From Pseudomonas sp. JQ170C (GTDB taxonomy: Bacteria > Pseudomonadota > Gammaproteobacteria > Pseudomonadales > Pseudomonadaceae): a stretch of 64,000 bases of DNA. Each line of letters starts with the position of its first letter. Position 1 is the stretch's first letter. Positions 1-64,000 of the stretch are shown piece after piece. The stretch covers positions 3,812,501 to 3,876,500 of the forward strand of contig NZ_CP141608.1 of the NCBI RefSeq assembly GCF_035581345.1, given 5' to 3'. Made by a program: the position numbers and the translations under genes. Under the pieces are notes generated by a model. The model was not told the origin of the DNA. It saw only the letters and a program-made list of their open reading frames with translations, and made no database searches.

Positions 1-251
1 TGGCCGAGCTTTCCAGCAATGCCAAGGCCCTGGCCAAGTTCCTCGCCACCGCCAACCCCAACCTGCCGGAATCGACGCTCAACGCCATGCTCGCCGCCCA
101 CGGCGGTCACCATGTCGCGCAGATCGACGAGTTCGGCAAAAAGGACTACAAGGCAGAAGCGGTCACCTGGAAACACATGCGCGAACACATCCTGGGCCTG
201 GCCGACGCCCTGACGGCGGCATTGGTCAAGCAGTTCCCGGACAAGTTCTGA
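1..251 (+). CDS. C-terminal end of an unrecognised protein (partial)
   Basis: An open frame enters from the left edge (first full codon at base 3) and ends with TGA at 249-251. About 82 residues are visible. They are helical in character, with paired histidines (GGHHVAQ) and a lysine-rich tail ending QFPDKF. The 13-nt gap to the next gene on the same strand suggests one transcript with that regulator. I do not recognise the family from this fragment, and the N-terminus, including any signal peptide, is outside the window. Confidence 0.6.
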   Translation, partial: AELSSNAKALAKFLATANPNLPESTLNAMLAAHGGHHVAQIDEFGKKDYKAEAVTWKHMREHILGLADALTAALVKQFPDKF

Positions 252-264
252 GTGAGGTCAACCG

Positions 265-882
265 ATGTTTGAAGGCTTGGGACGCACCCAGCAGGATCTG
301 CTCTCGGCGCTGCTGTACACGCCCGACGGCATGAGCATTGAAGAGCTGGCCGGCCAGCTGGCGGTCACCCGTACGGCGGTGCGTCAGCACCTGTCGGCGC
401 TGGAGCGCGACGACCTGGTAGTGCGCGGCGAGCTGCGCGCTACCGGCCGGCGCCCCGAGCAGTTGTACCGCCTCAGCCGGCAAGGCCAGGAGTTGTTCCC
501 GCGCCACTACCACCTGCTGGCCAACTTGCTGATCAGTGAGGTAGCCAGCCTTATCGGCCATGAGGCATTGGTCAGCCTGATGCGCAGCCTTGGCGAAAAA
601 ATGGCGCGGGACCTGAGCGCGACCCGGCTCGACGAAGCACAGATCGCTGCCCACATGAAGGCAGTCGGCTACGAGGCCGAAGTTTTTTTCCGCTCAGGGG
701 GCCCTGCGCAGATCGTCGCCCATAACTGCGTGTTCCATCAGCTGGCCGAGGCTCACCCGCAAATCTGTGAGCTCGACCTGGCGCTGATAGGCCGCTTGGG
801 CGGTGGGCAGGTGCAGCACCTGGAATGCATGCTGCGCGGTGGACAGGTGTGTCGCTTTCAATTGACGCGCGACGCCTCATAG
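265..882 (+). CDS. ArsR/SufR-type winged-helix transcriptional regulator
   Basis: This 205-residue protein has an N-terminal winged helix-turn-helix (residues about 8-65, MSIEELAGQLAVTRTAVRQHL) of the COG2345 type, followed by an effector domain. Four cysteines in the C-terminal third (C155, C168, C188, C196) form a C-x12-C-x19-C-x7-C pattern. It resembles the [4Fe-4S] ligand set of SufR-like regulators, although the spacings are not identical to cyanobacterial SufR. A DNA-binding sensor of iron-sulfur or redox state is therefore an inference. Start ATG 265 follows GTGAGG. Its last bases overlap the convergent mop gene by 6 nt. Confidence 0.8.
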   Translation: MFEGLGRTQQDLLSALLYTPDGMSIEELAGQLAVTRTAVRQHLSALERDDLVVRGELRATGRRPEQLYRLSRQGQELFPRHYHLLANLLISEVASLIGHEALVSLMRSLGEKMARDLSATRLDEAQIAAHMKAVGYEAEVFFRSGGPAQIVAHNCVFHQLAEAHPQICELDLALIGRLGGGQVQHLECMLRGGQVCRFQLTRDAS

Positions 883-1092
883 TTTGGCGATCGACACCTC
901 GGTGGATTTGACGAAGGCAATCACTTCACTGCCCACCCGCAACTCCAGCTCATGCACCGAGCGGGTGGTGATCACCGAGGTGACGATACCGGCGGAAGTC
1001 TGCACATCGATCTCCGAAACCACCGGCCCTTCAATGATCTCCTTGACCGTGCCCTTGAACTGATTGCGTACGTTGATCGCCTTGATGGTCAT
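877..1092 (-). CDS. Molybdenum-pterin binding protein (Mop/TOBE domain, molbindin)
   Basis: A 71-residue single Mop domain: the SxRNQFKG-like opening (INVRNQFKGTV), then EIxxGPVVSEIDVQT, and the SVITTRSVHELELRVGSEVIAFVKST segment that ends these domains. Molbindins bind molybdate or tungstate as oligomers and act in storage or homeostasis in the cytoplasm. ATG 1092 is preceded by GAGGAAG. A perfect 7-bp hairpin (1115-1131) sits just upstream of the start. The formate dehydrogenase at 18 kb is a molybdoenzyme, but nothing links the two genes physically. Confidence 0.88.
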   Translation of the reverse strand: MTIKAINVRNQFKGTVKEIIEGPVVSEIDVQTSAGIVTSVITTRSVHELELRVGSEVIAFVKSTEVSIAKL

Positions 1093-1131
1093 GTGCTGCT
1101 TCCTCGTTCTGGATGCACTGCCGCGCAGTGC

Positions 1132-1303
1132 TTGAGGTGCAGAGTGCGCCGGGACAAATAAAATTAAAAAGAATAAATATTCACTTGATTAGAACTGTAG
1201 GGAATATAAGAAACGGCATATCAAAAGACCTATAAGTTATTTATTTTCAGTTTTTTAGATCATTTAGCATCAGTGCATCTCTCGAAGCCCCAGTGAGCGC
1301 ACC
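1132..1303 (+). promoter_or_regulatory. AT-rich intergenic region ahead of the SfnC-like gene
   Basis: About 170 bases between the mop and monooxygenase genes. Bases 1158-1265 are strikingly AT-rich against the GC-rich background. A TATAAG hexamer (about 1205) and TTGATT (about 1185) are present, but their spacing is about 14 nt, so no standard promoter can be called. In sulfur-starvation genes of pseudomonads such AT-rich leaders often hold CysB-dependent promoters; that role is inferred here. No good -24/-12 sigma-54 element was found on this strand. Confidence 0.3.
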
Positions 1304-2479
1304 TTGCATATCGCCCCCTCAACCCCATTGCAGACGGCCCGGGCCCTGGCCAGTGAATTTGCCCGCACCGTCGTCGAACGCGACCGCCAGGGCGGCACGC
1401 CCAAGGCCGAGCGCGATGCCATCCGCCGCAGCGGCCTGCTCGCCCTGAGTATTCCCCGGGAATTCGGCGGCCTGGGCGGTAGCTGGACGCAGACCTTCGA
1501 GGTGGTGCGCGAATTTGCCCGGGTCGACAGCTCCCTGGCCCACGTCTTCGGCTTTCACCACCTGATGCTCGCCACCGTGCGCCTGTTCGCCACACCCGCG
1601 CAGTGGCAGCCCTGGTTCGAGCTGACCGCCCGCAAACACTGGTTCTGGGGTAACGCCCTGAACCCGCTGGACACCCGCACCGTGGTCAAGGACCACGGCA
1701 GCTATCGCGAATTTTCCGGCAAGAAGAGCTTCTGCTCCGGCGCCAGCGACTCACAAATGCTGATCGCTTCAGCCGTGGACGAAGCCGCCGGCGGCAAGCT
1801 GCTGATCGCCGCCATTCCCAGCGGCCGCAGCGGCATCACCCTGCATAACGACTGGCACAACATGGGCCAGCGCCAGACCGACAGCGGCAGTGCCACGTTC
1901 GAGCGGGTGCGGGTGGAGGAAAGCGATCTGCTGCTCGACCCCGGCCCCCTGAGCACGCCCTTTGCCTGCCTGAGGCCGTTGATTGCCCAGTTGCATTTCG
2001 CCCATGTCTTTCTCGGCATTGCCGAAGGCGCTTTCGAGGAAGCGCGCCACTACGTCCTGAACGAGTCGCGGCGCTGGTTCAAATCCCCGGTCGAACAGGT
2101 GCATCACGACCCCTTCGTTCTCAATCATTTCGGTGACTTCTGGGTACGCCTGCAGGGTGCGCGAGGCCTGGTCCAACAGGCCACCGCCGCGCTGGACGAA
2201 GCCTGGAGCAAAGGCTCGGCGCTCACCGCCGAGCAACGCGGACGCCTGGCGGTCACCATCGCCACCGCCAAGGTCGCCGCCAGCCGCGACGGCCTGGAGA
2301 TTTGCAGCAAGGTCTTCGAGGTCACCGGTGCCCGGGCCACCCAAGCCTCGGTGGGGCTCGACCGCCACTGGCGCAACCTGCGTACCCAGAGCCTGCACGA
2401 CCCGCTGGACTACAAGCTGCACGAACTCGGTGAGTGGGCCCTGAAGGGGCAACTGCCGACTCCGACCTTCTACTCATAG
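1304..2479 (+). CDS. SfnC/DszC-like flavin-dependent monooxygenase (acyl-CoA dehydrogenase fold)
   Basis: A 391-residue protein of the acyl-CoA dehydrogenase superfamily, closest in character to SfnC/DszC enzymes that use reduced flavin to oxidise sulfur compounds. The N-terminal helical domain includes SGLLALSIPREFGGLGG, then a beta domain (KSFCSGASDSQ) and a C-terminal helical domain ending DRHWRNLRTQSLHDPLDYK, the same motif seen in the two DszC-like proteins of the facing operon. The start is TTG 1304: an in-frame TAG at 1265 and the absence of ATG or GTG in between leave little choice. It lies 1 nt ahead of the SfnR-like gene, so the two are probably cotranscribed. The substrate is unknown. 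Confidence 0.82.
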   Translation: MHIAPSTPLQTARALASEFARTVVERDRQGGTPKAERDAIRRSGLLALSIPREFGGLGGSWTQTFEVVREFARVDSSLAHVFGFHHLMLATVRLFATPAQWQPWFELTARKHWFWGNALNPLDTRTVVKDHGSYREFSGKKSFCSGASDSQMLIASAVDEAAGGKLLIAAIPSGRSGITLHNDWHNMGQRQTDSGSATFERVRVEESDLLLDPGPLSTPFACLRPLIAQLHFAHVFLGIAEGAFEEARHYVLNESRRWFKSPVEQVHHDPFVLNHFGDFWVRLQGARGLVQQATAALDEAWSKGSALTAEQRGRLAVTIATAKVAASRDGLEICSKVFEVTGARATQASVGLDRHWRNLRTQSLHDPLDYKLHELGEWALKGQLPTPTFYS

Positions 2480-2480
2480 T

Positions 2481-3590
2481 GTGACCGCCATGCAATTGTT
2501 GACCCTCCCGCCCTCACCGGCCCTGGCCACCTCGATCCGCGCCACTGCGCAGGTGTTCGAGGACCCCAAGTCCCGGGCTCTGCTCGCGCACCTGCACCAG
2601 GTCGCCCCCAGCGAAGCCAGCGTGCTGATCATCGGCGAGACCGGTACCGGCAAAGAGCTGGTGGCCCGCCACATCCACAACCTCAGCGGCCGACGCGACA
2701 AACCCTTTGTCGCCGTCAACTGCGGCGCGTTCTCCGAGTCGCTGGTAGAGGCCGAACTGTTCGGCCATGAAAAAGGCGCCTTTACCGGCGCCCTGGGTGC
2801 CAAGGCCGGGTGGTTTGAAGAAGCCAACGGCGGCACGCTGTTCCTCGATGAGATTGGCGACTTGCCCATGGCCATCCAGGTCAAGTTGCTGCGCGTATTG
2901 CAGGAGCGCGAAGTGGTGCGCCTGGGGTCGCGCAAAAGCATCCCCATCGATGTACGGGTACTGGCGGCCACCAACGTCCAACTGGAAAAAGCCATCAACG
3001 CCGGGCACTTTCGCGAAGACCTCTACTACCGCCTGGACGTAGTCAGCCTGGAACTGGTGCCCCTGCGCGAACGGCCCGGCGACATCCTGCCGCTGGTGCG
3101 CCACTTCATCCAGGCCTACAGCCAGCGCCTGGGCTACGGCGCGGTGAGCCTGAGCAGCGAGGCCGAGGCCAGGCTGCGCAGCTATGGCTGGCCGGGCAAC
3201 ATCCGCGAGTTGGAGAACGTGATCCACCACACCCTGCTGATCTGCCGCGACGGCGTGATCCGCCAGCAGGACCTGCGCCTGTCGAACCTGCGCATCGAAC
3301 GCGCCGACGACAGCAGCGACTGCGACGACTCGGCCGAAGGACTGCTTGAGCGGGCCTTCCAGAAACTCTTCGAGCAAGCGCCTGGGGCCTTGCATGAAAA
3401 AGTCGACGACGCACTATTGCGAGCGGCCTACCGCTTCAGCCACCACAACCAGGTCCACACCGCCAACCTGCTCGGGCTCAGCCGCAACATCACCCGTAGC
3501 CGCCTGATCAAAATCGGCGAACTGGCGGTAAACCGACGGCGGCCGGCCGAGACTGTTCAGGGAGAGCGCGTCCTGAACCTCTCCATCTAA
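2481..3590 (+). CDS. SfnR-family sigma-54-dependent transcriptional activator
   Basis: A 369-residue enhancer-binding protein with no N-terminal sensory domain: the AAA+ domain begins almost at once. Visible motifs are Walker A GETGTGKE (52-59), the sigma-54 contact loop GAFTGA (99-104), Walker B FLDE (about 121-124), the R-finger region FREDLYYRLDVV and YGWPGNIRELENV. A C-terminal helix-turn-helix (NQVHTANLLGLSRNITRSRL) follows. Activators of this shape (SfnR) control organosulfur use in Pseudomonas and are usually controlled by their own expression rather than by a ligand. Start is GTG 2481, or ATG 2490 three codons later. The likely target is the sigma-54 promoter at 17.7 kb. Confidence 0.9.
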   Translation: MTAMQLLTLPPSPALATSIRATAQVFEDPKSRALLAHLHQVAPSEASVLIIGETGTGKELVARHIHNLSGRRDKPFVAVNCGAFSESLVEAELFGHEKGAFTGALGAKAGWFEEANGGTLFLDEIGDLPMAIQVKLLRVLQEREVVRLGSRKSIPIDVRVLAATNVQLEKAINAGHFREDLYYRLDVVSLELVPLRERPGDILPLVRHFIQAYSQRLGYGAVSLSSEAEARLRSYGWPGNIRELENVIHHTLLICRDGVIRQQDLRLSNLRIERADDSSDCDDSAEGLLERAFQKLFEQAPGALHEKVDDALLRAAYRFSHHNQVHTANLLGLSRNITRSRLIKIGELAVNRRRPAETVQGERVLNLSI

Positions 3591-3622
3591 ACCGGGTACG
3601 ACCTGAACCGCGCCCACTTCAT

Positions 3623-3710
3623 GTAGGAGCGGGCTTGCCCCGCGAAAGGCCGTCACAGAATTCACCATCCCGCCAGCCGCACCCCATCGCGGGGCAAGCC
3701 CGCTCCCACA
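3623..3710. repeat. REP pair (inverted)
   Basis: One REP (GTAGGAGCGGGCTTGCCCCG start) and its inverted partner (GCGGGGCAAGCCCGCTCC) lie about 50 bases apart, forming a REPIN-like palindromic unit after the activator gene. An almost identical unit follows at 3722. Confidence 0.9.
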
Positions 3711-3721
3711 GGAATACACCC

Positions 3722-3810
3722 GGTAGGAGCGGGCTTGCCCCGCGAGAGGCCGTCACAGAATTCACCATTCCGTCAGCCACAGCGCATCGCGGGGCAAGCC
3801 CGCTCCTACT
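3722..3810. repeat. REP pair (inverted), second copy
   Basis: Near-duplicate of the preceding REP pair, including the GAGGCCGTCACAGAATTCACCAT linker region with minor changes. Its right arm contains the TAG stop codon of the facing MFS gene (3806-3808). The pair may act as a bidirectional end for the two convergent transcripts. Confidence 0.88.
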
Positions 3811-5218
3811 GATACACATCCCGCCCCGCCTCCGGCGCCAACCGGCGGAACACCAGCGCCGACGCCATGCACACCAACGCGCACACCCCCATCACCGTCG
3901 CGATGTCCCCCACCCCGACCTGCTGCTCGCCCTTGAAGCTCATCAGCGCCCCCAACAACGAAGCCGCGATGCCCACCGACAGGCTCATGGTCAGTTGTAC
4001 CGTGGCCGCCGACAGGCTGCTGGCCCTGCTGTGCAACCGCGCCGGTACGTCGGCATAGGTCAGCCCGCCCATGGCACTGAATTGCAGCGAGCGGATCAAC
4101 CCACTGCAAAACAACACCAGCACCACCAGCCAGTACGGCGTATCCAGGTCGAAGCGGGCACAGGCCAGCAGGCTCAACCCGGTCATCAGCGAGTTGAGGC
4201 TCAAGGTCCGGCGAAACCCCAGGCGCCTTACGATCCGTACCGCCAACAGCTTCACCACAAAGGCCCCCACCCCACCGGTGAAGGTCAGCAGCCCCGCCTG
4301 CAACGGACTCAAGCCAAAGCACAGCTGAAACAACAGCACCATCAGGAACGGCTGCGCCGCCGTCCCCAGGCGAAACAGGTTCCCGCCCCAAAAGGTGAGG
4401 GCAAAGCTGCGCACCCGCAGCGGCGAAAAATCCAGCAAGGGCTGCGCGCACCGCCGGGCATGGCGTAGATACAGCAACGCCGCCAGCACCCCGAGCACCA
4501 ACAGCACCACCACCCAGCGGCGCGCCAGCAAGCCGTGGCCCAAGGCCTCGAAGCCGAACACCAATGCCGCCAGGGCGATGCTGCTGAGCAACAAGCCGCG
4601 CCCATCCAGCGGCCGATCGCGGGCGCCCGGGTAATCCGGGATATGCCGCAGCACCAGCCAGATGCCCAGCACCCCGATGGGCAGGTTGACCAGGAAGATC
4701 CACTGCCACGACAACAGCGTGACCATCAGGCCGCCCAGCGGCGGCCCGAGCATGGGCCCGATCAGGGGCGGGATGGTCAGGTAGGACATGTTGCGCAGCA
4801 GGTCTTCACGGGGCGACCAGCGCAGCAGGATCATCATCCCCACCGGCACCATCATCGCCCCCGCCGCCCCCTGGCACAGCCGCGCCAGGCACAGTTGCAA
4901 CAGCGAGCCCGCCATTGCGCAGGCCAGCGACGACAGGGTGAACAGCACCATCGCCAGCACGAACAAGCGCCGTGGCCCGAAGCGATCCGCGGCCCAACCG
5001 CTGACCGGCACCGCCAGGGCGGCGGCCAGCATGTACAGCGACACCACCAGGTTCATCCGCACACTGGGCACACCGAACTCCACGCCCATCTGCGGCAAGG
5101 CGGTCATCACCACGGTGGCGTCGATCAGCTCCATCAAAAACGCGCAGCCGATGATCACCGGCACCCGCCGCGAGGTACCGGCTACCGGGACCAGGGGCGG
5201 CGCCTGCAGCGCGCCCAA
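3806..5218 (-). CDS. MFS multidrug-type exporter (DHA2/EmrB-QacA family)
   Basis: A 470-residue, strongly hydrophobic protein with about 14 membrane segments. It carries family motifs IDATVVMTALPQM in the first helix, the loop GWAADRFGPRRLFV (motif A) and GPMLGPPLGG (motif C, typical of antiporters). The start is probably TTG 5218, 1 nt beyond the stop of the upstream DszC-like gene, which implies translational coupling. It is the last gene of the organosulfur operon. Export of a sulfur-free by-product or of toxic substrate would fit, but this is inference. The stop codon lies inside a REP element. Confidence 0.85.
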   Translation of the reverse strand: MGALQAPPLVPVAGTSRRVPVIIGCAFLMELIDATVVMTALPQMGVEFGVPSVRMNLVVSLYMLAAALAVPVSGWAADRFGPRRLFVLAMVLFTLSSLACAMAGSLLQLCLARLCQGAAGAMMVPVGMMILLRWSPREDLLRNMSYLTIPPLIGPMLGPPLGGLMVTLLSWQWIFLVNLPIGVLGIWLVLRHIPDYPGARDRPLDGRGLLLSSIALAALVFGFEALGHGLLARRWVVVLLVLGVLAALLYLRHARRCAQPLLDFSPLRVRSFALTFWGGNLFRLGTAAQPFLMVLLFQLCFGLSPLQAGLLTFTGGVGAFVVKLLAVRIVRRLGFRRTLSLNSLMTGLSLLACARFDLDTPYWLVVLVLFCSGLIRSLQFSAMGGLTYADVPARLHSRASSLSAATVQLTMSLSVGIAASLLGALMSFKGEQQVGVGDIATVMGVCALVCMASALVFRRLAPEAGRDVYQ

Positions 5219-5219
5219 G

Positions 5220-6428
5220 TCAAAACAGCCCCGAGGTCGGCGGGGGCGTGTCGGTCAAGTGCCAGGCCCCCACCGCCGCCGCTTTCCAGTGACGCGGGTT
5301 GTGGTTGGCGACGGTGCGGGCATTGCGCCAGTGACGGTCGAGGTTGTGGCTGCGCCCGGTGGTCGAGGCGCCGCCGACATCGAACAGCAACTCACCGGCC
5401 TTGAGCGCCGACTCGGCGGCAATGTACTGCGCCTGGGCGACATCGATGGCAGCCTGGTCGACCAGCGCCGGGTCAAGCCCGGCCGCCCAGGCCCGGTCGA
5501 TGGAGGCCGCCGCGCGCAGCACCACCGCTTCGGCAGCAAAGGCGCGGGCGGCGATGTCGCCGACGCTCTGTTGCACATAGGGGTCGTCTACCGAGCGGCT
5601 GGCGCTGCTGTGCTTGATCGGGCGGGCATGCTCGCGGGCAAAGCGGGTGGCATCGTCCAGGGCATTGCAGGCGATACCGGCCTGCACCGTGGCCAGGAAC
5701 AACTGCAAAAACGGCGTGACGATGGTGCGCTTGCCCTCCTCCACGGTGCGCGTGCGAATCTCGTCGGCATACACCCGCACATCGTTGAGCCGGGTGGTGC
5801 CACTGGCCGTCAGGCGCTGGCCCATGGCGTCGAAATCGTCCAGCAGCTCCAGGCCCTGGCGGTCACGGGGCAGTACGAACGACACCGGCTCGTCGTTCTC
5901 ATCCAGGGCCACGGCACTGACCCAGTCGGCATACAGGGAACCTGTGCTGTAGTACTTGCTGCCGCTGGCCCGGTAGTGCTCGCCGTCACGCACGATGCGC
6001 GCGCTGATCGCGCCGTTGACGCCGCCCACTTCCCAGCCGGCATTGCCCAGCACCGCACCGTCCAGGTAGCGGGCGAACCAGCGCTGGCGCTCGGCCTCGG
6101 CACCCTCGGCACGGGACGCCAGCAGCCCCTCGACAAAGCCGAAGCCGGGGCGCAGCGCCTGGGCGACGTTGGAGTCCACCGAGGCAATGCGCAGCAGCAG
6201 GCCGATCACGTCGCTGACGCTGCCCCCCGGCCCGCCGTGGGCCTCGGGGATGCGGCAGGTGTAGAGCCCGGCCTCGGCAATCTGGCGCACGGCGTCATAG
6301 GGCAGCTGGCGTTCGCGCTCACGTTGCGCGGCACCGGCGCCGATCAGCGGCAGCAGGTTTTCGGTGTTGCCCTTGAGGTCCTCCAGATGACGACGTTGGG
6401 TCCGGGGTACTGCAGATAAACCAGGCAT
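5220..6428 (-). CDS. DszC-like acyl-CoA dehydrogenase-fold monooxygenase (copy b)
   Basis: 402 residues with the domain order of DszC and related FMNH2-dependent sulfur-oxidising enzymes: helical N-domain (AEAGLYTCRIPEAHGGPGG), beta domain (SGSKYYSTGSLYADWVSAVA), helical C-domain with LLFDVGGAS and RHWRNARTVANHNPRHWK. True acyl-CoA dehydrogenases have a catalytic Glu in a different context; the LFDVGGAS and RHWRNARTVANHNP motifs are those of the monooxygenase branch. Start ATG 6428 with AAGGACG upstream. It follows the ABC ATPase by 27 nt. The operon encodes no flavin reductase, so FMNH2 must come from elsewhere. Confidence 0.85.
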   Translation of the reverse strand: MPGLSAVPRTQRRHLEDLKGNTENLLPLIGAGAAQRERERQLPYDAVRQIAEAGLYTCRIPEAHGGPGGSVSDVIGLLLRIASVDSNVAQALRPGFGFVEGLLASRAEGAEAERQRWFARYLDGAVLGNAGWEVGGVNGAISARIVRDGEHYRASGSKYYSTGSLYADWVSAVALDENDEPVSFVLPRDRQGLELLDDFDAMGQRLTASGTTRLNDVRVYADEIRTRTVEEGKRTIVTPFLQLFLATVQAGIACNALDDATRFAREHARPIKHSSASRSVDDPYVQQSVGDIAARAFAAEAVVLRAAASIDRAWAAGLDPALVDQAAIDVAQAQYIAAESALKAGELLFDVGGASTTGRSHNLDRHWRNARTVANHNPRHWKAAAVGAWHLTDTPPPTSGLF

Positions 6429-6455
6429 AAAGCGTCCTTGTAGAAGTCGAGTGAG

Positions 6456-8113
<1,658 letters not shown>

Positions 8114-8117
<4 letters not shown>

Positions 8118-9016
8118 AGGCGTTTACCTTCATTGCGGCGCAGCAGTTCGCGGCCGATGGCGGTGATCGAAACCACGGTGAGGGTGATCGCCAGGGCCGG
8201 CCAGGTCACCAGCCACCAGGCGTTGGCCAGGTAATTGCGGCCGATGGCGAGCATGCCGCCCCACTCGGGTTCGGGCGGCGGCGCGCCAAAGCCGAGGAAG
8301 CTCAAGGCGGCACCGGCAACGATGGTGCTGCCGATGCCGATGGTGGCCAGGATCAGGATCGGCTTGATGGCGTTGGGCAGCACATGCCGCCCGATCACCT
8401 GGCGACGTGCCAGGCCCAGGGTGGTGGCCGCCTCGACGTAGCCGGCACCCCGTACCACCAGGGTTTGCGCGCGCACCAGGCGGGCATAGCGCGGCACGCT
8501 GGCGATGCCCACGGCGATGATGGTGTTGACTGCGCCCTGGCCGAAAAAGGTGATGATCACCAGCGCCAGCAGCAGGTCGGGAAACGCCAGCAGCACGTCC
8601 ACCAGGCGCATCACGGCGCCATCCACCCAGCGCGGTCCCAGCCCCGCCGCCAAGCCCAGCACGGTCCCCAGCAACAGGCCCAGGGCGGTGGCGCTCAAAC
8701 CCAGCACCAGCGAGGGGCGCACCGCATACACCAGCCGCGCAAGAATGTCGCGGCCGTTCTCGTCGGTACCCAGCCAATGCAGGCTGCCCGGTGGCTGGAA
8801 TGCCTGACGTGCGCTGGCCTCCAGCGGGTCGGCCGACACCAGCCAGCCAGGCGCCAGCGCCGCCACCACCAGCAACGCGACGAACAGCGCAGCCAGCACC
8901 AGGCCCGGCCGCACGGCCAGTTGTTGCAGCTGCCGACGCCGGGCGCCGAAGCGCGCCTGGGCCTGGATCAGGCCGGCGCTGGGCAACACGGCCGCAGTTG
9001 AATTGATCGGCGCCAT
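8114..9016 (-). CDS. ABC transporter permease (DppC/OppC type)
   Basis: 300 residues with an N-terminal membrane anchor (residues about 35-58), the periplasmic GTDENGRDILARLVY motif of the DppC subfamily, and a BPD_transp_1 domain with the EAA loop (EAATTLGLARRQVIGRHVLPNAIKPIL). It ends VSITAIGRELLRR. Start ATG 9016 follows GGAGGTGCCCG. It pairs with the DppB-like permease at 12805. The two permease genes are separated by three enzyme genes, an unusual arrangement that ties transport and catabolism into one transcript. Confidence 0.92.
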
Positions 9017-9046
9017 CGGGCACCTCCACAGACATTGGGTTGGGGT

Positions 9047-10102
9047 TCAAGGCGCCGGGTTGGGGACCTGGCGATGGATCTGCTCGATGCGCGCCAGGGT
9101 TTCCGGGTCGAGCTTCACGTCCAGCGCGCCCAGGTTGTCGGCCAGTTGCGCCAGGCTGGTCTGCCCGGTCAGGGCGCTGCTGACGAAGGGCTGGTTGATG
9201 ACAAAGGCCAGGGCCAACTGCGCCGGGCTCAGACCGCGTTCGGCGGCCAGGTCCACATAGGCTGCGATGGCCTGGTGGGCGCCGGGGCTGTCGTAGCGAT
9301 TGAAGGTGCGGTACACCGACGACAGCCGCGAGCCCTCGGGCAAGGCGCCGTTGAGGTACTTGCCGGTCAGGGCACCGAAGGCCAGCGGCGAATAGGCCAG
9401 CAGGCCGAGGTGCTCACGCTGGCTGAACTCCGAGAGGCCGCCCTCGTACAGGCGATTGAGCAGGCTGTAGGGGTTCTGGATGCTGACGATGCGCGGCAGG
9501 TTCTGCTCGCGGGCCTGACGCAGGAACTCGGCCACGCCCCAGGGCGTTTCGTTGGACACGCCGATATGGCGGATCTTGCCCGCCTTCACCTGCTCGGCCA
9601 GCACCTGCAGGGTTTCGCCGATGCTCACGGTCTGGGCGTCGTCGGCCCCATAGGGGTATTCACGCTGGCCAAAAATATTGGTGGTGCGGTCCGGCCAGTG
9701 CAGTTGGTAGAGGTCCAGGTAGTCGGTTTGCAGGCGCTTGAGGCTGCCGTCCAGTGCCGCGACGATATTGGCGCGGTCGTGGCGGGTGCGTCCGTCGCGG
9801 ATATGCGCGCCCGCACCCGGTTGGCGCGCCGGGCCGATGATCTTGCTGGCCAGTACCACCTCACTGCGCCGCCCGGTCCTGGCCAGCCAGCTGCCGATGA
9901 AACGCTCGGTGCTGCCCCAGGTTTCGGCGTGGGTGGGCGTGGGGTACATCTCGGCGGTGTCGATCAGGTTGATGCCGGCGTCCAGGGCCGCATCGAGTTG
10001 CTGGTGGGCGTCGCTTTCGCTGTTCTGGTGGCCCCAGGTCATGGTGCCAAGGCCGAGGAGGCTGACCTGGATATCGCTGTTGCCCAGTGTGCGTTTGATC
10101 AT
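9047..10102 (-). CDS. Aldo/keto reductase (Tas-like)
   Basis: 351 residues forming an NADPH-dependent (beta/alpha)8 aldo/keto reductase. The catalytic tetrad region is visible as GINLIDTAEMYP (Asp and Tyr), VVLASKI (Lys) and YQLHWPD (His). The long form with the GQREYPYG insert is typical of Tas-like members. It lies between the LLM monooxygenase (26 nt upstream) and permease C (30 nt downstream), so it may reduce an aldehyde or ketone released when the C-S bond is cleaved. That role is inferred. Start ATG 10102. Confidence 0.9.
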   Translation of the reverse strand: MIKRTLGNSDIQVSLLGLGTMTWGHQNSESDAHQQLDAALDAGINLIDTAEMYPTPTHAETWGSTERFIGSWLARTGRRSEVVLASKIIGPARQPGAGAHIRDGRTRHDRANIVAALDGSLKRLQTDYLDLYQLHWPDRTTNIFGQREYPYGADDAQTVSIGETLQVLAEQVKAGKIRHIGVSNETPWGVAEFLRQAREQNLPRIVSIQNPYSLLNRLYEGGLSEFSQREHLGLLAYSPLAFGALTGKYLNGALPEGSRLSSVYRTFNRYDSPGAHQAIAAYVDLAAERGLSPAQLALAFVINQPFVSSALTGQTSLAQLADNLGALDVKLDPETLARIEQIHRQVPNPAP

Positions 10103-10128
10103 GATGAGTCCGTGTGCGATAGGGGAAG

Positions 10129-11472
10129 TCAGACAGCCGCGGCTGCCCGTTGGTATTGGCTGGCCGGGTACGGCAGGCCCAGGTGGTCACGCAGGGTGCT
10201 GCCCTGGTAGTCGTGGCGGAACACACCGCGCTTTTGCAGCAGCGGCACCACCTCATCGACGAACACCTCGACACCGGAAGGGAACATGTCGGGCATGATG
10301 TTGAAGCCGTCGGCGGCGCCGGCACGGAACCAGTGTTCCAGGGTGTCAGCGACCTGCTCCGGGGTGCCGACTATCAGCCGGTGGCCCACCAGAATCCGTC
10401 GCGACAGCTCACGAATGGTCAGGTTCTCCCGGCGCGCCAGGTTCAACTGGGCTTCGAGAAAACCATGGGAGCCGCGCTCGAAGGCATTGACCGGGCCGAT
10501 ACGCTCCCAGGGCAACGGCGCATCCAGCTGCAACTCGCTGACCGCCAGCCCTACCCGCGCGGCCACCTGGTTGATCAGCCCTTCTTCGCCGTAATAGGCA
10601 TTGAGCTCATCGAAGCGCGCCTGGGCCTCGGCCTCGGTGCTGCCGATCACGGTCGACAGCCCCGGCATGATCTTCAGGTGCTCGGGGTTGCGCCCCCACT
10701 GGCGGGCGCGCTGCTTCATCTCCTGGTAGAACGCCAGGCCATCGACCAGGGTGGTCTGGGTGGTGAAGATCGCATCGGCATAGCGCGAGCCCAGGGCCTT
10801 GCCGCCTTCGGAGGAGCCTGCCTGCACCAGCACCGGCCGCCCCTGGGGCGAGCGCGGCAGGTTCAGCGGCCCCTTGACCGAAAAGTGCTGGCCGACAAAG
10901 TCGATGGCATGGACCTTGGACGGGTCGGCAAAGCGACCGCCCTGGGCATCGCCGATCACCGCATCGTCTTCCCAGCTGTCCCAGAGCTTGAGGGTCACGT
11001 CGATGAACTCGTCGGCCCGGGCATAGCGGTCGACATGCCGCGGCGCCCCGGCCAGGCCGAAGTTCTGCGCGGCTGCATCGCCGGCATTGGTGACCACGTT
11101 CCAGGCGGCGCGACCGCCGCTGATATGGTCGAGTGAGCTGAAGCGCCGGGCCAGGTTGAACGGGTCGTTGTAGCTGCTCGAGGCCGTGGCGATCACGCCG
11201 ATATGGCGGGTAGCCAGGGCCACGGCGGTGAGCAGCACGGTCGGCTCCAGGCGCCCGGCGGGCTGCTGGGCAATGTCACCGGCCAGCGCCGGGCCATCGG
11301 CAAGAAAAATCGCATCGAGCTTGCCGCGTTCGGCGATGCGGGCGATGTTGCGGTAGTACTCGACATCCAGGTAGGCGTCGGCGGCCACCTCGGCCTTGCG
11401 CCACGCCCCGGCGTGGGCGCCGAAGCCGAGGATGTTCATACCGATGCTCATCTGTGCGGTGGACTGGCTCAT
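10129..11472 (-). CDS. LLM-class FMN-dependent monooxygenase (NtaA/SnaA/DszA family)
   Basis: 447 residues of the bacterial luciferase-like fold, in the nitrilotriacetate/dibenzothiophene-sulfone/dimethyl sulfide monooxygenase branch. Features include the opening MSIGMNILGFGAHAGAWR, AERGKLDAIFLADG, the RHIGVIATASSSYNDPFNLARRFSSLDHISGGRAAWNVVT region and RPVLVQAGSSEGG. It should use FMNH2 and O2 to break a C-S or C-N bond. I start it at ATG 11472, which has GGAG seven bases upstream and begins at the family N-terminus; the frame stays open further upstream without a family match. It follows the DszC-like gene by 22 nt. Confidence 0.9.
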   Translation of the reverse strand: MSQSTAQMSIGMNILGFGAHAGAWRKAEVAADAYLDVEYYRNIARIAERGKLDAIFLADGPALAGDIAQQPAGRLEPTVLLTAVALATRHIGVIATASSSYNDPFNLARRFSSLDHISGGRAAWNVVTNAGDAAAQNFGLAGAPRHVDRYARADEFIDVTLKLWDSWEDDAVIGDAQGGRFADPSKVHAIDFVGQHFSVKGPLNLPRSPQGRPVLVQAGSSEGGKALGSRYADAIFTTQTTLVDGLAFYQEMKQRARQWGRNPEHLKIMPGLSTVIGSTEAEAQARFDELNAYYGEEGLINQVAARVGLAVSELQLDAPLPWERIGPVNAFERGSHGFLEAQLNLARRENLTIRELSRRILVGHRLIVGTPEQVADTLEHWFRAGAADGFNIMPDMFPSGVEVFVDEVVPLLQKRGVFRHDYQGSTLRDHLGLPYPASQYQRAAAAV

Positions 11473-11494
11473 GGCAACTCCAATGTGAGGGGGT

Positions 11495-12784
11495 TCAGAC
11501 GGCACTGGCTTCATCCCGTGCACCGCTGTCCTGTTGCGCGGCATGCAAGGCACGCCAGGCAGCGCCGGGGCTGATGCCGTTGAGGTAGTAGTTGCCCAGC
11601 GCCTGCTCGCGGTAGATGGCCGGGTTGTGCGAAGCCAGGGTGCGGGCGTTGCGCCAGTGGCGGTCCAGGCGCCGGGCCTGGCTGGTGGCCGAGGCGCCGC
11701 CCACCTCGAACAGCAAGGTGGTGGCTTCGAGTACCTGCTCCAGCACGATTTGCTGGGCCTGGAAGGTGCGGATGTCGGCCTCGACGTAGTGGGCTTCGGT
11801 GACCGCGCCGCCCTGCTCGGCCTCGTGCACCTGCTGCAGCACCTGGGCCACGTCCAGCACCAGGGCTTGCGCGGCATAGGCCAGGCTCGACAGGCGACCG
11901 ATCACCCGTTGCACCAGCGGATCCTCCTTGGGGCTCGACTGCCCGGGAACGCCGAAGGCGCGGGTGCGGCCCTGCACGAACGCGCTGGCGTCGCGCTGCA
12001 CGGCGCGGGCGATCCCCGCCAGGGTGGCCAGGTGGAACAGCTGGTAGTAGGCCGACAGGTACGATTCGGCGCGCAGTTCGCCCGGCTTGAAGCGGCGCAG
12101 CACCTGCTCCGGCGCCACGGCCACCCGGTTGAAGCGGGTGGTGCCGCTGCCACTCAGGCGCTGGCCGAAACCATCCCAGTCGTCCTCCAGGCGCACGCCG
12201 GGGGCCGAGGTCGAGACCACCACGCTGACGAAGTCCTTGTCGTCCACCGCCACCGCTGCCAGCCAGTCGGCGTAGATCGCGCCGGTGCAGTAGTACTTTT
12301 CGCCGTCCAGCAACCAGCCGGCTTCAGGTGCCTCGGGGTCGGCCGGGCTGAGCAGCACCGAGTTGCCGGTGGTGTCGGTGCGCTCGGCCATGGCCGCGCC
12401 CCACAGCTGCCCCGCCGCCACCTTGGCCAGCCAGTACTGGCGGGACTCGGCATCGTCGCTGGAGAGCCGGCCTTCGACAAAGCCGAAGTGGGCGCGGAAG
12501 ATCTGTGGCAGGTTGGAGTCGGCTTCGGCCAGGTCGATGAGCAGGCGAAACAGCACCGGCAGGCTGACCTGCGAGCCGCCCTGGGCCAGCGGCACACGCA
12601 GCGCGCCGAAGCCTGCCTCGCGCAGCCAGGTGACCGGCTCATGGGCCAGCTCACGCTGTTGTTCACGCTCGACCGCGCCTTGGGCAATGCGGGCGAACAC
12701 CGGGGCGTAGCGCGCCAGCAGGTGCGGATAGTCCAGGCCGGCGCTGCTGGCGGCCTGTGGGGTGTGCGGTTGATGGGCAGTCAT
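11495..12784 (-). CDS. DszC-like acyl-CoA dehydrogenase-fold monooxygenase (copy a)
   Basis: About 429 residues from ATG 12784, chosen because AAGGA stands six bases before it. An alternative ATG at 12808 overlaps the permease stop (ATGA) and would add eight residues. The protein has the DszC domain order: EAGFGALRVPLAQGGSQ, DGEKYYCTGAIYADWLAAVAV, FGQRLSGSGTTRFNRV, LLFEVGGAS and RHWRNARTLASHNP. It resembles copy b in this operon. Predicted role: FMNH2-dependent oxygenation at sulfur, in concert with the LLM enzyme. The substrate is unknown. Confidence 0.85.
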   Translation of the reverse strand: MTAHQPHTPQAASSAGLDYPHLLARYAPVFARIAQGAVEREQQRELAHEPVTWLREAGFGALRVPLAQGGSQVSLPVLFRLLIDLAEADSNLPQIFRAHFGFVEGRLSSDDAESRQYWLAKVAAGQLWGAAMAERTDTTGNSVLLSPADPEAPEAGWLLDGEKYYCTGAIYADWLAAVAVDDKDFVSVVVSTSAPGVRLEDDWDGFGQRLSGSGTTRFNRVAVAPEQVLRRFKPGELRAESYLSAYYQLFHLATLAGIARAVQRDASAFVQGRTRAFGVPGQSSPKEDPLVQRVIGRLSSLAYAAQALVLDVAQVLQQVHEAEQGGAVTEAHYVEADIRTFQAQQIVLEQVLEATTLLFEVGGASATSQARRLDRHWRNARTLASHNPAIYREQALGNYYLNGISPGAAWRALHAAQQDSGARDEASAV

Positions 12785-12804
12785 GGTGAGTCCTTGATGC
12801 GGGT

Positions 12805-13737
12805 TCATACCCGAGTGCTACGGGGGTCGACCCAGTGGTTGATCAGGTCGACGAGAAAATTGACGACCACATAAATGGCCGCCGCCAGCAGGGTGATGCC
12901 CAGCAGCAACGGCATGTCCTTGCTCAGGGCGGCATCGAGCATCAGCCGGCCGATGCCCTGGCGGGCGAAGAGCATTTCGATGATCACCGCCCCGCCCAGC
13001 AGGCTGGCGAAGACAAAGCCCGACAGCGTCACCAGCGACACCAGGGCATGACGCAGGGCGTGCTTGAGGCGCACCCCGGTCTCGGACATGCCGCGGGCCC
13101 GGGCCATGGCGATGAAGGGTTGTTCGAGGATGTCTTCAAGCTCCTGGCGCAGCACCTGGGTCAGCACCGCGGCCACCGGCAAGGCCAGCGCCAGGCTGGG
13201 CAGGATCAACGCCTGCCAGCTGCCGGAGCCCGAGGGCGGCAACAGGTGCCAGCCGAACGAGAACAGCAACAGCAGCACGATGCCGATCACGAACGACGGC
13301 GCCGACGACAGCACCAGCTCCGTGCCGGACACCAGTGATCGCACCCAGCGCGGCCGGTTGGCACTGAGCACCGCGCACACCACCGCCAGCAGCACCGACA
13401 CCAGGGCGGCGGCCAGCGACAGCTGCACCGTGGCACCCAGCTGGCCGCCGATCACTTGCAGCACCGGCATGCGCAGCCGGTACGACTCGCCCAGGTCGCC
13501 CTGGGCCAGGCGCCCCAGGTACTGGCCGTACTGCACCAGCAGCGGTTGGTCCAGGCCGTACTCGGCGCGCACCTGGGCGATCAGTTCGGCGCTGGGCATT
13601 GCATCGGGGCCGCCAAGAATCGCCAGGGCCGGGTCGCCGGCACTCAGGTTGATCGCCAGGAAGGTCAGGGTCGCCGCGCCCCAGAGCACGCCGACACCGG
13701 CCGCCAGGCGCCAGAAAATCCGCTGCAGCGTATTCAT
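12805..13737 (-). CDS. ABC transporter permease (DppB/OppB type)
   Basis: 310 residues. There is an N-terminal transmembrane helix with the RIFWRLAAGVGVLWGAATLTFLA pattern, the DppB-type periplasmic segment (YGLDQPLLVQYGQYLGRLAQGDLGES), and the BPD_transp_1 domain with EAA loop (ARARGMSETGVRLKHALRHALV). It ends INHWVDPR, as DppB proteins do. Its start overlaps the stop of the binding-protein gene (ATGA at 13734-13737), and its stop is 20 nt before the DszC-like start. It forms the membrane channel together with the DppC-like protein. Confidence 0.92.
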   Translation of the reverse strand: MNTLQRIFWRLAAGVGVLWGAATLTFLAINLSAGDPALAILGGPDAMPSAELIAQVRAEYGLDQPLLVQYGQYLGRLAQGDLGESYRLRMPVLQVIGGQLGATVQLSLAAALVSVLLAVVCAVLSANRPRWVRSLVSGTELVLSSAPSFVIGIVLLLLFSFGWHLLPPSGSGSWQALILPSLALALPVAAVLTQVLRQELEDILEQPFIAMARARGMSETGVRLKHALRHALVSLVTLSGFVFASLLGGAVIIEMLFARQGIGRLMLDAALSKDMPLLLGITLLAAAIYVVVNFLVDLINHWVDPRSTRV

Positions 13738-15443
13738 ATGCCCTCCTGGTCGAGCCAGACGCTGGTGAAGAACGGGGTGTTGTGCGAGGTGTCGAAGATC
13801 AAGCCCTTGACCGCCTTGCGGTAGGCCAGCAGCACATGGCTCTCGAACACCGGCACCGCCGGAATGGTTTGCGCCAGGCGCTCCTGGGCGGTGCGGTAGA
13901 GCCCGGTCAGTTCGGCCGGGTCGGTGGTGCTTCGGGCAGCGCTGAGCACCCGGTCCAGTTCGGCGTCGCGAAAGCGCCCGGCGTTCTGGCCGATCAGCTT
14001 GGCCGTGCTGATCGCCTGGCTGTGGTAGAGGATGAACAGGCCGTCCGGGGTGTTGGTGTGCCAGTAGCCGCCGCCGATCAGCTGGAAATCGCTGGCGTAG
14101 CGGCGCTGGGTGACCTGCGCCAGGGGCAGCAGGTCGATGTCGATTTCCAGGCCGATCTTTTTCAGGTCCGACTGAATGGCCACGGCGATGCTGCTGGGGT
14201 AGGCGGCGGTCTCGTAGGTGAGCAGGTGCGCGGCCAGGCGCTGGCCGTTCCTGACCCGATAACCCTGGTCATCGCGCTGCTGCCAGCCGGCCTGGTCGAG
14301 AATGCGGTTGGCCTCGTTCACGTCATAGGCCAGAACGTCCTTGAACGCCGGGTCGTAGTAGCGGGTGTTGGCGGCCAGGAAGTCGCCCTTGGCCAGGTAC
14401 TCGCCAAACCCGGTGATCCACGCCAGGCCGTCGCGGTCGATGGCCTTGGCCACTGCCCGGCGCACCTCGACGTCGTCAAAGGGAAAGCGCTCGACATTGA
14501 AGGTCAGGCTGCGAAACGGATTGGCCTTGCGGATGCGGCTGCGCAGTTCAAGGTCGGGGTTGCCGCGAATGGCCCGGGCGTTCTGGGTCGGGGCATCGAC
14601 GGTGAAGTCCGACTGGCCCGATTCCAGGGTGCTGAAGCGGATCATCGGCTCCGGGACGATGCTCAGTTCCAGCCGGTCCAGGTAGGCCTCGCCCTGGTGG
14701 CGGGTCACCGGCGGCGCCCAGTTGTAGCCCTTGCGCTTGACGAAGTTGGCGCCCTGGTCGCGGGTGTAGCTTTCCAGCACGAAAGGCCCGGAGCCGATCG
14801 GATGCTCGGCGATGCTCTTGGGCGCTTCGAGAATCTGGCGGGGCGAAATCATGCTCAGCCAGGATTGCGCCAGCACATCGAGAAACGGCGAGTACGGCTC
14901 GCGCAGGTGCGCCTCGAAGGTGTACTCATCGACGATGCGCCCGTCCACATAGGGGGCGATGTAGGCCGCCGCCAGGGGCGACTTGGTGGCCGGGTCGCGC
15001 ATGTGCTCCAGGTTGACCTGCAGCGCGCGGGCGTTGAATTTTTCGCCGTCGCTGAAGGTCACGTCGTCGCGCAGATGAAAGGTGTAGGTCTTGCCGTCGG
15101 CGGAGATGTCCCAGGCCTTGGCCAGCCACGGCGAGATATTGCCCTGCTCGTCCTGGTACAGCAGGCAGTCGAACAGGATGCGCCCCAGCCACTGCACATT
15201 GCCGTGGGAAATCGAGTGCACATCCAGGGTGGTGGTGTCCGAGGCGGTCGACACCCGCAGGGTGCCGCCGGGCTTGCCCGGTGCGGCCTCGAAGTAATCC
15301 TGGGCGGCATAGCTCAGGGTGCCGTTGCTGAACGTGCCGTCGATCGCGCTGGTACTACCGCCCTGCCCCGCGTCGCCCGCAGGCTCGCAGGCCGCGAGGG
15401 CCAACAGCGCGCCGAACAGGCCCAGCCGTGTGAATACACTCAT
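13734..15443 (-). CDS. ABC transporter substrate-binding lipoprotein (SBP family 5)
   Basis: 569 residues from ATG 15443, which has GGGAG upstream; the frame extends 11 codons further but a lipoprotein signal begins at this Met. The signal peptide ends in lipobox LAAC, so the protein should be anchored in the inner membrane facing the periplasm. The body is a DppA/OppA-type domain: HDDVTFSDGEKFNARALQVNLEH-like opening segment, IGSGPFVLESYTRDQGANFVKRKGYNW and NVERFPFDDVEVRRAVAKAIDRD. Its ligand is probably the organosulfur compound brought in by the TonB receptor encoded just upstream. Confidence 0.92.
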   Translation of the reverse strand: MSVFTRLGLFGALLALAACEPAGDAGQGGSTSAIDGTFSNGTLSYAAQDYFEAAPGKPGGTLRVSTASDTTTLDVHSISHGNVQWLGRILFDCLLYQDEQGNISPWLAKAWDISADGKTYTFHLRDDVTFSDGEKFNARALQVNLEHMRDPATKSPLAAAYIAPYVDGRIVDEYTFEAHLREPYSPFLDVLAQSWLSMISPRQILEAPKSIAEHPIGSGPFVLESYTRDQGANFVKRKGYNWAPPVTRHQGEAYLDRLELSIVPEPMIRFSTLESGQSDFTVDAPTQNARAIRGNPDLELRSRIRKANPFRSLTFNVERFPFDDVEVRRAVAKAIDRDGLAWITGFGEYLAKGDFLAANTRYYDPAFKDVLAYDVNEANRILDQAGWQQRDDQGYRVRNGQRLAAHLLTYETAAYPSSIAVAIQSDLKKIGLEIDIDLLPLAQVTQRRYASDFQLIGGGYWHTNTPDGLFILYHSQAISTAKLIGQNAGRFRDAELDRVLSAARSTTDPAELTGLYRTAQERLAQTIPAVPVFESHVLLAYRKAVKGLIFDTSHNTPFFTSVWLDQEGI

Positions 15444-15487
15444 GTGGTTCTCCCGCAGGTGCCGCGCGAACGGCACCCGCCCCTGGC

Positions 15488-17662
15488 TCAGAAGTTGTAG
15501 GCAATACCGGTGTAGGCACCGAAACCGTCACCCGGATACAGCGCCGCAGTGTCCTGGCCCTTGGCGTCGTAGGTGGGCAACAGTGCGGTGGCGTAGTCCT
15601 GGTCGGTGAGGTTCTTCAGGTCCAGGTACACCTGCCATTTGTTGTTCGGCGCGTCGTAGCCCAGGCGTGCGCCCCACAGGGTGTAGGACGGCGCGTAGAA
15701 ACTGTTGGCGTAGTCCACCGCCGTGCGCGAGGCCGTACGCACGTTGACCCCGGCGTAGAAGCCGTTGGCGTACTGGTAGAACAGCTCGCCCTGGTAGATG
15801 TGCTTGGGCAGGCCGGGCAGTTCGTTCTTGCTGAACAGCGGGTCGTGCTGGTAGTGGAAGTCGTTGAGGGTGTAGGCCTGGCGCCAGCTCAGCACATCGC
15901 CATTGGCGCGCTGCCACAGCTTGGTGGTCAGCCCCGCCTCGACGCCCTGGTGAATGGTCGGGCTGGCGTTGGCGGTCGACACCACCGAGGCCGAGGTAGT
16001 GGTGGCCGGGATGATCTCGACGTTGAGCAACTCGTCCTTGATCCAGGATTTGTACAAGGTCAGGCTGCCGTCGAAGATCTCCGAGCGACCGCGAATGCCC
16101 AGCTCCACGGTGTTGGCGCTTTGTGGCACCAGGGTCTTGGCGAAGTTGGTGGTGACCCCGGAGCCGGAGCTGGACCAGGAGCTGGGCGGGTCGATCGAAC
16201 GGCTGACGTTGCCGTACACCTGCACATCGGGCGTCAGGTAGTAGCGCAGGCCAGCCCGCGGCGCCAGCTTCCATTCCTGGTAGCGGTAGTGGCTGGGAAA
16301 GCTGCTGGTGTTGGGCCGGTCGCTGAAGCTCACATCGACGTTGCGCTTGACCTCGATGGCCGAGACACCGGTCGACAGGTACAGGTTGTCGGTCAGGCCC
16401 AGGTCATTGCCCAGGGTGAACACGTGGTCGAAGGAGCCGTCGTACTCGACCTGCTTCTGCAGCACACCGAGGTCCTTGTCACCCTTGTAGGTACGCACCC
16501 CCGAGCGGATGTGCTGGGTGCTGGTCCAGCCCGCCGTGGTGATGCTGGGCAAGCCCAGCAGTTCATCGCTGCGGGTGTAGTTGAGCGAGTAGTTGATGTC
16601 GCGCCAGTCCCAGTAGTTGGGGTTGACCGTGCTCTTCTTGCTGAGGATCTGCGGGTAGTTGTGGTAGACCAGGCCGGCCACCAGGGTCGAGTCGTCGTCG
16701 AAGGTGTAGGTGGTCTTGCTGCCGACCCAGGTCGAACCTTCCTTGGTCGAGTCGGAACGGGTGGCCTGGGTGGCCGGGTTGGTCTGGGTGGAGTTCTTTT
16801 TCAGTTGCGCCCGGGTCAGGGTGCCGGAGTTCTCGTGGTACTCCTCGCGGTAGCGGATGTACAGGCGAGTCTCGAGTTTCGGGTTGAAGCGATAGCCGAA
16901 GTTGCTCACCACGCCCTTGGCCTTGGTGAAAGTGAAATCCTGGTAGCCGTCGCGGCGCGAGTTGTCGACGCTGATGAAGTAGTCGCCACTGCCCGCCGTG
17001 CCGCCGGTGCTCAGGGTCTGCTTTTGCCAGCCGAAGCTGCCGCCCTCGACCTTGATGCGGTTGCCCGGTGCGGTAAGCCCCGACTGGGTGACGAAGTTGA
17101 TCGCCCCGCCCAGCGACAAGGCGCCGAACTCGAAGGCGTTGGCCCCGCGCAGGACTTCGGTGTAGCTCAGGCCCTGGGTGTCGAGCAGCTCATAGGGCGT
17201 GCCACCGGCGCCGGTCAGCGCCAGGCCGTCGAACAAGAACTTGGTGCCTTCGCGAAAGTAGCCGGGCGAGGTATTGGCGCCCGAGCCACGGATGGAAATC
17301 TTGATCGCATCGTTGCCACCGGCGGCCTGGGCATACACGCCCGGCTGGTAAGCCAGGGTGTCTTCCAGGGTCGCCGAACGGCCCTTCTCGACCTCGGCCT
17401 GGGTGACCAGGCTGGTGCCCCCGGGAATTTCGTCCAGTTGCGCCTGGGCCTGTTCCACCGGGGTGACTTTTGCGGCCTGGACCGTCACGGTTTCCAGGCG
17501 TTGTTCGGGTGCTGCGCCGTCCTGGGCCTCGGCCAAGGGGGCCAATGTCAGCAGTGCGGCGCCGACGCCGGCCAGTGTCCAGTCTCTCCCTACTACTTTG
17601 GTCGAATGAGTGCGTGTTGCGGATGTTGCCCGAGGCACGAAATTCAAGGTCTTGCTCCCCAC
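15488..17662 (-). CDS. TonB-dependent outer-membrane receptor
   Basis: 724 residues (GTG 17662). A TTG at 17647 has a better placed GGGGAG and may be the true start, shortening the protein by five residues. After a signal peptide there is a TonB box (ETVTV), a plug domain (SVKG-like TLEDTLAYQPGVYAQ, IRGSGAN, VLRGANAFEFGALSLGGAINFVT) and a beta-barrel ending with aromatic Phe (TGIAYNF). First gene of the ten-gene operon, 44 nt before the binding lipoprotein. The pairing with monooxygenases and a dipeptide-type importer suggests uptake of an organosulfur compound rather than iron. Confidence 0.9.
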   Translation of the reverse strand: MGSKTLNFVPRATSATRTHSTKVVGRDWTLAGVGAALLTLAPLAEAQDGAAPEQRLETVTVQAAKVTPVEQAQAQLDEIPGGTSLVTQAEVEKGRSATLEDTLAYQPGVYAQAAGGNDAIKISIRGSGANTSPGYFREGTKFLFDGLALTGAGGTPYELLDTQGLSYTEVLRGANAFEFGALSLGGAINFVTQSGLTAPGNRIKVEGGSFGWQKQTLSTGGTAGSGDYFISVDNSRRDGYQDFTFTKAKGVVSNFGYRFNPKLETRLYIRYREEYHENSGTLTRAQLKKNSTQTNPATQATRSDSTKEGSTWVGSKTTYTFDDDSTLVAGLVYHNYPQILSKKSTVNPNYWDWRDINYSLNYTRSDELLGLPSITTAGWTSTQHIRSGVRTYKGDKDLGVLQKQVEYDGSFDHVFTLGNDLGLTDNLYLSTGVSAIEVKRNVDVSFSDRPNTSSFPSHYRYQEWKLAPRAGLRYYLTPDVQVYGNVSRSIDPPSSWSSSGSGVTTNFAKTLVPQSANTVELGIRGRSEIFDGSLTLYKSWIKDELLNVEIIPATTTSASVVSTANASPTIHQGVEAGLTTKLWQRANGDVLSWRQAYTLNDFHYQHDPLFSKNELPGLPKHIYQGELFYQYANGFYAGVNVRTASRTAVDYANSFYAPSYTLWGARLGYDAPNNKWQVYLDLKNLTDQDYATALLPTYDAKGQDTAALYPGDGFGAYTGIAYNF

Positions 17663-17717
17663 CTGATTAAAAAAATAGGCGAGTTTCTATTGGTATAGTC
17701 AATCTCGAAGTGAGCTG

Positions 17718-17735
17718 TTGCAGCGACCGTGCCAA
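17718..17735 (-). promoter_or_regulatory. Sigma-54 (-24/-12) promoter of the organosulfur operon
   Basis: On the minus strand the sequence reads TTGGCACGGTCGCTGCAA. It has the invariant GG and GC separated by exactly 10 bases, and matches TGGCAC-N5-TTGC at all but one position. It lies about 55 bases before the TonB-receptor start, giving a predicted transcript start near 17706-17708. The only sigma-54 activator gene seen in the window is the SfnR-like one at 2481. Confidence 0.85.
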
Positions 17736-17774
17736 CCTTTAAAACCCTTGAATTACGGGGACTTGGCGCACAAT

Positions 17775-17804
17775 CCTCGGTTAAACAATTGTTCGGATTA
17801 GAGG
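17775..17804. promoter_or_regulatory. Candidate activator (UAS) palindrome
   Basis: A perfect 10-bp palindrome AACAATTGTT (17784-17793) lies about 55 bases upstream of the -24 element, flanked by CCTC on the left and GAGG on the right as a second, spaced dyad. It could be the binding site of the SfnR-like activator. The distance is on the short side for an enhancer site, so confidence is low. Confidence 0.35.
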
Positions 17805-18094
17805 CGATGTGTGGATCTGCTGTTGCCTGGCGAACAGTTGGCCGGGCGATAGATCAAGCCTTGGCAAAAATCGCCTTGATAGATTTGCTCGATAGGTTCA
17901 TCGACAGCCTTGATTAGCCCGTACATTCCGTAAGGGAATACACTACCGCGCATCCGCGTCATCCGAGCCCCGCGCCAGACAGGGCCTGCAACCAATCGTG
18001 ACCTCACCCCAGCCAACTGCGCTTGCGACGCCTTGTTGCCGGGCATGCCTATGCCTGTGGCTTTGTGCAGCCGCAAAAGAATAAGGAGATACTC
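17805..18094 (+). other. Leader region of the formate dehydrogenase operon, no gene seen
   Basis: With the preceding elements this completes a 432-base gap between divergent operons. No supported ORF or RNA gene was found. AAGGAG at 18083-18088 is the ribosome-binding site of fdoG. No clear promoter or FNR-type box was recognised. Confidence 0.5.
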
Positions 18095-21000
18095 ATGGGA
18101 CTCGGCAGACGCCAGTTCTTCAAGCTCTGCACCGCCGGTGTCGCCACCGCCACCTGCGCCACCCTGGGCTTTGCCCCCGGCATGGCCCAGGCCACGCAGT
18201 CGCGCCAGTACAAACTGCTGCGCGCCAAGGAAACCCGCAACAACTGCACCTACTGCTCGGTGGGTTGCGGGATTCTGATGTACAGCCTGGGCGACGGCGC
18301 CAAGAACGCCAAGGCGCGTATCTTCCACATCGAAGGCGACCCCGATCACCCGGTCAGCCGTGGCTCGCTGTGCCCCAAAGGCGCGGGCCTGGTGGACTAC
18401 GTGCACAGCGAGCAGCGCCTGCTGTTCCCCGAATACCGCGCGCCCGGCTCGGACAAATGGCAACGCATCACCTGGGACCACGCCATCGAGCGCATCGCCC
18501 GGCTGATGAAGGACGACCGCGACGCCAACTTCATCGAGAAGAACGCCAAGGGCACCACGGTCAATCGCTGGTTGAGCACCGGCATGCTCTGCTCCTCGGC
18601 CGCCAGCAGTGAAACCGGCTCGCTGGACCAGCGCTTCACCCGCGCCCTGGGGATCCTCGGCACCGACAGCCAGGCCCGGGTCTGCCACGCACCGACCGTG
18701 TCGGCCCTGGCGCCGACCTTCGGCCGTGGCGCGATGACCAACAACTGGGTCGACATCAAGAACGCCAACGTGGTGCTGATCATGGGCGGCAACCCGGCCG
18801 AGGCGCACCCGGTGGGCTTCAAGTGGGTGATCGAGGCGAAGATCCGCAACGGCGCCAAGGTCATCGTCGTCGACCCGCGCTTCAACCGCAGCGCCGCGGT
18901 GGCCGACATCTATTCGCCGATCCGCGCAGGCTCCGACGTGACCTTCCTGATGGGCGTGGTCAACTACCTGATCAGCCACGACAAGGTCCAGCACGAGTAC
19001 GTGCGCCACTACACCAACGCCAGCCTGATCGTGCGCGAGGACTACCACTTCGACGACGGCCTGTTCAGCGGCTACGACGCCAGCAAGCGCAGCTACGACC
19101 GCAGCTCCTGGACCTACGAGCTGGATGAAAAGGGCCATGCCAGACGCGACCTGACCCTGAGCCACCCACGCTGCGTCTGGAACCTGCTCAAGGCCCACGT
19201 CAGCCGCTACACCCCCGAGGTGGTCACCAATATCTGCGGCACGCCCAAGGAAGATTTCCTGGAGATCTGCGCGGTCCTGGCCAGCACCTGCGTGCCTGAT
19301 CGCACGGCCACCTTCCTCTACGCCCTGGGCTGGACCCACCACACCAACGGCGCGCAGATGATCCGTGGCTCGGGCATGATCCAGCTGCTGCTGGGCAACA
19401 TCGGCATGGCCGGTGGCGGGGTCAACGCCCTGCGTGGCCACTCCAACATCCAGGGCTACACCGACCTGGGCCTGCTGTCGCTGCGCCTGCCCGGCTACAT
19501 GAACCTGCCCTCCGACGAACAGACCACGCTGGCCACCTACCTCAAGCAGACCACGCCCACGGCGCTGCTGGAGGACCAGGTCAACTACTACAAGCACACG
19601 CCGAAATTCTTCATCAGCCTGATGAAGAGCCTCTGGGGCGACAAGGCGACCAAGGACAACGACTGGGGCTTTGATTGGCTGCCCAAGTGGGACGACAGCT
19701 ACGACGTGCTCAACTACAGCAACCGCATGTTCGAGGGCAAGGTCAACGGCTACATCGCCCAGGGCTTCAACCCGGTGGCGGCCTTCCCCGACAAGAACAA
19801 GGCCCAGGCGGCACTGGCCAAGCTCAAGTTCCTGGTGATCATCGACCCGCTGGCCACCGAGACGTCGAGCTTCTGGCAGAACCACGGCGAGCAGCACGAC
19901 GTCGACACCGCCGCGATCCAGACCGAAGTGTTCCGCCTGCCCTCCTCCTGCTTTGCCGAGGAAGACGGCTCGATCGTCAACTCCGGACGCTGGCTGCAGT
20001 GGCACTGGGCAGGCGCCGCGCCGCCCGGCGAGGCCTGGCACGATGGCAAGATCCTCGGCCACCTGTTCATGAAACTGCGCGAGCTGTATGAACAGGAAGG
20101 CGGTGCCAACCCGGCGCCGATCCTCAACATGGCCTGGGACTATGCCGACCCGTATGACCCCAAGCCTGAAGAAGTGGCCAAGGAGTCCAACGGCCGCGCC
20201 CTGGCCGACCTGCACGACGAGCAAGGCAAGCTGATCCTGCGCAAGGGCCAGTTGCTCAGCGATTTTTCGCAGTTGCGCGATGACGGCAGCACCCAGTGCT
20301 TCAACTGGATCTTTGCCGGCTCCTGGACCGAACAGGGCAACCAGATGGCCCGTCGCGACAACGCCGACAGCGGCCTGGGCTGCACACCGGGCTGGGCCTG
20401 GGCCTGGCCGCAGAACCGGCGCATTCTCTACAACCGCGCCTCGGCCGACCCCCAGGGCAACCCCTGGGACCCGAAACGCAAGCTGATCGGCTGGGACGGC
20501 CAGCGCTGGAGCGGCGTCGATGTACCCGACTTCGCCGTCAACGCCGCCCCCGGTGGCAAGGTCAACCCGTTCATCATGCTGCCCGAAGGCCTGGGCCGGC
20601 TGTTTTCGGTCGGCGCCCTGAACGACGGCCCGTTCCCGGAACACTACGAGCCGACCGAAAGCCCGCTGGCGAACAACCCCTTGCACCCGAACGTCACCTA
20701 CAGCCCCACGGCGCGGGTGTACGAAAGCGACCGCAAGCGCATGGGCAAGCGTGAAGACTTCCCCTACGTCGCCACCACCTACTCGATCACCGAGCTATTC
20801 CGCCACTGGACCAAGCACGCGCGGCTGAACGCCATCGTCCAGCCCGAGCAGTTCATCGAGATCGGCGAAAAGCTGGCCAACGACAAGGGCATCCAACAGG
20901 GCGACACGGTCAAGGTGACCACCCAGCGCGGCTACATCAAGGCCAAGGCGGTGGTGACCAAGCGCATCCGTCGCCTGGCGGTCAACGGCCAGGATGTCGA

Positions 21001-21145
21001 CACCATCGGCATCCCGTGCCACTGGGGTTACGAGGGCGCCACCCGCAAGGGCTTCCTGGCCAACACCCTGACCCCCGGTATCGGCGACTCGAACACCCAG
21101 ACGCCGGAGTACAAGGCGTTTCTCGTGAACATTGAAAAGGTCTGA
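18095..21145 (+). CDS. fdoG: Formate dehydrogenase (FDH-N/FDH-O type) alpha subunit, Cys form
   Basis: 1016 residues, the usual length for FdnG/FdoG (about 1015). The start is ATG 18095 behind AAGGAG. A Tat signal (GRRQFFK) precedes the [4Fe-4S] motif [12 protein letters not shown] and the bis-MGD molybdenum domains. The active-site segment reads [23 protein letters not shown]: codon 197 (18683-18685) is TGC, Cys, where E. coli enzymes have Sec (TGA). The enzyme should oxidise periplasmic formate and pass electrons to the beta and gamma subunits. It is the first gene of a tight operon with fdoH, fdoI and fdhE. Confidence 0.96.
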
Positions 21146-21155
21146 GGGCGAAACC

Positions 21156-22052
21156 ATGTCCATGCAATCCCAAGACATCGTCCGCCGCTCGGCCACCAGC
21201 GTGCTGACCCCGGCGCCACACACCCGCGACCACCAGGCCGAAGTGGCCAAGCTGATCGACGTGAGCATCTGCATCGGCTGCAAGGCCTGCCAGGTGGCGT
21301 GCAACGAATGGAACGACCTGCGTGACGAAGTCGGTCACAACGTTGGCGTGTACGACAACCCGGCGGACCTGTCCGCCGAGACCTGGACGCTGATGCGCTT
21401 TGACGAAGTCGAAGACGAAAGCGGCAAGCTCGAATGGCTGATCCGCAAGGACGGCTGCATGCACTGCGCCGACCCCGGCTGCCTGAAAGCCTGCCCGCAA
21501 CCGGGGGCGATCATCCAGTACGCCAACGGCATCGTCGACTTCCAGTCCGAGCACTGCATCGGCTGCGGCTACTGCATCGCTGGCTGCCCCTTCGATGTGC
21601 CGCGCATCAGCCAGAAGGACAACAAGGCCTACAAGTGCACCCTGTGCGTGGACCGTGTCTCGGTCGGCCAGGAGCCTGCGTGCGTCAAGACCTGCCCCAC
21701 CGGCGCGATCAACTTCGGCAGCAAGCAGGACATGCTGCACCAGGCCAGCGAGCGGGTCACTGAACTGCAGGGCCGCGGCTTTGCCGGCGCCGGCATCTAC
21801 GACCCGCAAGGCGTGGGGGGTACCCATGTGGTGTACGTGCTGCAGCACGCCGACAAACCGCAGCTGTACCACAAGCTGCCCACCGACCCGCGTATCAGCA
21901 CCGCTATCCAGGGCTGGAAAGGCTGGATGAAACCGGTGGCAGCGGCAGCCTTCTTCGCCACCCTGGCCGGCACCCTGTTCCACTACATCGGCGTGGGCCC
22001 AAACGAGGTCGACGAAGCGGACGAGAAACGTGAGGAGGACACCCACGCATGA
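21156..22052 (+). CDS. fdoH: Formate dehydrogenase beta subunit (iron-sulfur)
   Basis: 298 residues from ATG 21156 (GAGGG upstream). It carries four cysteine clusters for four [4Fe-4S] centres: [35 protein letters not shown] and CTLCVDRV with [10 protein letters not shown] single membrane helix near the C-terminus ([19 protein letters not shown]) anchors it, as in FdnH. It relays electrons from the alpha subunit to the cytochrome. The stop overlaps the fdoI start by 4 nt (ATGA). Confidence 0.96.
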
Positions 22053-22693
22053 ACACCGACAAACTGATCCTGCGCACCCGCTTCATCGACCGCGCCTGTC
22101 ACTGGTTCATGGTGATCTGCTTCTTCGCCGTGGCGTTGTCGGGCCTGTCGTGGTTCTTCCCCTCGTTCAACGGCCTCAACGCCGTGTTCGGCACTGCGCA
22201 ACTGGCGCGGATCCTCCACCCGTTCTTCGGGGTCGTGGTGTTCGTGCTGCTGATGTTCCTGTTCGTGCGCTTCGTGCGCTACAACCTGCCCGAACGCGAG
22301 GACGTGCAGTGGTTCAAGAACGTCAAGCAAGTGCTGGCCGGCAAACATGACCCGGCACTGAACATCGGCAAATACAACGCCGGGCAGAAGGTGCTGTTCT
22401 GGGGAATCATGGGCCTGATCACCCTGTTGCTGCTCAGCGGCGTGGTGATCTGGCGGCCATACTTCGCGCCGCTGTTCAGCATCCCGACCATCCGCATCGG
22501 TTTGCTGGTGCATGCCCTTGCCGGCATTGCCCTGATCCTGCTGATCATTGGTCATGCCTACCTTGCGTTCTGGGTCAAAGGCTCGATCCGCGGCATGGTC
22601 ACCGGCTACGTCAGCCGCGCCTGGGCCAAGACCCACCATGACCGCTGGTACCGCCAGATCAGCAAGCAGGACAAGAACGGGAGCAAGCCATGA
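22049..22693 (+). CDS. fdoI: Formate dehydrogenase gamma subunit, cytochrome b556
   Basis: 214 residues with four membrane helices. Histidines in [16 protein letters not shown] helix 1, [11 protein letters not shown] and the last helix ([23 protein letters not shown]) are placed to ligate two b hemes, as in FdnI. The ending [21 protein letters not shown] matches the family. It passes electrons to the quinone pool. It overlaps fdoH and fdhE by 4 nt on either side. Confidence 0.95.
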
Positions 22694-23598
22694 GCATCCA
22701 CATGACCCCGGTGCAAACGCCGGTTGGCGGCGTCAACGAAATCGTCGCCGTGCTGCTGCCCACGCTCAAGGACCGCTACAGCAAGCGCGCCGCACGCCTG
22801 CGTCAATTGGCCCAGGAACATGCCATGGGCGACTACCTCGAATTCTGCGCGCAACTGGCCCAGGCCCAGCACACGCTGCTCGAACACCTGCCGTTGCCGC
22901 CGACGCTGGTGGCGGGGCTGGCCGAGCGCCTGGTCGACGGCCAGGCGCCGCTCGACAGCGCCGACTACCCCCGTGATCGGTACTGGCACTCGCTGCTGCA
23001 TGGCTTGATCGAACAATTGCAGGCCACCGCCAACCCGGCGGTGCGCGCGACCCTCGACAGCCTTCGCACGCACACACCCGAACAACTGGAAGACCTGGCC
23101 AGCGCCTTGCTGGCCGGTGACTTCGAGCGCGTGGGCAGTGGCCGGGCGCTGTTTGTGTGGGCGGCACTGTCGCTGTACTTCACCCAACTGGCCAGCGCCC
23201 TGCCGGCCTCGGCCAGCGCCGCGCTGGGCGAACAGCGCCAGCACTGCCCGGTGTGCGCCAGCGCGCCGGTGGCCAGCATCGTCATGACCGGCGCCCAGGC
23301 CGGCTTGCGCTACCTGCAATGCAGCCTGTGCGAATGCCGCTGGCACATGGTGCGGGTCAAATGCAGCAACTGCGAAGGCACCGGCGCGCTGGACTACTGG
23401 TCGCTGGACCGTCAGGATGCCGCGCTCAAGGCTGAAAGCTGCAACGACTGTCACAGTTACCTGAAAGTCTTCTACCCGGAAAAGGACCGCGACCAGGAAC
23501 TGCTGGCCGACGACCTGGCGTCCCTGGCGCTGGATGCCGAGGTGGAACGTGAAGGGTATGGACGTAGTGGCGTGAGTCCGTTTCTGTTTCCGGGTTGA
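22690..23598 (+). CDS. fdhE: Formate dehydrogenase accessory protein FdhE
   Basis: 302 residues with a helical N-terminal half and a C-terminal rubredoxin-like metal-binding half holding four CxxC pairs (CPVC, CSLC, CSNC, CNDC). FdhE is needed for activation of Tat-exported formate dehydrogenases and acts in the cytoplasm. It overlaps fdoI (ATGA). In relatives with a selenocysteine enzyme, selA and selB commonly follow; here they do not, which agrees with the Cys codon in fdoG. Confidence 0.94.
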   Translation: MSIHMTPVQTPVGGVNEIVAVLLPTLKDRYSKRAARLRQLAQEHAMGDYLEFCAQLAQAQHTLLEHLPLPPTLVAGLAERLVDGQAPLDSADYPRDRYWHSLLHGLIEQLQATANPAVRATLDSLRTHTPEQLEDLASALLAGDFERVGSGRALFVWAALSLYFTQLASALPASASAALGEQRQHCPVCASAPVASIVMTGAQAGLRYLQCSLCECRWHMVRVKCSNCEGTGALDYWSLDRQDAALKAESCNDCHSYLKVFYPEKDRDQELLADDLASLALDAEVEREGYGRSGVSPFLFPG

Positions 23599-23622
23599 TA
23601 CCGACCCCCACCGAGGTTACCC

Positions 23623-23850
23623 ATGGGCCTGAAAAAATCGTCTGCCGAACTCAAGCGCGACCTTAAAAGCGTCGCCTCCAACCTTGAGCGAACAGCGGGA
23701 GAAATCAGCAAACTGGCCGAACGCATCGACGGCGTCGACGTAGTGGCCGTGCTGCACCTGATGAACCGCCTGTACAAAGACTCCGACAAACTTCACGCGT
23801 ACGCCGACGAAATCAAAAGCGGCCGTATCGTGCGGGGCAAGGCCGAGTAA
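23623..23850 (+). CDS. Small hypothetical protein (75 aa)
   Basis: 75 residues, highly charged and helical (SSAELKRDLKSVASNLERTAGEISKLAERIDG), without signal peptide or membrane segment. ATG 23623 has GAGG at a proper distance and the gene lies 24 nt after fdhE, so it may share its transcript. I do not recognise the family. Codon use is like that of its neighbours, which supports a real gene. Confidence 0.65.
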   Translation: MGLKKSSAELKRDLKSVASNLERTAGEISKLAERIDGVDVVAVLHLMNRLYKDSDKLHAYADEIKSGRIVRGKAE

Positions 23851-23860
23851 CGCATCGTCG

Positions 23861-23906
23861 CCTGAAATACGGCCGATCGCTGGCTATCGCCAGCGGCTAC
23901 AAAGGC
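23861..23906. repeat. GGCCGATCGC/GCCAGCGGCTAC palindromic module
   Basis: GGCCGATCGCTGGCTATCGC followed by CAGCGGCTACAAAGGC: a second short intergenic repeat type that recurs within the 174-bp units here and in the 148-bp units at 60.6 kb. The inner part forms a CTGGC-tatc-GCCAG hairpin. Confidence 0.6.
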
Positions 23907-24394
23907 CTAGCTGTAGGAGCGGGCTTGCCCCGCGATGGATCTTGAATCCTGCCGAAAGATTCATGCTTGCCGGAGACCCGCTTCACCGTTGCATCTGGAT
24001 GTGCATGACACGGGGTCATGTCGCCTGGATTGTGGCCGCTACGCGGCCGATCGCAGGCTGTCGCCAGCGGCTACAAAGGCCTAGCTGTAGGAGCGGGCTT
24101 GCCCCGCGATGGATCTTGAATCCTGCCGACAGATTCATGCCTGCCGGTGATCTCGCTTCACCGTTGCATCTGGATGTGCATGACTCGGGGTCATGTCGCC
24201 TGGATTGCGGCCGCTACGCGGCCGATCGCAGGCTGTCGCCAGCGGCTACAAAGGCCTAGCTGTAGGAGCGGGCTTGCCCCGCGATGGGTCTTGAATCCTG
24301 CCGACAGATACATGCTTGCCGGTGACCCCGCTTCACCGTTGCATCTGGATGTGCATGACTTGAGGGCCATCGCGGGGCAAGCCCGCTCCTACAA
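23907..24394. repeat. Tandem array of three 174-bp REP-containing units
   Basis: Units begin with CTAGCTGTAGGAGCGGGC at 23907, 24081 and 24255 (period 174). Each holds a REP, a unique-looking middle (CTTCACCGTTGCATCTGGAT) and, in the first two, the GGCCGATCGC module. Units 1 and 2 differ at roughly ten positions. The third is cut short by an inverted REP at about 24366-24394, which closes the array. ORFs across it are repeat translations, not genes. Confidence 0.9.
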
Positions 24395-24420
24395 CAGCCC
24401 GAAAGAACGCCACAGGCCAG

Positions 24421-24724
24421 CAAGAGCGCAGCGAATTGTGCTTTTGATCTTGATCTACCCGCCCCGTTAACCAGAAGGGCCGAACGGAGGTGTCGTGGAG
24501 GGGCTAGCGCGCAGCGCCTTCGGCGAATGCCGAAGATGCGAAGCGTAGCGTTGCTTGCAACGCGTAGCTCGCAATGCCCCGTAGCGACACCGCAGTGAGG
24601 GCACCCGAAGCGCAGCGTAGGGCCCCTGGTGGGGCAAGCCCTTTGCTTACTTTGGGGCGTTTGCCAAAGTAAGGCGCCGTAAGGGCGCAAAGGTGAATCA
24701 GCGTCACCTTGGCCAATGGATAAG
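24421..24724 (+). repeat. Large structured intergenic repeat, copy 1
   Basis: About 304 bases from GAGCGCAGCGAATTGTG to CCAATGGATAA, homologous to two copies at 43.8-44.5 kb. Predicted stems are an outer pair GGTGTCG (24489-24495) with CGACACC (24585-24591), CTTCGGC-gaat-GCCGAAG (24518-24535), GCGTTGC-tt-GCAACGC (24548-24563), and CTTACTTTGG with CCAAAGTAAG near the end. Stems 3 and 4 have different but still complementary bases in the other copies. The ORFs it contains are artefacts. Confidence 0.85.
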
Positions 24725-24730
24725 ACCACC

Positions 24731-24748
24731 AACACCAACACCAACACC
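24731..24748. repeat. Short tandem repeat (AACACC)3
   Basis: Three perfect AACACC hexamers directly after the large repeat. Simple repeats also border the other copies of this element. Confidence 0.7.
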
Positions 24749-24792
24749 TCATCGCGAGGCCGGTGATGGTCCTACCCGATGTGTACGATTTG

Positions 24793-24823
24793 GGGGCCAT
24801 CGCGGGGCAAGCCCGCTCCTACA
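24793..24823 (-). repeat. Single REP element
   Basis: ATCGCGGGGCAAGCCCGCTC core between the large repeat and the 3' end of the RES gene. It may help end the toxin-antitoxin transcript. Confidence 0.8.
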
Positions 24824-24844
24824 ACGCAAGGCAAATGGATAAAT

Positions 24845-25489
24845 TCACCCACCCCGCCCCGCCACAATCAACACCCCGATCTGCTCAGCCAACCCCAGCA
24901 CCTGCAGATACGCCGCACTGTCCGCCACCAGACTGCGCCCCGCCCCCTGCCGCACCAGCGGCCCAACCCGATCCCCGAACAACATCAACGCCCGCGCACT
25001 GTCATCCTGGCGCGAAGTCCAGCACAGCCCCTGCACCTGCGCACATTGCCGGTGAATCGCCTCGGCCCACAGCCGGGTCAGCGGATACTGATCCTTTTCG
25101 GTATCGATCAACAGCTTGCGCGGCACCCCCAGCTTGCGCAGGGCCTTGCTGCCCAAATCCACCAGCAACAAATCCTGCCCACAATGCAGCAGCGAGTGTT
25201 GCTGACCAGCCAGCTTGCCCTTGTCATAGGTTTTGAACCCGGCGGCAAAAGGCACGTCATGAAACACCGTCTCCATCGCCGCACAATCGAAACTGGTGCC
25301 ACCGTACAGCGTCGGAATCGGCTGCCCATGCACATCACGGATCGGACTGAAACGCGCATTCCCCTGAAGGCCTGGATTGAACTGATCAGCGCCATAGCAC
25401 TCAAGGTGTACCCGATGAATCGGCGTTCCGGCCGCCCAGATCAGGGTCGATAGCTGCAGCCGGTCTGGCGGCTGCGGCGTATCAGCCAT
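24845..25489 (-). CDS. RES-domain toxin (NAD+-depleting)
   Basis: 214 residues with RES-family features: HRV (R26), the GNARFSPI segment with R46, LYGGTSFDCAAMETVFHDV with Y62 and E73, and the late WTSRQDDSARALMLFGDRV segment with conserved Ser and GDR. RES toxins degrade NAD+ and are held in check by a cotranscribed antitoxin. The gene starts inside the end of the upstream gene (8-nt overlap, 25482-25489), the usual antitoxin-first order. The family call is firm; the activity has not been shown for this copy. Confidence 0.87.
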   Translation of the reverse strand: MADTPQPPDRLQLSTLIWAAGTPIHRVHLECYGADQFNPGLQGNARFSPIRDVHGQPIPTLYGGTSFDCAAMETVFHDVPFAAGFKTYDKGKLAGQQHSLLHCGQDLLLVDLGSKALRKLGVPRKLLIDTEKDQYPLTRLWAEAIHRQCAQVQGLCWTSRQDDSARALMLFGDRVGPLVRQGAGRSLVADSAAYLQVLGLAEQIGVLIVAGRGG

Positions 25490-26111
25490 GGGCGACTACC
25501 TGCAACTCGTCCTCGGCGGCGGCAAGTACCCGGTCAGGCTCCCGGGCCAGCAGGTCCAGCGGACGCTGCCCGCCCAGAAAACTGTTGGCCGACATGAACC
25601 AGTACGCCAGGCCCCAGCTGTCCTTATGCTCGCCAAACCGCTCCAGCACCGGCGCCATGGCCTTCAGCGGCCGGTACCCGCCGGCAGCATCCAGACCATA
25701 GGCCGGAAAGTAGTCCACGCCATGGTGGCGCAAGGCAAAGATCGCCCCTTCACGCTTCCATTTGTTCGGTTGGGCGCTGGGGTTGCTCGGGCTGAAGCCG
25801 GCAAGCCCGGCAATCTGCGCCGCGGTCAGCCACTCGCCGCTCTCCAGCACCGCGGTGCGCGCCTGGGCCAGCATCGCGGCCTCCTTGAGCGCGGTGGGCG
25901 TGGGCGGCACCTTGGGTACCAGGGCCTCGACAATGGACTCCAGCGCCTGCCGGTGCTGGCGGCCGACCAGGTCCTTGACGAACCCGGCAATGCTGGCAAA
26001 GGTTTCGGCAATGGCATCGGCCTCGCGCGGGCTGGCCTGGGCCAGGGCCACGGCGACGACTTTTTCGGCTTCGCGCAGACGCTGTTGTTGAGGGTCGGTC
26101 CGGCGGCTCAT
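25482..26111 (-). CDS. Antitoxin partner of the RES toxin (Xre/MbcA/ParS-like)
   Basis: 209 residues. A charged helical N-terminal part is followed by a DNA-binding-like segment (LTAAQIAGLAGFSPSNPSAQ, then KWKREGAIFALRHHGVDYFP). The C-terminal toxin-binding region is AYWFMSANSFLGGQRPLDLL, as in antitoxins paired with RES toxins. ATG 26111 is preceded by a near-perfect AAGGAGGT, giving strong translation of the first gene. An 8-bp inverted repeat lies just upstream. The N-terminal half is longer than in classical Xre antitoxins. Confidence 0.8.
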   Translation of the reverse strand: MSRRTDPQQQRLREAEKVVAVALAQASPREADAIAETFASIAGFVKDLVGRQHRQALESIVEALVPKVPPTPTALKEAAMLAQARTAVLESGEWLTAAQIAGLAGFSPSNPSAQPNKWKREGAIFALRHHGVDYFPAYGLDAAGGYRPLKAMAPVLERFGEHKDSWGLAYWFMSANSFLGGQRPLDLLAREPDRVLAAAEDELQVVAHG

Positions 26112-26122
26112 GGGACCTCCTT

Positions 26123-26159
26123 TGGATTAGATCGGATAGACATATTTCATACTAATCCA
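26123..26159 (-). promoter_or_regulatory. Candidate autoregulatory operator of the RES system
   Basis: Inverted repeat TGGATTAG (26123-26130) and CTAATCCA (26152-26159) with a 21-base AT-rich spacer, 12 bases upstream of the antitoxin start. Centre-to-centre distance is 29 bases, nearly three helical turns. Binding by the antitoxin is an inference. Confidence 0.5.
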
Positions 26160-26274
26160 GATCATCGGCCACAGCCAACCACACCGGCCTGCGCCGACGA
26201 CCGGCGCGCAAATCCTGTGGGCCGTCTTACACTTGGGGGAGTGTCTTCCCCCTGCGTGCATGGAGCGCAACACA

Positions 26275-26889
26275 ATGCCAAGCCTGGATTTTCTCATTAC
26301 CTCCCTGATCGTCGTGCTGATCCCCGGTAGCGGTGTGATCCTGACCATCTCCACCGCCCTGGTGGCGGGCAAGCGCGCCAGCCTGTACACGGCGCTCGGT
26401 TGCACCGCCGGGATCGTCCCGCACCTGCTGGCCTCGATCCTCGGTCTGTCGGCAATCCTGCACACCAGTGCCCTGGCCTTCCAGGGGCTGAAGTTCGCAG
26501 GCGTCGCCTACCTGCTGTACCTGGCCTACGCCACCTGGCGCGATCGCTCGGCCTTTGCCGTCGACAGCACCACCAAGGTCGGCAGCGCCGGCCACCTGAT
26601 ACTGCGCGCCGGCCTGCTGAATATTCTCAACCCCAAGCTGACCATTTTCTTCCTGGCGTTCCTGCCCCAGTTCATCACCCCCCAGGGCGGCTCGGTGACC
26701 GCCCAGATGCTCAGCCTGAGCGGGGTGTTCATGCTCATGACGTTCGTGGTGTTCGTGTTGTACGGCCTGCTGGCCAACCTGTTCCGCCGCGCGGTGATCG
26801 AGTCGCCGCAGGTGCAGAACTGGCTGCGCCGCAGTTTTGCGGCATCCTTTGCCGGCCTGGGCCTGAACCTGGCGTTCGCCCAGCGCTGA
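26275..26889 (+). CDS. LysE/RhtB-family amino-acid exporter
   Basis: 204 residues from ATG 26275, with GGAG (26262) upstream; the frame is open 14 codons earlier but the family begins at MPSLDFLITSLIVVLIPGSG. Six membrane helices are expected. The family motif near the start (VLIPGSGVILTISTALVAGKRASLYTALG) and the central segment AGLLNILNPKLTIFFLAFLPQF are clear. Such proteins export amino acids or related small molecules by proton antiport. The substrate cannot be read from the sequence. It ends 12 nt before the FAD-hydroxylase gene, so the two may be cotranscribed. Confidence 0.9.
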   Translation: MPSLDFLITSLIVVLIPGSGVILTISTALVAGKRASLYTALGCTAGIVPHLLASILGLSAILHTSALAFQGLKFAGVAYLLYLAYATWRDRSAFAVDSTTKVGSAGHLILRAGLLNILNPKLTIFFLAFLPQFITPQGGSVTAQMLSLSGVFMLMTFVVFVLYGLLANLFRRAVIESPQVQNWLRRSFAASFAGLGLNLAFAQR

Positions 26890-26901
26890 GGAGCGCGTGC
26901 G

Positions 26902-28425
26902 ATGAACCGCTGTGAGGTACTGATCGTCGGCGCCGGCCCCACCGGGCTGGTGCTGGCATTGTGGCTAAGCAAACTGGGCGTGAAGGTGCGCATCATCGAC
27001 CGGACCGCCGGCCCCGGTACCACCTCCCGGGCCCTGGCGGTGCAGGCCCGGACCCTTGAGTTGTATCGTCAGCTGGACCTCACCTCGGCGGTTCTCGAAC
27101 TCGGCCACCGGGTGCCGGCGGCCAATCTCTGGGTCAAGGGCGAAGCCGCCGCGCGCCTGCCCTTCAACGCCATTGGTGCCGACCTTACCCCCTACCCCTT
27201 CCTGCACATCTACCCCCAGGACCAACACGAGCAACTGCTGATCGAGCGCTTGCTGGGCTTTGGCGTAGAGGTGGAGCGCCAGACCGAACTGCTCGGCTTC
27301 AACCAGGATGAGCACGGGGTCAGCGCCCAGTTGCGCCACGCCGACGGTCTGCAGGAACAGTGCGAAGCGGCTTACCTGGCCGGCTGCGACGGCGCCCGCT
27401 CGACCGTGCGCAAGGCGCTGGGCATCGGCTTTCCGGGCGGTACTTACCAGCAGGTGTTTTATGTGGCCGATGTGCAGGCCCAGGGCCCGGCACTCAACGG
27501 TGAGCTGCATGTAGACCTGGACGAAGCGGACTTTCTGGCCGTCTTTCCCCTGGCCGGTACTGGCCGTGCGCGCCTGATCGGCACGGTGCGCGATGAGCGC
27601 GCCGAACACCCCGATAAACTGCGCTTCGAGGATGTCAGCCAGCGGGCGATCGAGCACCTGAAAGTGCAGGTGCAACAGGTGAACTGGTTTTCCACCTACC
27701 GGGTCCATCACCGGGTCGCCGAGCAGTTCAGCAAGCAACGGGCGTTCTTGCTGGGCGACGCCGCCCACGTCCACAGCCCGGCCGGTGGCCAGGGCATGAA
27801 CACCGGTATCGGCGATGCCATCAATCTGGCCTGGAAGCTGACCAGCGTGCTGCGTGGCCAGGCCGAGGACAGCCTGCTCGACACCTTCGAGATCGAACGC
27901 AGCGCCTTTGCCAGGCGGCTGGTGGCGACCACCGACCAGGTGTTCAATTTCATCACCGCCGATGGCCGCCTGGCCGGCCTGCTGCGCACCCGCCTGGCGC
28001 CGCGACTGTTCCCGCGAGTGGTGGCGTTGAAATCGGCGCGCGAGTTCCTGTTTCGCACGGTCTCGCAAATCGGCATCAACTACCGGGACATGCCACTCAG
28101 CGTTGGCAGCGCCGGCCATGTTCATGGCGGCGATCGCATGCCTTGGGTGGCCGAGGACGGACGTGACAACTACAGCACCCTGACCCGCGTGCGCTGGCAA
28201 GTACAGGTGTACGGCGCGGTGGGTGCCGACCTGGTGCAATGGTGCGGCACCCGTGGCATTCCGGTGGAAGTGTTCAGCTGGAGCGAGGCCCATGAGGCCG
28301 CCGGGCTGATGCGCGATGCGGTGTACCTGCTGCGCCCCGACAGCTACGTCGCCCTGGCCTGGAGCAATGCCGGGGCGGACGTGCTGGAGCAGTATTTTGC
28401 CGAGCGCGGACTGACCGGCCGCTGA
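26902..28425 (+). CDS. FAD-dependent aromatic hydroxylase-type monooxygenase (PheA/TfdB family)
   Basis: 507 residues. The N-terminal Rossmann motif is GAGPTGLVLALWLSKLG, the family DG motif is CDGARSTVRKALG and the second FAD motif is GDAAHVHSPAGGQGMNTGIGDA. A C-terminal thioredoxin-like region (GIPVEVF, YLLRPDSYVALAW) completes the phenol-hydroxylase architecture. It should use NAD(P)H and O2 to hydroxylate a ring compound. The substrate is unknown. Start ATG 26902 with GAGGAGCG upstream. Location directly after an exporter gene suggests a small detoxification or modification unit. Confidence 0.9.
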   Translation: MNRCEVLIVGAGPTGLVLALWLSKLGVKVRIIDRTAGPGTTSRALAVQARTLELYRQLDLTSAVLELGHRVPAANLWVKGEAAARLPFNAIGADLTPYPFLHIYPQDQHEQLLIERLLGFGVEVERQTELLGFNQDEHGVSAQLRHADGLQEQCEAAYLAGCDGARSTVRKALGIGFPGGTYQQVFYVADVQAQGPALNGELHVDLDEADFLAVFPLAGTGRARLIGTVRDERAEHPDKLRFEDVSQRAIEHLKVQVQQVNWFSTYRVHHRVAEQFSKQRAFLLGDAAHVHSPAGGQGMNTGIGDAINLAWKLTSVLRGQAEDSLLDTFEIERSAFARRLVATTDQVFNFITADGRLAGLLRTRLAPRLFPRVVALKSAREFLFRTVSQIGINYRDMPLSVGSAGHVHGGDRMPWVAEDGRDNYSTLTRVRWQVQVYGAVGADLVQWCGTRGIPVEVFSWSEAHEAAGLMRDAVYLLRPDSYVALAWSNAGADVLEQYFAERGLTGR

Positions 28426-28435
28426 TACGCCGCCG

Positions 28436-28558
28436 TCAGATCATTGCCTCACCGCGCTTGCGGGCGGCTCGCACATCGCGCCAGAGGGCCACCAGCAACA
28501 CCATCAGTACCACCAGCGAGATCGCCGGCCAGACCAGGAAATACACTGTCAACCACAT
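28436..28558 (-). CDS. Small membrane protein, putative transporter small subunit (40 aa)
   Basis: A 40-residue ORF: one hydrophobic helix (MWLTVYFLVWPAISLVVLMV and following residues) then a basic tail (WRDVRAARKRGEAMI). Its start overlaps the end of the sodium:solute symporter gene by 10 nt, which implies translational coupling. Similar 40-residue proteins occur beside such symporters in pseudomonads and are thought to be small subunits. The convergent hydroxylase gene ends 10 nt away. Confidence 0.75.
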   Translation of the reverse strand: MWLTVYFLVWPAISLVVLMVLLVALWRDVRAARKRGEAMI

Positions 28559-30216
28559 ACCACTTCTCCTTGGATCGAGGATTGTTCACGCTGGAACGAG
28601 GTCACCCGCGTTGCCAGCAGGTCGAAGTCGAAGCGCTCGGTGTTGCGCAGGCTCAAGGCCACGCAGACCACCGTGCTGACCCCGTAGGCCGTCAGCGAGC
28701 CCATCAACACGATGTACTCGCGCAGGGTGCCGATGAATGCCGGCAGCATGATCGCCAGCGCCAGCGCCGCCACCGCAAAGGCCGCCCTGCGCCCGCAAAA
28801 GCCGAAGGTCATCAGCCCCAGCACCACCGCGCCACCCACCGCCGCGCAGACCTCGAAGAACACCGCCACCGCCCCTTCGACCGGCACCAGCTCGAAGCGC
28901 ACCACGGTGAACAACAGCACCGCCGACAACACCGAGCAGACAAAGGCGCGGTTGTTGACCCGGTCCCAATAGCAACTGGCGATCACCGGAAACACGATGG
29001 CCCCCCACAAGGCGCCGACAAACACCAGCATGACCAGGATGTCGAACTTGAGGCTGGCGAATACCACCCCGAACAGGGTCGCGATCACCATGGTCGCGCG
29101 TCCCCACCAGAGCATGCGGCGCGGGTCCGGGTTACCTTTGGCGAGGTTCTTGCCATACACGTCGGTCATGACAATCGCCGAGAGCGCAGTCAGATCGGAG
29201 TCGGCAGTCGATGACAGTGAGCCGATCACCAGAATGAAGAACAAGGCAATGCCAATGGGCGGCAGGTAGGTGGAAGCCATCTGCGGAATGATGTTGTTCA
29301 TGTCGCCATTGACGGGCTCAAGCCCGGTGAACAGCGCCAGCAGGCCCAGCATGCCCAGGCCGATGACGATCGCGCCGTAGCCTAGGGTGGCGGTCAGGAA
29401 GGTCGGTTTGATCAGGTCTTCGCGCACGGCGAACAGGCGCTGGGCAATGGTCTGGTTGCCGATGGCGTAGGCCAGCACGGCGACGAAGTACGGTGCGCCC
29501 TGCTCCAGGATCGCCTTGGTGGAGTAGAAGTCCGCCTGCTGGGCATCCAGGCGCCACATATTGGCGGCCAGCAGATCGGGACCTCCGGCATTGAAGAAGA
29601 TCAGCGGAATGATGATGACCGCGGACAGGATCATCGCCACCAACTGGGCGAAGTCGGTCATGACCGAGGCGCGAAAGCCCGACCACAGCGTATAGGACAG
29701 CACCCCGAGGCCGGCGATCAGCACGCCCTGGGTGAAGGTCAGCGGGCTGAGCATCGATACCAGCGCACCGGCTGCGGTGAAATTGACCATCAGGCTGATG
29801 CAACTGCCGATGATGTTGGACACCGCCATGATCATCTGGCTGGAGGTGCCGTGGCGGGCGTGAAGGATTTCGGCCAGGGTGTGGGCCTTGGGCGCCAGCT
29901 GGCGAAAGCGCTTACCGAAGGGGTAGATGAACAGGATCATCAGCGCCCCCCAGAAGCCATAGTGCAAGGGCCCCGAAAGTCCGTACTTGAAACCCGACGT
30001 GGCGCTGGCATAGAACGAAGCGGCCCAGATCCAGGTGGCGATCATGCTCGCGCTGGACAGCCCGAAGCCCACGGCGCTGTTGGAGACCATGAAGCCATCG
30101 ACGTTTTCGTTTTTCTCACGAATCAGCAGTGACAGGAGGAAGGTGGCGCCGTAGAAGCCGACCAGCAGCAGAATCGCTGAGGTGGCTGACAGCTGGAAAA
30201 AAGCAGTGTCGTGCAT
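28549..30216 (-). CDS. Sodium:solute symporter (SSS family)
   Basis: 555 residues from ATG 30216, with GGGA upstream; a longer open frame exists but begins with non-hydrophobic, unrelated sequence. It has 13-14 membrane helices with SSS features: REKNENVDGFMVSNSAVGFGLSSASMIATWIWAASF near the N-terminus and the conserved GSLSSTADSDLTALSAIVMTDVY segment, whose serines contribute to the Na2 site. The overall look is near urea/polyamine or short-chain solute symporters, but the substrate is not decidable. It overlaps the 40-residue partner gene. Confidence 0.9.
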   Translation of the reverse strand: MHDTAFFQLSATSAILLLVGFYGATFLLSLLIREKNENVDGFMVSNSAVGFGLSSASMIATWIWAASFYASATSGFKYGLSGPLHYGFWGALMILFIYPFGKRFRQLAPKAHTLAEILHARHGTSSQMIMAVSNIIGSCISLMVNFTAAGALVSMLSPLTFTQGVLIAGLGVLSYTLWSGFRASVMTDFAQLVAMILSAVIIIPLIFFNAGGPDLLAANMWRLDAQQADFYSTKAILEQGAPYFVAVLAYAIGNQTIAQRLFAVREDLIKPTFLTATLGYGAIVIGLGMLGLLALFTGLEPVNGDMNNIIPQMASTYLPPIGIALFFILVIGSLSSTADSDLTALSAIVMTDVYGKNLAKGNPDPRRMLWWGRATMVIATLFGVVFASLKFDILVMLVFVGALWGAIVFPVIASCYWDRVNNRAFVCSVLSAVLLFTVVRFELVPVEGAVAVFFEVCAAVGGAVVLGLMTFGFCGRRAAFAVAALALAIMLPAFIGTLREYIVLMGSLTAYGVSTVVCVALSLRNTERFDFDLLATRVTSFQREQSSIQGEVVCG

Positions 30217-30561
30217 CGTGTTTTCCCTTTCTCTTTCGCAGGTTCGGTCATGCATGACCAGAGGTGGCTGCGAGCAGGCCGTTTGCGCGGGATGCGATGG
30301 GCGGCGAGCCCCATGGCCAAGCCGTCGAAACACTGAGCAGAATTGCGGATGCACGTGGACCTGCGCGAACGTGCAAGACGCGCCGGGGGCGCGAGGTATC
30401 TGCGAAAAAAGGCAGAGCGTGCTTCGACGCTGGGCGTCGGGCCACTGAGCGTGACCTGGATGTTGACCCTGCAGAGGCAGGGCCAGTGGTGAATTGCAAG
30501 TGGGGGAGTATAGGGATGCGGGGGGTGATGGTCCAGCCTTGGCCCCAACACCCCCTGATCG
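30217..30561. other. Intergenic region without a supported gene
   Basis: 345 bases between the symporter and the SotB-like gene (tail to head, both minus strand). A perfect CCCTGC-agag-GCAGGG hairpin (30467-30482), nested inside a wider CCACTG/CAGTGG pair, could be a terminator-like structure for the MFS transcript but lacks a T-tract. It must also contain the symporter promoter, which I could not place. Confidence 0.4.
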
Positions 30562-31755
30562 CTACAGCGGGCGATCGGCCACGCCGGCGTTGGCAAAGCG
30601 GTAGGTGGTGACCGCGCACAACAGCAGGCCGGCCACCGCCAGCGAGCCGCCCACCAGGCCGATATCGGCCAGCCCCATGTGCACGCTGACCAGGCTGCCG
30701 ATCAAGGCCCCGGCGCCAATGCCGATGTTGTAGATCCCCGAGAACATGGCCATGGCCACGTCCGTGGCATCGGAGGCGAGGATCAGCACCTTGGACTGCA
30801 GCGCCAGGCTGAAGCACATGATCGAGATACCCCAGAACACACTCAGCGTACCCAGCAGTTTGAAATCACCGGACAGCGGCAGCAACAGCAGCAGGCACGC
30901 CGCCAGCATGGCGATGGCGGCGATCAGGAAACCACTGGGGAAGCGCTCGCTGTAGCGGCTGAACAGCACCGAACCAAACACCCCGGCGCCACCGAACAAC
31001 AGCAGCAGCACGGTGGTCATCTCGCCACTGATCTGCGCAACGTTCAAGGCGAAAGGCTCGATGTAGCTGTAGGCGGTGAACTGCGCGGCAATCACCAGCG
31101 CCACCAGCACATACACCGTGACCAGTGCCGGGCGCTTGAACAGCACCGGCACACTGCGCAGCGAGCCCGAGTTCTGGCTGGGCAGCAGCGGCAGCGACTT
31201 GACCAGGCAAATCAGGGTTGCCAATGCCACCCCGGCAATTGCCAGGAAGGTCGTGCGCCAACCCAGTGCCTCCCCTACCACCCGGCCCAGGGGAATGCCC
31301 ATGACCATCGCCAGAGTGGTACCGGTCGCCAGCAGCCCCAGGGCCTTGGCCTGTTGCCCCGGCGGCGCCACCCGCACGGCCAGCGAGGCGGTGATGGCCC
31401 AGAACACGGCGTGGGCCAGGGCGATGCCGATACGGCTGAGCAACAGCATGCCGAAGCTCTGTGCCACCCCCGACAGCAAGTGGCTGACGATGAACAGCGC
31501 AAAGACAATGATCAGTAACTTGCGCCGTTCGATATTGCGCGTGAGCAGCATCATCGGCAGGGACGCCAGGGCCACCACCCAGGCGTAGATGGTCAGCATC
31601 AGGCCGACCTGGGCGGTCGGCATCTGGAAGCTTTCGCCGATGTCACTGAGCAGGGCCACCGGCACGAACTCGGTGGTATTGAAGATAAAGGCCGCCAGGG
31701 CCAGGGCGATCACACTGAGCCAGCTGCCGGCTCGCGCATCCACGGGGGTATTCAT
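30562..31755 (-). CDS. MFS efflux transporter (SotB/YdeA sugar-efflux type)
   Basis: 397 residues, 12 membrane helices. The opening [21 protein letters not shown], then [36 protein letters not shown] (motif A region), and [30 protein letters not shown] motif C are those of SotB-like exporters of sugars or arabinose/IPTG in enterics. ATG 31755 has only a weak, distant GGAG. It is monocistronic by position. The substrate in this organism is unknown. Confidence 0.87.
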
Positions 31756-32000
31756 CGGTGGGGGTGTTACTCCAGATCGTTTGCAGTCGCAAGGCACGGA
31801 TCGTGCGCCCAGCATGAAGCACCCAAGGCCGTCGGACCTGAGTGGAAGCGTGTGCGCAGAGGAATTGGTTATAAGTATGCGGGGTATCGCTTGGCGGCAA
31901 GGATAGTACGTCGTGGGTCGGGTCACAACCGCGTGGCGGGCGTGCGCCTGCAGTTTTATCGGGCACTGCTACACTGAATTCGCACGCGGAGGATTACGCC

Positions 32001-32225
32001 ATGTCCGACAAAGAAATCACCAAACTTCTGACCCTGATCGACCATCGGCAGACTACGTTGGCCAGCGCCTGCAAAGAGATTGCCGACTGGATAGACCGCC
32101 AGGGCGATATCCCGGTGGCCGGCAAGATCCGCGCCAGTCTCAAGGCAGTGGAAGCCGACGAAGCCCTGGTCAAAAAGACCCTGACCTCGCTCAACGTCGA
32201 ACGCCCGCTGCCGCGTTTTCGCTGA
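32001..32225 (+). CDS. Small hypothetical protein (74 aa)
   Basis: 74 residues, soluble, helical and charged (MSDKEITKLLTLIDHRQTTL), ending ERPLPRFR. A strong GGAGG stands before ATG 32001 and codon use is normal for the genome, so it is likely expressed. I do not recognise a domain. It precedes the PepSY gene by 78 nt on the same strand. Confidence 0.7.
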   Translation: MSDKEITKLLTLIDHRQTTLASACKEIADWIDRQGDIPVAGKIRASLKAVEADEALVKKTLTSLNVERPLPRFR

Positions 32226-32303
32226 TCGTCGCCACACCTGACATCAGCTCAATCTGGCTTCATGGCTGTGCTGCCGCGCTTTCCATAATCGCGAGGACTT
32301 GTC

Positions 32304-32573
32304 ATGCGTATGCGTCCCCTTCTGCTTGCTGCATTGCTGGTTGCCAGCCCGCTGGCGCTGGCCAAGACCGAATGTTCCAAGGCCGACAAGGTCCAGTGGC
32401 AAGACCCGGACAACTTCCAGCAAGACCTGAAAAATCAGGGCTACGAGATCAAGAAGTTCAAGATCACCGACGGTAACTGCTACGAGATCTACGGCTGGGA
32501 CAAGGACAAGCGCAAAGTCGAAATCTACTTCGACCCGGTCACCGGCAAGAAGGTGAAAGAAGAGATCGACTGA
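32304..32573 (+). CDS. Periplasmic PepSY-domain protein
   Basis: 89 residues: a cleavable signal peptide (RPLLLAALLVASPLALA) and a mature PepSY-like domain (NFQQDLKNQGYEIKKFKIT, NCYEIYGWDKDKRKVEIYFDP, TGKKV). Two cysteines in the mature part may pair. It ends 1 nt before a cytochrome b561-type gene; this pair recurs in pseudomonads and suggests a membrane redox function, not further defined. Confidence 0.85.
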   Translation: MRMRPLLLAALLVASPLALAKTECSKADKVQWQDPDNFQQDLKNQGYEIKKFKITDGNCYEIYGWDKDKRKVEIYFDPVTGKKVKEEID

Positions 32574-32574
32574 C

Positions 32575-33102
32575 GTGACGGCCGACACGCTGCGGCTCTG
32601 GGACCCCTTGGTGCGGTTTTGCCATTGGTCGCTGGTGCTGGCCTTTGTGGGCGGCTACTTCTTCACCGAAGAAGGTGACGGCTGGCACCGCTGGCTGGGG
32701 TACTACGCCGTGGCCATAGTGTTGATCCGCACGCTGTGGGGATTTGTCGGAACCCCGGCGGCGCGCTGGGCCGACTTCTGGCCCACCCCGGCACGGCTCA
32801 AATGGCACGCCCATGCGTTGCTCCATGGCGAGGATTACCACCGCCTCGGCCACTCGCCCATCGGCGCGCTGGTCATGGTGCTGATGCTGCTGTTGATGGT
32901 TGGCCTGGGTGTCAGCGGCTTTCTGCTGGAGGAAGTGGATTACTTCTGGGGCGAAGAGCTGCCGCGGGATATCCACGAGTACATGGCCAACACCCTGCTG
33001 GGGCTGGTCTGTTTGCATATCGCCGCGGCATTGTTTGAAAGCCTGCGGCTTAAAGAAAACCTGCCGCTGTCGATGATCACCGGCAAGCGCCGCAGCCGCT
33101 GA
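32575..33102 (+). CDS. Cytochrome b561-type membrane protein (Ni-hydrogenase b-type family)
   Basis: 175 residues beginning at GTG 32575. Four membrane helices carry histidines suited to b-heme ligation (VRFCHWSLVLAF, WHRWLGYYAVAI, IHEYMANTLLGLVCLHIAAA), as in the bacterial cytochrome b561/hydrogenase b family. It probably moves electrons between the quinone pool and a periplasmic partner, perhaps the PepSY protein encoded immediately upstream. Confidence 0.88.
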   Translation: MTADTLRLWDPLVRFCHWSLVLAFVGGYFFTEEGDGWHRWLGYYAVAIVLIRTLWGFVGTPAARWADFWPTPARLKWHAHALLHGEDYHRLGHSPIGALVMVLMLLLMVGLGVSGFLLEEVDYFWGEELPRDIHEYMANTLLGLVCLHIAAALFESLRLKENLPLSMITGKRRSR

Positions 33103-33105
33103 ATG

Positions 33106-33158
33106 CAATCGCGGGGCAAGCCCGCTCCTACCCGCAGGAGCGGGTTTGCCCCGCGATG
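33106..33158. repeat. REP pair (inverted)
   Basis: AATCGCGGGGCAAGCCCGCT followed by a closely facing GCAGGAGCGGGTTTGCCCCG arm between two convergent genes. The tight palindrome could serve as a shared transcript end. Confidence 0.85.
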
Positions 33159-33170
33159 CATTTACCCGCC

Positions 33171-35282
33171 TCAGAAGCGGTAGTTGGTACTCAACTCCAG
33201 GGTGCGCGGTGCGCCCGGGGTGATCAGGTCGACCGAGCCGTGGGCCGAGGCGTAGTAGTCGCGGTCAAATACGTTGCGCAAGCGCAGGGCCATGTCCCAC
33301 TTTGGCTGGTTGTACAGCAAGGCCGCATCGACGGTGGTGTACGACGGCATCACCACCACGTTGTCCAGCGCGGTGTAGCGCTGATCCACGTAGTTGGCGC
33401 CCATGCCCACCCGCCAGGTTTCGGTCAGGGAACGGACCAGCCAGAGGTTCGCGCTGGTGCGCGGGGTCAGGGTCGGGGTCTGGCCTTCGTTAGGAACGCC
33501 GTTGGTGCTGCTGTTGGATTTGGTGATCTGCGCATCCAGGAAGGCAAAGCCACCGTACACCTGCCACTTGTCTGTCAGCTGGCCACTGACGGTCGTCTCG
33601 AAGCCATCGGTGCGCTGCTCGCCCGACAACACCAGGTTGGCCGGGTTGGCCGGATCGGTGGTCTTCATGTTGGTGCGTTCCAGGCGGAACACCGCAGCCG
33701 TCACCGACAGTCGATTGTCGAGCAGGTCCCACTTGGCACCGATCTCATAGTTGGTGGTTTCTTCCGGCTCCAGCCCCTGGTTGCCGGTGCTCAGGGCGAA
33801 CACCTCGGACGATGGCTGGTAGGAACGGCTGACCGACACATAGTAGGACTGGATCTGGTCGGGCTGGAACACCAGGCCCACACGCGGGCTCCAGGTGGTG
33901 TCGGTCCGGGTCAGGTCGGCACCGCTGAGGTCGTCGGCGTACTCCTGGTCGAACACGTCGTAGCGCACCCCGACCAGGGCCTTCCACTGCGGGGCCAGGT
34001 CGATCAGGTCCTGCACGTAGAAGCCTGCGGTGTCCTGGGTGGTGGTGCCTTTGGCGGTCTGGCGATTGGCCTGGAACGGTACGTCCACCAGCCCATCGCG
34101 GAACACCGGGACCTGGGCCACGTTGTTCTGGCTGAACACCGACTGGTCCTTGACCTGGCGACCCAGCTCCACCCCGTAGAGCAGGTTGTGGTTCATGCCG
34201 GCCAGCTGCGCCTGGTGCTTGAGCTCGGTCTGGTTGAACCAGCCGTCTTCGGTGCGTTGCACGTTGCCGCGGTTGAGCTTGACCAGCAGTTCGCCGTTGG
34301 CGGCGGTGACAAAGCGCGTGGGGCTGGAGTCGGCCAGGGTGTTGTTGCGGTCCAGGTCGTAGTGGTAGTAGCGGCTGGTGTTGCTCAGGGTGAAGTCGTC
34401 GTTGAGGCGGTAATCAACGCCTGCGGTGAACGAGAACACTTCGCTGCGGGCGTAGTCGTCATCGGGGTCGCCGGCACCGAAGCGCTTGTCGCGGTCGACA
34501 TCCACCGGGCGGTCGCCCAGGGCAGGAATGCCGAAGTCGATCAGGCGCTTGTCGTACAGGTAGGTGGCGCCGACGGTCAGGTCCAGGTCGTCGGAGAGCT
34601 TGAAGTAGGCGGTCGGCGCGATGGCCTTGCGGTCGATGTAGCCGTCATCGCGGAAGGTGTCGCTGTCTTCCAGCGCGCCGGTGATGCGAAACGCCTTGTC
34701 GCCGTGCTGCTCATCGGCCCAGCCGGCATCGAACTGGGTGCGGCGCTTGCCTTCGCTGTCGAAGGTGACGCCCGCTTCCTGCACCGGGTTGAAGGTTGGC
34801 TTCTTGCTGACGTTGTTGATCAGGCCGCCGGAAGATCCACGTCCGTACAGCACGGCCGCCGGGCCCTTGATCACCTCGACCCGCTCGACGTTGGACAGGT
34901 CGCGGTAGTACAGCGCATCGTCACGCAGACCATCGACATACATGTCGCCGATGGCGCTGAAGCCGCGGATGGTGACCTGGTCGCGCTGGCCGTCGCCGTT
35001 GGACAGGCCGATACCGGGCACGTTCTTGAGCACGTCTTCCATCGACTGTGCGCCCTGGTCCTTGATCACGCTTTGCGGCACGACGTTGACCGTCTGCGGG
35101 ATGTCGCGCAGCGGGGCGTCGATTTTCAGCGCGGTCTTGCTTTCGCTGGCCTTGTAGCTCTGTTCTTCATAACTGCTGTTAACCGAGGTTGCCGGGATAG
35201 CCAGGGTTTCAGCTTGCAGCGCGGGAGCAACCAACATGCCCAGCACAGAAAGAGAGGCCGGGCGAATGCGCGAAAATGCCAC
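33171..35282 (-). CDS. TonB-dependent siderophore receptor (catecholate/Fiu-like)
   Basis: 703 residues from GTG 35282, which has AAGGA upstream. The signal peptide is followed by a plug domain (LRDIPQTVNVVPQSVIKDQG, VTIRGFSAIGDMYVDGLRD, VEVIKGPAAVLYGRGSSGGLINNV) and a barrel ending LELSTNYRF with terminal Phe. Strongest resemblance is to the Fiu/catecholate-siderophore branch. No STN domain is present, so it should not signal through FecR. The upstream 60 bases are AT-rich but hold no convincing Fur box. Confidence 0.92.
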   Translation of the reverse strand: MAFSRIRPASLSVLGMLVAPALQAETLAIPATSVNSSYEEQSYKASESKTALKIDAPLRDIPQTVNVVPQSVIKDQGAQSMEDVLKNVPGIGLSNGDGQRDQVTIRGFSAIGDMYVDGLRDDALYYRDLSNVERVEVIKGPAAVLYGRGSSGGLINNVSKKPTFNPVQEAGVTFDSEGKRRTQFDAGWADEQHGDKAFRITGALEDSDTFRDDGYIDRKAIAPTAYFKLSDDLDLTVGATYLYDKRLIDFGIPALGDRPVDVDRDKRFGAGDPDDDYARSEVFSFTAGVDYRLNDDFTLSNTSRYYHYDLDRNNTLADSSPTRFVTAANGELLVKLNRGNVQRTEDGWFNQTELKHQAQLAGMNHNLLYGVELGRQVKDQSVFSQNNVAQVPVFRDGLVDVPFQANRQTAKGTTTQDTAGFYVQDLIDLAPQWKALVGVRYDVFDQEYADDLSGADLTRTDTTWSPRVGLVFQPDQIQSYYVSVSRSYQPSSEVFALSTGNQGLEPEETTNYEIGAKWDLLDNRLSVTAAVFRLERTNMKTTDPANPANLVLSGEQRTDGFETTVSGQLTDKWQVYGGFAFLDAQITKSNSSTNGVPNEGQTPTLTPRTSANLWLVRSLTETWRVGMGANYVDQRYTALDNVVVMPSYTTVDAALLYNQPKWDMALRLRNVFDRDYYASAHGSVDLITPGAPRTLELSTNYRF

Positions 35283-35390
35283 CTTGCGTTCCTTATTTGT
35301 AAAGATTGTAAAGAAGGGCGCGAATGGTAACGATTTGTAAATGAGAAGTTAATGCTATTGATACAAAATATTTTTGAAGCCGCGCACAAA

Positions 35391-35431
35391 AAAGCCAGGC
35401 TGCCGTCCTTGACTGCAGCCTGGCTTTTTTA
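35391..35431 (-). terminator. Rho-independent terminator (possibly bidirectional)
   Basis: Hairpin of AAAGCCAGGCTGC with GCAGCCTGGCTTT, 10-base loop, and runs of T on either strand. It closes the Sco/PCuAC transcript on the minus strand and separates it from the TonB-receptor gene downstream. Confidence 0.9.
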
Positions 35432-35473
35432 TTGCCAGATGATCACGGGCCAAGCCCGCTCCTACCCAGGCGA

Positions 35474-35944
35474 TCAATGCATGTGCTTGTGGCCCTGCAT
35501 TTCGGCGTTCAAGGCACGTACCGGCGCCTTGATCTCGAGGGTCTGCTTCTGGCCCTTGGCGTCTTCGATCACCAGGGTCAGGGGCACCTGCTCGCCTTCC
35601 TTGACCTGTTGCTTGAGCTTCATGAGCATCACGTGATAGCCGTTGGGGTCGAGACTGACGGCCTTGCCGGCAGGCAAGTCGACGCTCTGCACCTGCTTCA
35701 TGCCCATGACGTCGTTGTCCATGGTCATCTGGTGCACCTGGACGATTTCGGCCACAGGCGACTGCACGTCCACCAGCTTGCTGTCGCTGCTGGCGGTCAG
35801 GGTCATGAAGGCACCGGTGGACTGCTGGTGCGCCACGGTGGCGCGAACCCAGGCATCGGTGACGCTGGTGTCGGCCAAGGCCGGCAGTGCCAGGCCGAAA
35901 ACTGCCAGGGCAGCCAGGGTGCGTTTCAGGATTGGGTAGCGCAT
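35474..35944 (-). CDS. Periplasmic copper chaperone PCu(A)C
   Basis: 156 residues from ATG 35944, six bases after GGAGGT. A signal peptide (KRTLAALAVFGLALPALA) precedes the PCuAC cupredoxin-like domain. The copper-site motif H-M-rich VHQMTMDNDVMGM, about 20 residues, then YHVMLMKL is intact, and the tail MQGHKHMH adds further ligands. It delivers Cu(I) to cytochrome oxidase CuA sites together with Sco. It is coupled to the sco gene (stop and start share one base). Confidence 0.92.
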   Translation of the reverse strand: MRYPILKRTLAALAVFGLALPALADTSVTDAWVRATVAHQQSTGAFMTLTASSDSKLVDVQSPVAEIVQVHQMTMDNDVMGMKQVQSVDLPAGKAVSLDPNGYHVMLMKLKQQVKEGEQVPLTLVIEDAKGQKQTLEIKAPVRALNAEMQGHKHMH

Positions 35945-36552
35945 CAACATACCTCCATGACCGTGAGCAGATCTTCCGTGCACTCTTTGGCGGTCAGTGA
36001 ATGGGACAGTCCCAGGCGCAACTGGCCACGGGAATCGAAGACGTAGCTGGTCGAGGTGTGCGAGATCGTATAGGTATCGCCTGCCGGGACCTTTTCATAG
36101 AACACGCCGAATTCCTTGGCGGCCGCAGCGGTTTCCTCAAGGGTGCCCGACAACGCCACGAACGAGGGGTCGAACGCCTTGACATAGGCATCGAGCACCT
36201 CGGGGGTGTCGCGTTCCGGGTCCAGGCTGATGAACACCACCTGCAAAAAGCCGCCGTCGCGGCCCATCAGCTTCTTGATCTGCGCCGCGCGCGCCAGGGT
36301 GGTCGGACACACCGCCGGGCACTGGGTAAAGCCGAAGAACACCATGGGCATGGTGCCCCAGAAGCTGGACAGCGTACGTTCGTTGCCCTGGGTGTCCTTG
36401 AGTTTGAAGGAGCGGCCAAGGATCTTGTTGCTCATGTCCTTGCCGTACTTGAACGACAAGGCGCCACCGCCTCTGTCGCAACCTGCCAGAACCCCGAGGC
36501 TCAGCAGGCTGATCCCGGCCATGACCTGGCGCCGGGTCAGTAAATCAGTCAT
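35944..36552 (-). CDS. SCO1/SenC-family copper chaperone lipoprotein
   Basis: 202 residues from ATG 36552, behind AAGGATGG. The signal ends in lipobox LAGC (C25). The thioredoxin-fold domain has the copper-binding CPAVC (C78, C82) and the distal His (H165 in YTISHTSTSY), all three Sco ligands. It assembles the CuA centre of cytochrome oxidase. The PCuAC gene follows without a gap. The reading frame extends far upstream of this start, but without family similarity. Confidence 0.93.
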   Translation of the reverse strand: MTDLLTRRQVMAGISLLSLGVLAGCDRGGGALSFKYGKDMSNKILGRSFKLKDTQGNERTLSSFWGTMPMVFFGFTQCPAVCPTTLARAAQIKKLMGRDGGFLQVVFISLDPERDTPEVLDAYVKAFDPSFVALSGTLEETAAAAKEFGVFYEKVPAGDTYTISHTSTSYVFDSRGQLRLGLSHSLTAKECTEDLLTVMEVC

Positions 36553-36844
36553 GTAACCATCCTTTTGGGAAGGTGTTTCGCCTCGTGTGCGAGGCCTGTC
36601 GAAAAAGCGCGACATTTTGTCATGTGGGCCGCTCAGGGTTCCAGCGCCGATCGCTCCGTACGTCTGTAAGCCTTGAATTCCGGGGTGCGGCCCGTTGTCG
36701 CAGAATGTGACAGGAACCCCGACCACCCCTTCGCCCCCCACCGCCCTGCTCGCCCCTGCGATCAAACGCCTCACAAAGCCTAACGCCACCGCTATATATT
36801 TTTGTATATTGCGAAAGGAACGGCCAAGCCTGTCGAGAGCATTG

Positions 36845-37525
36845 ATGGAAAACATGGTGTACGAGCCCACCCCGGGGATTGCCGCAGGAGTGTCCTTTGC
36901 GAGTAACCGCAAGGGGGAGAAAAAGCCCAATGAGCCGGGACGGCGCAATCGCGCCTTGATACTGCGGGTCGCTGCCAAGGCGTTCGCCCGCAATGGCTTC
37001 GCAGCCACCACCCTGAGCGAGGTGGCGCAGTTGAGCGGCTTGCCCAAGGCCAACGTGAACTACTACTTCCAGTCCAAGGAAAACCTTTACCGGCAGGTGC
37101 TCGACAGTGTCGCCCAGCGCTACCTGGACGCCTTCAGCCAATTGCGCCCGGAAAACCCGCCGCTGGAAGCCCTGGAGCGATTGATCCAGGCCAAGTTCAA
37201 GATCATCCGCACCCGCCCGTGGGCGGCGAAAGTCTTTGTCGCGGAAATGATGCATGGCGCCCGGCACCTGCCCCGCGAACACGCCGTGCGCCTGCAGCAG
37301 GAAGTGAACCAGGGCATCGGTTGCCTGCAGCAGTGGATCGACAACGGCCAACTGGCCGCCGTCGACGCCCGGCACCTGCTGATCAGCCTCTGGTCGACCA
37401 CCCAGGCCTACGCCAATTTCGGCGCCCACCTGGCAAACGATGCGCACAAGGGCAAGGCCACCGACCTGGACAACGCCGTGGCCAGCATCACCCGCCTGGT
37501 GCTGCGCGGGGTGTTGCCGGCCTAG
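36845..37525 (+). CDS. TetR-family transcriptional regulator
   Basis: About 226 residues if started at ATG 36845; ATG 36854 or a later start is also possible, since the first 35 residues look unstructured and ribosome-binding signals are weak. The helix-turn-helix (ILRVAAKAFARNGFAATTLSEVAQLSGLPKANVNYYFQSKENLY) is typical. The C-terminal domain (WAAKVFVAEMMHGARHLPREH) resembles RutR-like regulators with TetR_C_6-type ligand domains. Its stop overlaps that of the convergent cyclase by 4 nt. Its targets are unknown. Confidence 0.88.
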   Translation: MENMVYEPTPGIAAGVSFASNRKGEKKPNEPGRRNRALILRVAAKAFARNGFAATTLSEVAQLSGLPKANVNYYFQSKENLYRQVLDSVAQRYLDAFSQLRPENPPLEALERLIQAKFKIIRTRPWAAKVFVAEMMHGARHLPREHAVRLQQEVNQGIGCLQQWIDNGQLAAVDARHLLISLWSTTQAYANFGAHLANDAHKGKATDLDNAVASITRLVLRGVLPA

Positions 37526-39105
37526 GCGCTCTGCGTCTGGGCATCGTCGGCCACCACGCGGTTGCGTCCAGTGGTTTTTGCGCGATACAAGCGCTGGTCG
37601 GCGCGCTTGAGAATGGCCTCGTGCGCCTGCATGTCGACGCTGCGGCAGGCCACGCCGATAGAGATCGTGAGCATGCCGACCTGGGCTATCTCGGTACCGG
37701 CAAGGGTCTGCCGGATACGTTCGGCAATCTCACTGGCCACTTCCAGGCTGGCCTCCGGCAACACCAGTACAAACTCCTCGCCTCCGGCCCGGCAGGCCAG
37801 GTCCTCGGCCCGGGAGCACCGTTCAATGATGGCGGCCACCTGCTTCAAGGCAATGTCGCCAACGTCGTGGCCAAAGGTGTCATTGACCCGCTTGAAGTGG
37901 TCGATATCCAGGGCCAGCACTGCGTAGTGGCGACCGGACTGATCGAGTGATTGCAACGACGCATCCATGGCACGGCGGTTGGCCAGTCCCGTCAGCGCAT
38001 CACTTTGCGCGGCGTGGCTGAGGCTGCCGATTTTCTGCTGTACGTGCTCAACGCTGCCGAGCAAGGCCAGGCGAATGGCCGCCGCTTCCTTGTACCAGGC
38101 CTTGATCACGCGCAACGCCTCGCTGGCTTGCGGCGCCGACAGTTGGTTTGCGCTTTTGGCCAGTTGCTGCAAGGGCCGGGTGATCAACAGGGTGCCCAGC
38201 AGAATCAACCCCAACCCCACCAGGCCCGCCGGGACGATATTGAGCAGCATGTCGCGCATTAGTTTGCTCAAGGGCGCCAGGGCCAGTTCCCTTGGCTGCT
38301 GCGCGACCACCGCCCAGTTGGCATTGGCGACCTGGGCGTAACCGGCCAGCATCTGGACGCCCTTGGAGTTGGGCACGTCCATTGCCCCGTTCTCGCCGCG
38401 CAAGGCGGCATCGACCGTCGGGCTGGAGGTCAGCACTTCGCCGATGCGGGGAGGATCGGAGTGGTACAGCAAGCGCCGGTTGTCATCGGCGACGAAAGCG
38501 AAGGTGCCGTCGTGGTGAAAGTGGTTGCCGATCAACGTGTGCAACACGCCCTGCTCGCGGATGAAGACCGAAGCGCCGATGATGCCGAGGAACTCCCCCG
38601 TCGCACTGAAGATCGGATTGGAAATGAACACGATCAGGTTGCCCGTTACCGTTACATAGCCATGACTGACCCGCGGGCGGCGCTCATTGAGCGCCTGCTG
38701 AACTTCCTCGGATATGGCCGTGGTGCCGATCAGGTGCGCCTGATCGGGGTACGCCTGCAGGACCTTGCCGCTGGCATCGATGACGCGTACGGCGTTGAAA
38801 TCCGTGTCCTGGGCGTGCAGCCGCACGACTTCGTCCTTGAGCAGCACAGGGTTGTGGAAATCCCGGGCGACCATCTGGCTGCTGTAGCCCAGATGGTGGT
38901 GCGCCGAAGTGAGGAACTGGCCGATGCTCGAGGCCACCTTCGAGGCGTAGGCGCGGTTGGCTTCCAGGCGTGAATGGATCAACGCATCGCGCTGGACGCC
39001 GTAGGCCACCCACAGGCTGTTGCACAGCGTGGCCATGACCGCCAGGAGAACGAAAGTCAGCATCAGGCCGCGCAGGCTGATGGAGGTCGGACGTAAGTAC
39101 TTCAT
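37522..39105 (-). CDS. Membrane-bound diguanylate cyclase (dCache-GGDEF)
   Basis: 527 residues from ATG 39105 (AGGAAG upstream). Two membrane helices flank a large periplasmic dCache-type sensor (residues about 35-280), followed by a GGDEF domain: DALTGLANRRAMD, LALDIDHFKRVNDTFGHDVGD, and the active loop GGEEF, a functional variant. The product-inhibition site RxxD (RAED) lies five residues before it. The protein should make c-di-GMP in response to a small extracellular ligand. No EAL domain is present. Confidence 0.92.
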   Translation of the reverse strand: MKYLRPTSISLRGLMLTFVLLAVMATLCNSLWVAYGVQRDALIHSRLEANRAYASKVASSIGQFLTSAHHHLGYSSQMVARDFHNPVLLKDEVVRLHAQDTDFNAVRVIDASGKVLQAYPDQAHLIGTTAISEEVQQALNERRPRVSHGYVTVTGNLIVFISNPIFSATGEFLGIIGASVFIREQGVLHTLIGNHFHHDGTFAFVADDNRRLLYHSDPPRIGEVLTSSPTVDAALRGENGAMDVPNSKGVQMLAGYAQVANANWAVVAQQPRELALAPLSKLMRDMLLNIVPAGLVGLGLILLGTLLITRPLQQLAKSANQLSAPQASEALRVIKAWYKEAAAIRLALLGSVEHVQQKIGSLSHAAQSDALTGLANRRAMDASLQSLDQSGRHYAVLALDIDHFKRVNDTFGHDVGDIALKQVAAIIERCSRAEDLACRAGGEEFVLVLPEASLEVASEIAERIRQTLAGTEIAQVGMLTISIGVACRSVDMQAHEAILKRADQRLYRAKTTGRNRVVADDAQTQSA

Positions 39106-39148
39106 GCTTCCTGCCGTAAGTAATTTCCGCATCTGTAGCGTAGTTGCC

Positions 39149-39604
39149 CTACACCACATCCACCCACTGCGCGCCTACCAGGCTCGCCAGGTGCCCGGGC
39201 TCGATCCGCACCGCCGCGTTGGGTGCACCGCCCGCAGGGAATACCACAGGAAAACTTTTAAGCGACACATCGCAATACACCGACAGCGGCCGCACCAGCC
39301 CGAACGGGCAAACACCACCGACCGGGTGCCCGGAGGCCTCCTCGACCTGCGCGGCATCGAGCATGCGTGCCTTGACGCCGAAATGCTGCTTGTACTTGCG
39401 GTTGTCCAGGCGCGCATCGCCGCGGGTGACCAGCAGAATGACCTCCTCGCCCACCCGCAGCGACAGGGTCTTGGCGATCTGGCCATGCTCGACACCCAGG
39501 GCCTCGGCGGCCAGGGCGACGGTGGCGGTGCTGGTACCCAGCTCCACTACTTCGATATCGGGGGCGTGATGGGCGAAATAGGCCCGGACTGACTGCAAGC
39601 TCAT
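39149..39604 (-). CDS. YbaK/ProX-type aminoacyl-tRNA deacylase
   Basis: 151 residues from ATG 39604 with AAGGA upstream. The YbaK/EbsC fold is shown by QIAKTLSLRVGEEVILLVTRGDARLDNRKYKQHFG, the segment ASGHPVGGVCPFGL with the GxxPPG-like loop and the lysine near VSLKSFPVVFPAGG. Free-standing members hydrolyse misacylated tRNA such as Cys- or Ala-tRNA(Pro). It lies 43 nt upstream of the cyclase gene on the same strand. Confidence 0.9.
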   Translation of the reverse strand: MSLQSVRAYFAHHAPDIEVVELGTSTATVALAAEALGVEHGQIAKTLSLRVGEEVILLVTRGDARLDNRKYKQHFGVKARMLDAAQVEEASGHPVGGVCPFGLVRPLSVYCDVSLKSFPVVFPAGGAPNAAVRIEPGHLASLVGAQWVDVV

Positions 39605-39695
39605 GGTCGACGTGTCCTTGTTATTGAGGCGTTGCGATTTGACGCAACGTCGCAATGGAACATGACGTCATCACCCTTGGCAAGCCTTGCGCCGG

Positions 39696-40199
39696 TCAGT
39701 GCAGCGCCCGTGTCACCAGGTAGTTCTGCAAGTCGGGCTCGTCATCGAGTTCGATCATCCGGGCGGAGCGTGGCAAGTTGTCGAACACCTTGCGCCAGAA
39801 TGCCTGGGCGGTTTCGTCCTGGTCGTAGAAACGGATCAGCCAGTCGCTCTCCCCGCTCATCAGTACCTGGCTGGCCAATGCGCTGGCGATGCCCTTGCGC
39901 CGGTAACGCTTGAGGATGAACAGGTCGGCCAGCTCCAGCGCGTTGAGTGCCGGCAGTTCGCTGCGCTCGATCAACATGAAACCGGCAATGCAGCCTTCGA
40001 CCAGAATCAGGTTGGCGCTCCAGTCCGGCTCTTGCCAGTAACGCAGCAGGTGCTCGTCGTGAACGTAGAAACGACCGTCCGTCTCGACGTCTTCCTGTTC
40101 CCAGTCCGAAGACTCGTAGGCATAGAATTGGTAGAGGTTGCGGATCAGGTCGGCAAGCTCCGGGCCGGTTTGCACAAGCTCGACAGTGAGCTCGCTCAT
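39696..40199 (-). CDS. GNAT-family N-acetyltransferase
   Basis: 167 residues from ATG 40199 (GAGG upstream). The acetyl-CoA binding motif A is seen as LADLFILKRYRRKGIASALASQVL (R-R-K-G-I-A), preceded by the beta strand GCIAGFMLIERS. The N-terminal part (LADLIRNLYQFYAYESSDW) fits acetyltransferases acting on small molecules or antibiotics-like amines. The substrate cannot be predicted. Confidence 0.88.
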   Translation of the reverse strand: MSELTVELVQTGPELADLIRNLYQFYAYESSDWEQEDVETDGRFYVHDEHLLRYWQEPDWSANLILVEGCIAGFMLIERSELPALNALELADLFILKRYRRKGIASALASQVLMSGESDWLIRFYDQDETAQAFWRKVFDNLPRSARMIELDDEPDLQNYLVTRALH

Positions 40200-40309
40200 G
40201 GCTGGGCCTCGAAAACGGACGGGCTGGAAACATGGATCGAAAGCATAGGGATCTCGGTCTATAAACACGGGTGCCTTTTTTGGCGGGCGCCATTGTTATC
40301 AATGCCGGA

Positions 40310-40334
40310 TCACGGGGCAAGCTCGCTCCTGTAA
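40310..40334 (-). repeat. Degenerate REP element
   Basis: ATCACGGGGCAAGCTCGCTC keeps the REP layout with several changes. It lies in the leader of the next gene. Confidence 0.5.
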
Positions 40335-40345
40335 GGAATTCCTCC

Positions 40346-41044
40346 ATGAAGGCGATAGACCCACCCGCCATGCCCCGCCGCACCGCCCTGGCCTACGCCG
40401 TTGGCCTGCCCCTTGCACTGCTGGCCCTGATCTTCCTGCCCGCCGGCAGCCTGACCTGGGCGCCCGGCTGGTTGTTTCTCGGCGTGCTGGTGATCGGCTT
40501 TGCTCTCTCGGCCCTGGTGCTGGCCCGGGTCAATCCTGTGATCTTCCGCGCCCGCAGCCGCTTTCAACCCGGCACCAAGGGCTGGGACAAGGCGCTGCTG
40601 GCGGTGATGCTGCCCGCGATGACCGCCGTGCTCCCGGTGGCGGCGCTCGATGCCGGGCGCTATCACGACGCCTCGGTACCCGCCTGGATGGTGGTGCTGG
40701 GCTACTTCGGCATGCTGGCGGGGATCGCGGTGGCTGCCTGGGCACAGGCAGTCAATCCGTTCTTCGAGCCCGGCGTGCGCATCCAGTCCGAGCGCCTGCA
40801 ACGGGTGATCGACAGCGGTCCCTACCGGGTTGTTCGCCATCCCGGCTACATCGCCGCACTCTGGCTGTTCTTCGGCATGGCGCTGGCGTTGGGTTCGTTC
40901 TGGGCGCTGCTGCCGGCCGCCCTGGCCGCCGCGCTGCTGATCGTGCGGACCGCCTGGGAAGACCGCTTGCTGCAGGCCGAACTTGCCGGCTACGCCGCCT
41001 ATGCCCAGCGGGTACGCTGGAAACTGATTCCCGGCCTCTGGTAG
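40346..41044 (+). CDS. Isoprenylcysteine carboxyl methyltransferase-like membrane protein
   Basis: 232 residues from ATG 40346 with AAGGAAT upstream. Five to six membrane helices are present. The SAM-binding C-terminal signature of the ICMT/PEMT family is visible as VIDSGPYRVVRHPGYIAALWLFFG, followed by EDRLLQAELAGYAAYAQRVRWKLIPGLW. Bacterial members methylate unknown small substrates. The gene stands alone. A hairpin lies between its end and the convergent receptor gene. Confidence 0.87.
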   Translation: MKAIDPPAMPRRTALAYAVGLPLALLALIFLPAGSLTWAPGWLFLGVLVIGFALSALVLARVNPVIFRARSRFQPGTKGWDKALLAVMLPAMTAVLPVAALDAGRYHDASVPAWMVVLGYFGMLAGIAVAAWAQAVNPFFEPGVRIQSERLQRVIDSGPYRVVRHPGYIAALWLFFGMALALGSFWALLPAALAAALLIVRTAWEDRLLQAELAGYAAYAQRVRWKLIPGLW

Positions 41045-41050
41045 AGGTGA

Positions 41051-41073
41051 CGCTCAACCCCTTCCGTTGAGCG
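41051..41073. terminator. Intergenic hairpin between convergent genes
   Basis: CGCTCAAC, a 7-base loop, then GTTGAGCG, located between the ends of two convergent genes. No T-tract follows, so it may be only a weak or 3'-stabilising structure. Confidence 0.45.
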
Positions 41074-41082
41074 CCGACACAG

Positions 41083-43596
41083 TCAGTAAGTGCCGCGCAG
41101 GGTCAGCATGAAGTTGCGCGGGTCGCCGTAGTAGTTGCCATAGGTCGAGGTGCCGACAGTCTGGTAGTACTTCTTGTCGAACAGGTTGTTGCCGTTCAGC
41201 GCCAGGTCCCAGTGCTCGTCCAGCTTGTAGTCCACCAGCGCGTTCCAGGTGGCATAGCCACCCTGGCTGAAGTCGAACGGCACGTTGCTCTGGGCGACAC
41301 TGCCGTCGGGATTGAAGCGCGTCGTGGTGCCCGATACATAAGTGGCGCTCTGTACCTGCACACCGCCACCCACCTTGAAATCCTGCAACACGCCCGGCAG
41401 GCGGTAGGTGGTGTAGAGCTTGAACAGGTGCTTGGGCATCACCGTGCTCAGTGGCGCGTCGGCACTGCGGTTACGGTTGAGGTTGAAGGTGTAGCCACCG
41501 ATCAGGGTCCAGTCCGGCAGCAGCTCGCCCGAGGCCTCGATGTCCACGCCCTTGCTCACCACCTTGCCGTTGCTCAGGTAGCAGCAGCTACCCGCGAACA
41601 GGCTGCTGGTGCCGGCGTAGGCCGGGTCGATCACCGCCTCGTTTTCGCGGGTGGTGTAGTACAGGGCGATGTTGGTGTTCAAGGCGCCGTCGAACAGCTC
41701 GCCCTTGAGGCCGGTCTCGTAGGTCTTGCCCTGCATCGGTTCGATCGGGCTGCCCGGCTGTGGGCCGGAGAGTTTGTTGGCCTGGGGTTTGTAGATTTCC
41801 GAGTAGCTGGCGTAGGCCGACCACTGATCGTTCAGGTCGTAGACGACACCGCCGAAGGGCGTGAGCTTGGTGCCGATGCGCTGGTCGACATCCGATACCG
41901 GGGTCCACACATCGCCACTGCGGGTCTGGTAGGTCTGGTTGAAGTGATAGCGCTGGGCCCGGGCGCCGAGGATCAGGTGCAACGGTTCGGCCAGCTGCAG
42001 GCGCAGGCTGGAGTACAGGCCGTACTGACGCTGGGCGTTGGGGTTGTAGTCGCGGCTGTAGTCGGTGTGGTTGGCCGGCTCCTCCCAGGGCGTTGCCGAC
42101 GGGTCGAAGACGTTCACGGGGCCGCCAAAGCCCGGGTGCGGCGCGGTGCCCAGCCAGCGGCTGTCGATACGCTGGTAGTCGGCGCCGACCACCAATTGAT
42201 GATCGAGGCCAAAGGCCTGGAAGTCGCCGGCCAGGTTGACGTCGTACAGGTGTTGCTCGTTTTCCTGGCGGCTCTGGGTGCCGTACCAGGTCACACCGGT
42301 GCCGGTGGTGGGGTTGACTGCATTGAGGGTGCTGGCGGTCTTGAACCAGGACACATCCCAGATGTTGGTGTACGACAGGTTCAGTTTCCAGTCGTCGTTG
42401 AAGCGGTGATCGTACTTGGCGAAGTACTCACGCGCGGTGGTGTCGGCAAACGCCCAGTTCTGGGTCAGGCCGGTATGCCGCGGCAGGCCCAGGTCGGCAC
42501 CATCGCTGTAGCGCGGCACGGCGCTAGCGGTGCCGTTCTCATGGGATTTGTTGTAGCGCACGCCGAAGGTGACCATGTCGGCGTCGGTCAGATCGGCCTC
42601 CATCACCCCGTATACCAGCGGCTTTTGCGTGCTGCGATTGTCGACGAAGTACTGGCGGTCGGTGTTGGCCACCACCAGGCGTCCACGCAGGCGACCGTCC
42701 CAGCCCATGGGGCCGGTGAGGTCCAGTTCCTGGCGGTAGTTGTCCCAGCTGCCGGCACTCAGGGTCAGCTTGAGCTGGTTGTAGGCCATTGGCCGTTTGC
42801 GCACCAGGTTGATGATGCCGCCCGGGTCGCCAGATCCACCGAACAGCGCACCTGAACCCCGCAGCACTTCGACGTGGTCGAACTCGGCCATGTCAAAGAT
42901 GTTCGAGGAGTAGAACGAGCCCATGGCGGTACCCAGCGACTGGGGGGCGGCGCCGTCGATCTGCAGGTTCTGGATGGAGAAGCCGCGGGAGATGAAGTCC
43001 TGGATACGGAAGGTCGTGCTCTGGGTGATCACCCCCGGCGTGACCTTCATCGCTTCGTTGATGTCGGTGATCTGCTGGTCTTCGATCAGCTGGCGGGTCA
43101 CCACCGAGACCGACTGCGGCGTTTCCCGCAGGCTGGTGGGCGACTTGGAACCGACGCTGATCAGGCCGGGGGCATAGCTGCCGGTGTTCTCGGTACTTTC
43201 GCCCATGCCCTGGCCGGCCACGGTGGTCACGCCCAGTTCAAGGGTTTGCCCCGACTGCAAGTCGACCACCGGCAACAACAGATAACCGTTGTCACTCTGG
43301 CTGATGCGATAGCCGCTGCCATCGAGCAGGGTGGCAAAGCCGTCGTCCACGGTGTAGGTGCCGACCAGGCCATTGCTGGTACGCCCCGCCAGTTCATCGG
43401 CCTGGAACACCAAGGCGACACCGGCCTGCTGGGCAAAGCGGTTCAGCGCAGTGCTGAGCGGCCCGGCCGGAATATCGTAGCGCTGCTGGGACTGGGCCAC
43501 AGCCAGCTGCGGCATGGCCACGATCACCCCGGCGCAGGCCAGGTGAATACATAGCGCAATGGGGCTCAGGGTCGGTGAGGCAGCAAATCGACGCAT
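41083..43596 (-). CDS. TonB-dependent siderophore receptor with STN signalling domain
   Basis: 837 residues. After the signal peptide there is an STN domain (residues about 38-110: RYDIPAGPLSTALNRFAQQAGVALVF, GTYTVDDGFATLLDGSGY), then a plug (LRETPQSVSVVTRQLIEDQQ, VEVLRGSGALFGGSGDPGGIINLV) and a barrel ending NFMLTLRGTY. Receptors of this type (FpvA, FoxA, FiuA) bind a ferric siderophore and signal through a FecR/FecI pair, which is encoded just upstream on the same strand. AGGAG precedes ATG 43596, and a Fur-like box lies at 43667. The gene is separated from fecR by about 0.94 kb of repeats. Confidence 0.93.
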   Translation of the reverse strand: MRRFAASPTLSPIALCIHLACAGVIVAMPQLAVAQSQQRYDIPAGPLSTALNRFAQQAGVALVFQADELAGRTSNGLVGTYTVDDGFATLLDGSGYRISQSDNGYLLLPVVDLQSGQTLELGVTTVAGQGMGESTENTGSYAPGLISVGSKSPTSLRETPQSVSVVTRQLIEDQQITDINEAMKVTPGVITQSTTFRIQDFISRGFSIQNLQIDGAAPQSLGTAMGSFYSSNIFDMAEFDHVEVLRGSGALFGGSGDPGGIINLVRKRPMAYNQLKLTLSAGSWDNYRQELDLTGPMGWDGRLRGRLVVANTDRQYFVDNRSTQKPLVYGVMEADLTDADMVTFGVRYNKSHENGTASAVPRYSDGADLGLPRHTGLTQNWAFADTTAREYFAKYDHRFNDDWKLNLSYTNIWDVSWFKTASTLNAVNPTTGTGVTWYGTQSRQENEQHLYDVNLAGDFQAFGLDHQLVVGADYQRIDSRWLGTAPHPGFGGPVNVFDPSATPWEEPANHTDYSRDYNPNAQRQYGLYSSLRLQLAEPLHLILGARAQRYHFNQTYQTRSGDVWTPVSDVDQRIGTKLTPFGGVVYDLNDQWSAYASYSEIYKPQANKLSGPQPGSPIEPMQGKTYETGLKGELFDGALNTNIALYYTTRENEAVIDPAYAGTSSLFAGSCCYLSNGKVVSKGVDIEASGELLPDWTLIGGYTFNLNRNRSADAPLSTVMPKHLFKLYTTYRLPGVLQDFKVGGGVQVQSATYVSGTTTRFNPDGSVAQSNVPFDFSQGGYATWNALVDYKLDEHWDLALNGNNLFDKKYYQTVGTSTYGNYYGDPRNFMLTLRGTY

Positions 43597-43666
43597 GGTA
43601 CAACGGCTCCTGTTTTAATCATGTTGGCCCTTTGCTTGACGGGCCACGCTGACAATGCGGAACCGA

Positions 43667-43681
43667 TGGGAATGATTATTT
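43667..43681 (-). promoter_or_regulatory. Candidate Fur box upstream of the STN-type receptor
   Basis: TGGGAATGATTATTT matches the 7-1-7 Fur pattern TGATAAT-N-ATTATCA at 10-11 of 14 informative positions, including the AAT-N-ATT core. It lies about 70 bases before the receptor start, so the receptor may have its own iron-repressed promoter. Confidence 0.55.
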
Positions 43682-43709
43682 TTGGTTCATCACGGATTGT
43701 CGGGAACGT

Positions 43710-43738
43710 TTGGCTTGGCTTGGCTTGGCTTGGCTGGC
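43710..43738. repeat. Short tandem repeat (TTGGC)5
   Basis: Five perfect TTGGC units plus a partial sixth, next to large-repeat copy 3. Likely length-variable by slippage. Confidence 0.85.
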
Positions 43739-43760
43739 TTGGGCGGTGGCGGTGGCGAGC

Positions 43761-44071
43761 TTATCCATTTTGTGTGGTGGGGCCACTGGCCCCTTCCGCC
43801 CTTACGGCGGCTTACTTTTTTTCAGTCGAAAAAAAAAGTAAGCAAAAAATTCTCGCCCCACCAGGGGCCCTACGCTTCGCTTCGGGTCCCCTCGCTACGG
43901 TGTCGCTACGGGGCATTGCGAGCTACGACTTGCTTCGCCAAGTCTACGCTTCGCAACTTCGGCCACGGCCGAAGGCGCTTCGCGCTAGCCCCTACACGAC
44001 ACCTCCGCTCGGCCCTTCTGGTTAACGGGGCGGGTGGATCAAGATCAAGAGCACAATTCGCTGCGCTCTTG
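43761..44071 (-). repeat. Large structured intergenic repeat, copy 3 (inverted)
   Basis: Read on the minus strand it begins with the GAGCGCAGCGAATTGTGCTC motif and runs to a GGATAA end like copies 1 and 2. It keeps the CTTACTTTTT-type terminal stem, the GACTTG/CAAGTC stem (43927-43932 with 43939-43944), and the CTTCGGCC-gt-GGCCGAAG hairpin. With copy 2 it forms a widely spaced inverted pair. Open frames inside are spurious. Confidence 0.85.
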
Positions 44072-44101
44072 CTTTTGGACCCCGGTGAATCAGTAGGCAC
44101 C

Positions 44102-44157
44102 GCTCTTTTGCTCTTTTGCTCTTTTGCTCTTTTGCTCTTTTGCTCTTCTGCTCTTCT
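44102..44157. repeat. Short tandem repeat (GCTCTTTT)5 plus (GCTCTTCT)2
   Basis: Five perfect GCTCTTTT octamers followed by two GCTCTTCT variants, lying exactly between inverted copies 3 and 2 of the large repeat. Probably grew from the CGCTCTTGCTTTTG end of the large element by slippage. Confidence 0.9.
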
Positions 44158-44170
44158 GCTTTTGCTTCTG

Positions 44171-44455
44171 CTTTTGATCTACCTGCCCCGTTAACCAGAA
44201 GGGCCGAACGGAGGTGTCGTGGAGGGGTGAGTGCGGAGCACCTTCGGCGCTAGCCGAAGTCGCGAGACGTAGACTTGGCGAAGCAAGTCGTAGGCCGCGA
44301 TACCCCGTAGCGACACCGGAGTGAGGGGACCCGTAGCGAAGCGTAGGGCCCCTGGTGGGGCGAGAATTTTTTGCTTACTTTTTTTTCGACTGAAAAAAAG
44401 TAAGGCGCCGTAAGGGCGCAAAGGTGACTCAGCGCCGCCTTGGCAAATGGATAAG
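44171..44455 (+). repeat. Large structured intergenic repeat, copy 2
   Basis: About 285 bases from CTTTTGATCTACCTGCCCCG to AAATGGATAAG, closely similar to copy 1. The stems are GGTGTCG with CGACACC, CTTCGGC-gcta-GCCGAAG, GACTTG (44272-44277) with CAAGTC (44284-44289), and CTTACTTTTTTT with AAAAAAAGTAAG. It ends about 80 bases before the fecR stop codon. Confidence 0.85.
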
Positions 44456-44533
44456 CCCGCAGCACTAAAAGCCACAAATTCACAAATCCACAAATCCACA
44501 AAGAACATCAAACCCGTAAATCCGTGAAGAACC

Positions 44534-45517
44534 TTATTTTTCGCCAGGCTGTCGTTCGATGCGCGTCCACAGCGGCGTAAACGACTGCAGGCGGATCGGC
44601 AAGGCCTGGGCCAGCAGTTGCAAGGCACGCTCGGTATCGTCCAGCGGCAGTACGGCAGACACCTTCAGATCGGCCAGGGCCGAGGCATCGAATTGCAGGT
44701 GCCCGCGACGCTGACGCCCCAGGGCCTCCAGCACCTTGGGCAGCGGCCATTGTTCGACCACCAGCTGATGACCCTGCCAGGCCTGCTCGAAGCTGGCGGG
44801 GTCGATGTCCGGCAGCCGGCCCACGGCATCGGGACGCACCCACACGCGCCCGCCGCGCTGCACGTCCAGGGCCTGGCGGTGGTCCGCGCTTTGCGCCGCT
44901 ACGCGGGAGTGCAACATGCTCAACTCGCTCTGCCCGTCCCCACGGCTGACCACAAAACGCGTGCCCAGGGCCTTGAAACTGCCGTCGTCGGTGACCACCA
45001 CGAACGGCCGCTCAGGGTCTGGCGCAACGTCCACCAGCACCTGCCCGCGCTGCAACTCGACACGACGCTGGCCACTGTCGAAGTTCAGGTCGACCGCGCT
45101 GTTGCCATACAGGGTGATACGCGAACCGTCCTCGAGCGTACGGGTGTGCCACTCGCCGGGCGCGGTGTGCAGGTCGACGAACAGGTCATCGATGCGGTAG
45201 CCGCCCAGGTGCATCACCAGCCCCAGGTTGGCCAGCAACACGCCGATGCCCAGCAGGTGACGGGCACGCGGTACCTTGCTGCGGCGCTTGCCGGTGACCT
45301 CCAGCGCGGCACGCACGGGCCGGCGCTGCGAGCGCAGGCTGTGCAGTTGCGCAACCACGCTGCTGATGCGATCGAAGGTGGCCAGGTGACGGCTGTCGAG
45401 CTGACGCCAGCGCTCGAACGCCTGGCGCTCCTGCTCGCTCAGCTCACCTTCGCCCAGGCGCAGGACCCACTCGGCCGCCTGGGCCTCGATACTGTCGTCA
45501 GCGTGCATCGGCTTCAC
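44534..45517 (-). CDS. FecR-family anti-sigma/sigma regulator
   Basis: 327 residues. The N-terminal cytoplasmic DUF4880 region (IEAQAAEWVLRLGEGELSEQERQAFERW) binds the sigma factor. A single membrane helix (LLGIGVLLANLGLVMHLGGY, about residues 88-107) follows, then the periplasmic FecR domain (GEWHTRTLEDGSRITLYGNSAVDL, RRVELQRGQVLVDV, SFKALGTRFVV). The C-terminal part should contact the receptor STN domain. Its start overlaps the sigma gene (ATGA). Its receptor gene lies downstream beyond the repeat block. Confidence 0.93.
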   Translation of the reverse strand: MKPMHADDSIEAQAAEWVLRLGEGELSEQERQAFERWRQLDSRHLATFDRISSVVAQLHSLRSQRRPVRAALEVTGKRRSKVPRARHLLGIGVLLANLGLVMHLGGYRIDDLFVDLHTAPGEWHTRTLEDGSRITLYGNSAVDLNFDSGQRRVELQRGQVLVDVAPDPERPFVVVTDDGSFKALGTRFVVSRGDGQSELSMLHSRVAAQSADHRQALDVQRGGRVWVRPDAVGRLPDIDPASFEQAWQGHQLVVEQWPLPKVLEALGRQRRGHLQFDASALADLKVSAVLPLDDTERALQLLAQALPIRLQSFTPLWTRIERQPGEK

Positions 45518-46032
45518 ACATCCAGGGCCTGGTTGCAGTGCATCAGCGCCTGCAGCAGGTACTTGCGCACCATGCGTTCGGACACCTCCAGGCGCTGGGC
45601 AATCTGGACCTGGGTCAGCTCGTCGAGGTAGTAGTCGACGAAGGCCTGGCGCACCTTGTCGTTAAGGCCTTCGAGTACAAAGGCGATCTGTTCCAGGGCT
45701 TGCAGGGTGGTGAGGATCTGCTCGGGCGACTGATGGCCTTCGAGCACATCGACGGTCATCGCCAGTTCGCGCAGGTAGGCATCTTCGATATGCTGGCGGC
45801 GGGCCTTGTCGATGATCAACCGGCGCGCGGTGGTGCTGAGGAAGGCCCGCGGCTCGCGAATGCCCACCAGCGAATCCCGTGAGCCGAGGATGCGCAGGAA
45901 GGTATCGTGGGCGGTATCGGCGGCATTCTGCGGGCAACGCAGCTTGCGCCGCAGCCAGGTGAACAGCCATCCATGATGCTCGCTGTACAGCTCATGGATC
46001 GCACGCTGGAAGGTCGGCTCGGCAGCAGACAT
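45514..46032 (-). CDS. FecI-type ECF sigma factor
   Basis: 172 residues from ATG 46032 (AGG upstream). Region 2 is RAIHELYSEHHGWLFTWLRRKLRCPQNAADTAHDTFLRIL, with REPRAFLSTTARRLIIDKARR. Region 4 is LNDKVRQAFVDYYLDELTQVQIAQRLEVSERMVRKYLLQAL. This is an iron-starvation sigma factor that should drive the siderophore-receptor gene after the signal passes through FecR. It shares an ATGA overlap with fecR. A Fur-like box lies about 25 bases upstream. Confidence 0.94.
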   Translation of the reverse strand: MSAAEPTFQRAIHELYSEHHGWLFTWLRRKLRCPQNAADTAHDTFLRILGSRDSLVGIREPRAFLSTTARRLIIDKARRQHIEDAYLRELAMTVDVLEGHQSPEQILTTLQALEQIAFVLEGLNDKVRQAFVDYYLDELTQVQIAQRLEVSERMVRKYLLQALMHCNQALDV

Positions 46033-46056
46033 GGACGCACCTGGCACAGATGTAAG

Positions 46057-46071
46057 TGAGAATTGTTCCGA
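46057..46071 (-). promoter_or_regulatory. Candidate Fur box upstream of fecI-like gene
   Basis: TGAGAATTGTTCCGA has the TGAGAAT half of a Fur site and a poorer second half. Its position in the leader of an iron-starvation sigma gene is as expected, but the match is partial. Confidence 0.4.
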
Positions 46072-46126
46072 ATAGTATCGGCACAATGCCCTGCCGGCAA
46101 CCGCTGAATCGACTGGCGCCGGCCTT

Positions 46127-46513
46127 TCAGCCCAGCTCGCAACTCCACAATTCCACCGCCGGCTGACTCGCCTGCGGCGGCCCCAGCCAGTGACTCAAGG
46201 CCAGGCAGCGGCCGTCGATGCACACCTGATAGTCCCCGGCCTGGGGCGTACGCCCCAGGCGCAGGGGCTGCAATGGCGGCAACCGGCGCTGGTAACGCCA
46301 ACTGCCGTCCTGCAAGCGAGCATCGTCGGGGATCTCCATGCCCGCGCCGGAGCCCTTTACCCGTGCTTCACCGAGCAGCAGCCCCGAGGGCGTGACGCGA
46401 TAGTCCTCCTCCCAGCGGATCTTCTCGATGCTGTGGGTCCAGGCCAGGGTGAAGTCGGTCAGCAGCAACTGACTCCACACCACGCCGGCCAAGCCCATGC
46501 ACAGTCCGGTCAC
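46127..46513 (-). CDS. DUF1850 protein associated with the TRAP transporter
   Basis: 128 residues starting with GTG 46513, which overlaps the TGA of the permease gene (GTGA). An N-terminal hydrophobic segment is followed by the DUF1850 pattern FTLAWTHSIEKIRWEEDYRVTPSGLLL, with EARVKGSGAGMEIPDDA and a C-terminal pair of cysteines (VCIDGRCLAL). This family nearly always accompanies TAXI-type TRAP permeases and is probably a periplasmic accessory; its action is unknown. Confidence 0.87.
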   Translation of the reverse strand: MTGLCMGLAGVVWSQLLLTDFTLAWTHSIEKIRWEEDYRVTPSGLLLGEARVKGSGAGMEIPDDARLQDGSWRYQRRLPPLQPLRLGRTPQAGDYQVCIDGRCLALSHWLGPPQASQPAVELWSCELG

Positions 46514-48534
46514 GCCAGTGCCACAGCCCTGCGGGAACGCCACAGGTGCTGACCGAGCAGCAGCGCACCCAAGGCAAAGCCCACCTGATCGGTGTACGGC
46601 ATCGCCACGATCAGCAGTGCGCCAACGACCAATGCCAGCACACGTTCCCACCACGCCAGCGGCCCGTTCAGGTAGCCGATCGACGCCGCGCCCCAGAGCC
46701 CAATGGCAAAGGCGGCCTTGAACACCACGTAGACGCACTCCCACACACTGTCACCCTGCAGCATCAGCGCCGAGTCGTAGACCGCCATGAACGGCACGAC
46801 GAAACCGGCAGCGGCGATCCGCACGGCCCACAGGCTGATCTTCAGGCCCGACGCCCGGGCAATCGGCGCGGCGGCAAAGCAGGCCAGAGCCACCGGCGGC
46901 GTGAGGTCGGCGAGGATGCCGAAGTAGAAGACGAACATGTGCGAAACGATCAGCGGAACGCCCAGTTCCATCAATGCCGGCGCGGCAATGGAGCTGGTGA
47001 TGATGTAGTTGGGAATGGTCGGAATGCCCATGCCCAGGACCAGGCAGATGAGCATGGTCAGTACCAGCGACAGCAGCAGGCTGTCTTCGCCGATGGCAAG
47101 GATGTAGCCGGCAAAGGTGGTGGCAATGCCGGTGAGGCTGACGATACCGATGATCACCCCGACCAGCGCGCAGGCGATGCCCACCGGCACGGCATGACGG
47201 GCCCCTTCGACCAGCGCATTGAGGCAGACCCGCAAGGTATCGCGCCCGCCCTTGATGAACCAGCACACCGCCACCAGGGCAGCAATCACAGCAAAGATCA
47301 CACTGATGCCCAGCTGGAAGAACCCGGCGCACAGCACACCCAGCGCGATCCAGAACGCCACCCGCAAGCCGGTGCTGGAGACCTTGAGAATGAGTGCCGA
47401 ACCGAGAATGACGATGGCCGTCAGGGCAAGGCCGATGGTGCCCGAGAACAACGGCGTACGGCCGGAGAACAGCAGGTAGACAAGCACCGACAACGGAATC
47501 AGCAGGTACCAGCGCTCGCGCACCGCCGCCCAGGCATTGGGGCACTGGTCTTTGGGCAAGCCCTTGAGGTCGGCCTGCTTGGCCGAGAGGTGAACCATCC
47601 AGAATACCGAGCCGAAAAACAGCAACGCCGGAATCAGCGCCGCCTTGGCGACTTCGATGTACGGCACGTTGATGGTCTCGGCCATGATGAACGCCACGGC
47701 ACCCATCACCGGCGGCATCATCTGGCTGCCCATGCTGGCGGTGGCTTCCACGCCACCGGCAAAGGCCGACTTGTACCCGGAGCGCTTCATCAATGGAATG
47801 GTGAACTGTCCGGTAGTAACCACGTTGGCCACCCCGGAGCCGGTGATGGTGCCCATCAGTGCCGAGGACACTACCGAGACCTTGGCCGGGCCGCCCACCT
47901 TGTGGCCGAACAGGCCCATGGAGAAGTCGGTGAACAGTTTGATCATGCCGGCCTGCTCGAGAAAGGCACCGAACAGGATGAACAGGAAGATGTAGCTGGC
48001 CGAAACATAGGTCGGCGTGCCGTACAGCCCTTCGGTACCAAAGGACAGTTGGTTGACGATCTGGTCCAGGTCGTAGCCGCGATGGGCCAGGTCACCCGGC
48101 AGGTATTCGCCGAACAGCCCATAGGCCAGAAACAGGCCACAGATGATCGGCAAGGCACTGCCCATGACCCGCCGGGCGGCCTCAAAGACCATGACGATGA
48201 GGATCAGCCCGATCACCATGTCGGCCTGGGACAGGTCACCCGAGCGCTGGATCAGGTCACCCTCGAACCACCACTGGTACAACGCCGTGCCCAGGCCCAA
48301 AAGGCCCAGCACCCAGGCCAGGGGCTGGTACGGGCGGGCCTTGCCAAGTGCCGGGTAGCTCAGGAACACCAGCATCAGCAAAAAGCCCACGTGGCCGGCA
48401 CGTTGCACCTGGCTCGAAAACGGGTGGAAGGCTGCGGTAATTATCTGGAAGGTGGTAAAGGCCAAGGCGACGATAAACAGCGCCTTTGGCCAACTGCCAA
48501 CGCCGGCCGTCAGGCCTTGCGGTTGTTCACTCAT
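46510..48534 (-). CDS. TRAP transporter fused permease (4TM-12TM, TAXI type)
   Basis: 674 residues, about 17 membrane segments. The N-terminal DctQ-like part (FHPFSSQVQRAGHVGFLLMLVFLSYPALG) is fused to the DctM-like part with GTEGLYGTPTYVSASYIFLFILFGAFLEQAG, GGPAKVSVVSSALMGTITGSGVANVVTTGQFTIPLM and MGIPTIPNYIITSSIAAPAL. Such fusions work with TAXI-family binding proteins to import dicarboxylate-like or amino-acid-like substrates with sodium. The binding-protein gene lies 80 nt upstream, DUF1850 overlaps downstream. Confidence 0.94.
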   Translation of the reverse strand: MSEQPQGLTAGVGSWPKALFIVALAFTTFQIITAAFHPFSSQVQRAGHVGFLLMLVFLSYPALGKARPYQPLAWVLGLLGLGTALYQWWFEGDLIQRSGDLSQADMVIGLILIVMVFEAARRVMGSALPIICGLFLAYGLFGEYLPGDLAHRGYDLDQIVNQLSFGTEGLYGTPTYVSASYIFLFILFGAFLEQAGMIKLFTDFSMGLFGHKVGGPAKVSVVSSALMGTITGSGVANVVTTGQFTIPLMKRSGYKSAFAGGVEATASMGSQMMPPVMGAVAFIMAETINVPYIEVAKAALIPALLFFGSVFWMVHLSAKQADLKGLPKDQCPNAWAAVRERWYLLIPLSVLVYLLFSGRTPLFSGTIGLALTAIVILGSALILKVSSTGLRVAFWIALGVLCAGFFQLGISVIFAVIAALVAVCWFIKGGRDTLRVCLNALVEGARHAVPVGIACALVGVIIGIVSLTGIATTFAGYILAIGEDSLLLSLVLTMLICLVLGMGIPTIPNYIITSSIAAPALMELGVPLIVSHMFVFYFGILADLTPPVALACFAAAPIARASGLKISLWAVRIAAAGFVVPFMAVYDSALMLQGDSVWECVYVVFKAAFAIGLWGAASIGYLNGPLAWWERVLALVVGALLIVAMPYTDQVGFALGALLLGQHLWRSRRAVALA

Positions 48535-48614
48535 GGATCAGGACCTCGGTGATCGAAAACGTGCGATTCGCCGAGCCCGGCACTACCAGGCCCGACCGGC
48601 GAATACGCGATGGC

Positions 48615-49568
48615 TTACAGTGCCCCTTGTTCTTTGAAGTAGCGCTCGGCGCCGGGGTGCAGGGGGATAGGCAGGTTCTGGGTGGCCGTCTCAAGCGAAA
48701 TGTCCTTGGCCACCGAGTGCGACGTGGACAGGCGATTGAGGTTGTCGAACATCAGCTTGGTCATCTGATACGCCAGCTCTTCGGAGACCTTCTCCTGGCT
48801 GACGAGGATGTTGGCCACCGCTGCCGTCGGCACGTCAGTGTCCTGCCCGTCGTAGGTGCCGGCCGGGATGGTGCCCGCCTGGTAGGCCGCGTTGCCGATG
48901 TTGGCGACGACCTCCTCAGGAATGGCGACGAAGCGGATCTTCATGGTCGAGGCCAGGTCGCGGATCGCTGCCATACCCAGGCCCGCCGACTGCAGAGTGG
49001 CATCGAGCTGGCGGTTCTTGATCAACTCGACCGACTCGGCGTAAGGCAAGTACTCGACCTTGCCCATGTCTTCGTACGAAAGGCCGGCCGCCTTGAAAAT
49101 CGCCCGGGCATTGAGCTCGGTACCCGATTTCGGCGCGCCGACCGAAATGCGCTTGCCCTTGAGGTCTTCCAGGGTCTTGATGCCGGACTCTTCACTGGCA
49201 ACCACCTGGATGTAGTTGGGGTAGGTACTGGCAATCGCCCGCAGCTTGGTCAGTGGTTTCTTGAAGCCCGCTTCTGCTTCGCCGTTCCAGGCGTCGGCCA
49301 CCGAGTCGGCCAGGGCCAGGGCCAGTTCACCACGGCCTGCCTCCAGCAGATTGAGATTTTCAACCGACGCCTTGGTGGCCTGTACCGACGTCCGGGAGCC
49401 CTCGATACCAGTGCTGTAGGCCTGCGAAAGGGCGACACCAATGGGGTAATACACCCCGCTGGTACCGCCGGTGAGAATGTTGATGAAGGTAGGAGCGGCG
49501 AATGCCGCACTGCTGGCGGTGAGGGCCGCTGCGGCCGCAAAAAGGCCCAGGCGCATGCTCGATCGCAT
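48615..49568 (-). CDS. TAXI-family TRAP substrate-binding protein
   Basis: 317 residues from ATG 49568 (GGAG upstream). A signal peptide (MRLGLFAAAAALTASSAAFA) precedes the TAXI domain: FINILTGGTSGVYYPIGVALSQ, the glycine-rich motif that names the family, then ATKASVENLNLLEAGRGELALALADS and GKRISVGAPKSGTELNARAI. It binds the TRAP substrate in the periplasm; glutamate-like or other carboxylates are common ligands, but this one is not determinable. The frame is open for 48 codons upstream, without a family match. Confidence 0.94.
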   Translation of the reverse strand: MRSSMRLGLFAAAAALTASSAAFAAPTFINILTGGTSGVYYPIGVALSQAYSTGIEGSRTSVQATKASVENLNLLEAGRGELALALADSVADAWNGEAEAGFKKPLTKLRAIASTYPNYIQVVASEESGIKTLEDLKGKRISVGAPKSGTELNARAIFKAAGLSYEDMGKVEYLPYAESVELIKNRQLDATLQSAGLGMAAIRDLASTMKIRFVAIPEEVVANIGNAAYQAGTIPAGTYDGQDTDVPTAAVANILVSQEKVSEELAYQMTKLMFDNLNRLSTSHSVAKDISLETATQNLPIPLHPGAERYFKEQGAL

Positions 49569-49729
49569 AGGGTTGACTCCACGAGGATTTTGTTTTTTGA
49601 ACCCCGGATTATGGTGAGCCGTATCGGAACACTCCTTCAGAAACGTCGGAAAAAACGCCTCACTGGTGGCCCCCTGCCCTCTGCCACATTGGCAAACTCG
49701 CTTTCCTTTCAATAGCTTAGGTAGGCATC

Positions 49730-50059
49730 ATGCGGGCTTATGGATTGACCCTCGCAACCGTTTTTCTCGCCACGTTGTCCGTTGGCGCACACGCCAAGGC
49801 ACTGGGTCAGAACGATCGCTATGTGTGTAGCTGGGGGTCGGACATAGCCGCCGGCGCGCAACAATCGAAGCTTGCCGGGGTGACCCTGTACTCGGCGCGC
49901 AAAAAGCTGCAGGTGCGCAAATTCCCCAAACCCTGGATGCGCATGACCGCCATGGGCATCACCGAACAGACCTACAACAGCCAGTCACGCCTCAAGCCTG
50001 CGGCCATCAAGCAGACCTACTACGAGCAGTGCGTTCACCACGCGGTGGCACGCCGGTAA
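49730..50059 (+). CDS. Small secreted hypothetical protein (109 aa)
   Basis: 109 residues: signal peptide (YGLTLATVFLATLSVGAHA) and a basic mature part with two cysteines (YVCSWGSDI and YYEQCVHHAV), probably a periplasmic disulfide. AGG motifs precede ATG 49730. I do not recognise the family; similar small secreted proteins are common in pseudomonads. It is divergent from the TRAP operon. Confidence 0.75.
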   Translation: MRAYGLTLATVFLATLSVGAHAKALGQNDRYVCSWGSDIAAGAQQSKLAGVTLYSARKKLQVRKFPKPWMRMTAMGITEQTYNSQSRLKPAAIKQTYYEQCVHHAVARR

Positions 50060-50109
50060 TACGCGGTGCGTGTATCATCCTCGACGGACTTTTCACGGAC
50101 GCTCGATTG

Positions 50110-50496
50110 ATGAATGCGCTCTATCGCGGCAGCTGCTTGTGCGGCGCGGTGACCTACCAGCTCGACTCCCCCATCAAGGCCGTCAGCCATTGCCATTGCA
50201 GCCAGTGCCGCAAGGGCCATGGTGCGGCCTTTGCGTCCTACGGCAGTGTGCCCGCTGCCAGCCTGACGTGCCTGGACCCGCAAGGGCTGGTGCGCGTATT
50301 CCATTCTTCACCGACGGTCAGCCGCAGCTTCTGCGCGTGCTGTGGCGCGAACCTGTTCTGGGCCAATGCGGCAGGCGCTTTTCCAGACTGGATCAGCATC
50401 GCCCTGGGCACGCTGGATACGCCCTTTGAACCTGCCCGGCAGCGGCATGTGCATGTGGAGTCGAAAGTTTGCTGGTTGCTGGACGGAACGCACTGA
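50110..50496 (+). CDS. GFA-family (CENP-V/GFA fold) zinc protein
   Basis: 128 residues from ATG 50110. The zinc-site cysteines are in family positions: GSCLCGAVTYQL, HCHCSQCRKGHGAAF and FCACCGANLFW. This fold is shared by glutathione-dependent formaldehyde-activating enzyme and many uncharacterised proteins. A role in S-hydroxymethylglutathione formation cannot be assumed. It follows the small secreted-protein gene by 50 nt. Confidence 0.88.
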   Translation: MNALYRGSCLCGAVTYQLDSPIKAVSHCHCSQCRKGHGAAFASYGSVPAASLTCLDPQGLVRVFHSSPTVSRSFCACCGANLFWANAAGAFPDWISIALGTLDTPFEPARQRHVHVESKVCWLLDGTH

Positions 50497-50500
50497 CAGG

Positions 50501-50597
50501 TAGGAGCGGGCTTGCCCCGCGATCAATGGTTCAGACAACACCCATTCTGCTGGCTGTACCGGCCTCTCGCGGGGCAAGCCCGCTCCTACCCAGTGCC
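50501..50597. repeat. REP pair (inverted)
   Basis: GTAGGAGCGGGCTTGCCCCG and the inverted partner flank a linker GATCAATGGTTCAGACAACA also found in the array at 60.6 kb. Confidence 0.88.
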
Positions 50598-50685
50598 AAG
50601 CCTGGCCTGCACGCTGTAGCCGCTGCCGAGGCACGAGGCCGGCAGGGTCAGGCCCAAAGGTGGCCCGCTCCCGCCGGCCGGCCCG

Positions 50686-50778
50686 GTAGGAGCGGGCTTG
50701 CCCCGCGATCAATGGTTCATGCAACACCCGTTCGGCTGGCTGTACCGGCCTCTCGCGGGGCAAGCCCGCTCCTACCCA
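50686..50778. repeat. REP pair (inverted), second copy
   Basis: Near copy of the previous unit (same GATCAATGGTTCATGCAACA linker type), separated by about 90 bases of spacer. The 395-base gap from 50497 to 50891 otherwise holds no gene. Confidence 0.88.
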
Positions 50779-50891
50779 GCAGCACATGACCGCTGCGTTG
50801 GACAACCCCACAAACCCCACCATACTGACTCGTCACTGCAAGCAAGCACGCAAGCAGCCCCTGAATGATTTACACACTCCAAGGAGCTCCC

Positions 50892-51224
50892 ATGGCAGGT
50901 TGGTTCGAGTTGGGCACCAGCAGTGACGGCCAGTACCGCTTTGTTCTCAAGGCCGGGAACGGCGAAGTCATCCTCACCAGTGAGTTGTACAAAGCCAAGG
51001 CCTCTGCCGAGAGCGGCATTGCCTCGGTCCAGGCCAATAGCGGCACTGACGAGCGCTATGAAAAAAAGGAGGCCAGCAACGGCAAGTTCCACTTCAACCT
51101 CAAGGCGGCCAATCATCAGATCATCGGCACCAGCCAGCTGTACGCCACCGCGCAATCACGCGACGCGGGCATTGCCTCGGTGAAGATCAATGGCAGCAGC
51201 AAGACCGTCAAAGACAATACCTGA
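50892..51224 (+). CDS. DUF1508 (YegP-like) protein with two repeats
   Basis: 110 residues from ATG 50892 behind AAGGAG. It consists of two DUF1508 repeats: FELGTSSDGQYRFVLKAGNGEVILTSELY and YEKKEASNGKFHFNLKAANHQIIGTSQLY, each followed by a GIASV segment. YegP-like proteins are small, abundant and stress-related in several bacteria, of unknown biochemical role. It is monocistronic and followed by a very stable hairpin. Confidence 0.92.
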   Translation: MAGWFELGTSSDGQYRFVLKAGNGEVILTSELYKAKASAESGIASVQANSGTDERYEKKEASNGKFHFNLKAANHQIIGTSQLYATAQSRDAGIASVKINGSSKTVKDNT

Positions 51225-51240
51225 GCACGGCTCCTCACCA

Positions 51241-51277
51241 GACAACCCCGCGCCTACCGAACAGGCGCGGGGTTGTC
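51241..51277. terminator. Strong hairpin between convergent genes
   Basis: A perfect 15-bp stem, GACAACCCCGCGCCT with AGGCGCGGGGTTGTC, and a 7-base loop. It spans the last codons and stop of the FecR-like gene. No T-tract follows, so it may work as a bidirectional or Rho-assisted terminator. Confidence 0.6.
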
Positions 51278-52006
51278 TCGCGATACCAGGGTGATCCAGT
51301 AACGGCTGCGGGCTTGAACCGTCACCGGCAGGCTGGCGGCCAGGCAAGCAAGAATGGAGTCGGTGTCATGCAGCTGGAACGTGCCACTGACCCTATGCGA
51401 TTCCAGCGCCGGCTCCCACCGCAGTACGCCCGGGCGATAGCGTGAAACTTCGCGCAGAAACTCGCCCAGCGGCCAATCCATGACACTCAGCACACCGTCA
51501 CGCCAATCCGGTACGTGCGGGTCAAGACGCCCCATGGCGCCACTGCCATCGGCATACACCGTCAGCTGGTCACCGTAGTGCAGCGCCAGCGCCGTCCCCT
51601 GCTTGATCTGCACCTGCACCGTGCCGTACAGCACCGACAGCCGGCACACCCTGTCATCGCATCGCACGCTGACCTGGGCCTGGCCCACCGTCACCCGCGC
51701 CGGCCCAAAGTCGACATGCAAGGGGCGCGCATGGCTGACACTCAGGGCGATCTCGCCCTCGATCAGCCTTACGCAATGCCCCGCCAGGTCCAGGTTCACC
51801 GCCGTCGCGGTGTTCAATTGCAGCACGCTGCCATCCGCCAGGCGCACCCCGCGCCGCTCGCCAACCGCCGTGCGCAGATCGGCGCTCCATGCGGCCAACG
51901 GCAATTGCCAGCCCAGCAACCCGCTACCCGGCACCGCAACGGCCAAGGCCAGCCCGCACTTGAGCACGCTGCGACGGCTGGCCGGTGTGCTCGCTGGCAC
52001 GTTCAT
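51254..52006 (-). CDS. FecR-like periplasmic protein lacking the anti-sigma domain
   Basis: 250 residues from ATG 52006, which has AGGGG upstream. It starts directly at a membrane/Tat-like segment (SRRSVLKCGLALAVAVPGSG). The periplasmic FecR domain follows: ERRGVRLADGSVLQLNTATAVNLDL, RLIEGEIALSV, RVTVGQAQVSVRCDD, and an STN-like tail (WPLGEFLREVSRYRPGVLRWEPAL). The cytoplasmic DUF4880 sigma-binding region, about 80 residues in normal FecR, is missing and no fecI gene adjoins. It may be a decayed regulator or a specialised periplasmic form. Confidence 0.78.
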   Translation of the reverse strand: MNVPASTPASRRSVLKCGLALAVAVPGSGLLGWQLPLAAWSADLRTAVGERRGVRLADGSVLQLNTATAVNLDLAGHCVRLIEGEIALSVSHARPLHVDFGPARVTVGQAQVSVRCDDRVCRLSVLYGTVQVQIKQGTALALHYGDQLTVYADGSGAMGRLDPHVPDWRDGVLSVMDWPLGEFLREVSRYRPGVLRWEPALESHRVSGTFQLHDTDSILACLAASLPVTVQARSRYWITLVSRDNPAPVR

Positions 52007-52096
52007 GGCCAACCCCTGTGGCACAAATAAAGCCGCAGATGCTAATTGGCCATCACCTGATCAGCCAGCACTTTCTGCGTTGGTGCGCAGCGTCAC

Positions 52097-52432
52097 TCAT
52101 CGCGTGGATTGAAACCGCGGGCACTGCCCCTCCAACCGATAACGCAACGTCACCAGTTGCCCGCTCGTGTCTTCGTAGGTCATCAGCATCGGCGCCGCTT
52201 CGCAGCCGCGGGCCTGAGGGGTCTGTTCGATCAAGCGGGCTACCGCAATGGGCTTGCCATAGCTGTAGTCCTGAACAGCCGGGACGGGTTTGCCGGTTCT
52301 TGCCGCATAGGCCTGCACTGCCTGCTCATGGGCAACCAGACGCGCATCCTTCACTTCTGGTGCCGAGGCCAGCACGCTTTGGCCGGCCAGCAGCAACACC
52401 GAGGCCACCACCAAACCTTGCTTGCGCTTCAT
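52097..52432 (-). CDS. DUF2790 small secreted protein
   Basis: 111 residues: signal peptide (KQGLVVASVLLLAGQSVLA) and a DUF2790-type mature part (PVPAVQDYSYGKPIAVARLI, GCEAAPMLMTYEDTSGQLVTLRYRLEGQC) with two conserved cysteines. This family is confined largely to pseudomonads and has no assigned function. It lies 66 nt after the anti-sigma gene and 90 nt before the FecR-like gene, all in the same direction, so they may be one operon. Confidence 0.82.
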   Translation of the reverse strand: MKRKQGLVVASVLLLAGQSVLASAPEVKDARLVAHEQAVQAYAARTGKPVPAVQDYSYGKPIAVARLIEQTPQARGCEAAPMLMTYEDTSGQLVTLRYRLEGQCPRFQSTR

Positions 52433-52498
52433 TTCGCCTTACCTCGCACGTAGTGGAACGATTTGCCTCATGAGCTTACGCCCGCATTGGCAGACCGG

Positions 52499-53251
52499 CT
52501 ACAAGGCGACACCCAGCGCATTGCGCAGCGTTGCGCCGCGGCTGTCGGAGGCGGCACTGATCAAGGCGTAGTTGTAGTCACCCTGGGACCAATAGCGCGC
52601 CTGCAGTTGCCCGTCGATGCGCTCGCCACTGGGCATGCGCCCATAGCGCTCGCCGGGTGAGCGCAGAAACAGGCTGACCCGCTGGCCCTGGGCATCTTCA
52701 AACACCAGCAAGGCGGCCGGTCCTTGCTCGTTGCTCAACAGCCGTGCGCCTACGGGCGTGAAGCCATAGACGGAAAAGTCCGGCAGGTTGCCGACATGCT
52801 TGAAGTGCTCGCCCAGCCACGCCTGCAGGCGCGCCGGATCGCGCGCGCTGAGGTCCAGGGCGCTGGCAGCGGCGAACAAGCGGTGCGCCTGCACGGCATC
52901 GGCCATGGGCGGGTTGCTGGCCAGCAGGCTTGACTCGCGCACTTGCCAACCGCCCACGCCGCCAATACCCAGGGTCACCAGCAAGACAGCGGCATTGACC
53001 CAACGCCGCTGGCGCTTGCGCCGCAGTTCACGACGGATCGCTGCAGGATCCAGGCGCGGGTTGGGTGCTCGCCCGGCAAGCCCGGACGAGGCCGCGCGCA
53101 GGTGCCGGGCATCGATGCGCCAGCCTTCGACCCGGGCCGCCTGCTCGGGGTTGGCCGCCAGGTAACGCTCCACGGCGCGCCGGCGCTCGCTGTCCAGGCG
53201 CTCGTCGACATAGGCATGCAGCTCTTCTTCAGAGGGGATCAACGGACTCAT
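52499..53251 (-). CDS. Anti-sigma factor (transmembrane)
   Basis: 250 residues. The N-terminal cytoplasmic region (SEEELHAYVDERLDSERRRAVERYLAANPEQAARVEGW) is the usual sigma-binding ASD, with no zinc-site HxxxCxxC. One membrane helix (WVNAAVLLVTLGIGGVGGW, about residues 84-102) and a periplasmic domain (LPDFSVYGFTPVGARLLSNEQGPAALLVF) follow. It overlaps the sigma gene by 4 nt. It should hold the ECF sigma inactive until an oxidative or envelope signal releases it. Confidence 0.9.
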   Translation of the reverse strand: MSPLIPSEEELHAYVDERLDSERRRAVERYLAANPEQAARVEGWRIDARHLRAASSGLAGRAPNPRLDPAAIRRELRRKRQRRWVNAAVLLVTLGIGGVGGWQVRESSLLASNPPMADAVQAHRLFAAASALDLSARDPARLQAWLGEHFKHVGNLPDFSVYGFTPVGARLLSNEQGPAALLVFEDAQGQRVSLFLRSPGERYGRMPSGERIDGQLQARYWSQGDYNYALISAASDSRGATLRNALGVAL

Positions 53252-53757
53252 TTCAACCTCCGTAACGCCGGGGGCGGTGTATTGCCCTCGGCCAGTTCGC
53301 GCAACGCCGTGCGCGCCCGCGACAAACGTGACATCACCGTACCGATGGGCACCTGCAACGCCTGGGCCGCCTCCTTGTAGCTCAGGCCCTCGACGCTGAT
53401 CAACAGCAACAGGGCCCGCTGCTCGGTGGGCAGGCGTGCGAAAGCGGCGAGGCCCGACTCGGCCAGGACGATGTCCTCGGTGGCATTGCCCGCCTCCTCC
53501 CCACGGCCGAACCAGGCCAGCCAGCGGGCATGGCGGCGCTCCCGGCGCTTGCCGTCGATGAACTGCCGGTACAGGATCGAGAACAGCCAGGCCCGCAGGC
53601 TACCGTCCTCGCGCTGCTGGCCACGATGGGTCAGGGCGCGCTCGACCGTGGCCTGGACCAGGTCGTCGGCGCTGCTGGCTTCACGGGTCAGCCACAGGGC
53701 GAAGCGGCGCAGCCTCTCAAGCATTTCGCGTAACTGATCGTCATCCAGGTCATTCAT
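53248..53757 (-). CDS. ECF sigma factor (RpoE-like)
   Basis: 169 residues from ATG 53757. Region 2 is LRRFALWLTREASSADDLVQATVERAL, with RAWLFSILYRQFIDGKRRERR. Region 4 is LPTEQRALLLLISVEGLSYKEAAQALQVPIGTVMSRLSRARTAL. Organisation with a transmembrane anti-sigma and a divergent catalase-like gene is a known theme of stress-responsive ECF loci. A REP lies in its leader. A promoter of the pattern GGAATAAA-N13-CGTC stands upstream and is mirrored on the opposite strand, so it probably transcribes its own gene and the catalase operon. Confidence 0.93.
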   Translation of the reverse strand: MNDLDDDQLREMLERLRRFALWLTREASSADDLVQATVERALTHRGQQREDGSLRAWLFSILYRQFIDGKRRERRHARWLAWFGRGEEAGNATEDIVLAESGLAAFARLPTEQRALLLLISVEGLSYKEAAQALQVPIGTVMSRLSRARTALRELAEGNTPPPALRRLK

Positions 53758-53773
53758 AAGCGGGCCTTGGCCT

Positions 53774-53798
53774 GTAGGAGCGGGCTTGCCCCGCGATA
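53774..53798 (+). repeat. Single REP element in the ECF sigma leader
   Basis: GTAGGAGCGGGCTTGCCCCG followed by CGATAG, between the predicted ECF promoter and the sigma start. It would be transcribed as a hairpin in the 5' leader. Confidence 0.85.
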
Positions 53799-53811
53799 GC
53801 ATTCCACCAAA

Positions 53812-53836
53812 GACGCCCAAGCACACAATTTATTCC
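53812..53836 (-). promoter_or_regulatory. Predicted ECF promoter of the sigma/anti-sigma operon
   Basis: On the minus strand the -35-like GGAATAAA (53836-53829) is followed by 13 bases and CGTC (53815-53812). It mirrors the promoter on the plus strand exactly. It lies 55 bases before the sigma start, which fits autoregulation. Confidence 0.72.
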
Positions 53837-53853
53837 CGGGCTCTGGAATAAAT
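53828..53853. promoter_or_regulatory. Palindrome ATTTATTCC-N8-GGAATAAAT joining two ECF promoters
   Basis: A perfect 9-bp inverted repeat with an 8-base centre. Each arm supplies the -35 element of one of the two divergent promoters. The dyad could alternatively be a repressor site. Confidence 0.7.
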
Positions 53854-53869
53854 ACCCGCCGCCAACGTC
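53845..53869 (+). promoter_or_regulatory. Predicted ECF promoter of the catalase/cytochrome operon
   Basis: GGAATAAA (53845-53852), 13 bases, CGTC (53866-53869), in front of the catalase-like gene at 53903. The layout (GGAAT-type -35, CGTC -10) is the general form of ECF-recognised promoters. Confidence 0.72.
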
Positions 53870-53902
53870 GTACCGGCTCATTCATTGACCCGGATTGTTC
53901 CC

Positions 53903-54949
53903 ATGAACACACCGTTACGCGGTACACCTCGCGCCTTGCGCCTGGCAGCCATCGGTGTCGGGCTGGCGGCCCTCGGCGCAGCCTTTGCCTACGCTGCCGG
54001 CTGGATCGGCGCCGAGCGCCTGACCCCGCAACACATCATCGACACCTTTGAAGCCCAGGGTGGCCACTTCCCTGGCTACCGAAAAAACCACGCCAAGGGC
54101 CTGTGCGTCAGTGGCTACTTCCAAAGCAGCGGCCTGGCCGAACCGCTGTCCCGCGCCCGGGTGTTCAGCCAGGCAAAGGTGCCGGTGATCGGGCGCTTCG
54201 CCATCGGCGGCAGCAACCCCTACAGCCCCGACACCAGCGTGCCCGTGCGCAGCCTGGCGCTGCAGTTCAGCAGTGATGACGGCCAGCAGTGGCGCACCGG
54301 CATGAACACCCCGCCGGTGCTGCCGGTGAATACACCCGAAGCCTTCTACCAGCAAATCCTCTCCATGAAGCCCGACCCGGCCACCGGCAAACCGGACCCG
54401 GCGCGGATCCAGGCATTCTTTGCCGCTCACCCGGAAAGCGCGGCCTTTCGCCAATGGGCCAAGGACTACAAGGCACCCGACAGCTTCGCCAACTCCAGCT
54501 ACAACAGCATCAATGCCTTTGCCTTGGTCAACGGCGGCGGCACGCGTCAGTTCGTACGCTGGAGCCTGATACCGCAAACGCCGTTCGCAGCCCTGCAAAC
54601 CCCGATCGACGACCGCGATTATCTGCAGCACGACCTGCACCAGCGCCTGAGCGAAGGCGCGTTGCGCTGGACCTTGCGCCTGACCCTGGCCGAACCTGGC
54701 GATGCGGTCGATGACCCGTCGCAGCCGTGGCCGGCCCAACGCCGCAGCATCGATGCGGGCACCCTGGTGATCGAACAGGTGGACGGCCCCGAGCAAGGCG
54801 CCTGCCGCGACCTCAACTTCGACCCACTGATCCTGCCCTCGGGCATCGAGCCCTCGGACGACCCGATCCTCGCGGCGCGCTCGGCCGCCTATGCCGTGTC
54901 GTTCAACCGTCGCAGTCGGGAAGCCGGCCACCAGGAAACCCAACCATGA
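53903..54949 (+). CDS. Exported catalase-family peroxidase (SrpA-like)
   Basis: 348 residues from ATG 53903; a TTG at 53885 would add six. An N-terminal membrane/signal segment (LAAIGVGLAALGAAFAYAAGWIGA) precedes a shortened catalase fold: the distal His is in GGHFPGYRKNHAKGLCVSGYF, the Asn/Ser region is in VIGRFAIGGSNPYSPD, and VRSLALQFSSDDGQQWRTGMN and FRQWAKDYKAPDSFANSSYNSINAF follow. Members of this class are heme peroxidases acting in the periplasm. The gene overlaps the cytochrome b561 gene (ATGA). Confidence 0.9.
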   Translation: MNTPLRGTPRALRLAAIGVGLAALGAAFAYAAGWIGAERLTPQHIIDTFEAQGGHFPGYRKNHAKGLCVSGYFQSSGLAEPLSRARVFSQAKVPVIGRFAIGGSNPYSPDTSVPVRSLALQFSSDDGQQWRTGMNTPPVLPVNTPEAFYQQILSMKPDPATGKPDPARIQAFFAAHPESAAFRQWAKDYKAPDSFANSSYNSINAFALVNGGGTRQFVRWSLIPQTPFAALQTPIDDRDYLQHDLHQRLSEGALRWTLRLTLAEPGDAVDDPSQPWPAQRRSIDAGTLVIEQVDGPEQGACRDLNFDPLILPSGIEPSDDPILAARSAAYAVSFNRRSREAGHQETQP

Positions 54950-55488
54950 ACACCTCCTCCCCCGCTGCGTTTCACCCCCTGGCAAGGCTGCTGCACTGGC
55001 TGATGGCGCTGCTGATCCTGGCGATGTTGTTCGTCGGGGTGAGCATGGTCGTCGACCTGTCACCCCGCCACACCGTGCTGATCAGCCTGCACAAAGCCAT
55101 CGGCCTGGCCTTGCTGGTGCTGGTCGTGGTCCGCATTGCCATGCGCCTGACCCTGTCCCACCCACCGCTGCCCAGCGATCTGCCACCCTTGCAACGCCTG
55201 GCCGCCGGCGCCTCGCACCTGCTGTTGTACGCCCTGATGCTGGCCATGCCCCTGATCGGTTGGGGCATGCTGTCGGCCGGTGGCTACCCCCTGCCGCTGC
55301 ACCTGCCGGCCCTGGTGCCGCATGACCTGCAGCTGTATGCCGTGTTGCGCCGGGCCCATGGCTGGCTGGCCTATGTGCTGTTCGCCACGGTGCTGGTGCA
55401 TCTGGGCGCGGCCTTGATCCACGCCCTGATACGACGCGACGGCGTCATGCGCAGCATGTGGCCCGGGCCGGTGCGACGCGATCAATGA
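54946..55488 (+). CDS. Cytochrome b561
   Basis: 180 residues with four helices. Paired histidines occur in ARLLHWLMALLIL, VLISLHKAIGLALLVLVVVRI, AAGASHLLLYALMLAMPLIGW and RRAHGWLAYVLFATVLVHLGAAL, ligating two b hemes. It overlaps the catalase-like gene and should feed it electrons from the quinol pool, making a respiratory-type peroxide-reducing pair under control of the divergent ECF sigma. Confidence 0.92.
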   Translation: MNTSSPAAFHPLARLLHWLMALLILAMLFVGVSMVVDLSPRHTVLISLHKAIGLALLVLVVVRIAMRLTLSHPPLPSDLPPLQRLAAGASHLLLYALMLAMPLIGWGMLSAGGYPLPLHLPALVPHDLQLYAVLRRAHGWLAYVLFATVLVHLGAALIHALIRRDGVMRSMWPGPVRRDQ

Positions 55489-55564
55489 CCTGGCCATGGC
55501 CGGTATTGTCGGCCGGCCTTTTGCGGCACAATGCCCGGCCCGCCTTCACTGCCTTGGATAGCCC

Positions 55565-56785
55565 ATGAACGCCGCACAGGACCCTGCCCAACCCGACACC
55601 ACCCAGGCCACCTTCGACCTGCGCCCGCTGTTGATCGCCAACATGGCCTGCACCATGGCGATGATGGCGTTCGTCGCACTGATCGGACCCATCGCGCGCA
55701 CGTTGGGGCTGGCCACCTGGCAGGCGGGGGCCGCGGTCACAGTGGCGGGGGTGATCTGGATGCTGTTGGCCAGGCCCTGGGGCCAGGCCAGCGACCGCCT
55801 GGGCCGACGCCGTGTGCTGCTGCTCGGCACGGCCGGTTTCACCGTCGCCTACTGGGCCTTGTGCCTGTTTATCGACACCGCCCTGCAGGTGCTGCCCAGT
55901 GCCGCGCTGGCCTTCGCCGGCCTGGTGATCGGCCGCGGCCTGATCGGCGCGTTCTATGCCGCCCTGCCGGTGGCGGGCGCGGCGCTGATTGCCGACAACA
56001 TTGCCCCGCAGTACCGCGCCCGGACCCTGGCGACGCTGGGTGCGGCCAACGCCGTGGGCCTGGTGATCGGCCCGGCCCTGGCGGCGCTGCTGGCCCGCCA
56101 CAGCCTGAGCCTGCCGTTCTATGCCATGGCGATCCTGCCGATGCTGGCGTTCCTGGTGTTGCTGCTCAAGCTCAAGCGCCAGGAACTGCACCTCAAGCAA
56201 CCCCCGCGCCCGGTACGCCTGACCGACCCGCGCCTGCGCCGACCATTGCTGGTGGCCTTCGTGGCCATGGTCAGTGTGTCGGTGGCGCAGATTACCGTCG
56301 GCTTCTTTGCCCTCGATCGCCTGGGGATGGGCCCGGCAGAAGCGGCGCAAACGGCCGGCATTGCCCTGACCATGGTCGGCGTGGGGTTGATCGTGGCGCA
56401 ATTGCTGGTGCGCAAGCTGCAGTGGCCACCCCTGCGGATGATCGCCGTCGGCGCCAGCATCTGCGCCGTGGGCTTTGCCACCGCCGCCTTTGCCACCAGC
56501 GCGACCCTGTTGTCGGCGTGCTTTTTTGTTTCGGCCTGCGGCATGGGCTGGGTGTTCCCGGCGTTTTCGGCCCTGGCGGCCAATGCCATGGACGCCTCCG
56601 AGCAGGGTGCCACAGCCGGCTCCATCGGGGCTGCGCAAGGCCTGGGCGTGGTGGTCGGGCCACTGGCCGGTACCCTGATCTATGCCGTGGATCCCCGCCT
56701 GCCGTACCTGATCGTTGCCGCCATGCTGCTGTTGATCGGCCTGTGGCCGCAGCCGCGCCCGGCATCCGTACAAGCGGACCGCTAA
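55565..56785 (+). CDS. MFS transporter (DHA1-type efflux)
   Basis: 406 residues, 12 membrane helices. Motif A is WGQASDRLGRRRVLLLG, motif B is VIGRGLIGAFYAALPVAGAALIAD and motif C is GAANAVGLVIGPALAALLA. These are proton-antiport drug/metabolite exporters. The substrate is unknown. It ends 56 nt before the XRE-cupin regulator on the same strand, so transcription may continue into it or the regulator may have its own promoter in that gap. Confidence 0.9.
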   Translation: MNAAQDPAQPDTTQATFDLRPLLIANMACTMAMMAFVALIGPIARTLGLATWQAGAAVTVAGVIWMLLARPWGQASDRLGRRRVLLLGTAGFTVAYWALCLFIDTALQVLPSAALAFAGLVIGRGLIGAFYAALPVAGAALIADNIAPQYRARTLATLGAANAVGLVIGPALAALLARHSLSLPFYAMAILPMLAFLVLLLKLKRQELHLKQPPRPVRLTDPRLRRPLLVAFVAMVSVSVAQITVGFFALDRLGMGPAEAAQTAGIALTMVGVGLIVAQLLVRKLQWPPLRMIAVGASICAVGFATAAFATSATLLSACFFVSACGMGWVFPAFSALAANAMDASEQGATAGSIGAAQGLGVVVGPLAGTLIYAVDPRLPYLIVAAMLLLIGLWPQPRPASVQADR

Positions 56786-56841
56786 TACCTGACGGAATGT
56801 GCTTTAATGCTCCGCCCAAAATTTCAACTTATAAGGCGGCT

Positions 56842-57390
56842 ATGGACACGGGGACACGACTCAAACTGGTGCGTGAACGCAACAAACTCTCCCAGCGGGA
56901 GCTGGCCCGTCGCAGCGGGTTGACCAACTCGACGATTTCCCAGATCGAGCAGAACCGCGTCAGCCCTTCGGTCAGCTCCCTGAAAAAACTGCTCGAAGGC
57001 ATTCCCATGTCCCTGGCAGAGTTCTTCAGCTTCGACGAGCCGCCACGCGAGGAACGTTTCGTCTTCCGCTCCACCGAACAGCCTGACCTTGGCAACAGCG
57101 GCCTGCGCCTGCTGCTGGTCGGGGCCAGCGTCGAGGGCCGGCAGATGCGCATGCTGCGCGAACTTTACGCCCCCGGTGCAGATTCCGGCGATGAGCCGAT
57201 CGTGCATGCCGAAGGTGAAGAGTGCGGCCTGGTGACCCGTGGCACCATCGAACTGCGAGTCGATGGCCAGGTCAGTATTCTCAACTCCGGTGACGGCTAC
57301 TACTTCCCCACCACCCTGCCCCACAGCTTCAAGAACATCGGCCCCGACGAGGCCGAAATCATCAGCGCCAACACCCCGGCGAACTTCTGA
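56842..57390 (+). CDS. XRE-cupin transcriptional regulator (PuuR/PauR-like)
   Basis: 182 residues from ATG 56842 behind AAGGCGG; the frame runs on far upstream but only out of the MFS shadow. An XRE helix-turn-helix (RLKLVRERNKLSQRELARRSGLTNSTISQIEQNRVSPSVSSL) is joined to a cupin_2 domain (HAEGEECGLVTRGTIELRVDGQVSILNSGDGYYFPTTLPHSFKNIG). This is the architecture of PuuR/PauR, repressors of polyamine catabolism. A link with the acetylpolyamine amidohydrolase-like gene 5 kb away is possible but unproven. Confidence 0.92.
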   Translation: MDTGTRLKLVRERNKLSQRELARRSGLTNSTISQIEQNRVSPSVSSLKKLLEGIPMSLAEFFSFDEPPREERFVFRSTEQPDLGNSGLRLLLVGASVEGRQMRMLRELYAPGADSGDEPIVHAEGEECGLVTRGTIELRVDGQVSILNSGDGYYFPTTLPHSFKNIGPDEAEIISANTPANF

Positions 57391-57432
57391 CAGACAGGCG
57401 GCTCTTGCACCGACGTTGTGGGAGCTGGCCCG

Positions 57433-57993
57433 TTACATCGGCGCGCGGGGCGCGCCCGCCTCTGCGCCCAGCAATTGCTGGATGACCTGCTCCTGCTGCT
57501 CGTACGCGCCTTCGCCGAAATGCACAAAGCGCACCTGGCCCTGCTTGTCGACAAAGTAATGCGCCGGCCAGAACTGGTTGGAAAAGGCATTCCAGATCGC
57601 ATAGCGGTTGTCGATGGCCACCGGGTACTCGATGCCCAGCTTCGCCACCTGCTCACGCACATTGTCGATGTCGTTTTCATAGTCGTACTCGGGCGTATGC
57701 ACGCCGATCACCACCAGGCCCTGGTCGGCGTAGCGCTTGGCCCAGCCATTGACGTACGGCAGGCTGCGGCGGCAGTTGATGCAGTCGTAGGTCCAGAAGT
57801 CCACCAGCACCACTTTGCCCTTGAGCGCTTCGCGGTCCAGAGGCGATGAATTGAGCCACTGTACCGCGCCGCTCAAGGGCGGCATCGGCCCCAGGCTGTC
57901 CAGCTGCGAACTGCCGGCGAACAAACGCCCGCCCAACGCCGCCAGGGCAGTGACCAGCACAAAGGCAATGCCCAGGGTTGTCTTCAATCGCAT
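57433..57993 (-). CDS. Thioredoxin-like (TlpA/DipZ-type) periplasmic protein
   Basis: 186 residues: N-terminal membrane anchor or signal (LGIAFVLVTALAALGGRLFA), then a redoxin domain with VVLVDFWTYDCINCRRSLPYV, active site CINC, and the DipZ-like stretch VIGVHTPEYDYENDIDNV. It is probably a periplasmic disulfide reductase. GGGAG precedes ATG 57993. It follows the DUF2790 gene by 23 nt on the same strand, implying a two-gene operon. Confidence 0.9.
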   Translation of the reverse strand: MRLKTTLGIAFVLVTALAALGGRLFAGSSQLDSLGPMPPLSGAVQWLNSSPLDREALKGKVVLVDFWTYDCINCRRSLPYVNGWAKRYADQGLVVIGVHTPEYDYENDIDNVREQVAKLGIEYPVAIDNRYAIWNAFSNQFWPAHYFVDKQGQVRFVHFGEGAYEQQEQVIQQLLGAEAGAPRAPM

Positions 57994-58016
57994 CGAGAGT
58001 CACTCCCTGTGAAGGC

Positions 58017-58283
58017 TCAGCCGCCTTCGTGGCAGCCATTGGTGGCGTAGGTCTGGTACTGCACGCTGCGTGACTGGCCATGGGAGTCCAGGTAGTCCAT
58101 CTGCGCGGTCGTCACGCCACAGCCACGCGTGCTGTCTTCGTGCACCGCCAGGACTTTCTGCACATCCAACTGCTGCCCGTAATGGTAGCGCTGTACCGGC
58201 ACGCTGCTATCGGCAAAGGCACTGAGGGCACCCAGGCCCAGGGTGGCGAGCAGGCCGATGCGCACCAAATTCTTGAAAGTCAT
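58017..58283 (-). CDS. DUF2790 small secreted protein (second copy)
   Basis: 88 residues from ATG 58283 (GGGAG upstream). Signal peptide (RIGLLATLGLGALSAFA), then the DUF2790 pattern VQRYHYGQQLDVQKVLAV, GCGVTTAQMDYLDSHGQSRSVQYQTYATNGC with two cysteines. It is divergent from a two-component system and upstream of a thioredoxin-like gene, so it may be a target of that system; this is inference from position. Confidence 0.87.
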   Translation of the reverse strand: MTFKNLVRIGLLATLGLGALSAFADSSVPVQRYHYGQQLDVQKVLAVHEDSTRGCGVTTAQMDYLDSHGQSRSVQYQTYATNGCHEGG

Positions 58284-58507
58284 GTCGAGTCTCCCGGGTG
58301 AAGGATTCACCGTTTGCCGGGGAGGAAGTGCCCGCCCCGTTGAGACCTATTTGAGGCGCGCAAGGTATCGCCGATGTGTCTGGAAATGCCTGGATTGCTT
58401 CACCAGGTATCTGTGGCCATAGCGGATACACTGCAATACAAACCCCGGCAGGCAGGCGCCGCGGGGCTCGATACACTGGCGCCAGAACGCTTGAACAGGA
58501 GCCCGGC

Positions 58508-59248
58508 ATGGACCATGTCGATCACGTACTGGTCGTCGATGACGACCGCGAAATCAGGGAATTGGTTGGCAATTACCTGAAGAAAAACGGCCTGCGCACC
58601 AGCATCGTCGCCGATGGCCGGCAAATGCGTGCCTTCCTCGAAGCCAATGTGGTCGACCTGATCGTCCTCGACATCATGATGCCCGGCGAAGACGGCCTGC
58701 AGCTGTGCCGCGAACTGCGCGCCGGCCGGCACAAAGCCACGCCGGTGTTGATGTTGACCGCACGCGGCGATGAAACCGACCGTATCGTCGGCCTGGAAAT
58801 GGGCGCCGACGACTACCTCAGCAAACCCTTCTCGGCCCGCGAGCTGCTGGCGCGGATCAACGCGGTACTGCGTCGCACGCGGATGCTCCCGCCGAACCTG
58901 AGCATCAGCGAAAACAGCCGGCTGATCGGTTTCGGTCATTGGCGCCTGGACACCACTGCCCGCCACTTGCTCGATGCCGACGGCACCCTGGTGGCCCTGA
59001 GCGGTGCCGAATACCGGTTGCTGCGGGTTTTCCTCGACCATCCGCAACGGGTGCTCAGCCGTGAGCAATTACTCAACCTCACCCAAGGCCGCGAGGCGGA
59101 CGTGTTCGACCGCTCCATCGACCTGCTGGTCAGCCGCCTGCGCCAACGCTTGCAGGACGACGCCCGCGAACCGGCCTATATCAAGACGGTACGCAGCGAG
59201 GGCTACGTGTTCTCGCTGGCGGTGCAACACGTCGAGGCCCAGCCATGA
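58508..59248 (+). CDS. OmpR-family response regulator
   Basis: 246 residues from ATG 58508 with AGGAG upstream. Receiver domain: acidic pocket VDDDRE, phospho-acceptor D55 (LIVLDIMMPGEDG), K106 (YLSKPFSARELL). The C-terminal winged helix shows SGAEYRLLRVFLDHPQRVLSREQLL and RSIDLLVSRLRQRLQDD. It resembles the OmpR branch. The histidine kinase gene overlaps by 4 nt. The 224-base upstream region is shared with the divergent DUF2790 gene. Confidence 0.94.
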   Translation: MDHVDHVLVVDDDREIRELVGNYLKKNGLRTSIVADGRQMRAFLEANVVDLIVLDIMMPGEDGLQLCRELRAGRHKATPVLMLTARGDETDRIVGLEMGADDYLSKPFSARELLARINAVLRRTRMLPPNLSISENSRLIGFGHWRLDTTARHLLDADGTLVALSGAEYRLLRVFLDHPQRVLSREQLLNLTQGREADVFDRSIDLLVSRLRQRLQDDAREPAYIKTVRSEGYVFSLAVQHVEAQP

Positions 59249-60552
59249 GCGCGCCTCTGCGCTGGCCGCACACCCTGGCCTCGCGCCTGGCGCTGATCTT
59301 TTTCACCGGGCTGGTGCTGGCCTACGGGCTGTCGTTCAGCTTCCAGTTCTACGAGCGCTATGTCAGCGCACGCTCGATGATGCTGGGCAACCTGGAGCTC
59401 GACGTATCGACCTCGGTGGCCATCCTCGAGCGCCTGCCGGCGGCGGAACGCGAAGCCTGGCTGCCGCGCCTGGAGCGGCGCAACTACCGCTATCTGCTTG
59501 ATGGCGGTGAACCGGGCCAGCCGCTGGAGTTGAACGATGCGCCGATGGCCGCGCAGTCCATCGACAAAGCCATCGGCAGTCACTACGCCCTCGACTACCA
59601 GAACATACCCGGCCCGCGCCCACACTTTCAGGTTCACCTGCGCCTGGCCGACGGTGAACCGCTGACCGTCGATGTCACCCCGACCACGGTGCCTCTGTCG
59701 ACCTGGTTGCCGGTGGTGCTGGTGATTCAGCTGATGGTGCTGCTGTTGTGTACCTGGCTTGCCGTCAAGACCGCCATCGGCCCGCTGACCCGCCTGGCCA
59801 GGGCGGTGGACAGCCTCGACCCCAACGCGCCCGGCCCACGCCTGGAAGAGCGCGGGCCGCGAGAGGTGCAGTACGCAGCCGTGGCGTTCAACTCATTGCA
59901 GGCGCGCATAGCCGCGTACCTCAAGGAGCGCATGCAACTGCTGGCCGCGATTTCCCACGACCTGCAAACCCCAATCACGCGCATGAAGCTGCGGGTCGAA
60001 GTGATGGACCCCTCCCTTGAGAAAGACAAACTGTGGAGCGACCTGGAAGCCATGGAGCACCTGGTACGCGAGGGCGTGGCCTATGCCCGCAGCATCGACG
60101 GCAGCACCGAAGCCCGCTGTCGGGTCAACCTGGATGCCTTGCTCGACAGCCTGGTGCTCGACTACCAGGACAGCGGCCAGCACGTCACCTTGGGAGCAAC
60201 CACCGGCGCGGTGATCGACACCCGTCCCCATGCCTTGCGCCGGGTGCTGGCCAACCTGATCGACAATGCCCTGAAATTCGCAGGTGCTGCGCAACTGGAG
60301 GTGCTGACGGGTAGCGATAACAGCTCGCTGATCCGGGTACTGGACAACGGCCCCGGTATTCCCGCCGATGAGCTGGATGAAGTGCTCAAGCCCTTCTACC
60401 GCGTCGAAGGCTCGCGCAACCGCAGCACCGGCGGCACCGGCCTGGGCCTGGCGATCGCCCAGCAATTGACCCAGGCCATCGGCGGCACCCTGACCTTGAG
60501 CAACCGACCGGGTGGCGGTCTGTGCGCGCAGGTGGACCTGCCTTCGTCGTAG
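59245..60552 (+). CDS. Sensor histidine kinase (EnvZ-like)
   Basis: 435 residues. Two membrane helices (about residues 14-33 and 156-175) flank a periplasmic sensor of some 120 residues, then HAMP, HisKA with phospho-acceptor H238 (AAISHDLQTPITRMKLRVE), and HATPase_c with N box (RRVLANLIDNALKFAG), D-x-G (VLDNGPGIPADEL) and GTGLGLAI. All catalytic boxes are intact. It phosphorylates the regulator encoded immediately upstream. The signal is unknown. Confidence 0.94.
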   Translation: MSAPLRWPHTLASRLALIFFTGLVLAYGLSFSFQFYERYVSARSMMLGNLELDVSTSVAILERLPAAEREAWLPRLERRNYRYLLDGGEPGQPLELNDAPMAAQSIDKAIGSHYALDYQNIPGPRPHFQVHLRLADGEPLTVDVTPTTVPLSTWLPVVLVIQLMVLLLCTWLAVKTAIGPLTRLARAVDSLDPNAPGPRLEERGPREVQYAAVAFNSLQARIAAYLKERMQLLAAISHDLQTPITRMKLRVEVMDPSLEKDKLWSDLEAMEHLVREGVAYARSIDGSTEARCRVNLDALLDSLVLDYQDSGQHVTLGATTGAVIDTRPHALRRVLANLIDNALKFAGAAQLEVLTGSDNSSLIRVLDNGPGIPADELDEVLKPFYRVEGSRNRSTGGTGLGLAIAQQLTQAIGGTLTLSNRPGGGLCAQVDLPSS

Positions 60553-60580
60553 CCGCCGGCGAACGAGGCTACGAACGACG

Positions 60581-60968
60581 GTAGGAGCGGGCTTGCCCCG
60601 CGATCAATGGTTCAGACAACACCTGTTTTGCGGGCTGTACCGGCGCCTCGCGGGGCAAGCCCGCTCCTACATAGAACCACGACCGCTTCGCGGCCGATCG
60701 CAGGCTGGCGCCAGCGGCTACGGGGCCTGTGGGAGCGGGCTTGCCCCGCGATCAATGGTTTAGACAACACCTGTTTTGCAGGCTGTACCGGCCTCTCGCG
60801 GGGCAAGCCCGCTCCTACATAGAACCACGACCGCTTCGCGGCCGATCGCAGGCTGGCGCCAGCGGCTACGGGGCCTGTGGGAGAGGGCTTGCCCCGCGAT
60901 CAATAGCTCAGACCACAGCCATTTTGCTGGCGGTGCCGGCCTCTCGCGGGGCAAGCCCGCTCCTACCT
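60581..60968. repeat. Tandem array of three 148-bp REP-pair units
   Basis: Units start at 60581, 60729 and 60877 (period 148). Each holds a REP, the GATCAATGGTTCAGACAACA-type linker, an inverted REP, and (in the first two) the CGCGGCCGATCGCAGGCTGG module. The third unit lacks the last module. The gap between the kinase and cupin genes (60553-60981) holds nothing else. ORFs here are repeat translations. Confidence 0.9.
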
Positions 60969-60981
60969 GGCCGTGGGTGTA

Positions 60982-61386
60982 TCACTGTGCTGGCAACACC
61001 GCCGCCTTGTTCACGTCCTTGAGCAGGAACACCACGAATTTCGCCGGTTTGCTCTGGCTGGCATTGCGCCCCACTGTGTGGATGTCGGCCGGGCCTTCAT
61101 GGAAGCTCTGCCCCGGCATGAGGGTGACTTCCTTGCCCCCCTTCACGCCCATCACCACAGACCCCTCCAGCACATAGACAAACCCGTGGGCATCGTGGCG
61201 ATGCACAGGGTCGGCGCCGCCTGGCGGGTACTCGACCTCCAGGATCAACACTTCCTTGCCGGGGTACTCGGGCAGCGCCTGGGTCATCACCGGTTTGACG
61301 CTCGGAGGTGGCGCACTGGAGGGCTGGGCGTGAACGGCCATGGCGGCCGTCAAGGGTACAAGCATGAACAAAGACTGGATGCGCAT
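60982..61386 (-). CDS. Secreted cupin-domain protein
   Basis: 134 residues: signal peptide (FMLVPLTAAMAVHAQ) and a single cupin_2 barrel with metal-site residues in DPVHRHDAHGFVYVLEGSVVMGV and PGQSFHEGPADIHTVGRNAS. The role of exported cupins of this type is not established. It ends 22 nt from the NmrA-type gene upstream and probably forms an operon with it. Confidence 0.9.
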   Translation of the reverse strand: MRIQSLFMLVPLTAAMAVHAQPSSAPPPSVKPVMTQALPEYPGKEVLILEVEYPPGGADPVHRHDAHGFVYVLEGSVVMGVKGGKEVTLMPGQSFHEGPADIHTVGRNASQSKPAKFVVFLLKDVNKAAVLPAQ

Positions 61387-61408
61387 GTCGCTCTCCTGGT
61401 CCTGTGTA

Positions 61409-62164
61409 TCAGTGTTGGACGGGGGTGGTTTTCAGCCAGGTCTGGAAGTGAATGGCGCCAAGGCGCGCATCGTCATCGGGCGTCAGCGAGCGGTCGTCGA
61501 TGGGGGCACCGAAATAGGTGGCCTGGGGGTCGGCGATGACTTCGCGAGGGTCCTGGTTGTATTGCAGGTAGGTGCGCACGAACTCCACCAAGGGCAAGCG
61601 CTCGGGACCGGCGACTTCCAGGGTGCGGTTGGCCGGGGCCTGCTCGGCGATGTCGGCCAGGGTCTGGGCTACGTCGGCCGAGGCCACCGGCTGCAGGGCG
61701 GCGTTGGTCAAGCGCACCTGGTTGCCTTCTGCACCGGAGTAAGCAATGCCCGCCATGAACTCGTAAAACTGCGTGGCACGCAGCAGGGTGTACGGCACCC
61801 CCGAGCGCTTGATCAGTTCTTCCTGGGCCATCTTGGCGCGAAAGTAACCGCTGTCGAGCATGCGTTCGGTACCCACCACCGACAACGCAATGTGATGGCC
61901 CACGCCAGCGGCCTTCTCGGCGGCAAACAGGTTACGCCCGCAGGTTTCAAAGAACGACAGCGCCGCGGCATCCTCGAACGACGGCGAGTTGGAGACATCG
62001 ACCACCACCTCGGCGCCCTGCAACGCCGGGCCCAGGCCTTCGCCGGTGAGGGCGTCGACGCCGGTTCTGGGGGAAGCGGCCAGCACAACGTGGCCCTTCG
62101 CCCGCAAGTTGTTGCACAGCTGGGTACCGATCAGACCGGTGCCCCCGATCACGACGACTTTCAT
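61409..62164 (-). CDS. NmrA-like NAD(P)-binding oxidoreductase/regulator
   Basis: 251 residues from ATG 62164 behind GGGAGGG. The N-terminal Rossmann motif is VVVIGGTGLIGTQLCNNLRAKGH, followed by DVVVDVSNSPSFEDAA-type strand, VGHHIALSVVGTERM, and YTLLRATQFYEFMAGI. Atypical SDRs of this class bind NAD(P) and either sense redox state or reduce small substrates. Pairing with a cupin gene suggests a small-molecule or stress function, otherwise unknown. Confidence 0.9.
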   Translation of the reverse strand: MKVVVIGGTGLIGTQLCNNLRAKGHVVLAASPRTGVDALTGEGLGPALQGAEVVVDVSNSPSFEDAAALSFFETCGRNLFAAEKAAGVGHHIALSVVGTERMLDSGYFRAKMAQEELIKRSGVPYTLLRATQFYEFMAGIAYSGAEGNQVRLTNAALQPVASADVAQTLADIAEQAPANRTLEVAGPERLPLVEFVRTYLQYNQDPREVIADPQATYFGAPIDDRSLTPDDDARLGAIHFQTWLKTTPVQH

Positions 62165-62239
62165 GGCCGACCCTCCCACGGTTGGGTGATAGCAACCCTT
62201 CATCGTAGTCCGTCGTACAACCGCAAGCGTGAGAGCGGA

Positions 62240-63277
62240 TCAGTGGTTGTCGGGCAGTTGCCACTGGGCACTTTGGCCAAAAAACGCCTGGGCGTTGTCC
62301 TCCAGGCTTTCCAGGTGATAGCCGCCCTCCTGCACGATCAGGCACGGCAGGCCGAGGCTGCGAATCCGCTCGCCCAGGGTGGCGAAGCCGTCGCGGGTGA
62401 CGGCGACCTTGCTTTGCGGGTCCAGCTCGAAGATGTCGAAGCCCAGCGACAGCACCAGCACCTGCGCGCCAAAGCGCTTCACTGCGACCAGGGCTTGCTC
62501 CAGTTGTTCGAGGAAATCCGCCTCGCTGGCACCGTGGGCCATCGGCAGGTTCAGGTTGTAGCCCTCCCCGGCGCCGCTGCCGCACTCATCGGCAAAGCCG
62601 GCCACGCCGGGGTAGAAGTTGGTGGGGTCGCCATGCACCGAGACGTACAGGACATCATCCCGTTCATAGAAAATTTCCTGGATGCCCTGGCCGTGGTGCA
62701 TGTCGGTGTCGAGCACCGCGACCCGCTCGAAGCGCTCGCGCAGCACCTGGGCGGCAATGGCGGCGTTGTTCAGGTAGCAGAAACCACCGGCGGCTTCGGC
62801 CCGGGCGTGATGACCCGGTGGCCGGCACAGGGCATAGGCCGCCGGCTCGCCATCGAGCAGTGCCCGCGCCCCGGCCACCGCGCTTTGCGCTGACCAGTAG
62901 GCCGAGCGCCAGGTCAGCTCGCCCACCGGACAACTGCCGTCGGCCAGATACCGGGCCGCCTGGGCGAGGATGCCGCGCAGGGCGTTGGGTTCGCGCACGA
63001 AGATGTTCGACATCACTTCATCGCCCCAGTCCTCGGGCACTTCCTTCCAGCGCCGATGGGCCTCTTCAAGAAACGTCAGGTAAGGCGCGCCGTGCACCGC
63101 CAGCAGCGGCTGCAGGCCGCCATCCGCCGGCTGGGCGATCTCGAAGCCCAGGCCCTTGGCCGCCTGCAGCAGGTTACGCGCGCGTTCGGGCACTTCCTGA
63201 GGGGTACGCATCTGGCCGCGGGAATAGTAGCTGCGCGGGTGATGCAGCAGCTGTTCAGGGTGAAAGTAGCAACGCAT
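62240..63277 (-). CDS. Histone deacetylase-family amidohydrolase (acetylpolyamine amidohydrolase-like)
   Basis: 345 residues from ATG 63277 behind AAGGAG. Zinc-hydrolase motifs of class II HDAC-like enzymes: CRPPGHHARAEAAGGFCYLNNAAIAA, VLDTDMHHGQGIQEIFY, LVLSLGFDIFELDP and the C-terminal GGYHLESL with the transition-state residue. The N-terminal segment (SYYSRGQMRTPQEVPERARNLL) is that of acetylpolyamine amidohydrolases, which deacetylate acetylated polyamines in the cytoplasm. It lies 10 nt after the M20 amidohydrolase gene, so one operon is likely. Confidence 0.92.
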   Translation of the reverse strand: MRCYFHPEQLLHHPRSYYSRGQMRTPQEVPERARNLLQAAKGLGFEIAQPADGGLQPLLAVHGAPYLTFLEEAHRRWKEVPEDWGDEVMSNIFVREPNALRGILAQAARYLADGSCPVGELTWRSAYWSAQSAVAGARALLDGEPAAYALCRPPGHHARAEAAGGFCYLNNAAIAAQVLRERFERVAVLDTDMHHGQGIQEIFYERDDVLYVSVHGDPTNFYPGVAGFADECGSGAGEGYNLNLPMAHGASEADFLEQLEQALVAVKRFGAQVLVLSLGFDIFELDPQSKVAVTRDGFATLGERIRSLGLPCLIVQEGGYHLESLEDNAQAFFGQSAQWQLPDNH

Positions 63278-63287
63278 GAGCTTCTCC

Positions 63288-64000
63288 TTAGTCGACCCGG
63301 CCGGCACGGGCCAGCACGGCGTTGAGCAGTACGTCGGCGCCCTGGCGCACGTCTTCGGGCAACACGTCTTCGGCCTCGTTATGACTCAGGCCGCCCACGC
63401 AAGGGATGAACACCATGGCCGTCGGGCAGTAACGCGACAGCAGGATCGCATCATGACCGGCACCGCTGACGATGGTTTGCTGCGTGTACCCCAAGCCATC
63501 CACCGCCGCCTGCACGGCGGCCACGCAGTCGGCATCGAAGGGCGTGGCCGGGCTGACCCAGTGGCGGCTGAGGCTGACCTTCAAGCCGCGCGGAGCGGCA
63601 ATCGCCCGCAAGCGCGCTTCGACCTGCCGCTCCATCTCTTCGATGGCGCTGTCGTGGTGGTGCCGCAGGTCGACGGTGAACTGCAGCAGGCCGGGAATGG
63701 TGTTGCGCGACGATTTGGCGATGCTCAATTCGCCCACGGTGGTCAGGCCTTCGGGGGCGAAGTCGCTGGCCAGCTGTTCGATCGCCTGGATCATGGGGGC
63801 GGCGCCATAAAGGGCATCCTTGCGCAGAGGCATGGGGGTGGTGCCGGCATGGGCAGCCATGCCTTGGACCTGCACATCGAGCCAGCGAATAGCTTGGCCG
63901 CCGCTGACCACGCCGATGCTCTTGGCGTTGTCTTCAAGGATCGGACCTTGCTCGATATGCGCCTCGAAATAGGCATCCACCGCACCGCCCAACGGGCGTT
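63288..64000 (-). CDS. M20-family amidase/hydrolase (N-carbamoyl-amino-acid or allantoate type), partial
   Basis: The C-terminal 237 or so residues are inside the window; the N-terminus continues past base 64000. The visible part has the dimerisation domain and family motifs: EAHIEQGPILEDN, VQGMAAHAGTTPMPLRKDAL, FTVDLRHHHDSAI and the late zinc-ligand region IVSGAGHDAILLS with VGGLSHNEAED. Such enzymes hydrolyse N-carbamoyl amino acids, allantoate or related amides. Operon with the acetylpolyamine amidohydrolase suggests nitrogen-compound breakdown; the exact substrate is open. Confidence 0.92.
   Translation of the reverse strand, partial: RPLGGAVDAYFEAHIEQGPILEDNAKSIGVVSGGQAIRWLDVQVQGMAAHAGTTPMPLRKDALYGAAPMIQAIEQLASDFAPEGLTTVGELSIAKSSRNTIPGLLQFTVDLRHHHDSAIEEMERQVEARLRAIAAPRGLKVSLSRHWVSPATPFDADCVAAVQAAVDGLGYTQQTIVSGAGHDAILLSRYCPTAMVFIPCVGGLSHNEAEDVLPEDVRQGADVLLNAVLARAGRVD

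Follow-up and report, generated by a model that had tools for sequence, protein, structure and literature searches.

Structured head-to-head repeats of Pseudomonas sp. JQ170C, probably a divergent branch of the TwoAYGGAY family, form the interior of an ISL3-type MITE

Introduction

What kind of element is a large intergenic repeat whose stems differ in sequence from copy to copy while their pairing is kept? The question arose from a 64,000-nucleotide stretch of Pseudomonas sp. JQ170C (contig NZ_CP141608.1, positions 3812501 to 3876500; hereafter the window), in which a first-pass annotation had noted three copies of such a repeat, the second inverted, and had proposed selection on a folded RNA or single-stranded DNA. 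We followed these copies through the whole genome, a single contig of 5.94 Mb that starts with DnaA-like and DnaN-like reading frames (by eye), and into related genomes. As developed below, the units are likely to be a mobile, structured, probably RNA-acting element of ~210-260 nt, constituting a divergent TwoAYGGAY branch with an added 3' domain.

Results

The repeats are abundant and mostly arranged head to head

The initial observation proved to be real, and the family is larger than first noted. The three copies share their stem order, and all four stems that had been named were found in place. A mechanical repeat search of the window returned an inverted repeat (43830-44056 against 44160-44386) that is 88% complementary, and a value of 91% for copy 1 against copy 2. 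Copy 3 had 58 BLAST matches in its own genome, comprising one scrap of 29 nt and 57 matches of more than 100 nt. When these 57 were ordered, leaving out the scrap, matches less than 200 nt apart formed 20 head-to-head pairs (minus then plus), 3 tandem pairs and no tail-to-tail pair. A model search added three further copies, giving 37 loci by our own count, 31 of which lie in the chromosome half opposite dnaA (binomial 2e-5). The units are thus repeats that stand mostly head to head, and in this genome such a pair forms the interior of a MITE. While the three repeats themselves hold, copies 2 and 3 turned out to be the two arms of one element and not independent insertions.

Copy 1 stands alone, with REP-like palindromes around it:

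24478..24725, plus strand: solo unit, copy 1; aligned core 24478-24693; the tail ends AATGGATAAG

Solo units are mostly flanked by such palindromes, which we take to be of the REP/BIME type and which sometimes form tandem REP-unit arrays (loci L031, L039 and L043). An ISL3 end was not seen at copy 1. The adjoining gene encodes a RES domain (24845-25489, minus strand; PF08808) and is possibly the toxin of a toxin-antitoxin system.

Copies 2 and 3 are facing arms of one ISL3-type MITE

Copies 2 and 3 lie within an 850-bp element, composed as follows:

43676..43683, no strand: left target-site duplication TTATTTTT, identical to 44534-44541
43684..43704, plus strand: left terminal inverted repeat GGTTCATCACGGATTGTCGGG, ISL3-type, found by pattern search; near-identical to the ends of a 1308-bp ISL3 IS
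43684..44533, no strand: whole 850-bp MITE with two head-to-head units, delimited by its ends, the duplication and an empty site in genome G102
43761..44014, minus strand: arm B unit (copy 2); aligned core 43791-44014; CTTATCCATTT just outside the tail end
44102..44163, no strand: central simple-sequence array (GCTCTTTT)n between the two heads, from the mechanical repeat search
44202..44450, plus strand: arm A unit (copy 3); aligned core 44202-44424; the tail ends AAATGGATAAG
44513..44533, minus strand: right terminal inverted repeat, GGTTCTTCACGGATTTACGGG on the minus strand, from end searches
44534..44541, no strand: right target-site duplication TTATTTTT, overlapping the FecR gene stop codon

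The insertion point of the MITE is the FecR stop codon (gene 44534-45517, minus strand), upstream of a TonB receptor gene. A common outer end is present in the flanks of 18 other pairs and of the window pair, where it reads GGTTCATCACGGATTGTCGGG on the left and AATCCGTGAAGAACC on the right. The left-end pattern, allowing up to 3 mismatches, had 34 matches in the genome compared to 0 in a reversed control, and a script located both ends in 19 of 19 pairs (at most 4 mismatches in 15 nt); in the 20th pair, L031, a single end of this type was recognised, the opposite side being occupied by a REP-unit array. Of the 19 pairs, 6 had identical 8-base sequences outside the two ends; allowing one mismatch raised the number to 12 and allowing two to 15, whereas shuffled right flanks gave 0.38, 0.99 and 2.8, respectively. 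For the window MITE, the 8-bp duplication is perfect. Genome G102 has the joined flanks without the MITE, contiguous over 355 of 360 nt at 81%, and the search of 149 genomes returned six more congeners whose sequence runs across the junction, at 67-71%. In four genomes (G065, G068, G097 and G118), elements of 1308 bp are delimited by the same ends, and a protein search covering G065 and G068 found a DDE_Tnp_ISL3 protein inside the elements of both. All five distinct complete copies of this 1308-bp ISL3 IS carry perfect 8-bp AT-rich duplications. Because of the shared ends, the 8-bp duplications, the empty site and the 1308-bp ISL3 IS, copies 2 and 3 are the facing arms of one ISL3-type MITE.

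The three ORFs of more than 100 aa inside or overlapping the MITE (134, 170 and 145 aa) contained no Pfam domain up to E 0.01, and the MITE was unmatched in 72,556 plasmid records (near mode) and 50,697 phage records (distant mode). Since no IS with the MITE's ends was seen in its own genome, where a single weak PF01610 match had none of them within 1.5 kb, the MITE would have been moved in trans by an ISL3-family transposase, for instance that of the 1308-bp IS of related genomes.

We then compared the arms between loci. An A arm was more similar to the A arms found at other loci (0.917) than to the B arm of its own pair (0.831), with 0.872 for B arms against B arms and 0.860 for A against B of other loci, a contrast that is partly by construction as arm A was named by BLAST score. 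With the orientation set in this way, the printed flanks show the GTCGGG-type end to the left and the TTACGGG-type end to the right. Arm similarity and end orientation are what copying of both units together would produce. Each pair holds three simple-sequence arrays, which vary in motif and length between loci; this variation suggests fast slippage and a possible use in strain typing. Motifs across MITE copies include GGTGAC, GGCTGT, GGTGGC, CCACAAAG and GCTCTTTT. At L094 (~1494-1521), a 28-bp palindrome consists of two ISL3 ends alone with AT-rich flanks, either a minimal MITE or a remnant. The window MITE resembles other ISL3-family MITEs in its terminal inverted repeats, 8-bp AT-rich duplications, lack of Pfam domains, ~20 copies and empty site, but differs in consisting mostly of two inverted structured units and three simple-sequence arrays, and in that similar unit pairs occur elsewhere without ISL3 ends.

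The unit fold is maintained by compensatory change

We analyzed the fold in two alignments, A1 comprising 54 distinct units out of 58 units found by pattern in the JQ170C genome, and A2 comprising 33 units from 14 genomes. The main stems of copy 1, with coordinates read by eye, are:

24489-24495 paired with 24585-24591, plus strand: P1, GGTGTCG/CGACACC; A2 helix 3, changed on both sides in 8 of 8 pairs
24518-24524 paired with 24529-24535, plus strand: CTTCGGC/GCCGAAG hairpin; A1 helix 5, nearly invariant in its own genome
24548-24553 paired with 24558-24563, plus strand: variable hairpin GCGTTG-CTTG-CAACGC; A1 helix 7, changed on both sides in 2 of 6 pairs
24646-24655 paired with 24664-24673, plus strand: terminal stem CTTACTTTGG / CCAAAGTAAG; A2 helix 10, changed on both sides in 6 of 11 pairs
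24674..24688, plus strand: last hairpin GCGCC-GTAAG-GGCGC, the most conserved piece; A2 helix 11, 100% of cells paired

The variable hairpin reads GCGTTG/CAACGC in copy 1 and GACTTG/CAAGTC in copies 2 and 3, as had been claimed, and the two pairs said to be changed on both sides behave accordingly in A1, one being AU in 44 units and CG in 10, the other CG in 27, GC in 26 and broken in 1. Likewise, the terminal stem is rewritten, with CTTACTTTGG / CCAAAGTAAG in copy 1 replaced by a T-run version. The last hairpin (A1 helix 12) shows CG 28 times and GC 26 times. Predicted RNA folds of copy 1 (z -4.25) and copy 3 (z -5.04) fell below all 200 shuffles each.

Within the genome, 14 of 67 A1 pairs were changed on both sides, compared to 11.4 in shuffles (13 of 500 reach 14), and the covariation score was 0.172 versus 0.084. 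Further pair types in A1 were no more numerous than in shuffles, 482 of 500 of which equalled or exceeded the observed count; a family with few alleles should behave in this way. Across genomes the signal was far stronger. In A2, both-side changes affected 32 of 50 pairs against 21.8 +/- 1.9 in shuffles, 91.3% of cells paired against 78.0%, and none of the 500 shuffles, which leave the relatedness of the units in place, reached either value. The A2 covariation score was 0.402, compared to 0.167 in shuffles and at most 0.093 in slid structures; the six slid structures reached at most 52.1% paired cells and 17 both-side pairs, a comparison in which the A2 structure is favoured because it was derived from the same alignment. 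P1 itself is rewritten between genomes, reading GGTATTGC.../...GCAATGCC at L067 and GGATTTATCC.../...GGATGAATCC at L073. Since stems are rewritten between genomes while helix order is unchanged, inversion of a palindromic segment, which the first-pass annotation had raised against its own reading, does not explain the differences. Its call for covariation in a wider alignment is answered in substance by the shuffles and slides, on a structure taken from that same alignment, and selection on a folded single strand is supported by A2 pairing and both-side changes exceeding all 500 shuffles. These data show that the fold of the unit is maintained by compensatory change.

Related units pair head to head in other gammaproteobacteria

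DNA similarity to the units was found in 20 of 24 congeners besides the JQ170C genome and in 0 of 13 genomes of other genera. The model built from A2 reached further, with matches in 25 of 143 gammaproteobacterial genomes, our own included. Outside this genome, A2-model matches less than 1 kb apart made up 10 head-to-head pairs and, by eye, no other arrangement, and these came from 6 genomes of 6 families. Among the matches listed, at 79 of 80 loci, R1 matches less than 3 kb apart gave 26 head-to-head, 5 tandem and 3 tail-to-tail pairs, and a count by tail pattern, which overlaps the R1 count in part and includes own-genome loci, gave 26, 1 and 3, again among the matches listed. Xanthomonas loci L177 and L194 carry tail-to-tail pairs, unlike most other loci. 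The terminal hairpin alone was present, among the matches listed, in Cupriavidus, Xanthomonas, Lysobacter, Methylophilus and Psychromonas, and by pattern only, among the matches listed, in records labelled Cystobacterineae, Oscillibacter, Verrucomicrobia and Flavisolibacter. The generic head-to-head pairs elsewhere showed no ISL3 ends, and their GGATA tail ends gave no signal of a target-site duplication in the 24 of 26 head-to-head elements that had enough flank. At two loci in two genomes, L070 (612-2001) and L074 (528-2010), a unit pair lies between two divergent cobalamin riboswitches, and at L087 (496-694) a C4 antisense RNA with its target region lies near a unit pair.

At four gammaproteobacterial loci, L154, L160, L166 and L171, facing units enclose 0.8-1.2 kb with one main ORF. 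The GC content of these ORF regions is 0.449, 0.521, 0.424 and 0.541, respectively, versus 0.525-0.634 in the flanks, and the four enclosed ORFs had no Pfam match. At the L154 site, both units and ORF are missing from a congener that retains the flanking genes; at the L160 site, a congener carries a different gene and lacks any R1 match. At these two sites, the ones compared, we thus see presence and absence, which is not proof of joint movement. Three other candidates for enclosed cargo were set aside. At L233 (a RES domain, with Beta_protein below the Pfam cut-off and PD-Lambda-2_C weakly), the units are of different subtypes and their outer flanks are unrelated, so we read them as two separate solos; at L202, an RHS-like ORF (by eye, no Pfam match) lies between two pairs and not within one; at L224, partial tail matches 4.4 kb apart around an ABC-transporter-like operon (by eye) were not counted.

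The units share their scaffold with TwoAYGGAY

The first-pass annotation knew of no function for the repeat. The family does have known relatives, since other Pseudomonas copies pass the cut-off of the Rfam model of TwoAYGGAY, RF01731. The window units do not: the window gave no match at the gathering threshold and segment 43600-44560 none up to E 5, and the whole genome gave one match, at E 1.5e-5. Elsewhere, the full model matched L072 (59.1 bits), L173 of P. viridiflava (55.2 bits) and L218 of Psychromonas (75.8 bits); both arms of L155 passed the cut-off of 43 (43.3 and 43.2); L067 and L087 exceeded it on the hairpin part of the model; and L079 and other loci stayed just below. RF01731 was above cut-off in 51 of 99 Pseudomonas genomes; of the loci searched from outside Pseudomonas (Xanthomonas, Cupriavidus, Lysobacter, Methylophilus and MAGs), most had no match. 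Rfam matches to microRNA families at E 0.01-0.8 were taken as chance.

The likeness lies in an outer stem around two hairpins, in the same order, and loci alignable with the window units pass the cut-off. A2 helices 2-4 place the outer stem of the window units at the same position as in L067, L072, L079 and L087, and the 3' half common to the window unit and L067 was matched by BLAST at 79% over query positions 100-213 (E 5e-21). Close to the foot of P1 the Rfam match breaks off, whereas the shared body runs on for ~100 nt, comprising hairpin 3, the terminal stem and the CGCC-GTAAG-GGCG tail, which R1 also detects beside the Psychromonas RF01731 match. Besides these parts beyond the model end, the window units differ from TwoAYGGAY by lacking AYGGAY loops and an Rfam match. 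TwoAYGGAY has been listed as a probable RNA that is probably not cis-regulatory (Weinberg et al., 2010, PMC2864571); Rfam, unlike that study, types RF01731 as Cis-reg. The passages on TwoAYGGAY in this literature hold nothing on repeats, pairing or mobility, and head-to-head pairing and MITE carriage are unmentioned there.

The window branch lacks the predicted Rsm sites

From motif matches, TwoAYGGAY has been predicted to bind CsrA (PMC4333381), and RF01731 shares the Rfam clan CL00106 with RsmZ. We scored A-N-GGA loops closed by at least 4 pairs in the 69 A3 rows of at least 180 nt (47 shorter rows were dropped). Such loops occurred in 46 of these 69 long units on the plus strand, compared to 1 of 69 on the minus strand and 4 of 69 after shuffling, and 20 of 69 had two or more. 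Among 27 congener units, 14 carried an ANGGA loop, two of them probably by chance. In contrast, none of the 57 own-genome units tested (54 + 3) had one, and the two AYGGAY hairpins of the motif are therefore not found here, in a genome that does contain RsmZ. Paired GGA hairpin loops are hence absent from the window branch and present in part of its relatives. The window branch thus appears to be a divergent one that keeps the chassis without the predicted Rsm sites, and we regard the unit as probably a mobile structured-RNA repeat that descended from an Rsm-binding form. The repeats resemble the CsrA/RsmA-binding sRNAs RsmZ, RsmY and CsrB in the RsmZ clan membership and the GGA-loop hairpins of many relatives, but differ in being mobile, in reaching at least 25 copies per genome versus a few sRNA genes, and in the missing GGA loops of the window branch. 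In branches with ANGGA loops, the likely action would be binding of an Rsm/CsrA dimer, in line with the published prediction. Because the window branch is without these loops, its structure would probably be kept for another partner or for its own persistence as a tolerated intergenic passenger.

Gene context and transcription ends

Cis-regulation of a particular gene class was rejected, as neighbours look different between loci; in this comparison, Pfam names were used for the genes at the window copies only, and the gene calls across loci came from a crude score of GC by codon position that misassigned the strand of the FecR gene. A different role at gene ends, with the unit serving as a terminator or 3'-end protector for which an intergenic place is least harmful or most useful, seems unlikely to us, although several features point that way. 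In the T-rich subtype, both arms read GCCCCTGGTGGGGC then GAGAATTTTT on their own strand and CGCCCTTACGGCG then CTTACTTTTT on the opposite strand, and a crude coding score placed 34 loci as 11 convergent, 3 divergent (the window MITE being wrongly counted among these) and 20 co-directional. Four terminator-like sites were found, which is little above the chance level of 2.1 +/- 1.5 in shuffles, and T-runs are absent from the other subtypes. A tail-repeat-tail bias has been described for other Pseudomonas repeats together with the same terminator idea (PMC2718517), but convergent placement is also expected of any tolerated insertion, and a terminator has no need of covarying internal hairpins.

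The head-to-tail strand is probably selected as RNA

We next asked which strand carries the fold. In A2, the plus strand had 139 G-U cells in 25 columns versus 14 A-C cells in 7 columns, compared to 90 in 12 versus 63 in 20 for the best fold of the minus strand; in A1, the corresponding G-U and A-C cells were 153 and 27 on the plus strand and 27 and 25 on the minus strand. The excess of G-U over A-C on the head-to-tail (plus) strand therefore points to selection on this strand. Folding energy was also lower for it in 81 of 81 units, but was discarded as strand evidence, since dinucleotide shuffles of 39 units (27 from other genomes, 12 own) gave an equal gap (-13.4 in units, -12.7 in shuffles). 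The head-to-tail strand is thus probably the selected one, most simply as RNA, a reading that we favour over single-stranded DNA; the strand would then act as an RNA.

That the fold instead serves the element's own replication or transposition as single-stranded DNA, as in REP/RAYT or IS200/IS605, we consider distinctly improbable. The GNA-type hairpin loops, with every base found at N in A1, suit this idea, as a GNA loop is a stable DNA loop, and GNA triloops and G-T pairs also fit single-stranded DNA. GTAG repeats and REP-like neighbours at solo copies agree with it, as does the DNA mobility supported for the MITE. However, a DDE transposase, which acts on double-stranded ends and can do without the internal fold, explains the MITE; A2 pairs 165-178, 166-177 and 184-227 show G-U more often than any other state, as is typical of RNA; and relatives carry the CsrA RNA motif, the ANGGA loops, on the same strand. 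Finally, neutral copying, with complementary changes arising by gene conversion or inversion between palindromic arms, is very improbable: the few hairpin alleles are shared, the GACTTG and GAGTTG types occurring in arms of either kind, which makes exchange between copies likely, and A1 pair types do not exceed shuffles, but the 32 of 50 A2 pairs changed on both sides over 14 genomes are reached by 0 of 500 shuffles and 0 of 6 slides, and conversion does not predict that G-U is kept far more often than A-C.

Discussion

Intergenic, fold-prone families of fitting size and number have been catalogued in Pseudomonas, namely Ppu-1 of P. putida, with a 617-nt model and 39 copies (PMC2267715), and R200 of P. 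fluorescens, with 320 bp and 47 copies in SBW25, described together with R26 (PMC2718517). By their descriptions, Ppu-1 and R200/R26 may be the same repeats as the window units; the passages on them give no function, pairing rule or TwoAYGGAY link. REP/BIME palindromes, among which window-type solo units sit, differ clearly, REP being a single hairpin of a few tens of nt (model 39 nt, PMC2267715) whereas the unit is multi-helix and several times longer. New in our analysis are the conserved 3' domain beyond the Rfam model, the head-to-head pairing in several gammaproteobacterial families and the carriage of units by an ISL3 MITE.

A bolder extension, which we put forward tentatively and hold to be doubtful, is that TwoAYGGAY-type units are transposable riboregulators. 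Mobile head-to-head repeats would seed dozens of RsmA/CsrA decoys and so rewire a global post-transcriptional regulator; some lineages, including the present one, would have swapped the protein-binding loops and kept the chassis; and elsewhere in the gammaproteobacteria the pair would bracket single low-GC genes, as if carrying cargo.

According to the reading of the units as a divergent TwoAYGGAY branch, an Rfam orphan filed as a cis-regulatory motif would be a high-copy Pseudomonas repeat whose conserved body extends past the Rfam model, whose units stand preferentially head to head and which has one or more DNA vehicles. The useful question would accordingly shift from one regulated gene to the effects of many decoy copies. 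As one scaffold occurs naturally in units that carry Rsm-type loops and in units that lack them, the CsrA prediction should be directly testable.
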